A stretch of DNA of 29,776 nt from a virus: positions 1-29,776 of the IMG/VR virus record IMGVR_UViG_3300005347_000065; one strand, 5' to 3'. A model generated the notes under the pieces. That model saw nothing but the letters and a program-made list of their open reading frames with translations, searched no databases and was not told the DNA's origin. Position 1 is the first letter of the stretch, and each line of letters opens with the position of its first letter. Made by a program: the position numbers and the translations under genes. Below are positions 1 through 29,776 of this stretch, one piece after another.

Positions 1-9
1 CCCCAGAAC

Positions 10-48
10 GGCCCGGCCCCAGACTCGGCAGCAACCTGGGGCCGGGCC
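10..48. terminator. Strong GC-rich hairpin upstream of the plus-strand operon
   Basis: A 13-bp perfect inverted repeat (10-22 pairing with 36-48) surrounds a 13-nt loop. No T tract follows, which is common for terminators in high-GC actinobacterial phages. It lies just before the ribosome-binding site of the first plus-strand gene. It may therefore end transcription arriving from outside the window, or it may be a 5' leader structure of the operon. The pairing is seen directly; the role is inferred. Confidence 0.6.
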
Positions 49-71
49 ACCCCTCGTCCGAGGAGCCCATC

Positions 72-215
72 GTGGACGACCTGGAAGCACTGATCGACGC
101 GGCTGGCGTGCGCGGCCACACCCACCACTTCCGCCACCACAAAAGGTGGTGGATCTGTATCGTTCCGCACTGCAACGTCATCAAGATCCACCCATCGAGA
201 GGCTCAACACGATGA
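72..215 (+). CDS. Small hypothetical protein, His/Cys/Trp-rich (47 aa)
   Basis: A 47-residue protein I do not recognise. The GTG start at 72 is preceded by AGGAG (61-65) at a 6-nt spacing. The stop codon overlaps the start of the next gene in an ATGA arrangement (212-215), a standard sign of translational coupling. The N-terminal 13 residues are acidic and helical. The centre holds a run of histidines (GHTHHFRHH), then two tryptophans, then a C-x5-C arrangement with a further histidine (CIVPHC). This could bind a metal, but no family is identified. Codon use matches its neighbours. Reality of the gene is supported by the ribosome-binding site and the overlap; the function is unknown. Confidence 0.6.
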   Translation: MDDLEALIDAAGVRGHTHHFRHHKRWWICIVPHCNVIKIHPSRGSTR

Positions 216-1252
216 AGATCGGAATCACGGGCGGGGCCGGTTTCATCGGCGGCTACGTCGCCGAGATCGCCTTGGAGCGCGGGCACGAGGTGGTGGTGTT
301 CGACTCCCGGGGCCGACACCCGGACGGGGACTCGGACGACGTGAACCGGCTGCACCGGGTGGAGTGCAGGCTCGGCGACGTCCGGGACTCCACGGCGATG
401 GCCGAGCTGGCCGCGCACGTCGACGGCATCATTCACCTGGCCGCGTGCCTGGGCACGCAGGAGACCATCGCCAACCCCCGGCCGGCGGCCGAGACCAACA
501 TCGTCGGCGGCCTCAACTTCCTGGAGGCGTGCGCCCAGTACGGCATCCCCGGCGTCTACATCGGCGTCGGTAACCACTGGATGGACAACACCTACTCCAT
601 CAGCAAGACGACGGTGGAGCGGTTCGTCCGGATGTTCAACGCCGAGCGCGTCGGCCGGTTCAACATCGTTCGCCTGGTGAACGCCTACGGCCCCCGCCAG
701 TCCGTGGCCCCGCCGTTCGGCCCGGCCAAGGTCCGCAAGATCACCCCCGCGTTCATCTGCCGGGCCCTCACCGGCAACCCGATCGAGGTCTACGGCGACG
801 GCTCCCAGGTCTCGGACATGGTCTACGTCCGCGACGGCGCCGAGGCCCTCGTCCGGGCGCTGGAAGACGCCGCGATCGGCATCGTCTACGACCGGCCGGT
901 GGAGGTCGGCTCAGCCCGCCCGGTCACCGTCCAGCAAGTCGCCGAGAAGGTCCGCGACATCGTGGCCCACCAGTCCGGCTCCCTGCCGGTGGAGATCGTC
1001 CACCTCCCGATGCGCCCCGGTGAGACCCCGGGCACCCCCGTGGTGGCCGACACCAGCACGTTGGAGTTCGTCAACATGGACCCGGCCGACCTGGTGCAGC
1101 TCGGCCCCGGCCTGGAGGCGACCGTCCAGTGGTACGCCTATCACTGGCTCCCGGGCCACCTCGCCCGGAAGGAGCCGGTCATCGACCTGGCCAGCCGGAA
1201 GCCTGGCGGTTTCGTGGTCGGTCAGTCCCGGTTGGGTATCGATCCGCTGTGA
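212..1252 (+). CDS. NAD-dependent sugar-nucleotide epimerase/dehydratase (extended SDR)
   Basis: A 346-residue extended short-chain dehydrogenase/reductase of the UDP-glucose 4-epimerase / dTDP-glucose 4,6-dehydratase type. The Rossmann glycine motif GGAGFIG is at residues 7-13. An Asp (D31) ends the second strand, where it would bind the adenosine ribose. The catalytic YxxxK is Y128/K132 (YSISK). Family signatures further on include YGPRQ, a YGDGSQVSDMVYVRD stretch and MRPGET. It probably converts a nucleotide-activated hexose in the host cytoplasm to supply the two glycosyltransferases downstream. The start is ATG 212, with GAGAGG at 197-202. An in-frame start at 146 would overlap the upstream gene by 70 nt and places no recognisable domain. 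The exact substrate cannot be told. The stop overlaps the next GTG by 4 nt. Confidence 0.88.
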   Translation: MKIGITGGAGFIGGYVAEIALERGHEVVVFDSRGRHPDGDSDDVNRLHRVECRLGDVRDSTAMAELAAHVDGIIHLAACLGTQETIANPRPAAETNIVGGLNFLEACAQYGIPGVYIGVGNHWMDNTYSISKTTVERFVRMFNAERVGRFNIVRLVNAYGPRQSVAPPFGPAKVRKITPAFICRALTGNPIEVYGDGSQVSDMVYVRDGAEALVRALEDAAIGIVYDRPVEVGSARPVTVQQVAEKVRDIVAHQSGSLPVEIVHLPMRPGETPGTPVVADTSTLEFVNMDPADLVQLGPGLEATVQWYAYHWLPGHLARKEPVIDLASRKPGGFVVGQSRLGIDPL

Positions 1253-2313
1253 ACCGGCCGCCGGGCTACGCCGCGTTCTGGACGGCCTCCAGCGACGGCT
1301 CCTCCTGGTACCGCGCCGACCAGCCGGCGGCGGCCCTGGGCTGGCGCGGCCACAAGACGTGGGTGTCCGAGGTGCTGCCGGCCACGGTGGCGTCCCGGGC
1401 CCAGGCCATCGTCGGCTCCAGGGTGTCGCTGGAGGGCCCGTCCCAGACCTGGGCCGAACTGGCCGGACGGTCGGACGGCCCCCGGCTGATCCTCGACCTG
1501 GACGACGACTACTTCGGGGTCGAGAAGCGCAACGAGAACGCCTATCGGTACTGGTCCCGGCCCGACGTCCAGGACCGGCTCCGGGCCAACTGCCGGCTGG
1601 CCGACGCCATCGTGGTGGCCTCGGAGCGCATCGGCGAAGCCGTCGTCGAGAACGCCCTGAACCTCGGTTCGGGGCTGACCCAGAAATGGCCGGAGATCGT
1701 CGTCATCGAGAATGGCCTGCACGCCGGCCTGCTCTCCGTGCCCCGGGACTACGACCCCGAGGTGCTGACGATCGGCTGGGCCGGGACGTCGGCCACCGCC
1801 CACGACTTCGACCTGGTGGCCCCGGCCCTGGACAAGATCATGGAGTACTGCGGCCGGGTCGGCCGGGAGGCCAAGCTCGCCCTGATCGGCCTCCCGGTCT
1901 CCAACCCGTGGCTGCGCAAGCTCGGCGAGCGCTGGCCGGTGGAGCACGCCGAGTGGGTGGCCCCGACCGAGCGCTACCACTCGGCCGTCTTCCCGTTCGA
2001 CATCTGGGTAGCCCCCTACCGGGGCAACTCGTTCACGGACGCCAAGTTCCCGACCAAGGCCCTGGAGGCCGGGTTCATGGGCATCCCGCTGATCGCCTCG
2101 GACATCGTGCCCTACCGGGGGTGGGCACCGCCGGGCGGCGGCATCCTCACCGTGCCGGAGCACCAGCCGTGGCTGTGGGGCCGGTACCTGAAGGCCCTCG
2201 TCGACTCGCCGGAGACCCGGCGGACGATGGGGGAGGCCGCCCGCTCCCGGGCCGCGCTGAACATCCTCCAGGACCGGGCCAGCCAGTGGGAGGACGTGCT
2301 GTTCGGTGCCTAA
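1249..2313 (+). CDS. Glycosyltransferase, GT-B fold (family 4/1-like)
   Basis: A 354-residue putative glycosyltransferase with the two-domain GT-B layout. The N-terminal half carries an LDLDDDYFG stretch and an ADAIVVASE segment. The linker carries a VVIENGL motif. The C-terminal nucleotide-sugar-binding half opens with IGWAGTSATAHD and contains an AGFMGIPLIASDIVPYR loop, which resembles the E/G-x-P donor-binding region of family 4 enzymes. It would transfer a sugar from a nucleotide donor, possibly made by the preceding epimerase. The acceptor is unknown; a virion protein, DNA or a host surface glycan are all possible. The GTG start at 1249 overlaps the previous stop by 4 nt (GTGA), so translation is probably coupled. 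No strong Shine-Dalgarno was seen. Confidence 0.82.
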   Translation: MNRPPGYAAFWTASSDGSSWYRADQPAAALGWRGHKTWVSEVLPATVASRAQAIVGSRVSLEGPSQTWAELAGRSDGPRLILDLDDDYFGVEKRNENAYRYWSRPDVQDRLRANCRLADAIVVASERIGEAVVENALNLGSGLTQKWPEIVVIENGLHAGLLSVPRDYDPEVLTIGWAGTSATAHDFDLVAPALDKIMEYCGRVGREAKLALIGLPVSNPWLRKLGERWPVEHAEWVAPTERYHSAVFPFDIWVAPYRGNSFTDAKFPTKALEAGFMGIPLIASDIVPYRGWAPPGGGILTVPEHQPWLWGRYLKALVDSPETRRTMGEAARSRAALNILQDRASQWEDVLFGA

Positions 2314-2560
2314 CGGTAACCAGCGTGGCAGCGCCACCGATCGCCGCCGCCGCAAGGTGTGGATCTTCGAGCGGTTCGGCGTCGACGGCATCGTGACGTG
2401 CGCGTTCTGCTCGGTCCCGATGCTGCCCGAGGACGCCACGGTGGACCGGATCGTCCCCGGGTGCCGAGGTGGACGGTACGTCCAGGGAAACATCCGCCCG
2501 GCGTGCCGGCCGTGCCAGCAGGAGCAGGCCGGAGAACTCGGCGGCCTGGTGCAGAAATGA
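2306..2560 (+). CDS. HNH-type endonuclease domain protein (84 aa)
   Basis: An 84-residue protein with the ββα-metal HNH layout. A first CxxC (CAFC) is followed by VDRIVPGCRGG, then NIRPAC and a final CRPC, so four cysteines could bind a structural zinc. The position where canonical HNH proteins have Asp-His reads Asp-Arg, so the usual general-base histidine is missing. I have the impression this variant recurs in actinophage proteins, but its activity is uncertain. The GTG start at 2306 overlaps the upstream gene by 8 nt, and its TGA overlaps the next ATG. Sitting inside a glycosyltransferase operon, it could be a homing-type insertion or a domesticated nickase. It is not next to the terminase genes, so a packaging role is not supported by position. 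Confidence 0.78.
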   Translation: MPNGNQRGSATDRRRRKVWIFERFGVDGIVTCAFCSVPMLPEDATVDRIVPGCRGGRYVQGNIRPACRPCQQEQAGELGGLVQK

Positions 2561-3000
2561 TCCGGTTCGTCCTGATCCGGCTGCCGGAGGGCCCGGCGGT
2601 CTGGTTCGGCGCTATCGTTCTGGCCGTCTGGGTCGGCGGCATCTACGCGGTGCCTGGCCCGGTCTCCATCGTTCTGCTGGTGCTGGGGTACGTCCTGGCC
2701 CAGGCGTTCACCCATCGACTAAGGAGCATCCGTGGCAAGCAACAACCCCGTCATCGCCTGGACCCCCTACGGGAGGGAGGAGACGGTCTCCATCCTGGCC
2801 CGATACATGTTCCGGGAGCACTCCCGGGGCGTCATCGACCAGTGGTGGTTGTGCCTCAATACCGACCCCGGCCAGGCCGAGGACACCCGATACGCCTACA
2901 TGCTGGCCGCCGCCTACCCGGAGTGGATCAAGCTCAAGGAGCGCCCGGCCGGGCGGCCTCGGCGGACGCCGAAACAGCGCAACACCGGCTACTTCTATGA
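2557..3000 (+). CDS. Small membrane protein, two predicted TM segments; 3' end uncertain
   Basis: ATG 2557 overlaps the preceding stop (ATGA). The first ~55 residues look like a real membrane protein: a short N-terminus, a hydrophobic segment around residues 14-34 (WFGAIVLAVWVGGIYAV) and a second at about 37-53 (VSIVLLVLGYVLAQAF). After that the frame stays open to 3000, giving 148 residues, but the tail is Arg/Pro/Gly-rich and overlaps the next glycosyltransferase by 269 nt. That is probably out-of-frame translation. A TAA at 2720-2722, immediately before the next gene's ribosome-binding site, lies in the +1 frame. A natural 54-55-residue protein ending there would need a single-base shift. 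Function is unknown; its position suggests membrane-associated sugar transfer. Confidence 0.5.
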   Translation: MIRFVLIRLPEGPAVWFGAIVLAVWVGGIYAVPGPVSIVLLVLGYVLAQAFTHRLRSIRGKQQPRHRLDPLREGGDGLHPGPIHVPGALPGRHRPVVVVPQYRPRPGRGHPIRLHAGRRLPGVDQAQGAPGRAASADAETAQHRLLL

Positions 3001-3697
3001 GTACATGACCGACCGGGACACGGTGTTCATCCGGATCGACGACGACATCGTCTACCTCCACCCCCAGGCGATCAACCGGCTGGTGGCCCACCGGCTCCAG
3101 GCCACCACCGGGGTCGCCTCGTTCCCGGTGATGTGGAACAACTCGATCATCTCCTGGTACGCCCAGCAGGCCGGCGTCATCCCGTCAGCGGGCACGCGCA
3201 CGCTGATCAACCTGGAGTCGTTCCGGGACTGGGTCAGGATGACGGAGGAGGAGCTGAACCAGCCCCCTCGGACTGAGACGTACGACTGGCCAGCGGTCGG
3301 CGGCCCGTACTGCATGGACGCCGTGGGCTGGGCTGACGGCCGGTTCGCCGTCGCGCTGCATCGGCTCCTGCTGGAGAAGGTGGAGGCCGGCCGGGCCGAG
3401 GAGCTGTTCCTCTACCAGGACTACCAGCTCCAGACCGGGATGCAGTTCTCGGTGTCGGTGTTCGCCAGCCTCGGCTCCCTCTACGCTGATCTGCCGGACG
3501 GCCCCGGCGTGCTGGTGCCGTACGAGGAGGAGCACTGGCACACCGTCCACCAGCCGTCCGTGATCGGCTCGCCGAACAGCATCGTGGGGGACGCCCTGGT
3601 CAGCCACTACACGTTCTTCCCCCAGGGCCCCGTCGTGCGGGCCACCGACATCTTGGACCGCTACCGGTCCCTGGCCGACAAGGAGTGCGCCCGGTGA
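2732..3697 (+). CDS. Putative glycosyltransferase, GT-A-like (DDD motif)
   Basis: A 321-residue protein. The clearest motif is a hydrophobic strand ending in three aspartates (IRIDDDIVYL, D103-D105), the position of the DxD metal and nucleotide-sugar site of GT-A glycosyltransferases. The N-terminal part has β-strand/helix alternation (VIAWTPYGREET; WWLCLNTD). The C-terminal part has a VGGPYCMDAVGWADGRF stretch and a late His (SHYTFFPQ) that could complete the metal site. The GTG start at 2732 has AAGGAG (2721-2726) at a 5-nt spacing, the best ribosome-binding site in this operon. The following gene overlaps by 4 nt. With the epimerase and GT-B enzyme upstream it suggests stepwise building of a sugar modification. 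Donor and acceptor are unknown. Confidence 0.72.
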   Translation: MASNNPVIAWTPYGREETVSILARYMFREHSRGVIDQWWLCLNTDPGQAEDTRYAYMLAAAYPEWIKLKERPAGRPRRTPKQRNTGYFYEYMTDRDTVFIRIDDDIVYLHPQAINRLVAHRLQATTGVASFPVMWNNSIISWYAQQAGVIPSAGTRTLINLESFRDWVRMTEEELNQPPRTETYDWPAVGGPYCMDAVGWADGRFAVALHRLLLEKVEAGRAEELFLYQDYQLQTGMQFSVSVFASLGSLYADLPDGPGVLVPYEEEHWHTVHQPSVIGSPNSIVGDALVSHYTFFPQGPVVRATDILDRYRSLADKECAR

Positions 3698-3834
3698 GGA
3701 CGGCCAGCACGTTCGTCATCTGGGCCCTGCTCGGCCTGTTCGTGCTCACCCTGCTTTCGTCCTCGACCACCCCGGGCAACCTGGTGGTTCCTCGCCCTGT
3801 CCCACAGTCCAGCCCGCACACACCGGAGAAGTGA
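3694..3834 (+). CDS. Small single-pass membrane or secreted protein (46 aa)
   Basis: A 46-residue protein starting at GTG 3694 within the previous stop (GTGA). It has a positively charged start (MRTAS) followed by one hydrophobic helix (TFVIWALLGLFVLTLLSSS), then a short Pro/Ser/Thr-rich tail facing the other side of the membrane. It could be a signal anchor or a secreted peptide; no lipobox cysteine is present. I do not recognise it. Its stop overlaps or abuts the start of the next gene at 3831-3834. Confidence 0.55.
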   Translation: MRTASTFVIWALLGLFVLTLLSSSTTPGNLVVPRPVPQSSPHTPEK

Positions 3835-4082
3835 TGACCCAGCAGACCGCGAACGTCAACGTGCCCATGAACCAGATCATCGACCAGTTGCACCAGAAAT
3901 ACGCCCGGATCATCACCAATCTCATGCAGGAGAACGCCGAGTGGAACGCCGGCATGGACGTGATCATGGCCGAGAACGCGGAGCTGAAGGGCCAGCTCGC
4001 CGCGCTCCGGGGCCAGGGTGCCAGCGGCGGCCCCCGGTTCGGCTCGCTCGATCTGGCCGGCCAGGGCAACCCGGCCACCTGA
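3834..4082 (+). CDS. Small helical/coiled-coil hypothetical protein (82 aa)
   Basis: An 82-residue protein. Residues about 12-60 form a long amphipathic helix with heptad-like spacing (IIDQLHQKYARIITNLMQEN, then further leucines and glutamates). The tail is Gly/Ser-rich. ATG 3834 is chosen over GTG 3831 because GGAG at 3825-3828 lies 5 nt away. It is the last gene of the plus-strand run and is followed directly by a strong terminator. No function can be assigned; oligomerisation through the coiled coil is likely. Confidence 0.65.
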   Translation: MTQQTANVNVPMNQIIDQLHQKYARIITNLMQENAEWNAGMDVIMAENAELKGQLAALRGQGASGGPRFGSLDLAGQGNPAT

Positions 4083-4095
4083 TTCACTGAACAGC

Positions 4096-4132
4096 AGAGG
4101 CCCCTCTCCATTTTGGTTGGAGAGGGGCCTCT
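4096..4132. terminator. Bidirectional terminator between convergent operons
   Basis: A perfect 15-bp stem (4096-4110 with 4118-4132) has a 7-nt loop. It sits 13 nt after the last plus-strand stop and 29 nt beyond the last minus-strand stop, exactly where the two transcription directions collide. The symmetric stem would work in both directions. There is no long T tract on either side. Confidence 0.9.
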
Positions 4133-4161
4133 CGCTCTGGTCCTACCGGCCAGCAGGATGC

Positions 4162-4521
4162 CTACCCCACGACATCCGAGTTCGGCCGGGGGTCGGTCAC
4201 CGGGGTCACGCTGACCCGGGTGACGAGGGCGAGCAGGGTGACGACGAGAACCTGTGTGGAGCCGACCAGCTCCTGGCTGAACTCCAGGCCGTACCCGGTC
4301 AGCAGGGCGGCCCCGGCGGCCACCAGGCCGGTGAACGCGGCCGGAGCGATCGGCCGGACCGTCACGGCGTTGACGGCGCCGATGACGGCCGACAGGGCCG
4401 CGACGATGAGCGCGGCCTGCTTGGCCGAAAGCCCGTCGAACTGGAAGGTGACCAGCACGGCGAGCAGGGCGGAGACGGCCTGCAGGAGCAGGGTCGGCTC
4501 ACGCCGGATGAGGTTGGACAA
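4162..4521 (-). CDS. Putative holin, four hydrophobic segments
   Basis: A 119-residue membrane protein with hydrophobic segments at about 11-27, 36-56, 62-78 and 88-102, and a short charged N-terminus (MSNLIRREP). It lies directly downstream of the endolysin gene, which supports a holin role: timed permeabilisation of the host membrane to release or activate the amidase. The start is an unusual TTG at 4521, supported by an excellent AGGAGG placed 6 nt upstream. No ATG or GTG in frame gives a sensible length. It is the last gene of the minus-strand block before the terminator. A structural membrane role cannot be excluded from sequence alone. Confidence 0.72.
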   Translation of the reverse strand: MSNLIRREPTLLLQAVSALLAVLVTFQFDGLSAKQAALIVAALSAVIGAVNAVTVRPIAPAAFTGLVAAGAALLTGYGLEFSQELVGSTQVLVVTLLALVTRVSVTPVTDPRPNSDVVG

Positions 4522-4531
4522 GGGGTGCCTC

Positions 4532-4744
4532 CTACGGGGCGGGGGTGGGCGGTTCGGTGTTGCTGACGATGCGGTTCAGGAACGAACGCATCTGCCAGTT
4601 CTCGTTCTTCGGGTCCTCGGCCAGCCCGACGTCGGGGGCCTTGATGACGTCGGCCGAGAACAGCTCCTCGGCGATCAGCTTCAGGGTCGCGGGCCGGGTG
4701 AGCTCCTCGCGGATGATGGCACGCAGTTCGGCGGCAGACGCCAT
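4532..4744 (-). CDS. Probable internal translation product: free endolysin C-terminal domain (70 aa)
   Basis: ATG 4744 is codon 192 of the endolysin and in the same frame. Directly upstream on the minus strand is GAGGAGG (4750-4756) with a 5-nt spacing, as good as the endolysin's own site. Translation from here gives 70 residues: a helical segment (AAELRAIIREELTRP), an EELFSADVIKAP stretch, and a Pro-rich end. Known endolysins of some Clostridium, Enterococcus and other phages use such an internal start to make separate wall-binding subunits that assemble with the full enzyme. Here the same is inferred. The site could be a chance product of the Glu-Glu-Asp codons. Confidence 0.5.
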   Translation of the reverse strand: MASAAELRAIIREELTRPATLKLIAEELFSADVIKAPDVGLAEDPKNENWQMRSFLNRIVSNTEPPTPAP

Positions 4745-5317
4745 GATGTCCTCCTCAGTGGTGGGCTCCGGGCCCAGTTTGACGTTGCTGACTCGACGCC
4801 GGAAGGCGTCCATGTTGAAGGACGGATCGGACTTCCGGCCGGGCGGCGAGCAGGTCTCCTTGTGACCGCGCACGTCGGACACCGACAGGCTGAACTCCTC
4901 GATCAGCGCCTTGCAGAGCTTGGCGTAGGCGTCCATCTGCACCTCGGGCCAGTCACCGGCAGCGCCCGGGACGCCCACGGCCTCGGCCTCGATACCGATG
5001 GCGTGGACCTTCTCGAAGTCGACCAACCGGCTGATTCCGGCGTGGTTGGCCGAGCCGGCGGCGAACACGTAGATCGTCCCGGACCGGCCGATGCCGTACT
5101 GGGCCAGCGGGCCGGGCAGCTCGGAGCCGCGCCCGTGCAGCACGGTGTTGTAGCTCGGATAGTCGCCCCGGGCTCCGCCGTTCGCGGTGTGGTGACAGGT
5201 GATCGTCCGGATGTCCTGCATGTCCTGCGGCCGGGTGCGGGTGCGCCACCCGGGCACTTCAACCACGGGGTACCCGGTGAGCCGTGCGATGCGGGCCAGA
5301 CCTGTATACATCGTCAT
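4532..5317 (-). CDS. Endolysin: N-acetylmuramoyl-L-alanine amidase (Amidase_2 type)
   Basis: A 261-residue peptidoglycan amidase that would cut the bond between N-acetylmuramic acid and L-alanine in the host wall. The Amidase_2/AmpD-like domain spans about residues 10-180. Likely zinc ligands are in CHHTANG (H42/H43), GHKE (H152) and KSDPS (D164), with K162 and E110 near the active site. NHAG (N91/H92) is another family motif. A linker (about 180-192) leads to a ~70-residue C-terminal region, presumably for wall binding or oligomerisation. ATG 5317 has GAGGAGG about 5 nt upstream and overlaps the previous stop (ATGA); a longer reading frame to 5614 lies over other genes and is not used. A second strong start lies inside the gene at 4744. 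Confidence 0.93.
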   Translation of the reverse strand: MTMYTGLARIARLTGYPVVEVPGWRTRTRPQDMQDIRTITCHHTANGGARGDYPSYNTVLHGRGSELPGPLAQYGIGRSGTIYVFAAGSANHAGISRLVDFEKVHAIGIEAEAVGVPGAAGDWPEVQMDAYAKLCKALIEEFSLSVSDVRGHKETCSPPGRKSDPSFNMDAFRRRVSNVKLGPEPTTEEDIMASAAELRAIIREELTRPATLKLIAEELFSADVIKAPDVGLAEDPKNENWQMRSFLNRIVSNTEPPTPAP

Positions 5318-5637
5318 GATGCCTCCTCGTCTACCAGCGTACTGCGGCTTGCCGCCCGGCGCTGATCCCGGAACATCAGGAACGCCGAGGCCCACAGCAG
5401 GACGTTGATCGTCAGGTAGACGGCGAGCCGGACCCACTCCCGGCCGGACCAGTCTTGGCCGAACAGGGTGGTCATCAGGGCTAGCGACAGGATGCCGAAC
5501 GCCGAGCCCAGGAACGCGACCGTGAGCACACCGGCCGTCCGGGTGAACCAGAGGGTGAACAGGAAACGGCCGATGAAGATCAACGACGCCAGCCACGCCG
5601 TGCCGATGAGCCAACCGGTGACTAATGGAAGGGTCAT
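5314..5637 (-). CDS. Small membrane protein, three TM segments, lysis cassette
   Basis: A 107-residue protein with hydrophobic segments at about 8-30, 35-60 and 70-90, separated by a conserved-looking polar stretch (LFGQDWSGREWVRL) and ending in a charged cytosolic tail. It ends inside the endolysin start (ATGA) and begins in the stop of the preceding small gene. This tight coupling to the amidase suggests a second holin, an antiholin or another lysis-timing membrane protein. No family is recognised with certainty. Confidence 0.68.
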   Translation of the reverse strand: MTLPLVTGWLIGTAWLASLIFIGRFLFTLWFTRTAGVLTVAFLGSAFGILSLALMTTLFGQDWSGREWVRLAVYLTINVLLWASAFLMFRDQRRAASRSTLVDEEAS

Positions 5638-5822
5638 CTTCGATCGTCGTCCAATCCCATCGCGCGGGCGAGCCGCAAGCTGAAGTGGTTCTCCTGGAGC
5701 ATTCTCTCCAGCGATGACACGATGCCGGTCACCTCGGTCTTGGTGCGCACTGCCTTGTCGAGGCGGGCCTCGGCGGCCTCGCGTGCCGCCCGCGCATCGT
5801 CACCGTTGGTGGGCTCGATCAT
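5634..5822 (-). CDS. Small helical protein (62 aa), lysis region
   Basis: A 62-residue charged protein, nearly all predicted helix (ARAAREAAEARLDKAVRTK, then SSLERMLQENHFSLRLARAM). It has no membrane segment. It starts with ATG 5822, which touches the stop of the preceding gene (TGATG), and ends in the ATGA of the next. It might pair with a neighbouring membrane protein through its helix. Function is not known. Confidence 0.6.
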   Translation of the reverse strand: MIEPTNGDDARAAREAAEARLDKAVRTKTEVTGIVSSLERMLQENHFSLRLARAMGLDDDRR

Positions 5823-6127
5823 CAGTCGGTCCGTCCGGTAGGCAACGCTCGCAGGAGCACCTCAGTCGTCCGGGCCGCAGTGATGAGTTCGCCGAACCGG
5901 TCGGCGTACTCGGCGTTCGTCGCGGCTCCGGCCTGGGCCGCCGCCTTCCAATCCTGCTCACGTTGAAGGGATTCTTCCAGCCGAGCTTCCCACTGCACGG
6001 TCAGAGCGTCCACCTGCGATCTCGGCACCAACCCACCGGACATGATCAGCCGGAGCCCGGTGACAACGAGACCCAGAACTGTGAGCCACGCCGTACCGGC
6101 AACACCGAGGACTTGGGCAGTTGTCAC
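5822..6127 (-). CDS. Membrane-anchored coiled-coil protein (101 aa)
   Basis: A 101-residue protein with an N-terminal hydrophobic segment at about 8-31 (GTAWLTVLGLVVTGLRLIM), then a long helical, coiled-coil-like region (residues about 38-95; VQWEARLEESLQREQDWKAA). This signal-anchor plus coiled-coil shape resembles Rz/spanin-like or lysis-accessory proteins, but spanins act on outer membranes. In an actinobacterial phage another envelope role is more likely. It starts in the overlap with the upstream gene and lies among the lysis genes. Confidence 0.6.
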   Translation of the reverse strand: MTTAQVLGVAGTAWLTVLGLVVTGLRLIMSGGLVPRSQVDALTVQWEARLEESLQREQDWKAAAQAGAATNAEYADRFGELITAARTTEVLLRALPTGRTD

Positions 6128-6690
6128 TCACGTAGAGTAGCGGTCGGATCGATCGGTTCCGGCGGTTCCACCCGGGCCGGGGACTCCAATTCGGCAGCCT
6201 GGCGCTCCAGGGATTCGACCAGGGACGGCGCCGGAACGGCCACCCGATCCCGCTCGGCGGCGACCAGGGCCCGCATCGGCGCGGCCACCCGAGGATCGGC
6301 GTGCTGCAGCAGGAGAGCCTGGGCCGTCCCGGCACCGGCCGTCGCCGTCCCGGCATCGATGGCAGCGGACAGGGCCCGGAGCTTACCCTTGGGCGCGCCG
6401 TGCGCGTCCCGGGCCGCAGTCACCCGTGCGCGCATCTCGGTGCGCGCCTTGGCGATGGACGGCGCGGCGAACAGCGGGTGCAGCTCACCCGGGTCCCCCT
6501 GCTCGATGAGGTGCTCATGCAGCACCATCTCCAGGACGAACGGGTCGTCCGGTTCCAGGTCGTACTCGGCCGCCCGGATCGCCAGGGTTTCCTTCGGCAT
6601 CCGCTGGAGGTGGCGAGCGCCGTCCACGGTCCGGGCGATGAACAGGAACGGGCCGACCACCTCGGCCCCGACGATCTGGATGTCGGCCAT
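6124..6690 (-). CDS. Hypothetical protein between tail and lysis genes (188 aa)
   Basis: A 188-residue soluble protein I do not recognise. The N-terminal ~55 residues look β-rich (ADIQIVGAEVVGPFLFIART). The rest is Ala-rich and helical (residues about 75-175), with acidic/Pro-rich residues near the end. Start ATG 6690 overlaps the previous stop by 1 nt, and the stop overlaps the next start by 4 nt. It lies directly after the tail-tip genes, so a minor tail or assembly role is possible but not shown. Confidence 0.6.
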   Translation of the reverse strand: MADIQIVGAEVVGPFLFIARTVDGARHLQRMPKETLAIRAAEYDLEPDDPFVLEMVLHEHLIEQGDPGELHPLFAAPSIAKARTEMRARVTAARDAHGAPKGKLRALSAAIDAGTATAGAGTAQALLLQHADPRVAAPMRALVAAERDRVAVPAPSLVESLERQAAELESPARVEPPEPIDPTATLRE

Positions 6691-6959
6691 TAGACGGCTT
6701 CGGCCTTGTCGGCTTCAAAAACTCTGGTAAACGTGCATGTAGCCCCGACGTCGTACTTGGTGCTCATGACAGACCAGGCAGATGCCGCCATATCTTCCGC
6801 CAGAGTCAAAACCTCCTCCGGGCTCAAACCGTAGAAGTGGTGATCGAAATTCGTTACCGAGAAAGGGCCGATGACGAAACTGCCATGAGTCTCGTTCACA
6901 GTGTCCTCAATGCTGGCGAGTACCGAGATACTCGTCACCGTTGCGCCGTCGATTTGCAC
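6690..6959 (-). CDS. Small hypothetical protein with low-GC composition (89 aa)
   Basis: An 89-residue protein with alternating strands and one helix (SPEEVLTLAEDMAASAWSVM). GTG 6959 is preceded by AAGGAGG at about 5 nt. Its base composition is visibly richer in A/T than almost every other gene here, and this continues into the 3' end of the large tail protein just upstream. That suggests the two were exchanged together. It may be a partner or chaperone of the receptor-binding tip. No family was recognised. Confidence 0.6.
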   Translation of the reverse strand: MQIDGATVTSISVLASIEDTVNETHGSFVIGPFSVTNFDHHFYGLSPEEVLTLAEDMAASAWSVMSTKYDVGATCTFTRVFEADKAEAV

Positions 6960-6969
6960 AATTGCCTCC

Positions 6970-9867
6970 TTAGATCAGTCGGAATCCCCAGTAGTTTAGT
7001 CGTAGTGCGGTAGCGCTACTGATTTCAACGGTAAATCCGGTAGCAGATTGCGTAGATAGCCAACTGGTCGGACCGGTACCGCTGCTCTTATGGATGGAGT
7101 AGACCACTCGGGGGGTAGTCGACATGGTGGCGCCGTAGTTCACCGTGAATGAGGTGGCCGAGCCCGCGTCCCAAGTGCCGACGAACAGCGCGGACTTTCC
7201 GCTCTGTGGATTATCCGCGCTGAACCGGCCTCGGACCCAGATACTTTCGTCGTCGAACAGGGCGATCTCGGATGCGATCGTGCCGGTGTTGTAGACGCCC
7301 ATTTTCCCGGCGTCCACGGTGGACAGGAACTCGGCGCCGGACAGCACGCCGGAGCCCTTACGGGACAACGCGGCCAAGTCCTTGTTGAGGAGAAGCTGGC
7401 CGCCGGTCTGTGTGCCCGTACCGGCCTCGGAGTAGGTGCTGATCCCTGACCCGGTGTCAGTCAGGAACAGCCTCCCACCGACGTCGCCGATTCCGGTGGC
7501 GACGCGGACCGTCTGGAGGTAGATGCCCGAACCGTTGGCCAGGAACAGCCGGTGCCTGGAGGGGACGACTCCAGTGGTGTAGTTGAATGTCCCGGAGTTG
7601 ACACCGATCTGCGCAGAGTTCCCGCCGTCGACCGGGGAGTTCATGTATGCGGACAGACCGGCCGACGCCGTGGGATTGAAGAAGTCGATCGTCGTCCGGT
7701 CCCCGGAATCGGTCATCTGGAGATACGACGAACCGCCACCGGAATACCCGGTCTTGAACACGCCGGTAATGGTGGCCGACCCGTCCGAGCCCTTGATTTC
7801 CACGGTCTTGGTGCCGCCGGAGTTGTAGGCGTTCAGGCCGGACGCGGCCAGCTCCACCCGGGCCCCGGACGAGGCGGTGGTGATGGTGCCGCCGACCAGC
7901 CAGGTGACGGCGATCGTGCCGGCCGTCACCTTGGACACCGACAGGTCGCTGATGTGCGCGGTGTCGATCAGCAGGGCGGTTGCGCTGGCCCCGGTGCTAG
8001 ACGTCGACTTGTTACCCGACCGGTCGACGGCCACCACCTTGATCCAGGTGGCTGCAATCGTTTCCACGTTGAACGTCTGCACGGCAGCGATGCCGGCCTG
8101 CATCAGGCCGACGTTCGCCGTCATCCGGCCGAGCAGGGTCCCGGCCCCGGTGCTGAAGCCGGCCGACGCCCCGGAGTGGACCTCCAGGTGGTCCAGGTCG
8201 GTCTCCAGGTTGTAGGTTCCGCCCGATGCCTTGCCGAGGGTGTGTGTCACCTGGATGGAGATTCGGCTGGCGGCCACGGCCGGCGCGGCCGGGGTGGAGG
8301 GGGCGATGGCGTCGAACGCTGAGATCACGTCCAGGCTGGACGACCAGGCCGACACGTTCGGCGGCACCGCCAGGTCCTCGGCCCGGATCTGGAACGAGTA
8401 GGTGGTGCCCGGGGTCAGCTCGGTGACCACGGTCTGATTCGTCCCCCAGCTCACCACGGTCTCGGTCCAGTCCGAACCGGTGGCGAACTTGGCCCGGTAC
8501 CGCAACCGGTAGTACGCGCCGTCGACGATCGTGGAGCCGTCGCTGTTCGTCGGCAGCGCCCAGGTCAGGTTCACCTGGGCCTTGGTGTCCCCGGTCTTGG
8601 AGGTGTCGGACTGGTAGGCCGATGTCGTGGCCGCGCCGAACACGGGGGTGTTCGGGACCGAGGTGTCCCCGCTCGGCCGGGACCCGATCGGCTCCTGGTA
8701 CGCCCCGGACAGGTTCTCCAGGAACTTACCTACCGTGACGGACGTCGACCCGCCCTCGGGCGCGTAGTAGTCCGACAGGTCGTACCAGACCCCGTCCGGG
8801 TCCCGGTAGGCCACGGTCCACCAGGCCGGCACCGGCCAGGTCATCTCGGTCACCCGGAGCTTGCGAGGATTCAGCGGCACCCCGTGGTACATCACCTGCA
8901 CGCCGGGGTCGACGAAACCGGCGTCCACGTCGTGCACGTAGATCGTGTCACCGGTCTGGAAGGTGCCCTTGACGTCGTACTCATCGGTGCTGAGCTGGCT
9001 GGCGTACCGCAGGCCGATGTAGTCGTTGAGGTTGACCTGGGCCCGGGTGTTGGCCGCGCTCGCACTCACGTCCGACTCGGAGACGACCCGGGTCAGCACC
9101 ACCCGGTTGCCGAACAGGTCCTTGTACGGGTTGAGGGCCGCGCTCGCACTCCCGTAGGCGATGCCGCCCCCGGTGCCCTCGGCCACCAGAACCACGTTCG
9201 ATGTGAAGTCGGTGGCGTCGGTGTCCAGGGACATCGACCCCTCCACGGTCGAGAGGCCGATTTCCTTGCCGCCGTCGCGCCGGACCAGCAGGGCTGTAGG
9301 TGAGCTGGTGCTGGGGTAGAGGCCGGAGACCACCCCGGCGTCCACCGTGGCGTCTCCGTTGACCCTCCACTCCACCGGGGCCACGTCGGTGCCGTAGCTG
9401 GAGCAGACGAAGTTGAGGATGTCCCGGGGCGTCTTCAGGTTCCGGTTGAACCGGGGCATAGCGCTGTCCGGCGTGGGCGGGTAGACGCTGCCGATGGCGA
9501 ACGACCGGCCCGGCCCGGCCGGCGGCAGCGCCCGGTTGATCGCCCCGGTGAAGTCGGTCGGCGGGGCCCCCATCGTGGTGATGGACTCGCGGAACACGTA
9601 CCCCTTGTTGTCCTCGTCTCCCAGCCAGAACGCCATGCCGGGGCCCTTGATCTCGTAATCCTCGGGCTGGGCGAACAGCGACCGGTAGACCCCGACATAC
9701 CGGGCGGCCCGGAGCAGGCCGTCTCCGGCCGCCTTGACGTCCAGCCGTCCCGGCATCACGACGACGTGCCCGAACGGAACCAGGGCGTTCAAGATCTCCT
9801 TGGGGGTGTTCGCCCGCAGGCGAATCGACCAGGACCCCAGGGCCATCACGGTCTCGGTGATCGCCAC
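6970..9867 (-). CDS. Tail-tip/receptor-binding protein with fibronectin type III-like domains
   Basis: A 965-residue minor tail protein. Residues ~1-370 form a hub-like β-rich region that would attach to the tail tip. Residues ~405-517 look like a fibronectin III domain (LTWALP...YRLRYRA...LTPGTTYSFQIRA), with a second at ~525-632. A typical fibre motif, ISDLSVSKVTAGTI (~639-652), precedes a long Gly/Ser/Thr-rich β region (660-880). The C-terminal ~75 residues (FTVNYGATMSTTPRVVYSI to WGFRLI) resemble small β-sandwich lectin tips of tail fibres. This protein probably recognises the host surface. The GTG start at 9867 shares one base with the upstream stop. Base composition drops in GC over the last ~180 nt, suggesting a swapped tip. 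Confidence 0.83.
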   Translation of the reverse strand: MAITETVMALGSWSIRLRANTPKEILNALVPFGHVVVMPGRLDVKAAGDGLLRAARYVGVYRSLFAQPEDYEIKGPGMAFWLGDEDNKGYVFRESITTMGAPPTDFTGAINRALPPAGPGRSFAIGSVYPPTPDSAMPRFNRNLKTPRDILNFVCSSYGTDVAPVEWRVNGDATVDAGVVSGLYPSTSSPTALLVRRDGGKEIGLSTVEGSMSLDTDATDFTSNVVLVAEGTGGGIAYGSASAALNPYKDLFGNRVVLTRVVSESDVSASAANTRAQVNLNDYIGLRYASQLSTDEYDVKGTFQTGDTIYVHDVDAGFVDPGVQVMYHGVPLNPRKLRVTEMTWPVPAWWTVAYRDPDGVWYDLSDYYAPEGGSTSVTVGKFLENLSGAYQEPIGSRPSGDTSVPNTPVFGAATTSAYQSDTSKTGDTKAQVNLTWALPTNSDGSTIVDGAYYRLRYRAKFATGSDWTETVVSWGTNQTVVTELTPGTTYSFQIRAEDLAVPPNVSAWSSSLDVISAFDAIAPSTPAAPAVAASRISIQVTHTLGKASGGTYNLETDLDHLEVHSGASAGFSTGAGTLLGRMTANVGLMQAGIAAVQTFNVETIAATWIKVVAVDRSGNKSTSSTGASATALLIDTAHISDLSVSKVTAGTIAVTWLVGGTITTASSGARVELAASGLNAYNSGGTKTVEIKGSDGSATITGVFKTGYSGGGSSYLQMTDSGDRTTIDFFNPTASAGLSAYMNSPVDGGNSAQIGVNSGTFNYTTGVVPSRHRLFLANGSGIYLQTVRVATGIGDVGGRLFLTDTGSGISTYSEAGTGTQTGGQLLLNKDLAALSRKGSGVLSGAEFLSTVDAGKMGVYNTGTIASEIALFDDESIWVRGRFSADNPQSGKSALFVGTWDAGSATSFTVNYGATMSTTPRVVYSIHKSSGTGPTSWLSTQSATGFTVEISSATALRLNYWGFRLI

Positions 9868-11099
9868 TACCGACGTACCCCCGTGCTGGTCTCGGAGTTC
9901 GTGGCCATGTAGTGATCTCGCAGTACGGTAGCCGCGTCCCCGGCCGCCGCCGAGGCCCCACCCACCACGGCGCCGATGAAGGCGTCCAGGGTGGCTGTGG
10001 CCGCCTTGGTGATCCCGCCCTGGGCGGCCTGGTAGGTGACCGTGCTGGCCGCCGTCCCGACGATGTACCGGTTCCCGGAGCCGTCGTTCGCCGTGGCGGA
10101 CTGGTAGGCGGCGCTGGCCGGTGCCGTGCCCACCTCGGCCACGGCCCGGTAGAACGACTTGGTGGTCCCGATGTCGGTGGCCAGGTACAGCTCGGCCGCC
10201 CGGGCGCCGCGCCGCAACGAGATGTCCAGCGTGGTCCGTCCCGGGGCGTTGCCCTTCAGGAGCCGGAGTGTGACCAGCTCATAGTCGTTGCGGATGATGG
10301 CGACCGAATCCCAGGAGGTGATCGGCCCGGACGCCGACGCGGTGACCGAGGCGTTCCAGTCGATCCGGTCCCAGGTCGACCCGTCCCAGGCCGACACCTG
10401 CAGCGTGGCCGAGCTACCCGGCTGCACGCGCACGAGGGCGTTCTCCACGCTCCAGTTGGCCGCGCTCGCCGAGATCGCTACCCGGGTGGCCGCCCGCTCC
10501 ACTCCGCCGACCAGCACCCGGGCTCGGCCGATCTGGTAGCTGGCCGGGCTGGAGCCCCAGCGCGGGCTCACCCCGGCCGGGACGCCCCGGTAGACCGTGA
10601 TCGCCGTGCCGTCCGCGCTGGGCCGGGCGATCGACGTGGCTGGCTGGCTGGTCCCGGTGTAGTAGCCGTAGGCGCCACCTGCAGGGGCGTGCCACTTCTC
10701 GCCGGTCAGGCTGAAGGCGTTCAGCCGGTTGATCTGCGTCAGCCGGGAGTCGATGTCCACCGAGCCCTCGGGGCCGTAGTACTCGGCCTGCATCGACCAG
10801 GAGAATTTGACCACCTCGTCGGTCCAGTTCGTCACCTGCGTGTTGACGTCGACGATGTTGTAGAAGCCGTCGTGATCGCCCTTCCAGGTGAAGGTGATCG
10901 GGACGAACCGGTCCAGCATCCCGAGGAAGTCCTCCAAGCGCTGTTCCACCTGAGCCACGGTCAGAGGCGGGCTGGACTCCTCCCCGCTGATACCGAGCGT
11001 GCGCTTGTTCGTCGCGGTGTTGAGGTTGGCTGTCAGCTCGAAACCCTCCCGCAGGGTGATCCGGCCGACCTGAACGACACCCCAGTCTGCTACCGGCAT
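9867..11099 (-). CDS. Minor tail protein (distal tail-like)
   Basis: A 410-residue protein directly after the tape measure gene, the usual place of the distal tail protein that closes the tube and docks the tip. The N-terminal ~110 residues fit this: short strands with RITLREGFELTANLN, a GLPRD-like helix region (LEDFLGMLDRFVPITF) and FSWSMQAEYYGPEG. The middle and end are β-rich and Ser/Thr/Ala-rich (about 140-330), as in galectin-like carbohydrate-binding insertions, followed by an Ala-rich helix. ATG 11099 touches the tape measure stop. The family is inferred from position and composition rather than a diagnostic motif. Confidence 0.75.
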   Translation of the reverse strand: MPVADWGVVQVGRITLREGFELTANLNTATNKRTLGISGEESSPPLTVAQVEQRLEDFLGMLDRFVPITFTWKGDHDGFYNIVDVNTQVTNWTDEVVKFSWSMQAEYYGPEGSVDIDSRLTQINRLNAFSLTGEKWHAPAGGAYGYYTGTSQPATSIARPSADGTAITVYRGVPAGVSPRWGSSPASYQIGRARVLVGGVERAATRVAISASAANWSVENALVRVQPGSSATLQVSAWDGSTWDRIDWNASVTASASGPITSWDSVAIIRNDYELVTLRLLKGNAPGRTTLDISLRRGARAAELYLATDIGTTKSFYRAVAEVGTAPASAAYQSATANDGSGNRYIVGTAASTVTYQAAQGGITKAATATLDAFIGAVVGGASAAAGDAATVLRDHYMATNSETSTGVRR

Positions 11100-13057
11100 C
11101 AGCGGCCCTTCCGTCGCGACCGCTCAACCTCGGAGAGCGCGGTCTGGAGTTTCAGCACGAGGGCCCGGTGGGCCACCGGGTCGTTCTCGTTCCACACGCC
11201 CTTCAGGTTGATCGTCAGGTTACCGATGGTCAGCCCACCGCCGGCCGCCGGGGCCGCCCCGGACCGGCTGGACGGCGCTCCGGCGATGGCCATGTCCGGC
11301 ATCCCGGCGGTGATCCCACCGAGCTGGCGCCGCAGAGCGTTGACGCGCGACTCCACCCCGCCCATGAAACCGTCCATCACCAACTGGCCGGCGGGCCGCA
11401 GGAGCTTGGCATCGCGCTCGGCCGGGCCCTTCCAGTCCGGGATCATCCCGGTGATCCCGCCGAGGGTGTTCCGCAGGCTGCCGATCATGCCCCGGATGCC
11501 GCTGATCAGGCCGGAGATGATCCGACGCCCGGCGCTCACCAGCCACCCACCCGCGTTGCCGAACGCCCCGGTGATGGCCCCGCGCACCCGACCGGCCTGC
11601 GTGCGGGCCTTGTCCGGCAGGGTGCGCAGATAATCGATGAACCGACTCACCAGCTGGACGGCCTTGGCCCTGGCGTTGCTGGCCGCGCTGGAGAACGCCC
11701 CGGACATCGACGACCAGAGCCGGGACACGGCCGAGGCCGCCCGGCCGGGGAGCTTGGCGAACCAGGCGATCACCTGAGTCACCGTTCGGGAGGCCCAACT
11801 GATCGCCTGGCTGGCCATCCGGGCGAACCAGGCGATCACCCGGGGCACCAGGTTGGCGACGTAGCCGACCAGCTTGCCGGGCAGCTTGGCGAACCACCGG
11901 ATGATTCCGTTCACCAGGTCAGGGATGATCGAGTGGCCCACCAAGACGTCGTACAGCCACTTGAAGATCTTGTAGATGGCCACGGCGGCGGCAACGATCG
12001 GGTTGGAGATGCCGAGGATTTTCGACATCACGGTCTTGATCTTCTCGTAGTTGGTGGCCAGCCAGAACAGCGCCTTGGCGATGGCGCCGACGACGGTCCC
12101 GAAGTCGGTGAAGAACTCCCCGAACGACTTCTTGATCCCGGGCCAGTTCTGCTGGATCTTGATGAAGAAGTTGGACAGCATCGTGCCGAACGTGGGTAGC
12201 CAGCCACCGAGTTGTGTCAGTGCGTCCGTGCTCATCCCGGTGAGCACCAGCAGACCGGGCGCCAGGTTGGCGAAGAATCCCTTGAAGCCTTCCGCCAGCG
12301 GAACCAGGGCCCGGCCGAGGATCGTCCCCATCGCCGTGAGCGTGGGAGTCATCATGGCCATTGTCGAGTCGATGATCTTCAGCGCGGCGATCCACGGCTT
12401 GATCAACGGCTTGGTGACCGTATCCATCATTTTCCACCAGCTCTTGCCCAGCTTCTTGAGCTGTTTGGCGACGGCCGGGTCCTTGTTGATGTAGTCGAGG
12501 CCGATCGCCAGCAGGCCACCACCGAACAGCATCGGGATGCCGGCCAGCAGGGCGGCCGAGAGACCGGAGACGATGAGCGTGCCGAGCGCGGCGGCCCCGG
12601 CCACCACCGTCGTAATGACCGGCGGGGAGAGCAGGACCGCGCCCAGGCCCTTGACGAACATCATCGTGGTGGACGGCGAGAACACCGCCTTGAGCGACTT
12701 CTTCAGCATGTCGGTGAAGCCGGACAGGAAGCCCGAGTCGTCGTTGCCGTGCTTGGGCCCGTCGCCCTTCTTCTTGTTCTTGCGCGGCCCCTTGAGCGCC
12801 TTCTCGAACTCCTCGGCCCAGTCGTTCCCGGCCTCGCGCCCGGCGTTGCGGATCGGCACGGTGGTGCCGTCGTGGAACTTGTCGGCGTGCTCCCGGCCGG
12901 CCCGCTGGGCCCCTTCGTTCGCGGCCCGGTCGAACTTGTCGCCGAAAGCGTCCCCGGCATCGTCGCCCGCCCGCTCGGCGTCCCGGGCGATGCCGTCCCG
13001 ATCGACACGAGAGGTGATCTCGACGTAGCCCTCGCCGATCTTGAAAGCCTCGGCCAT
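11099..13057 (-). CDS. Tape measure protein
   Basis: A 652-residue tape measure protein that would set tail length and pass into the host envelope during DNA entry. The N-terminal ~115 residues are charged and helical, ending in a Lys-rich stretch (PRKNKKKGDG). Residues ~130-190 are strongly hydrophobic (VITTVVAGAAALGTLIVSGL). A middle helical region contains recurring WFAKLPG or WFARM motifs (about 395-470). The C-terminal part is Gly-rich and helical. It is short for a tape measure, implying a comparatively short tail. ATG 13057 has AGGAGG 5 nt upstream, and the gene follows the frameshifted chaperone pair. Confidence 0.9.
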   Translation of the reverse strand: MAEAFKIGEGYVEITSRVDRDGIARDAERAGDDAGDAFGDKFDRAANEGAQRAGREHADKFHDGTTVPIRNAGREAGNDWAEEFEKALKGPRKNKKKGDGPKHGNDDSGFLSGFTDMLKKSLKAVFSPSTTMMFVKGLGAVLLSPPVITTVVAGAAALGTLIVSGLSAALLAGIPMLFGGGLLAIGLDYINKDPAVAKQLKKLGKSWWKMMDTVTKPLIKPWIAALKIIDSTMAMMTPTLTAMGTILGRALVPLAEGFKGFFANLAPGLLVLTGMSTDALTQLGGWLPTFGTMLSNFFIKIQQNWPGIKKSFGEFFTDFGTVVGAIAKALFWLATNYEKIKTVMSKILGISNPIVAAAVAIYKIFKWLYDVLVGHSIIPDLVNGIIRWFAKLPGKLVGYVANLVPRVIAWFARMASQAISWASRTVTQVIAWFAKLPGRAASAVSRLWSSMSGAFSSAASNARAKAVQLVSRFIDYLRTLPDKARTQAGRVRGAITGAFGNAGGWLVSAGRRIISGLISGIRGMIGSLRNTLGGITGMIPDWKGPAERDAKLLRPAGQLVMDGFMGGVESRVNALRRQLGGITAGMPDMAIAGAPSSRSGAAPAAGGGLTIGNLTINLKGVWNENDPVAHRALVLKLQTALSEVERSRRKGR

Positions 13058-13066
13058 CGTGTCCTC

Positions 13067-13731
13067 CTATCCGTAGTCGATCAGGTCGGCCAAGGCCGGG
13101 TCGGTCTGCAGCACCATCGGCGTGGACTCCACTCGTCCACCGTGCTTCGTGCTCGGCGTGCTCTCCTCACTCGCCGCCGCCATCCGACCGGCGATCACCC
13201 CGTCGTACGCGGCCACCCGGTAGGCCAGGGCGAAGAACTGCGGCCCCGGCATCCGGGCGACGTCCGCCGGGGTGAGGTGGTAGATCGCCCGGAAGTCCGC
13301 CTCCAGATCGGCCAGGTGGTGGATCACCCAACCGATCTGGTCGAGGCGGGCCCTCAGCCTTTTCCCTGAGCGTCCTCCAGCTCACCCATCGTGATCTCCT
13401 GGAGGCGGGCCAGGATGACGACCAGATGCTCCGCCGTGACGTCCGGGTGGGTGGACAGCGCGGTGTAGGCGTGCGCGCCGATGAGCTGGCGGAGCAACCA
13501 CATCATCGCCCCGGACTCACCCACCTCGGTCATCTTGTCGATGGCCTGGAGAGTGAGCCCGGCCTGCACGGGCACGGTGATGTTGAAGCGGACGCCGTCG
13601 ATGGCGAACAGGGTCTCCTCGGTCCGCTCCACACCGCCCGAAACGATCTCGACGAACGACGACGGTTCGGGCGGTGCAGCGGCGGCGGCCGGTTTCAGCC
13701 GGTCCATCGGAGCCTTGCGGGGTGCAACCAC
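13067..13731 (-). CDS. Tail assembly chaperone GT, made by -1 frameshift
   Basis: This is the long form of the chaperone: the gpG reading frame runs from GTG 13731 to the slippery site at 13360-13366, then continues one base back to a stop at 13067. The fusion is 221 residues: 124 from the first frame and 97 from the second. The second frame, read without interruption across the junction, contains IHHLADLEADFRAIYHLTP. In siphoviruses the GT protein escorts the tape measure during tail assembly, and a minority product by slippage is the rule. A separate start at GTG 13327 lacks a good ribosome-binding site, which favours frameshifting. Confidence 0.85.
13354..13731 (-). CDS. Tail assembly chaperone G (short form)
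   Basis: A 125-residue protein that ends at TGA 13354 if no frameshift happens. The N-terminal region is Lys/Ala/Pro-rich and the remainder helical (LTLQAIDKMTEVGESGAMMW). Position between the tail tube and the tape measure, plus the slippery site at its very end, identify it as the lambda gpG equivalent. GTG 13731 has GAGGAGG about 6 nt upstream. It is likely the major product of this gene. Confidence 0.85.
   Translation of the reverse strand: MVAPRKAPMDRLKPAAAAAPPEPSSFVEIVSGGVERTEETLFAIDGVRFNITVPVQAGLTLQAIDKMTEVGESGAMMWLLRQLIGAHAYTALSTHPDVTAEHLVVILARLQEITMGELEDAQGKG
13360..13366 (-). promoter_or_regulatory. Programmed -1 ribosomal frameshift site GGGAAAA
   Basis: On the minus strand the zero-frame codons are CAG GGA AAA GGC TGA. 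This contains G GGA AAA, the canonical X XXY YYZ heptamer, located just 3 codons before the short-form stop. A one-base backward slip reads AGG CTG AGG GCC and stays open into the gpT frame. It sits where such sites occur in nearly all siphovirus tail chaperone genes. Confidence 0.88.
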
Positions 13732-13771
13732 GGGGTGCCTCCTCGGCGGTTGGTCGGGTGGGTGAGGTGGA

Positions 13772-14347
13772 TCAGGTGAGCTGGTCGATGATCCGGAACG
13801 GCTTGATCGACGCGCTCACGTAATGGGCCCCGAACGTGACCGGGACCAGGGTCATCTCGTCCTTCTTGTAGGACGACTCGATGCTCTCAATGGAGAGCAC
13901 CTTGCGGATGACGAACCGGCGCCGCATCGTGGCCGCCGCCACCGTCTGCGGCGCGTAGCCGTCCAGGATGATCGCCTTGTACGTCGGCTGAGTCGCGGCC
14001 ACGGTGTCGTCCGGGTCGTAGGTCTGGAACGCAGCCGACGCCGTGACGGTGCCGCCGTTCATCGCCACCGAGAGGTTGGCCAGGGTCGGCTCGGCCAGGT
14101 TCGTCTTCACCTGGTAGTCGCGCTTGGTGAGCCGGCGGCCGGGCATGTCGACCAACTGGTCGACGTCCATCTCCAGGAAGTCCCGGTCGATGGTCATCTC
14201 GACACCGTCCTGCGTGCCCCCGGCGTCGGTCCAGGCACTCGCGGACGGGCTGGTGCCCACCAGGGCGTCAGTGGGCTCGGTGGCCCCGAACGCCCCGGTG
14301 TACAGGACGGCCGGGCCGGCGATGAGGTTCGTGGTCGTAACCGGCAT
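13772..14347 (-). CDS. Major tail (tube) protein
   Basis: A 191-residue protein in the usual slot before the tail chaperones. It is β-rich with a single helix (IESIESSYKKDEM is near the C-terminal strands) and has tail-tube-like features: an early TTNLIAGPAVLYTGAFGAT stretch, a GVEMTIDRDFLEMDVDQ segment and a KTNLAEPTLANLSVAM helix. It would form stacked hexameric rings around the tape measure. ATG 14347 directly abuts the stop of the preceding 48-residue gene (14348), without overlap. No C-terminal Ig-like decoration is present. Confidence 0.83.
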   Translation of the reverse strand: MPVTTTNLIAGPAVLYTGAFGATEPTDALVGTSPSASAWTDAGGTQDGVEMTIDRDFLEMDVDQLVDMPGRRLTKRDYQVKTNLAEPTLANLSVAMNGGTVTASAAFQTYDPDDTVAATQPTYKAIILDGYAPQTVAAATMRRRFVIRKVLSIESIESSYKKDEMTLVPVTFGAHYVSASIKPFRIIDQLT

Positions 14348-14494
14348 CTACTTGCTCTCCTTCGGGCTGGGCTGCACCAGGAGGCCCTGAACGTGGAGCG
14401 TGGTCCATTCGGACTCGTCCACCTCCAGTACCGTCTCCGGCTGGATCGTGGTCCGGACCTTGGCCGGCCACGTCTTGGGCTTGTTCTCGCTCAC
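14348..14494 (-). CDS. Small conserved-type neck/tail protein (48 aa)
   Basis: A 48-residue protein upstream of the tail tube gene. The GTG start at 14494 overlaps the previous stop (GTGA) and has GAGGAT about 6 nt upstream. An upstream in-frame start at 14554 is rejected because it lies over the coding frame of the preceding gene and lacks a ribosome-binding site. The short β-type sequence (VRTTIQPETVLEVDESEW) ends in a Lys/Pro tail. Small proteins of this kind often sit between tail terminator and tube genes, but I cannot name its function. Confidence 0.6.
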   Translation of the reverse strand: MSENKPKTWPAKVRTTIQPETVLEVDESEWTTLHVQGLLVQPSPKESK

Positions 14495-14715
14495 CTGAAA
14501 TCCTCTCGGCGTAGCGGCCAACGGATGCCGGCCATGTCGGGGTGGTCCTTCCACGGCCGGACCGGCAGTTGCGTCCCGGTCACGTCCCTGGTCTTGCGCC
14601 CCGGAAACAGGAACTCCAGCTCGGCGGGGTTGTCGTGGACCAGGATCGCACCCCCGAGGGTGAAGACGTCGCCGTCGTGCGTCTGGAGTGCGAACTGGCT
14701 CACGTCTTCACCCAC
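14491..14715 (-). CDS. Small hypothetical neck/tail protein (74 aa)
   Basis: A 74-residue β-type protein between the tail-terminator-like gene and the tube. GTG 14715 is supported by GGAG about 6 nt upstream. A GTG at 14703, overlapping the previous stop as GTGA, is an alternative. It contains FTLGGAILVHDNPAELEFLF and a basic C-terminal part (RWPLRREDF). It is not recognised; the position suggests a connector or tail assembly role. Confidence 0.58.
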   Translation of the reverse strand: MGEDVSQFALQTHDGDVFTLGGAILVHDNPAELEFLFPGRKTRDVTGTQLPVRPWKDHPDMAGIRWPLRREDFR

Positions 14716-15143
14716 CTGATCTCCAAGTCCTGCTGGTAGTGGGCGTAGGCGGCGGCGTCACCGTTGATCCGGCGGGGCTCGGACAGCGGGATCACGCAGA
14801 AAACGCGCACGAGGTTGAAGCCGGTCGGCATGGTGAGGATGCGCGGGATCATCCCGTGGTCCACGGCGGCGGCCTTGATGGCCTCAGCCGGCTGGGCGGC
14901 CAGGTTCCACGGCGGCCGCCCGGAAGACGGGGTGACGCCCCAGGAGTCGATCGACATCACCGGCTCGTTCACCGGCACCTCGGTATTCGGGGTGCCCCCG
15001 GTGGTGGCCACGGTGGTGAAGCCGGACGCCGACCAGGAGGAGTTGTCGGACGGCAGTTCGGTGGCGACCCGGTTGCCCAGGTACGGCACGGCGGACTTCA
15101 GCCAGGCCACGGCCACCATCTCGTTGCTCGGTGTGAACCCCAC
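14700..15143 (-). CDS. Possible independent start of the tail terminator (147 aa)
   Basis: Inside the large fusion gene, GTG 15143 (codon 508) is preceded by GGGAG at about 5 nt and begins VGFTPSNEMVAVAWLK. Translation from here would give 147 residues, a typical terminator length. ATG at codon 515 is another choice. If used, the phage would make both a plain terminator and one carrying the repeat stalk. This is inference from the ribosome-binding site and domain boundary. Confidence 0.4.
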   Translation of the reverse strand: MGFTPSNEMVAVAWLKSAVPYLGNRVATELPSDNSSWSASGFTTVATTGGTPNTEVPVNEPVMSIDSWGVTPSSGRPPWNLAAQPAEAIKAAAVDHGMIPRILTMPTGFNLVRVFCVIPLSEPRRINGDAAAYAHYQQDLEIRWVKT

Positions 15144-16664
15144 CTGGACTCCCGGTGCCTTGGCGAAGTAGCCGATGCCGCCGAGCTGGAGGCCACCGGA
15201 CGTGCCGACCCGTGCCGTGCTCGCCAGCGTGCCCTCTCCGGACAGGGCCAGAGCGCCCGTGAGGGCTCCGGCGGGCTGGCCGAACAGGGACAGCGCGCCG
15301 ATCCCGGACAGGCCGAGCGCTCCGGCCACCGCCAGCGTCCCGGCTCCGGACAATGCGCCGGAGCCGGACAGGGACACAGACCCGGCGAAGCCACCGGGGG
15401 CACCGGAGAGGGATAGCGTGCCGGCGCCGGATAGGGCCCGGGCGCCGGACGTGGCGGGGACGCCGACGGAACCCAGCGAACCGGCCCCACCAAGCGCCAG
15501 CGTGCCGGAAACGGACGGCGTCCCCGTGCTGGTGAGCGTACCGGCCCCGGACAGGTTGATCGAGCCGCCGCCGTCCGAGGAACCGGTGCCGGACAGGGCC
15601 AGCGTGCCGGTTCCGGACAGGGCCCGGGTGCCGGAGGTGACGGGGGTGCCGGAGGGGGTCAGCGTGCCCGATCCCGCCGTACTCAGGGTGCCGGTCGCTG
15701 TCGGCACCCCCGTCCTGCCCAGCGTGCCGGTTCCGGAGATGGTGAGTCCCCCGCTGACGGCGGGCGTCCCGGCCCCGGTCAGCGTCCCGGCTCCGCTGGT
15801 GCTCAGTGTCCCGGCCGCGCCTGGGCGGCCGGTGGCGGCCAGCGTGCCGGCGCCGGACAGGGCTAGTGCCCCGCCCGCGCTCGGCGATCCGGCGGCCGCG
15901 AGAGTTCCGGCGCCGGCCAGCGCGGCCGACCCGGACGTGGTGATGGTGCTGGAGTAGGTGAGCGTGCCGCCGCCGGACAGCGTGACCGTGCCGGAGAATC
16001 CGGTCGGCCCCGGGCTGGCCCCGCCGGGGTTGAAGCGCGGATCGTCGAAGTCGTAGGACTGGATGTTGCTGGAGCCGAGGTTGCCGAACCGCATCCGGTC
16101 CGAGGTCAGTCCACCCACGGTGGTGATCGAGCCGGAAATGGTGTCGAGCGGCGTCTGGGAATCGCCCAGGTAGACCCGACCCGTCCAGGTCCCGGTGGAG
16201 CCGAGGCCGGTGGCGTCCAGCTCCAGCCGGTAGTAGTTGGAGCCGTTCAGGGTGAGCGCGACCGAGCCGGTGAGCTGGAGGGAAGCCTGGTTGTAGATCT
16301 TGATGACGTCGCCGGTACCGATCTGCAACCGGCCCATGACGGCGTCGGTGGTGGAGCGAATCTGCATCCCCAGCACCGAGGCGTCGTTGGCGATCGACCC
16401 GGTGGGCCGGACGTACAACGTGCCGCCAACCGAGGTGTCGCCGGAGCCCTCCCGGAGCTCGGCGAGCGTCTGGCTGGCGTTACCAGCCGTCTTGGTGACC
16501 CGGAAGCCGTAGATGCCGTGGAACGCGGCAGCGGTGTCATAGGTCAGGGAAGCCGAGGAGCCCTGGGCCACGACGGCGAACGCATCGCCGGACCCGCCGC
16601 CGGAGTTGCCGGTGGTGACTGTTACGCCGGATGCCGATGCCCCCTCGGCGGTGTTGGTCTTCAC
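14700..16664 (-). CDS. Lectin-fold + tandem-repeat protein fused to a tail-terminator-like domain
   Basis: A 654-residue ORF with three parts. Residues ~20-215 look like a concanavalin/LamG-type jelly roll (AFHGIYGFRVTKTAG, TLYVRPTGS, YYRLELDATG, ending YDFDDPRF). Residues ~223-500 are about 14 degenerate 20-residue repeats of the form LSGxGTLxxxGxPxxxG, rich in Gly, Ser, Thr and Ala. Residues ~508-654 resemble a siphovirus tail terminator (VAVAWLKSAVP, GNRVATELP, FTTVATTGGTP, VNEPVMSIDSWG, PPWNLAAQPAEAIKAAA), which caps the tube and joins the head. The gene sits where the terminator normally is. It starts at GTG 16664 in the preceding stop (GTGA). The repeats may form a β-rich stalk or sugar-bearing surface. 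Confidence 0.78.
   Translation of the reverse strand: MKTNTAEGASASGVTVTTGNSGGGSGDAFAVVAQGSSASLTYDTAAAFHGIYGFRVTKTAGNASQTLAELREGSGDTSVGGTLYVRPTGSIANDASVLGMQIRSTTDAVMGRLQIGTGDVIKIYNQASLQLTGSVALTLNGSNYYRLELDATGLGSTGTWTGRVYLGDSQTPLDTISGSITTVGGLTSDRMRFGNLGSSNIQSYDFDDPRFNPGGASPGPTGFSGTVTLSGGGTLTYSSTITTSGSAALAGAGTLAAAGSPSAGGALALSGAGTLAATGRPGAAGTLSTSGAGTLTGAGTPAVSGGLTISGTGTLGRTGVPTATGTLSTAGSGTLTPSGTPVTSGTRALSGTGTLALSGTGSSDGGGSINLSGAGTLTSTGTPSVSGTLALGGAGSLGSVGVPATSGARALSGAGTLSLSGAPGGFAGSVSLSGSGALSGAGTLAVAGALGLSGIGALSLFGQPAGALTGALALSGEGTLASTARVGTSGGLQLGGIGYFAKAPGVQVGFTPSNEMVAVAWLKSAVPYLGNRVATELPSDNSSWSASGFTTVATTGGTPNTEVPVNEPVMSIDSWGVTPSSGRPPWNLAAQPAEAIKAAAVDHGMIPRILTMPTGFNLVRVFCVIPLSEPRRINGDAAAYAHYQQDLEIRWVKT
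15165..15998 (-). repeat. About 14 degenerate 60-bp coding tandem repeats
   Basis: In-frame repeats within the lectin-repeat-terminator gene. Each unit is about 20 codons (a few units are 1-3 longer) with consensus LSGxGTLxxxGxPxxxG. At the DNA level the units share GCC-GGA-CAG-type runs but are diverged, so expansion is old or under recombination. No spacers or identical repeat cores are present, so it is not a CRISPR array. Confidence 0.9.
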
Positions 16665-17632
16665 CCCTGGCGCCGAACCGTGACCGCCGCGCCGTTGTCG
16701 GCGTAGACGTTGCCGACCGTGACCGTGGCACTGGCGGACACCGGCATGGTGATGGTCCAGCTCGCACCGATCCGGGCGTTGCGGCCGAACCGGTTCCCGC
16801 TGATGGTGCCGACCGAGCCCAGAGTCCGGACGGTGCCGGACGTCTTGTTCGCGATGTTGACCGGGATGGCGCCACCGTCGATCAGGTTGTTCCGGATGTC
16901 CAGGCCGCTGATCAGGCCGACGTCCGGCTTGATCATCAGCACGGCGTTGGCGTGGGTGGTGCCGTAGAAGTTCGGCGCGTACTCGGGGGCAATGTTGCCG
17001 ATCAAGGTGTTGCCCCGGATCACCGTGCCGGAGCCGGATGAGATCTGGCCGTCGTCGGAGTGGGTGCCGTCCGCCGTGTCGGCCTCCCAGTAGAGGTCAT
17101 GGACGTAGCTCTGCCACACCTCCACCCCGCTCGGCCCGTCCGGGTCGTTGGTGTCCTGCACCCGGAAGCCGTCCACCACGTGGCTGACGTCGCACCTCCG
17201 CATCGTCCAGTTCCGGCCGATGATGCCGACGCGGGAGTTGTCGGGGTTACGGGGCCGTAGGGTGCAGTCCACCAGGTCGATGCCAATCCGGCCGGCGTCG
17301 TACGCCTTCACCAGGTGCCCGGAGCCGAGCGGGCCCTGCAGCTCGCAGTTGCGGTACGTCGCCCGGCCGACGCCGACCGGCGGGGTGATCTGGCCCTGGA
17401 TGATCAGGTTCTCGTACACCCCACCGGTCGCCGGGGTGTGGTTGGCGATGGTGAAGCGAGGGATGGCCGGCCAGGCCGGGTCGTCGTAGCACCCGGTGTT
17501 ACTCGCATCGGGGTCGTAGGTCTCGGCGACCAGGGACTCCCGGTAGGCACGCTCGGTGCCGAAGCCGACCAGGACGGTGGCCGCGCCGACCCGGCCGTCC
17601 TGGTCGGTGGCGGTGAACGTGAGGCTCGGCAT
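16661..17632 (-). CDS. Right-handed beta-helix virion protein (323 aa)
   Basis: A 323-residue protein. After a short Ig-like start (LTFTATDQDGRVGAATVLV), residues ~60-300 form successive short strands with Asn/Asp/Gly turns (YENLIIQGQI, YRNCELQG, IDLVDCTLR, WTMRRCDVSHVVDGFRV, VIRGNTLIGN, LDIRNNLIDGG, TISGNRFGRN). This is the pattern of parallel β-helix (pectate-lyase-like) folds found in tailspikes and polysaccharide-binding proteins. It may bind or cut a surface polysaccharide or serve as a virion decoration; catalytic residues cannot be assigned. ATG 17632 is 2 nt from the upstream stop. Its position between neck genes rather than in the tail-tip cluster is unusual. Confidence 0.75.
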   Translation of the reverse strand: MPSLTFTATDQDGRVGAATVLVGFGTERAYRESLVAETYDPDASNTGCYDDPAWPAIPRFTIANHTPATGGVYENLIIQGQITPPVGVGRATYRNCELQGPLGSGHLVKAYDAGRIGIDLVDCTLRPRNPDNSRVGIIGRNWTMRRCDVSHVVDGFRVQDTNDPDGPSGVEVWQSYVHDLYWEADTADGTHSDDGQISSGSGTVIRGNTLIGNIAPEYAPNFYGTTHANAVLMIKPDVGLISGLDIRNNLIDGGAIPVNIANKTSGTVRTLGSVGTISGNRFGRNARIGASWTITMPVSASATVTVGNVYADNGAAVTVRRQG

Positions 17633-17634
17633 GG

Positions 17635-17865
17635 TCAGACCGTGACCGTGAACGTGGCGACGGTCCCGTTGTCGCTGACCTTGGTCACGGTCTTGCCGGG
17701 CGCCGTGAGGATCGCGCTCCCGGCCGTCACCGTGACGGTGCCGGTGTTGCCGTCCTGGTCCGTGCCGGTGAACACCGTGACACGCGGGTCGTAGTCCACC
17801 GTGATGGTGGCGATCTCGCCCGGGAGGTAGGACGACTTGTTCGTGGTGACAACGGGATTCGCCAT
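17635..17865 (-). CDS. Small Ig-like β-sandwich protein (76 aa)
   Basis: A 76-residue all-β protein with an Ig-like pattern (VVTTNKSSYLPGEIATITVDY, then GTDQDGNTGTVTVTAGSAI and GTVATFTVTV). Ig-like domains decorate many siphovirus capsids and tails and may bind surface sugars. ATG 17865 has AGAGG at a longer, ~8-nt spacing. Part of the gene is a near-copy of the start of the next gene: 17749-17773 matches 17594-17618 at 23 of 25 bases, both encoding TDQDG. Probably a virion surface protein, with role inferred. Confidence 0.62.
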   Translation of the reverse strand: MANPVVTTNKSSYLPGEIATITVDYDPRVTVFTGTDQDGNTGTVTVTAGSAILTAPGKTVTKVSDNGTVATFTVTV

Positions 17866-17876
17866 GCTGGGGCCTC

Positions 17877-18218
17877 TTACGTCTGGGTGTAGGTGAGGGC
17901 CAGGACGTAAGTGCCCTGACTCGCGAACGCCTGGCTGGTGATCGAGCCGCCGTCCTGGTAGTTCCCGGTGCTGGCCGAGTGGACCCCGGCACCGATCAGC
18001 GTGGTGCCGGTCGGGATGTCGAACGTGGCCGAGGCCGTGATGACGCCGTTGGACGGCGCGCTCCAGCTCAGGGCCTTGCGGGCGTAGGCCGGGCTGCCGC
18101 CGGCCGGTTCGGTGCCCGCGCTCGCCCCGGGCGCCGTGGTGTAGACGGCGGCCCAGGTGGCCGAGGCCCCGTAGGCAGTCGCCAGGGCGTTCTTCATCGT
18201 TGCGGTCTGAATGGCCAT
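17877..18218 (-). CDS. Conserved-type phage structural protein, fibre-like (113 aa)
   Basis: A 113-residue protein. The first 30 residues (IQTATMKNALATAYGASATW, AAVYTTAPGASAG) are helical/strand and the GGSPAYARKALSWSAP segment resembles small proteins often annotated as tail-fibre-like or structural in actinophages. The remainder is β-rich (FDIPTGTTLIGAGVHSAS). ATG 18218 touches the preceding stop (TGATG). It heads the four-gene surface cassette inserted before the tail-terminator domain. Confidence 0.6.
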   Translation of the reverse strand: MAIQTATMKNALATAYGASATWAAVYTTAPGASAGTEPAGGSPAYARKALSWSAPSNGVITASATFDIPTGTTLIGAGVHSASTGNYQDGGSITSQAFASQGTYVLALTYTQT

Positions 18219-18613
18219 CAGGCTCTCCCAGGTCGGATGCGGCGCTTGGTGTAGAGGGCGGGCCTCATGAACGCTTGTTCGGGCGTGCCGGGGTGGTTGA
18301 CGACGCCCGAGGCCGCGTAGAAGCCCGTCTCCCGGTTGGCCAGAGCGTAATCGCCGTGGGCCCGGATGATGTGCGGGCGGGAGCCGTACTCGGTCGGCGC
18401 CCAGTGGTCGGTTCCGACGAACACCCGACCGGTGTCCCCGGTGTGCAACGAGTGGATGGACGATGCCAGTTCGCCGGTATCAACCGGCACCTTGCGGTTG
18501 GCGTCACGCTCAACGGCATCTGTCACATTGCCGACGCACCGGTCCGCCAGGGCGTCGATCTTGGCGAAGCCGGCCGGGTCGAGAACGACAACGGTACGCG
18601 CCATGATCATCAC
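18218..18613 (-). CDS. Head-tail connector, HK97 gp10-like
   Basis: A 131-residue neck protein of the HK97 gp10 type. The signature is an N-terminal helical region (DPAGFAKIDALADRC), then VPVDTGELASSIHS, a central EYGSRPHIIRA, and the C-terminal VNHPGTPEQAFMRPAL. It would join the head completion proteins to the tail. GTG 18613 is used with AGAAGG 6 nt upstream; ATG 18610 or 18604 are alternatives. Downstream the surface cassette lies where the tail terminator usually follows. Confidence 0.87.
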   Translation of the reverse strand: MMIMARTVVVLDPAGFAKIDALADRCVGNVTDAVERDANRKVPVDTGELASSIHSLHTGDTGRVFVGTDHWAPTEYGSRPHIIRAHGDYALANRETGFYAASGVVNHPGTPEQAFMRPALYTKRRIRPGRA

Positions 18614-18683
18614 CCGGGCCTTCTCGGCATCGGTCCTGTGTCGCCCACCGGCCCGTTCTCCAGGCCGGACGACTGGTCACACT

Positions 18684-19019
18684 CTAGCTGGTCGGCACGC
18701 GCTCAAGGTCGAGGCGGACGTCGTTCTTGGCGATCGGGTTCGACACGGTGGTGACGGCGCGCACGGCGTAGTAGGTGACACCGTCGCGGTCCAAGAGCCG
18801 GTCCCCCTGGCGCACGTCGGTCCCGTACTTGCACCGGCCGCTGTAGGTGAAGACCGATTTCTGCCGGTCGTCCGCGTGATCGGTGGTGGTCCGGGCCGTC
18901 TCCGTGATCGCCATCGGCACGCCGACCAAGACCACCGTGGCCGCGTCGGTCGGGTCGTCGAAGACGTTCACCGTGCTGCCGCGCAGCACCGACACCCGCG
19001 TGGTTGGGAGCGCTCTCAC
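18684..19019 (-). CDS. Head closure / stopper-like neck protein (111 aa)
   Basis: A 111-residue β-rich protein following the connector, in the place of head-closure (stopper) proteins, which plug the portal after packaging. It contains VSVLRGSTVNVFDDPTD, SVFTYSGRCKYGTDVRQGDRLLDRDG and TVSNPIAKNDVRLDLERV, which fits the small β-barrel of this group. GTG 19019 overlaps the preceding stop (GTGA). The longer upstream reading frame runs over the neighbouring gene and is rejected. Assignment is by position and fold impression. Confidence 0.72.
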   Translation of the reverse strand: MRALPTTRVSVLRGSTVNVFDDPTDAATVVLVGVPMAITETARTTTDHADDRQKSVFTYSGRCKYGTDVRQGDRLLDRDGVTYYAVRAVTTVSNPIAKNDVRLDLERVPTS

Positions 19020-19450
19020 AGAGCCCGCCAGGTCGATACCTCGTCCGAGGTCTCCACGCTGAAGTCGTAGGCGAACGCCCCACGCTGCACCCGGGTCCCG
19101 GGCACCAGGGTGGTCCGGGAGCCCTTCCAGGTGAGGTTTTTCAGCGACCGGGCCGCCAGCGGGGCCAGCACCTTGGCCCACTCGGCCGTACTGGTCACCG
19201 AGAGGCCGTCCGAGGTGAGTGAGTCGTACTGGGCCGTGCCGGTGACGTCGGCCTGGGAGGTGATCCACGCGGCCTGCCACTTGATGGCCGCGCCGATCCA
19301 AGACAGGTCCCGGGCCGAGATGCCAGCCGAGGCGTCCGGCGTCCGGTTCAGGTAGATCGTGATGATGCCGTCAGCTTGAGCCAGCTCGGCCGCCGTCACC
19401 GTGACGCCGGTCTGATTGGCCACGTCCGAGATGGTGATGCCCCAGCTCAC
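19016..19450 (-). CDS. Head-tail connector (adaptor, gp6/gp15-like)
   Basis: A 144-residue protein immediately after the capsid region. The helical pattern fits the adaptor family that binds the portal: SDVANQTGVTVTAAELAQAD, DLSWIGAAIKWQAAWITSQ and AEWAKVLAPLAARSLKNLTW. The N-terminal TG.TVTAAEL.QA..IITIYLNR is a common start of such proteins. The GTG start at 19450 has AAAGGA about 8 nt upstream. A hairpin separates it from the gene before it. Confidence 0.74.
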   Translation of the reverse strand: MSWGITISDVANQTGVTVTAAELAQADGIITIYLNRTPDASAGISARDLSWIGAAIKWQAAWITSQADVTGTAQYDSLTSDGLSVTSTAEWAKVLAPLAARSLKNLTWKGSRTTLVPGTRVQRGAFAYDFSVETSDEVSTWRAL

Positions 19451-19478
19451 GGCGCCGTCCTTTCACGTGCGGTAGGGG

Positions 19479-19520
19479 CCGGCCGGTGGGAACGAGGAGG
19501 CCCACTCTCCCACCGGCCGG
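19479..19520. terminator. Hairpin between capsid-side gene and neck genes
   Basis: A 13-bp perfect stem (19479-19491 with 19508-19520) has a 16-nt loop and lies just 3 nt past the stop of the 19524-20117 gene. It may be a partial terminator that lowers transcription into the neck and tail genes. No T tract is seen. Confidence 0.6.
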
Positions 19521-19523
19521 GGT

Positions 19524-20117
19524 CTACTTGGACGAACGGTCGTCGTCCCGGCTGACGGGCTGGCTGTTCTCCAGGTCCTCCCGGGTGACCCGGTGGCCGC
19601 CGTCCGAGCCCTCACCGGGCTCGACCAGGCTGGTGCCGCCGAGGTCGTTCAGTGCCGCGCTCGGCGTGTAGGCCAGGGCGGCCTCCTCCGGGCGCTCGGA
19701 CGACGCCGGGACGCACTCCACCGAGTAGGTCAGGTCGCAGGACCCGGCCAGCTCGTCCGGCTCCGAGGCGCCGTCGAACGTGGCCTCGGCCCGGGGGTGA
19801 AGGCCGACGTTCATGGCCTCCTGGAGGACGGCCAGCTTGTTGGCCTCGTGCATCGAGTCGTACTCGGGTGCGTTCCAGTCCGAGGTGGCGCTGGACTGGT
19901 CCCGGGTGGACACCCGGGCGGCCTGGACGTGGAACACCCGGTGGAACCGGCCGTCCGCCGGCCACGGGTCGCGGCCTTCCAGGTCGGGGGTACGCCGCTG
20001 GACGATCTGGTGGTCGGTCAGCGGTCCTTCGCCCTTCTCCCGGACGGTGCCGGACCGGACGATCTTCTCCTCGGCCGGGGCCTGCTCGACCGGCTTGCTC
20101 TGCTCGTTCTTCGCCAT
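19524..20117 (-). CDS. Hypothetical protein downstream of the major capsid protein (197 aa)
   Basis: A 197-residue hydrophilic protein. The N-terminal ~45 residues are charged and likely disordered (MAKNEQSKPVEQAPAEEK). The middle is β/helix (residues ~55-130, e.g. DGRFHRVFHVQAARV, HEANKLAVLQEAMNVGL). The end is acidic and Ser-rich. ATG 20117 has GAGGAG 6 nt upstream. Position after the capsid gene suggests a minor head or accessory protein. It is flanked by hairpins on both sides, so its expression may be set apart. Confidence 0.62.
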   Translation of the reverse strand: MAKNEQSKPVEQAPAEEKIVRSGTVREKGEGPLTDHQIVQRRTPDLEGRDPWPADGRFHRVFHVQAARVSTRDQSSATSDWNAPEYDSMHEANKLAVLQEAMNVGLHPRAEATFDGASEPDELAGSCDLTYSVECVPASSERPEEAALAYTPSAALNDLGGTSLVEPGEGSDGGHRVTREDLENSQPVSRDDDRSSK

Positions 20118-20151
20118 GCTGGGCTCCTCAGCCGTTGGGCACCGGACCGGT

Positions 20152-20180
20152 GGGCCCCGGGATGTCGAGTCCCGGGGCCC
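20152..20180. terminator. Terminator-like hairpin after the major capsid protein
   Basis: An 11-bp GC-rich stem (20152-20162 with 20170-20180) with a 7-nt loop, beginning 10 nt past the capsid stop. It probably limits read-through or stabilises the abundant capsid transcript. No T run follows. Confidence 0.65.
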
Positions 20181-20189
20181 GACCGAATC

Positions 20190-21167
20190 TTAGGTGCGCT
20201 CCAGGATGGCGAAGGCGTTCTCCGTGCCGATGTTGAAGCCACGGCGCATGGCCGCCTTCATCAGCGCCTCGTCCGTCAGGAAGCCGACGCCGGCCCGGGC
20301 ACGCTGGAGGGCGAACCCGGGGTTCGGGGTGGCGATCTGCGGCGAGAGGTTCGCCATGCCCTTGATCAGCAGGTCCCGGTTGCCGATGATCAGCAACGGG
20401 TTGCCGGTCGGGTTGGAGGTGTTCGTGGCCGACACCCGGGCGCCCATCGACCAGGTCACCGGGTAGCCGAACAGCACCGCCTTGGCGATTCCCTCCATCG
20501 AGGGGGTCTCGTTGAAGATCGGCCGGCCGTTGAGGTCGACCAGGCCACGGAACAGCGCCTTGAACGACGGGTGCGCGATGACGAAACCCTGCGACTCGTC
20601 GAAGAAGTTCGACTGCTCGTACTTCCCGACGAAGGTGTTCAGGGCACCGTAGGCACCGGACGCGCCGAGCGCGGCCCAGGTCGCGGCGGTCACGGCCTGG
20701 TAGTTGGTGTCGGCGGTGTAGGCGTAGTCACCGGACGCGGAGTTCGTGGTGCGCAGCGCCTTGTAGACCGACGTGTAGAGGACGGTGGTGCCGTTCTCCG
20801 CCGCCGAGGTGCCCAGGGTGGCGTTGTCGAAGAACTTGGCCATGTTCCGGGCCGCACCCTGGCGCTTGGTGGCCAGGATGTCGACCGTGGTGTCGACCAG
20901 ATCTTCCTCGGCGACGCGGAGCACGCCACCGGCCTTGCGGGCGACCAACTGAACGTAGTCGTTGACGCCGGCCGTCTCGGTGTACGCGGCACCCTTGGCC
21001 ACGGACGAGATGGCGAAGTCACCGGAGCGCGGCACCTGCTTGGTGTCGGTCGCCATCGGCTCCGGCCGGGCCAGGGCCTCGGTCGCGCTGTTCTGCATGA
21101 GGGCCTGGATGGCCACGTCACCGGTCTGGACAGCGATCCAGCCGGTACCGAACGTCTCTCTTGCCAC
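20190..21167 (-). CDS. Major capsid protein, HK97-fold
   Basis: A 325-residue protein following the scaffold, as expected for the major capsid protein. Motifs fitting the HK97 fold include an N-arm with a GSPQ-like stretch (PEPMATDTKQVPRSGDFAISSV), a VQLVARKAGGVLRVAEEDLVDT backbone helix, KTF-like FVIAHPSFKALFRGLVDLNGRPIF in the A-domain, and a C-terminal AGVGFLTDEALMKAAMRRGF. It would form the icosahedral shell. GTG 21167 has GAGGAGG about 8 nt upstream. A hairpin lies directly before its ribosome-binding site and another after its stop. Confidence 0.9.
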   Translation of the reverse strand: MARETFGTGWIAVQTGDVAIQALMQNSATEALARPEPMATDTKQVPRSGDFAISSVAKGAAYTETAGVNDYVQLVARKAGGVLRVAEEDLVDTTVDILATKRQGAARNMAKFFDNATLGTSAAENGTTVLYTSVYKALRTTNSASGDYAYTADTNYQAVTAATWAALGASGAYGALNTFVGKYEQSNFFDESQGFVIAHPSFKALFRGLVDLNGRPIFNETPSMEGIAKAVLFGYPVTWSMGARVSATNTSNPTGNPLLIIGNRDLLIKGMANLSPQIATPNPGFALQRARAGVGFLTDEALMKAAMRRGFNIGTENAFAILERT

Positions 21168-21182
21168 GGGTTGTGTCCTCCT

Positions 21183-21219
21183 CGGACGGGGGTACGGTCT
21201 GGATCGCTACCCCCGTCCG
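21183..21219. terminator. Hairpin in the capsid gene leader
   Basis: A 12-bp perfect stem (21183-21194 with 21208-21219) with a 13-nt loop, adjoining the GAGGAGG of the capsid gene. Together with the next symmetric site it fills the 124-nt scaffold-capsid spacer, the longest gap in this block. It may terminate the scaffold transcript or protect the capsid mRNA 5' end. Confidence 0.6.
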
Positions 21220-21231
21220 GGGACCCATCTG

Positions 21232-21247
21232 CCAGACGTCCGTCTGG
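21232..21247. promoter_or_regulatory. 16-nt palindromic site upstream of the capsid gene
   Basis: Two 7-bp half-sites (21232-21238 and 21241-21247) with a 2-nt centre read CCAGACG-TC-CGTCTGG. The loop would be too small for a stable hairpin, so a protein-binding site is more natural. It sits in the scaffold-capsid spacer. No regulator is known to bind it; this is a candidate only. Confidence 0.3.
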
Positions 21248-21291
21248 TTCCGGATGTAGCTAAGTCAGGGCCAGGTTACAGCAGGTGACCC

Positions 21292-21915
21292 CTACCGGTA
21301 ACCGGCCTGCCTCATCATCGCCTGCGACGTCTGCCGGGACGGGTCCTTCGGAGGGGTGTCGTTCACCGGAGCTGTGCGCACCCGGGGAGCTCGGCGTCCG
21401 CCCACAGACTGTGCGAAAAGCTGTGGATACTCCTCCTTGAGTTCCTCGATCTCGTCCTCCAGATCGAACGACCCGTCCCGGTCGGCGGTCAGGTCCGAGG
21501 TATCGATCAGCCGGGCCAGCCGGGCGGCCTGCTTGGCCGTGCCGCTGAAGCCGGCGGCGGCAATCTGGCTGGCCGCCGCGTTCTGGATGGCGATGCCCCG
21601 CCAGCGCTTGCTCTCCGAGTCGTCGTCCTCGTCCGGCTCCTCCCGGCCGCTGTCCAACTGCTTCTTGAGCTGGTCGTCGACGGTCGCGCTCGCCTTGCCC
21701 TTCGGCCCCTTGCCGGTGAGCCGGGTGATCCGGTCCTCCTGGCGACGGATCTTGCGCTGGAGCCGGTCGTAGTCCTCCTTGGACGGCGGGGTGTACTCCT
21801 GCTCGCCGTCGTCCTTCCCCTCGTCCTCGTCCTGCTCGGCGTCGCCGAGGTCTCCGAGGTCGTCCAGGTCGGCCGGGTCGATGTCCTGGCCGTCGTCGTC
21901 CGGTCCTATGCTCAC
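21292..21915 (-). CDS. Scaffolding protein
   Basis: A 207-residue protein directly before the capsid gene. The N-terminal ~40 residues are very acidic (DDDGQDIDPADLDDL). A coiled-coil helix follows (about 44-66; KEDYDRLQRKIRRQEDRITR). The middle holds GSG-type disorder, and a helical C-terminus leads to a basic tail. This fits phage scaffolds that guide procapsid assembly and are later removed. GTG 21915 has AGGAGG 6 nt upstream. No protease is seen nearby. Confidence 0.85.
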   Translation of the reverse strand: MSIGPDDDGQDIDPADLDDLGDLGDAEQDEDEGKDDGEQEYTPPSKEDYDRLQRKIRRQEDRITRLTGKGPKGKASATVDDQLKKQLDSGREEPDEDDDSESKRWRGIAIQNAAASQIAAAGFSGTAKQAARLARLIDTSDLTADRDGSFDLEDEIEELKEEYPQLFAQSVGGRRAPRVRTAPVNDTPPKDPSRQTSQAMMRQAGYR

Positions 21916-21935
21916 GATCTGCCTCCTACGTGGTG

Positions 21936-21951
21936 CGACCCGTCCGGGTCG
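21936..21951. terminator. Short hairpin between MuF-like and scaffold genes
   Basis: A 6-7-bp GC stem (CGACCC / GGGTCG) with a 2-4-nt loop in the 48-nt spacer. It may weakly separate transcripts. It is shorter than the other hairpins and could be chance. Confidence 0.3.
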
Positions 21952-21963
21952 TCATGGTCAAGA

Positions 21964-22941
21964 CTACGGGGTGTGAGGCCCTGGTCCCCGGGCCGCACGG
22001 GCACGGTTGCGGCGGGCGATCTCGGCAGCGGCCTCGGGCGATCCGGGCCGGGCCTTGAACGCGCCGTCCCGGAGGTTGCGCCGCGCCCGGTCGATGACCG
22101 ACTTGGGGAGCAAGGTGGTGGCCGACTTCACCAGCCGGTCTGCCGCCCGGAAGCGGGCGGGCTCCGAGGCGTGGTCGGTGAGTCCCCGGGCCACTGACCG
22201 GGCGGCCTCCCGGGCCAGCGCGACGTCGATGTCACCCGGCTCCAGATCGGTCAGCTCCAGTTGGCACCTGCAGTTCGGGTGCAGCGGCGGGCCGAGCAGG
22301 GGGCCGAGCTGGACCAGCGCCTTGTCGGCGTAGGTGAGCCCCGGTGGGAACGGTGCTCCAGGCCGGACGACACGGCCGGCGTAGGCCAGGCAGTTCAGGC
22401 AGGCGTTGCGCTCGGCGATCCACACCACGTTCAGCCCGGACTCCCGGGCCACCTCGGCCACGCCGAGGGCGATCCCCCGGTGCGTGACCCACGAGGCGTC
22501 GGTGCGCTGCGTCCGGACGGCGGCCTGGGCCTTGCCGACCACGGCCATGACGTCAGCCTGGTCCGTCATCGGCAACTGAGTGGACAGCACGATGGCCGCG
22601 TCCAGGTGGGCACCGGCCCGATCGTCCGAGGTGTCGATGACCCGCTGGAGCACCTCATCATGCAGCGGCGTGCTGGTCCGGGCGTCCACCTTCCCGGCGT
22701 TGCCCAGGACCACGCCCCGGGTGATGGCCACCTCCAGCGCCGAGCGGGCCGAGGGCACCAGTTCGGACAGGAGCCGGCGGACTAGCGTGCGCAGCACGTC
22801 CGGGGTAGCCCCACGCATCAGCGCGCTGACCAGGATGACGGCCACGGCGGCCAGCTCGGCGGCGAGCCGGGCGGACGCCTGGGCCTGGGCCTCCTGCTCG
22901 GCCTTCAGCGCGGCGGCCTCCCGGCGCTCCCGGTCGGTCAC
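21964..22941 (-). CDS. MuF-like minor head protein
   Basis: A 325-residue protein between portal and scaffold. Residues 1-60 form a helical region (AALKAEQEAQAQASARLAAE; VAVILVSALMRGA). The signature is CLNC (C181/C184) with the downstream HPNCRC (H221, C224, C226), the metal-type motif of the Mu gpF / SPP1 gp7 family, involved in portal-associated head assembly. GTG 22941 overlaps the previous stop as GTGA; the longer frame upstream overlays the preceding gene. Confidence 0.88.
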   Translation of the reverse strand: MTDRERREAAALKAEQEAQAQASARLAAELAAVAVILVSALMRGATPDVLRTLVRRLLSELVPSARSALEVAITRGVVLGNAGKVDARTSTPLHDEVLQRVIDTSDDRAGAHLDAAIVLSTQLPMTDQADVMAVVGKAQAAVRTQRTDASWVTHRGIALGVAEVARESGLNVVWIAERNACLNCLAYAGRVVRPGAPFPPGLTYADKALVQLGPLLGPPLHPNCRCQLELTDLEPGDIDVALAREAARSVARGLTDHASEPARFRAADRLVKSATTLLPKSVIDRARRNLRDGAFKARPGSPEAAAEIARRNRARAARGPGPHTP

Positions 22942-23153
22942 CAGTCCCCCGTGTCGTCGAACCGTCGACCTGCGATGATCTCGCCCAGGCGTTCGCGCTG
23001 AACCTGCACCCACCAGCGCAACCGTGTGCGCCACGGCGGCGGCGGGATGGGCGGACGAGTGTCCGGGATCACACCCTGGTCCATCAGGAGTTCGTCGGGG
23101 ACCTGGATGTAGCCACCGAGCTTCACCGCCTTCAGAACCTCCTCGTCGCTCAT
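22938..23153 (-). CDS. Small hypothetical protein, head region (71 aa)
   Basis: A 71-residue protein between portal and MuF-like genes, coupled to both (ATGA at start, GTGA at end). It begins MSDEEVLKAVKLGGYIQVPDE, continues with a Pro-rich DTRPPIPPPPW segment and then basic/aromatic residues (RTRLRWWVQVQRERLG). No family is recognised. The Pro and Trp stretches suggest binding to a neighbouring head protein. Confidence 0.62.
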   Translation of the reverse strand: MSDEEVLKAVKLGGYIQVPDELLMDQGVIPDTRPPIPPPPWRTRLRWWVQVQRERLGEIIAGRRFDDTGDW

Positions 23154-24703
23154 GCCGTGTCCGCCGTCGCGCTTGCGTTCACCTGGGCCAGTACCAGCTC
23201 AACCGCGCTGTTCGCGGCCTCCTCGGAGATGACGCCGAGCGCCACCCCGCTAGACAGGTCACGCACGGCCGTGCCGATCTGGCCGAGCAGGGCGATCCGC
23301 TGGGCCAGGGTGGCCGCCTCGGCCCCGGCGTCCAGCCACTCGGCCACCATCTCCGGCCGGTAACCCGCCTCCATGAGGGTCTGGTCGGTCGGCACCCCGG
23401 CGTCCTGCTTGGCCTTGGCCACGGCCCAGTCGTCCAGGCCGACCGCCGTCTGCACGGGGGCCCACCGGACGTCGATCGCCTTGACGCCGACGCCGGCCAG
23501 GCCGAGGGCGAACAGCCACTCCTCCCGCAGCGGGGACGTCTGGAGCACCTGGAGCCATTCAATATCCTTGACCAGCGGGGCCTCGGCCACCTTCAGGCTC
23601 TCACCGGACGGCGAGTCCCCAGAGGGGTCGAAGTAGTGCAGCGGGGTGTTGGTGGTCTGGGCCATGATCCGGATGAACAACTCGGTCGGGTCGATGAATA
23701 CCTTGGGGTCGGCCGCGTCGAACTGGCCCACCTCCTTGGTGCCGGCGAACGTCTGCATGGTGCCGGGCCCCGACCGCATCCCGGTGGCCTGGGCTCCGCC
23801 CCGGGTGCGTCCGTCCGGGCTCACGGTCCCGGCATCCAGGTCGTCCACGTACTGAGGGTCATCGTTGTTCTCGTCCAGCGTGGCGTCGGGGTCAAGGAGC
23901 TGGTACCGCTGGGCGTGGCCCTGGCTGTCCGTGGTGGTCAGCATCGTGATCAACTCCTTGTTGATCGCATTCTGGGCCCCGTAGCCGGCCAGGTGGACGG
24001 GCTTGCCGTACGGCAGTCCGGTCCGGTGGTGGAAGACCGGGATCTCGCCGAAGTCGTGCCCCTCGATCGGATCGCCGTCGTCGGCGTACAGCTCCCAGCC
24101 GTCCGCCTCAGCCAGGTTGCCGGCGGGCTTGGTGATCCAGTGCTCCACCCGGTCGCGGTACAGGAGGTCGGCCCGGTGCAGGACGACGCCGAAAGCGTTC
24201 TTCGGCAGCGCCCACCGGCTGATGGCGAACGCCTTGCGACGGTGGTTCTCGGGGTCGTAGAGCACGCGGACGTTCTTCGGGCCGTGGGTGGTGAACTCCA
24301 CCCCACCGGCCACCAGATCGTCGTCTGCGGTGCCCTCCTCGTCCTCGTCCGCCTCGATCGGCCAGACCATGACGTAGGCGTCACCGTAGGTGAAGGTGTC
24401 GCGGAACAGGCACGGGTAGTGGATCGCCATCTCGTTGGCGTCCCAGATCTCGGTAAGGCGCTCGGTGGCCCGCTCGTTGTCGGCCACCTTGATCATGTCG
24501 ATTTCGCACCGGTCGACCCGGACGCCGATGGCCGTCTTCAGGAGGTTGAACCGGTAGCCGTCACTGGTGGCCAGCAGGGCGTCCCGGATCGCCTTGTCGG
24601 CGAACACCTCCTCCACCGTGCCGTTGGCGTAGGTCTCGGCCTCCAGGTAGCCCGGGAGCGCCTTCTCCAGCTCGGCCCAGCCGTGCAGCAAGTCCTCAAT
24701 CAT
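23150..24703 (-). CDS. Portal protein, SPP1 gp6-like
   Basis: A 517-residue portal, which would form the dodecameric channel for DNA entry and exit. Support: position right after the large terminase, the length, the NTPLHYFDPSGDSPSGESLK segment (~352-371), which is a typical actinophage portal motif, and the ANEMAIHYPCLFRDTFTYGDAYVMVW region (~90-114). An acidic loop (~118-131; ADEDEEGTADDD) is an insertion. A helical C-terminal region follows. ATG 24703 overlaps the terminase stop (ATGA). Confidence 0.9.
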   Translation of the reverse strand: MIEDLLHGWAELEKALPGYLEAETYANGTVEEVFADKAIRDALLATSDGYRFNLLKTAIGVRVDRCEIDMIKVADNERATERLTEIWDANEMAIHYPCLFRDTFTYGDAYVMVWPIEADEDEEGTADDDLVAGGVEFTTHGPKNVRVLYDPENHRRKAFAISRWALPKNAFGVVLHRADLLYRDRVEHWITKPAGNLAEADGWELYADDGDPIEGHDFGEIPVFHHRTGLPYGKPVHLAGYGAQNAINKELITMLTTTDSQGHAQRYQLLDPDATLDENNDDPQYVDDLDAGTVSPDGRTRGGAQATGMRSGPGTMQTFAGTKEVGQFDAADPKVFIDPTELFIRIMAQTTNTPLHYFDPSGDSPSGESLKVAEAPLVKDIEWLQVLQTSPLREEWLFALGLAGVGVKAIDVRWAPVQTAVGLDDWAVAKAKQDAGVPTDQTLMEAGYRPEMVAEWLDAGAEAATLAQRIALLGQIGTAVRDLSSGVALGVISEEAANSAVELVLAQVNASATADTA

Positions 24704-26271
24704 GACGCCCCTACGTAGCTGGTGGTGGTGGCCGAGGCCCTGGTCTTCTTCGGTGGGCTGAGCAGGTACCGGACACCGGTCACAGCCCCGTCTATCACGT
24801 CATCGTATTGCGCCCGTGGGAAGCCCACGGCCTGCTCCTCCAGCGTGGCGAACCGCTCGGCGTGCCAGACCCGGCCCCGCTGCCAGTGCTCCAGCTCGGT
24901 GGCGAACCGCACCTCCTTGGGCTCGGAGCTGTGGACGGTGACGACGCGGACGTTCGGGATGCCGCTGAAGACGTCCTTCCAGAGGTCGCCGCCCTGGTTG
25001 GTCTCCACCACGATGACGCTGATCTCGGGGAACCGGGCCAGGAGCTTGATCACGTGGGCCTTGAGGTGCTGGCCGGTGAGCTTGACGCCGGCCGAGTGCT
25101 TGATGACGCAACCCATCGGCGCAACGAGCCGAGCGGGCTCACGTCCCTGCGGTCGGGCCCGTAGCTCCGGGAGGAGACCGACCACAGCGAGACCGGTGAA
25201 ATCGCTGGTCTTTCGGCTGGTGACGGCGGGGTCAACGGCAAGGACAGTTCGGGTGCAGCGCCGTCCTTCGGGCTCTCCATGCTGGAAGTCCTCCCTGACC
25301 CAGTAGACGCCCTCGCGGGCCATCGGGTCGTTGGCGTAGTTCTTGGCGAACGAGCGGGTGTGGCGGATCGACTGCAGCCAGGCCGTGGGCCACTTGCTTG
25401 GCCAGATCGACGCCTCGGTGCCGTCGTCCAGGGTGACGAACGGCGCGTGGTGGTGGGGCCGGATGTGGTTGTCCTTGATCCAGTCCGCCGTCTCCACACC
25501 GTCAGCGGCCTTCACCAACTGGTGCATGATCGAGCCAGGCATGGTGACCGTGCCGACGAACACGACGCGGGCGTAGATGTTCAGCGGGAAGATCGCATCG
25601 GTCACGGTGTCGAGGCGCTTCTCGGCCTGATCCTTGGAGTAGCTGCCCTCGTCCGGTTCGATGTCGTCCAGGATCAGCAGATCCGGACGCTTGTCGCCGA
25701 CCTTCATACCGAGCACGGCCGAGTCGATACCCCGGGCGGCGAAGATCCAGCCATTGGCCTGGTGCAGCATCCCGGCCCGGTCGGCCACGGTGGAGCCAGC
25801 CCGGCGTCGGGCGGGAGCACACAGCTTGGGGTAGTCGTGCTGCAGCAGGGCGTTGGTCTCCAGCTCCAGCTTCAGCGTGGCCAGGTGGCCCTCGGCCTGG
25901 GCCGTGGCGTGAGCGAACGCGGCGGCGAACTTGGAGTGCCCGTTGGCAGCGGCCCAGACGGGCAGGATCAGGAACCACCATGTGCTCTTCCCGCACTCGC
26001 GGGGGGCGATCTCGGCGGTGCGGTGCTCCATCGGGCCGGACACCGGCTTGGCCCAGTTGAGGGCCTCGGTGGCCCAGTCGAAGTGGGGTTGGGCCCAGGT
26101 GAGGTTGCCGTCTCGGTCTTTCAGGTGGTGGCCGAAGTAGAGCACGGCGAACGCCACCGGGTCGGCGCCGAGCGCACGACGGATTGCGGCCTGGCTCTGC
26201 CCTGGCTGGAACGGGAGATCAGCGATCTCGGCGTCCAGTTGGCGGAACCAGGCCGCGCTCCATCGGACCAT
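24700..26271 (-). CDS. terL: Terminase large subunit (ATPase and nuclease)
   Basis: A 523-residue DNA-packaging motor. ATPase: Walker A PRECGKST at 90-97, Walker B LLILDDIE (198-205), and a VFVGT coupling motif (~237-241). Nuclease: AVDPA (D347), VVETNQGGDLW (E423) and YDDVIDG (D490, D491, D494), an RNase H-like acidic triad. It would drive and cut DNA at the portal in the host cytoplasm. ATG 26271 shares one base with the previous stop; an upstream in-frame start at 26316 is inside that gene and is not needed. Both enzymatic halves look intact. Three small genes separate it from the small subunit. Confidence 0.95.
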   Translation of the reverse strand: MVRWSAAWFRQLDAEIADLPFQPGQSQAAIRRALGADPVAFAVLYFGHHLKDRDGNLTWAQPHFDWATEALNWAKPVSGPMEHRTAEIAPRECGKSTWWFLILPVWAAANGHSKFAAAFAHATAQAEGHLATLKLELETNALLQHDYPKLCAPARRRAGSTVADRAGMLHQANGWIFAARGIDSAVLGMKVGDKRPDLLILDDIEPDEGSYSKDQAEKRLDTVTDAIFPLNIYARVVFVGTVTMPGSIMHQLVKAADGVETADWIKDNHIRPHHHAPFVTLDDGTEASIWPSKWPTAWLQSIRHTRSFAKNYANDPMAREGVYWVREDFQHGEPEGRRCTRTVLAVDPAVTSRKTSDFTGLAVVGLLPELRARPQGREPARLVAPMGCVIKHSAGVKLTGQHLKAHVIKLLARFPEISVIVVETNQGGDLWKDVFSGIPNVRVVTVHSSEPKEVRFATELEHWQRGRVWHAERFATLEEQAVGFPRAQYDDVIDGAVTGVRYLLSPPKKTRASATTTSYVGAS

Positions 26272-26600
26272 CAGGTGGTGGTCCCCTTCCGGTGGTAGAA
26301 GCACGAATCGTCGCACTTCAGGTGGCCAGGGTGCGGCTCTACCAGGTCGTAAGTGTCGCCCTGGTAGATCGGCCCGTTGCGGTACTTGTCCTCGACCGCT
26401 TCACCCTTGATCGGGGTCATGAGGCCCTGGCGCGGCCCCCGGTCGGCGTAGTCCATCAGGTTCCGCTTCCACTCCGGGTCGGGCTTGGACCCCTTGCGGA
26501 CGCCCTCGGCGAAGCCGTTCTCCCATCCCCTGCTGTAGGCGAGCACAATGCACACGATGCCGGACAGGCCGGCCACGGCGAGGTACGAGAGGACCATCAT
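26271..26600 (-). CDS. Small membrane-anchored protein with C-terminal His/Cys motif (109 aa)
   Basis: A 109-residue protein. An N-terminal hydrophobic helix (about 3-22; LSYLAVAGLSGIVCIVLAY) looks like a signal anchor; the rest is soluble and charged. Near the end is HPGHLKCDDSCFYH, with two Cys and flanking His that could bind zinc. ATG ATG at 26600/26597 gives two possible starts; the second overlaps the preceding stop. A membrane protein between the terminase subunits is unexpected, and its function is unknown. Confidence 0.55.
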   Translation of the reverse strand: MMVLSYLAVAGLSGIVCIVLAYSRGWENGFAEGVRKGSKPDPEWKRNLMDYADRGPRQGLMTPIKGEAVEDKYRNGPIYQGDTYDLVEPHPGHLKCDDSCFYHRKGTTT

Positions 26601-26857
26601 TCGTGGGCCGCCGCGATGCTCGCCTTCAGCGTCTCCAGGTCCTCGATCAGGCCCCGGTAGGTGGTGAGGGCCCGGGTGCAGTCCTCCCGGGCCAGGGCGA
26701 TCCGGGCCACGGTGTCGGCCGACAGCTCGGCGTTGATCAGCGTGAGCGCCTTCTCCCCCAACTGGCGGTCGATGAGGGCGATGTGCCGCATAGCCGTCTC
26801 CAGGGACGCGACCATGTGGCCGATGTCGGCGACGTGGAAGTCCTCGACCCCGCTCAC
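26597..26857 (-). CDS. Small helical hypothetical protein (86 aa)
   Basis: An 86-residue, mostly helical protein (HMVASLETAMRHIALIDRQ; DTVARIALAREDCTRALTTY; GLIEDLETLKASIAAAHE). GTG 26857 overlaps the previous stop as GTGA; a longer frame reaches over the previous gene and is rejected. It resembles a small helical assembly factor, but I do not recognise it. Confidence 0.6.
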   Translation of the reverse strand: MSGVEDFHVADIGHMVASLETAMRHIALIDRQLGEKALTLINAELSADTVARIALAREDCTRALTTYRGLIEDLETLKASIAAAHE

Positions 26858-27198
26858 CGGCAGGCGTCCAGGGCCGTCTGGAGGCTCTCCAGCTCCATGC
26901 CGAGGTTGGCCGTGGCCTGCATGGACTCCTCCAACTGCAGGACCGACACGCCCAAGGCTCCGGTGACGATGTCGGCCTGCTCTCCGGCGGCCTGAAGGGT
27001 CTGGACGATCGATCCGAACGCCTCCTGGCTGGCCCAGTGCTCCACCTGCGAGTCGACCCAGATCTTCACCTCCAGGACGGCCCGGGCGCACGTGCTGAAG
27101 GTGTCGATCGCCCCGTTGATCTGATCGGCCACCTCGCCGTTGGACTCCAGGGCTCCGGCCACCGCGCTAGCGGCCTGACCCAGGTTCTCGATGCTCAT
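26854..27198 (-). CDS. Small helical hypothetical protein (114 aa)
   Basis: A 114-residue, Ala/Glu/Gln-rich helical protein (IENLGQAASAVAGALE; FGSIVQTLQAAGEQADIVTG; LEESMQATANLGMELESLQ). ATG 27198 has GGGGAG 6 nt upstream and is preferred over a TTG start at 27237 with no ribosome-binding site. A candidate promoter precedes it. No family is known; the length and pattern suggest a coiled-coil oligomer. Confidence 0.62.
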   Translation of the reverse strand: MSIENLGQAASAVAGALESNGEVADQINGAIDTFSTCARAVLEVKIWVDSQVEHWASQEAFGSIVQTLQAAGEQADIVTGALGVSVLQLEESMQATANLGMELESLQTALDACR

Positions 27199-27242
27199 GT
27201 TGTACTCCCCGTGCTGGTCGATGGGTGTTCCGTTCAACCGCT

Positions 27243-27271
27243 ACGCTACACCCCTACACAGGGTCGTACAA
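27243..27271 (-). promoter_or_regulatory. Candidate minus-strand promoter after the small terminase
   Basis: On the minus strand TTGTAC (27266-27271) and TAGCGT (27243-27248) are 17 nt apart, in the 74-nt gap between the small terminase stop and the next start. The -10 is preceded by GTG, as in two other candidates here. Matches to the consensus are only moderate. Confidence 0.3.
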
Positions 27272-27272
27272 C

Positions 27273-27767
27273 TTACTCAGAGGTACTGGTCATCCGGGCG
27301 ATGGCGTCGGCGGCGGCGGCCTCGGCCACCCGATCGGCCTGGTCACTCACCGTGACGTCGGCCTTGACCGGGGCGTCCAGGCCGAGCACCTTGGACGCGC
27401 GCTCACCGATCTTCAGGATGCGGTCGGCGGCGGCCATCCGAACCGAGTAATCCATGATCGGCTGGCCCTGCTCATCGAACATCGGCCGGCCGTTGCTGTA
27501 CGCCTGGGTCGGTGGCGCGTCCATAATCGCGGCCATCTCCTGGCCCAGAACGTCCAGGCTGTCCAGGTACTTGGCCCGGCGCTCGGCCAGATCCTCCTCA
27601 GGGATGCTGGCCTGGACGTTCTTGATGATGGCGCTCACCCGTTGCTGGTTGATCCCGTGCTGACGCGCCAACTCCTCCTGCGTGGTGCCCAGCACCCATG
27701 CGCGGTAGATCGAGCCGTTGCGGCCCTCCGTCGGTCTAGTCACGGAACGGGTCACCCTCCTCTGCAC
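27273..27767 (-). CDS. Putative terminase small subunit
   Basis: A 164-residue protein with an N-terminal helix-turn-helix (about 19-50; GTTQEELARQHGINQQRVSAII) of the kind that binds phage DNA for packaging. Helical oligomerisation segments follow (YLDSLDVLGQEMAAIM; MAAADRILKIGERASKVL) and a low-complexity C-terminus. Position ahead of the large terminase supports the call. GTG 27767 is given; GTG 27743, overlapping the upstream stop by 8 nt, is a reasonable alternative. A transcription regulator with the same motif cannot be ruled out. Confidence 0.68.
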   Translation of the reverse strand: MQRRVTRSVTRPTEGRNGSIYRAWVLGTTQEELARQHGINQQRVSAIIKNVQASIPEEDLAERRAKYLDSLDVLGQEMAAIMDAPPTQAYSNGRPMFDEQGQPIMDYSVRMAAADRILKIGERASKVLGLDAPVKADVTVSDQADRVAEAAAADAIARMTSTSE

Positions 27768-28110
27768 TACGTCCTACTACGGGGAGTAGTAGCTGGTTGC
27801 GCTCGGCCCAGGCGTCCCACTGTGCCAGGTCCCACACGGGTGTCGCGGTGAGAGTGACCAACGGCTCAGGAGTGAGCACCGGGGGGACCGGGCGTCGCCC
27901 GGCGATCACGTGGCCGAGCCACGCCTTGGTGACGCCGAGGCGCTCGCACACCTCAGCAGTGCCGCCGAGGGTCGGAAATACGGCGCGCGTCTTGATCTCA
28001 CCAACGATGGAAGCCACCTGGTGGTGTACATGCTCCAGCGCGCGCTCGGCCAACTCCCGGGTGCCGCCGGGGCCCAGGGCCACCAGCATGGCGTGCAGCT
28101 CCTCGTCCAT
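27736..28110 (-). CDS. Helix-turn-helix DNA-binding protein (124 aa)
   Basis: A 124-residue protein with a likely helix-turn-helix at about 51-73 (TAEVCERLGVTKAWLGHVIAG) followed by a Pro-rich segment and a small C-terminal domain with several Trp residues. It overlaps the small terminase start. ATG 28110 is preferred; there is no ribosome-binding site but a -10-like TACGAT lies 6 nt upstream, so a leaderless mRNA is possible. It may regulate this module or help DNA recognition for packaging. Confidence 0.6.
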   Translation of the reverse strand: MDEELHAMLVALGPGGTRELAERALEHVHHQVASIVGEIKTRAVFPTLGGTAEVCERLGVTKAWLGHVIAGRRPVPPVLTPEPLVTLTATPVWDLAQWDAWAERNQLLLPVVGRSAEEGDPFRD

Positions 28111-28116
28111 GTGCCT

Positions 28117-28122
28117 ATCGTA
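28117..28122 (-). promoter_or_regulatory. Candidate -10 box (leaderless start)
   Basis: On the minus strand TACGAT is preceded by GTG and followed, 6 nt later, by ATG 28110, the correct spacing for transcription to begin at the A of the start codon. No good -35 is seen. The absence of a Shine-Dalgarno supports a leaderless message. Confidence 0.35.
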
Positions 28123-28130
28123 CACATGCG

Positions 28131-28153
28131 AAAGGCCCCGCCGAAGCGGGGCC
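28131..28153 (-). terminator. Rho-independent terminator with UUCG loop
   Basis: Minus strand: GGCCCCGC-TTCG-GCGGGGCC followed by TTT. An 8-bp GC stem capped by the very stable UUCG tetraloop and trailed by a short T run, located just past the stop of the 28167-28382 gene. The best classical terminator in the window. Confidence 0.85.
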
Positions 28154-28166
28154 GTGTTCGCGCTGG

Positions 28167-28382
28167 TCAGCGGTAGTCGGCGTTGCGGGGGTCGGTGGAC
28201 TCGATCACGTCACGGCGGTCAGCGATGGCCTCCAGGAGCTCCTCGGCGTTGCAGACGCGGTAGGTGGTGTCGCCGCCGATCCACTCGGCGAGGTCGTCAA
28301 GGCGGGTGTACTCGGCGGTGCGGGCAGCCTCGGTGGGGAACTCGGCGAGTGCCTGCTCTGGGGTGATCAGCGTCGTCGTCAT
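28167..28382 (-). CDS. Small hypothetical protein (71 aa)
   Basis: A 71-residue acidic, helical protein (LITPEQALAEFPTEAARTAE; LDDLAEWIGGDTTYRVCNAE; LLEAIADRRDVIES). ATG 28382 is chosen with a TAGAGT -10-like box 7 nt upstream; ATG 28388 is an alternative. It is a single-gene unit flanked by a candidate promoter and a strong terminator. It is too small to assign, but such solitary acidic proteins in phages often act as inhibitors of host proteins. That is speculation. Confidence 0.58.
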   Translation of the reverse strand: MTTTLITPEQALAEFPTEAARTAEYTRLDDLAEWIGGDTTYRVCNAEELLEAIADRRDVIESTDPRNADYR

Positions 28383-28389
28383 GTCCATG

Positions 28390-28418
28390 ACTCTACACCC
28401 GTGTACACCCTGTGGCTA
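28390..28418 (-). promoter_or_regulatory. Candidate promoter of the 71-residue gene
   Basis: Minus strand: TAGCCA (28413-28418), 17 nt, TAGAGT (28390-28395) preceded by GTG. The -35 matches 4 of 6 consensus bases. It overlaps the end of the endonuclease VII gene. Confidence 0.4.
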
Positions 28419-28844
28419 GCCCTCGTCCGAGACCAGATCGAGAAGCTCGGAATCCTGGCTGGCCCAGCCCGGGCGCACCCGGCCCTCGCCGAGCCACGCC
28501 TGGCGCGACGGCGGATCGATCAGCGCCAGGCCGAGCCGGATCAGGCCCTCGGGGTCGTCGCGGAAGTGTCCGACGATGTTGTTGCACGTGTTGCAGAGCA
28601 GCATCCTCACCTCCCCGGTCCGGTGGTTGTGGTCCACCGACAACCGGCGGGCCTTACCGGTGGCCCGCCGGCACCCCCAGCACCGGCCGAGCTGGAACAC
28701 CAGCAGGAGCCGGTACATCGGCACGGTGATCTTGTACGTGCGCACCACGTACGCCTCGTGCGCGGCCTCAGACGCCTCTGTGCGGGCCTGGCGTGGCTTC
28801 CGGGGCCCGGCGGACGCCGGAAGGCGTCCTCGACCGTTCAGCAC
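28416..28844 (-). CDS. Endonuclease VII-type recombination nuclease
   Basis: A 142-residue protein of the recombination endonuclease VII family, which cuts branched DNA during phage packaging or recombination. CWGC (C55/C58) and CNTC (C84/C87) form the zinc knuckle. VDHNHRTGEVRMLLC holds the DHNH active site (D71-H74). The downstream DDPEGLIRL helix is also typical. GTG 28844 overlaps the end of the methyltransferase gene by 7 nt; the longer reading frame covers that gene and is rejected. The N-terminal 40 residues are basic. Confidence 0.9.
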   Translation of the reverse strand: MLNGRGRLPASAGPRKPRQARTEASEAAHEAYVVRTYKITVPMYRLLLVFQLGRCWGCRRATGKARRLSVDHNHRTGEVRMLLCNTCNNIVGHFRDDPEGLIRLGLALIDPPSRQAWLGEGRVRPGWASQDSELLDLVSDEG

Positions 28845-29776
28845 GGCAGGAACGTTTCCAGGATCGCCCTGGCGAGCAGGGGCGGCACAGCGTTGCCCAC
28901 CTGGAGGTACCGCTTGCCGAGGCCACCCGCGAACCGGTGCTCCGGTGGGAACGACTGGAGCGCGGCGGCCTCCTCGACCGTGACCCGAATCGACGTCGGG
29001 CCGAACTGTGGCTCGCCACCGGCTCTGTCCTTGTGACCCGGGGCGGCAATCCGAGGGTCGCCCTGGACCGTGGTGGCCGGACGGCGATGCACCCACTCGA
29101 CATTGCCTACTCTGCTAGCGTGAACTGTCGGAGCCCGCCCCGACAGTTCACGCTCGGTACCGTTGGCCATCCGGCCGGATCGGTACACCCATTTGTTCCG
29201 GTCGATCTTGCCGGTGACCGTAGGGGACGGCTGGTCAGTGGTGCGTTCACCCCGAGCCGCAGGATCACCTCCGGTGCCGTAGTTGGAGCGCATCACCCCG
29301 TCGAACCCCAAGGCATCGGCCATGCTCACCCAGGGCAAGACACCATCGTCCAGGCGTGACGGTGAGCGCTCCCAGTACCGGGAGTGCGTCGGCGTCGGAG
29401 GTGCCGCTGTCACACCGTCCAGCCTAGCGATCATGAACGCGCGTTCCCGGGTCTGCGGCACGCCGTACTGCTCGGAACGGATCTTGCCTGTCCACGTGGA
29501 GTAACCGTGAGCACTCCGCAGGACGGCGGCGCACGCCTCCCAGACCGGGAGGACAGCGCCCACCTGCTCCCAGACGATGTAGGTCGGCCGTCCGGCCAGG
29601 GCGACCCGGAGCGGTTCCAGCACCAGCCAGGTGCGCGGGTCACCGTCGTCCGGGCGAAACCGGGCGCCCCGGGCCACCTCGTCGATCCCGGCCAGCACCC
29701 GGTGCAAGTTCCGGCGACCCTCACCGTTACCGGCCGGGCTGAAGGTCTGGCACGGCGGGCTGCCGATGTGGATGCC
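28838..29776 (-). CDS. C5-cytosine DNA methyltransferase (5' end beyond window)
   Basis: A partial gene: 312 residues are visible and the frame stays open at the window edge. At the edge is the catalytic GSPPCQTFSPAG motif (Cys in PCQ). Then come a WEQV motif (the usual ENV), a QYGVPQTRERAFMIA motif with the Gln-Arg-Arg role, a target-recognition region (about 120-250) with SPTVTGKI and RPATTVQGDPRI, and the final GNAVPPLLARAI. It would methylate a cytosine in phage DNA, most likely as protection against host restriction. A start near 29707 is only apparent. It is coupled to the endonuclease VII gene. Confidence 0.93.
   Translation of the reverse strand, partial: GIHIGSPPCQTFSPAGNGEGRRNLHRVLAGIDEVARGARFRPDDGDPRTWLVLEPLRVALAGRPTYIVWEQVGAVLPVWEACAAVLRSAHGYSTWTGKIRSEQYGVPQTRERAFMIARLDGVTAAPPTPTHSRYWERSPSRLDDGVLPWVSMADALGFDGVMRSNYGTGGDPAARGERTTDQPSPTVTGKIDRNKWVYRSGRMANGTERELSGRAPTVHASRVGNVEWVHRRPATTVQGDPRIAAPGHKDRAGGEPQFGPTSIRVTVEEAAALQSFPPEHRFAGGLGKRYLQVGNAVPPLLARAILETFLPC

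Follow-up and report, generated by a model that had tools for sequence, protein, structure and literature searches.

A tail terminator domain joined in one reading frame to a repeat stalk and a variable tip in a siphophage-type virus

The window, that is, the whole stretch of DNA that was analysed, is a virus record of 29,776 bases that carries a siphophage-type structural operon on its minus strand. Within this operon we found a 654-aa open reading frame whose C-terminal 147 residues are a tail terminator by sequence, gene position and predicted fold, and in which the terminator is preceded by a stalk of repeats and a variable tip. In our proposed model, to which we give about an even chance, the product is a neck-anchored adhesin with the terminator as its virion anchor, a short terminator is also made, and the terminator ring is probably mixed. 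The parts of the gene are as follows.

14700..16664, minus strand: fusion gene (654 aa, GTG start), jelly-roll-like N-terminal domain, 14 repeats and tail terminator
15999..16664, minus strand: variable tip domain, residues 1-222, a predicted beta-sandwich like ConA-like lectins and CBMs (low to moderate confidence)
15144..15998, minus strand: stalk, residues 223-507, with 14 repeats (xLSGxGTLxxxGxPxxSGxx, about 20 residues each) and a short junction
14703..15143, minus strand: tail terminator domain, residues 508-654 (phrog_123, homology to Zuko and KimJongPhill, Foldseek)
15141..15153, minus strand: putative internal ribosome-binding site (RBS) GGGAG, 5-nt spacer and GTG for a 147-aa terminator, at the start position of unfused homologues

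The earlier note had proposed that one open frame runs through the N-terminal domain, the repeats and the terminator, and this was confirmed for the 654-aa ORF. The frame (16664-14700) starts within a GTGA that also includes the stop codon of the upstream gene, and third-position GC was 0.85-0.97, the coding type, in each 60-codon block, with a single frame throughout. The scan of GC by codon position across the ORF revealed no stop and no frame change between the repeats and the terminator, the joint at which such a break had been named beforehand as evidence against the fusion; since third-position GC was uniformly high in one frame, the ORF holds no hidden frameshift. Profile scans of IMG/VR recovered, besides an unfused terminator family, the same fusion on four further contigs, L005, L006, L007 and L009 (together the L005-L009 lineage). 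As L006 and L007 were identical over 6,607 bases, there are three distinct fused sequences besides the window. Upstream of the terminator their frames stayed open over 501-520 codons, at a third-position GC of 0.82-0.85, and the fused members, including the window, formed one clade (support 0.89). The collection of phages that was searched contained no cultured member of this clade. As one metagenomic-type virus record, the window could have lost a stop or frame boundary through a sequencing or assembly error; however, four other contigs carry the same continuous frame in divergent sequence, and this recurrence refutes an error, the chance of which we regard as negligible. A total of 99 loci were examined for long open frames upstream of the terminator. 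The remaining long frames had third-position GC of about 0.43-0.65, indicating that they are the wrong (shadow) frame of a neighboring gene; L069, L088, L075 and others were rejected as further fusions on this ground (0.5-0.6).

The assignment of the last ~147 residues to the tail terminators, which had been put forward on the basis of the window alone, was borne out by homology, gene slot and predicted fold. In tblastn searches the domain was 43% identical to the annotated terminators of the Streptomyces phages Zuko (gp16) and KimJongPhill (gp19), which begin at the equivalent position and occupy the same gene slot. The tail terminator family phrog_123 matched the domain (E=2.6e-4) as well as 22 of 25 relatives, while Pfam gave no match for it and a PDB sequence search with the terminator profile returned only a weak match, to the Mycofy1 terminator gp11 (E=0.25). 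An AlphaFold model based on a 25-sequence alignment had a pLDDT of about 84-96 over the domain, and its top Foldseek matches were solved terminators, with Mycofy1 first (9lwa_B, 1.3e-5), followed by those of Douge (8zdj_m), phiXa (9lbn_K), Bxb1 (9d94_Ia), a gene transfer agent and T5 (8bcu_A); predicted viral terminators in BFVD were matched as well. The absence of a terminator fold, the other outcome named in advance as speaking against the reading, was therefore not seen. In the model the domain opens with a helix at residues 514-525, directly after the stalk.

As proposed in the earlier note, the domain also lies in the right genomic slot, with the HK97 gp10-like gene before it and the tube protein after it, and the gene order is the same in Zuko and KimJongPhill, the inserted cassette described below excepted. 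The structural operon of the window reads as follows.

26316-24700, minus strand: large terminase
24703-23150, minus strand: portal
23034-21964, minus strand: MuF/protease-like minor capsid protein (weakly similar to a head maturation protease profile)
21915-21292, minus strand: scaffold
21167-20190, minus strand: capsid
19450-19016, minus strand: adaptor-like protein (by gene order and resemblance)
about 19019-18684, minus strand: stopper-like protein (by gene order and resemblance)
18604-18218, minus strand: tail completion/Neck1 protein, HK97 gp10-like, the usual terminator neighbor (phrog_5, 6e-12)
17877..18218, minus strand: cassette gene, 113-aa Gp80/phrog_240-like, fibre-associated protein (PF23140, 4e-6; phrog_240, 8e-12)
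17635..17865, minus strand: cassette gene, 76-aa small protein of Ig-like size (59% to L009)
16661..17632, minus strand: cassette gene, 323-aa protein, beta-helix/pectate-lyase-like by sequence appearance (no family match)
14347-13772, minus strand: major tail (tube) protein, downstream of the fusion (PF25681, phrog_2175, phrog_117)
13057-11099, minus strand: tape measure

A surface cassette of four genes, which the earlier note had not recognized, is inserted between the gp10-like gene and the terminator, at the same place in the window and in the contigs of the L005-L009 lineage, and its last gene is the fusion. The Gp80-like protein was 72-73% identical in that lineage, and in Gordonia phages a Gp80-like protein precedes the minor tail proteins. 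Across the fused members the small protein spans 76-88 aa and the beta-helix-like protein 323-378 aa, that of the window being weakly similar (28%) to the 378-aa proteins of L005 and L009. A search for relatives of the window's beta-helix protein found nothing, PDB sequence searches with the beta-helix proteins gave no meaningful match, and the Pfam search returned no family for these proteins, the whole fusion, the tip or the stalk. An extra gene of roughly 118 aa (MTDLIFQKFERSTY...) lies between the beta-helix and fusion genes of L005 (about 4096-4443) and at the equivalent place in L007; it is absent from the window and L009 and had no family match. Among the relatives, the unfused L008 (60% in the terminator) carries a 480-aa beta-helix-like gene (4128-5570) between the stopper and the gp10-like gene, and L003 a 1,035-aa fibre-like gene (1338-4445) downstream of the capsid gene. 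Surface genes have thus entered the neck operon repeatedly, at different points in related phages. One further unfused relative was found in Kitasatospora in a single scan of genome contigs. Near the right end of the window, a C-5 cytosine DNA methylase is encoded on the minus strand (28838-29707; PF00145, 1e-13).

The stalk was found to contain exactly the 14 units of ~20 residues that had been noticed earlier, with units starting at residues 229, 249, 269, 289, 309, 329 and 349 and then at 371, 391, 411, 432, 452, 474 and 494. Its self-identity at a lag of 20 was 0.39, compared to a shuffle maximum of 0.26 (2000 shuffles, maximum over lags 5-59). The model placed two short strands in each unit, with a pLDDT of about 44-71 for most repeats. 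The stalk of L005 has 15 repeats, exactly one whole unit more. The repeats are rich in glycine, serine and threonine (72 G, 43 T and 42 S of 278 residues). At the other end of the window, on the plus strand, positions 146-2313 encode an NAD-dependent epimerase/dehydratase (PF01370, 2e-37) and then a group-1 glycosyltransferase-like gene, followed by a small HNH endonuclease-like gene (2306-2560; HNH_5, 5e-6). Since the epimerase and glycosyltransferase genes and a G/S/T-rich stalk occur in the same phage, glycosylation of the virion is conceivable.

The earlier description of the N-terminal domain as a jelly roll held in part. In the full-length model residues 70-180 of the tip mostly had a pLDDT of 60-87 and gave lectin and GH131 jelly-roll matches (E about 0.01-0.05), while residues 1-66 stayed below 50. 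The tip modelled alone had a pLDDT of 50; this low-confidence model matched legume lectins, ERGIC-53, CBM66 and CBM2 of the evolved Dit of phage J-1 with E of about 1e-5, but with a TM-score of only about 0.4-0.5. A ConA-like jelly roll is thus likely on the predicted models but not firm, because the Foldseek lists also contain many unrelated beta-rich proteins. A search with the window's tip itself brought up no relatives, nor did a query of tip plus stalk against annotated phages, and the wider family was reached only via the terminator profile. Identity between the tips of most relatives was 23-32%. For L005 against L009 the tips were 31% identical, the stalks 86% and the terminators 97%, and a diverged tip on a conserved stalk and terminator is the pattern of a receptor-binding tip swapped on a constant stalk, as would be expected of an adhesin. 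We also considered whether the extension is a surface structure that binds no receptor, serving as a protective or spacing stalk or as a scaffold for the beta-helix protein. The G/S/T-rich repeats do resemble a spacer and the cassette carries other surface proteins; however, replacement of the tip independently of the stalk and terminator is typical of receptor-binding domains, and the Foldseek matches included lectins and a phage carbohydrate-binding module, so that we hold this alternative to be quite improbable.

The suggestion that GGGAG and the GTG at 15143 provide a possible second start was strengthened, as both the RBS and the start are conserved there. In the window GGGAG lies at 15153-15149 and the GTG, codon 508, at 15143-15141, the position at which unfused relatives, when aligned, have their start codons. 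The Shine-Dalgarno (SD) core in the window lineage is GGAG at a spacing of 5 nt, whereas the L005-L009 lineage has GGAGG (SD core GAGG) 7 nt from the aligned GTG. The residues encoded at the RBS differ between the two lineages (APGVQV in the window, TGGSRV in L005-L009), and the junction residues as a whole are 30% identical. An SD core precedes 16 of the 279 internal in-frame ATG or GTG codons in the window and 5.5-8.5% of those in relatives, and we estimate the chance of the match at the internal site at ~0.3-0.5% if the two lineages are independent. No SD core precedes the long start at 16664. The SD energy of the window's internal site was not outstanding, ranking 22nd among 275 internal start codons, and the argument for an internal start therefore rests on its position and conservation; likewise, because 47% of the valines in the window are written GTG, the GTG at codon 508 adds little by itself. 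An internal RBS and an in-frame start are kept in the relatives, the arrangement of an in-frame two-start gene, and from the sequences we infer that long and short terminators would be made from this one gene.

Two other accounts of the products bear on this arrangement. In the first, the fusion is obligate, all six terminator subunits carry a stalk and tip, and the internal SD and GTG are an ancestral relic. Every ribosome that starts at 16664 makes the fusion, as no stop separates the parts, and the sister of the fused clade, L040 (support 0.99), points the same way: in-frame coding runs from its contig edge into the terminator (1-555), with 38 coding-like codons visible (third-position GC 0.97) and no ATG, GTG or TTG at the ancestral terminator start. 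L040 is probably another fused terminator with a different N-terminal partner, and as it has no ancestral start codon the short form may not be universal. However, L040 is readable only to its contig edge, the SD core and GTG were kept in two lineages despite diverged junction residues, and the upstream start has no SD core, which leads us to rate an obligate fusion as rather unlikely. In the second account the short form is the terminator of the virion, the neck has no fused terminator, and a protease cleaves the long protein, or it acts elsewhere as a free or capsid-bound adhesin. The internal start is strong in the relatives, and the structural gene at 21964-23034 shows the weak resemblance to a maturation protease listed above. 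In addition, the terminator of phage T5 stays monomeric with an N-terminal His-tag (PMC11784142), so N-terminal additions may hinder ring formation, and a bulky one could hinder ring assembly. Nevertheless, every fused member preserves both the frame and the terminator domain as part of the long form, and the junction, at 30% identity, has no conserved cleavage motif; we thus consider this account unlikely as well.

Solved structures of siphophage necks show a hexameric terminator between the stopper and the tube. In the model that we prefer, of a neck-anchored adhesin with long and short products, translation coupled to the upstream gene through the GTGA overlap would yield the 654-aa chain, whose terminator domain would join the ring of six subunits that caps the tail tube. 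From this ring the 14-unit repeat would extend as a stalk, and the jelly-roll tip would contact sugars on the host surface alongside the co-encoded Gp80-like and beta-helix proteins. The ancestral RBS and the GTG at codon 508 would yield the stand-alone 147-aa terminator, and the ring would probably be a mixture of long and short subunits, with fewer than six stalks and crowding thereby avoided. The two-product output, ring mixing, outward exposure and sugar binding are all inferred steps of the proposal. The main helices of the R4C terminator are found along the periphery of its ring (PMC10276861), and as the domain of the window begins with a helix right after the stalk, an outward exit of the stalk is plausible by analogy. 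The T5 result shows that additions at the N-terminus can matter, which may be a reason why the short form has been retained.

By homology the protein of the window is a terminator, and its architecture is new. Siphophage terminators (lambda gpU, SPP1 gp17, T5 p142, Douge, Mycofy1; phrog_123) are homologous to its C-terminal 147 residues and share the predicted fold and the gene slot, with the HK97 gp10-like gene on one side and the tube protein on the other. In the matched structures, however, they are small stand-alone proteins of 117-165 residues, whereas here the domain comes after about 500 residues of tip and stalk, and the 654-aa frame could give a small product only via the internal GTG. 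Adhesin extensions are known on tube proteins, in TpeX of 936 phages, SPP1, lambda and p2, and SPP1 and some 936 phages make long and short tube-protein forms from one gene (PMC6669499). These are likewise ring proteins with an adhesin or CBM extension, but there it is the tube protein that is extended, with a frameshift in SPP1 and in the long 936 form, whereas in the window the cap protein has an N-terminal extension in a single frame and the short form would come from an internal start. By analogy, the protein would work like a tube-protein adhesin extension while lying outside that family. Separate collar fibres with carbohydrate-binding modules are also known (PMC6669499). The neck passage structure of TP901-1 and 936 phages resembles the model in having neck fibres that end in such modules, but it is a separate collar protein with a BppU-like domain and a coiled-coil stalk, while in the window the anchor is the terminator in the same chain, the stalk is of beta-rich repeats, and no helices were predicted outside the terminator. 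Phage endolysins can be made as two polypeptides via in-frame internal starts (PMC9430671), likewise from one frame with two starts and a C-terminal short product; they are enzymes, whereas the window encodes a virion ring protein by homology. In mycobacteriophage Douge, surface glycan-binding domains occur on many virion proteins, and the proteins named as binding glycans do not include the terminator (PMC13033339). In the open-access literature searched, we found no fused or N-terminally extended terminator and no terminator used as an anchor.

Fibres, baseplates, tube proteins, capsids and separate collars are all known to bear phage adhesins. Tentatively, and with somewhat less than even confidence, we propose that tail terminators can anchor receptor-binding fibres, with mixed rings, assembled from one gene's two in-frame products, forming a neck collar of exchangeable adhesins that needs no separate collar protein. 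If this is true, the head-tail joint's own ring would be added to the attachment points of adhesins, a gene with two start sites would offer a means of limiting how many adhesins a ring carries, and the presence of surface-protein genes in the neck operon of these phages would be explained.
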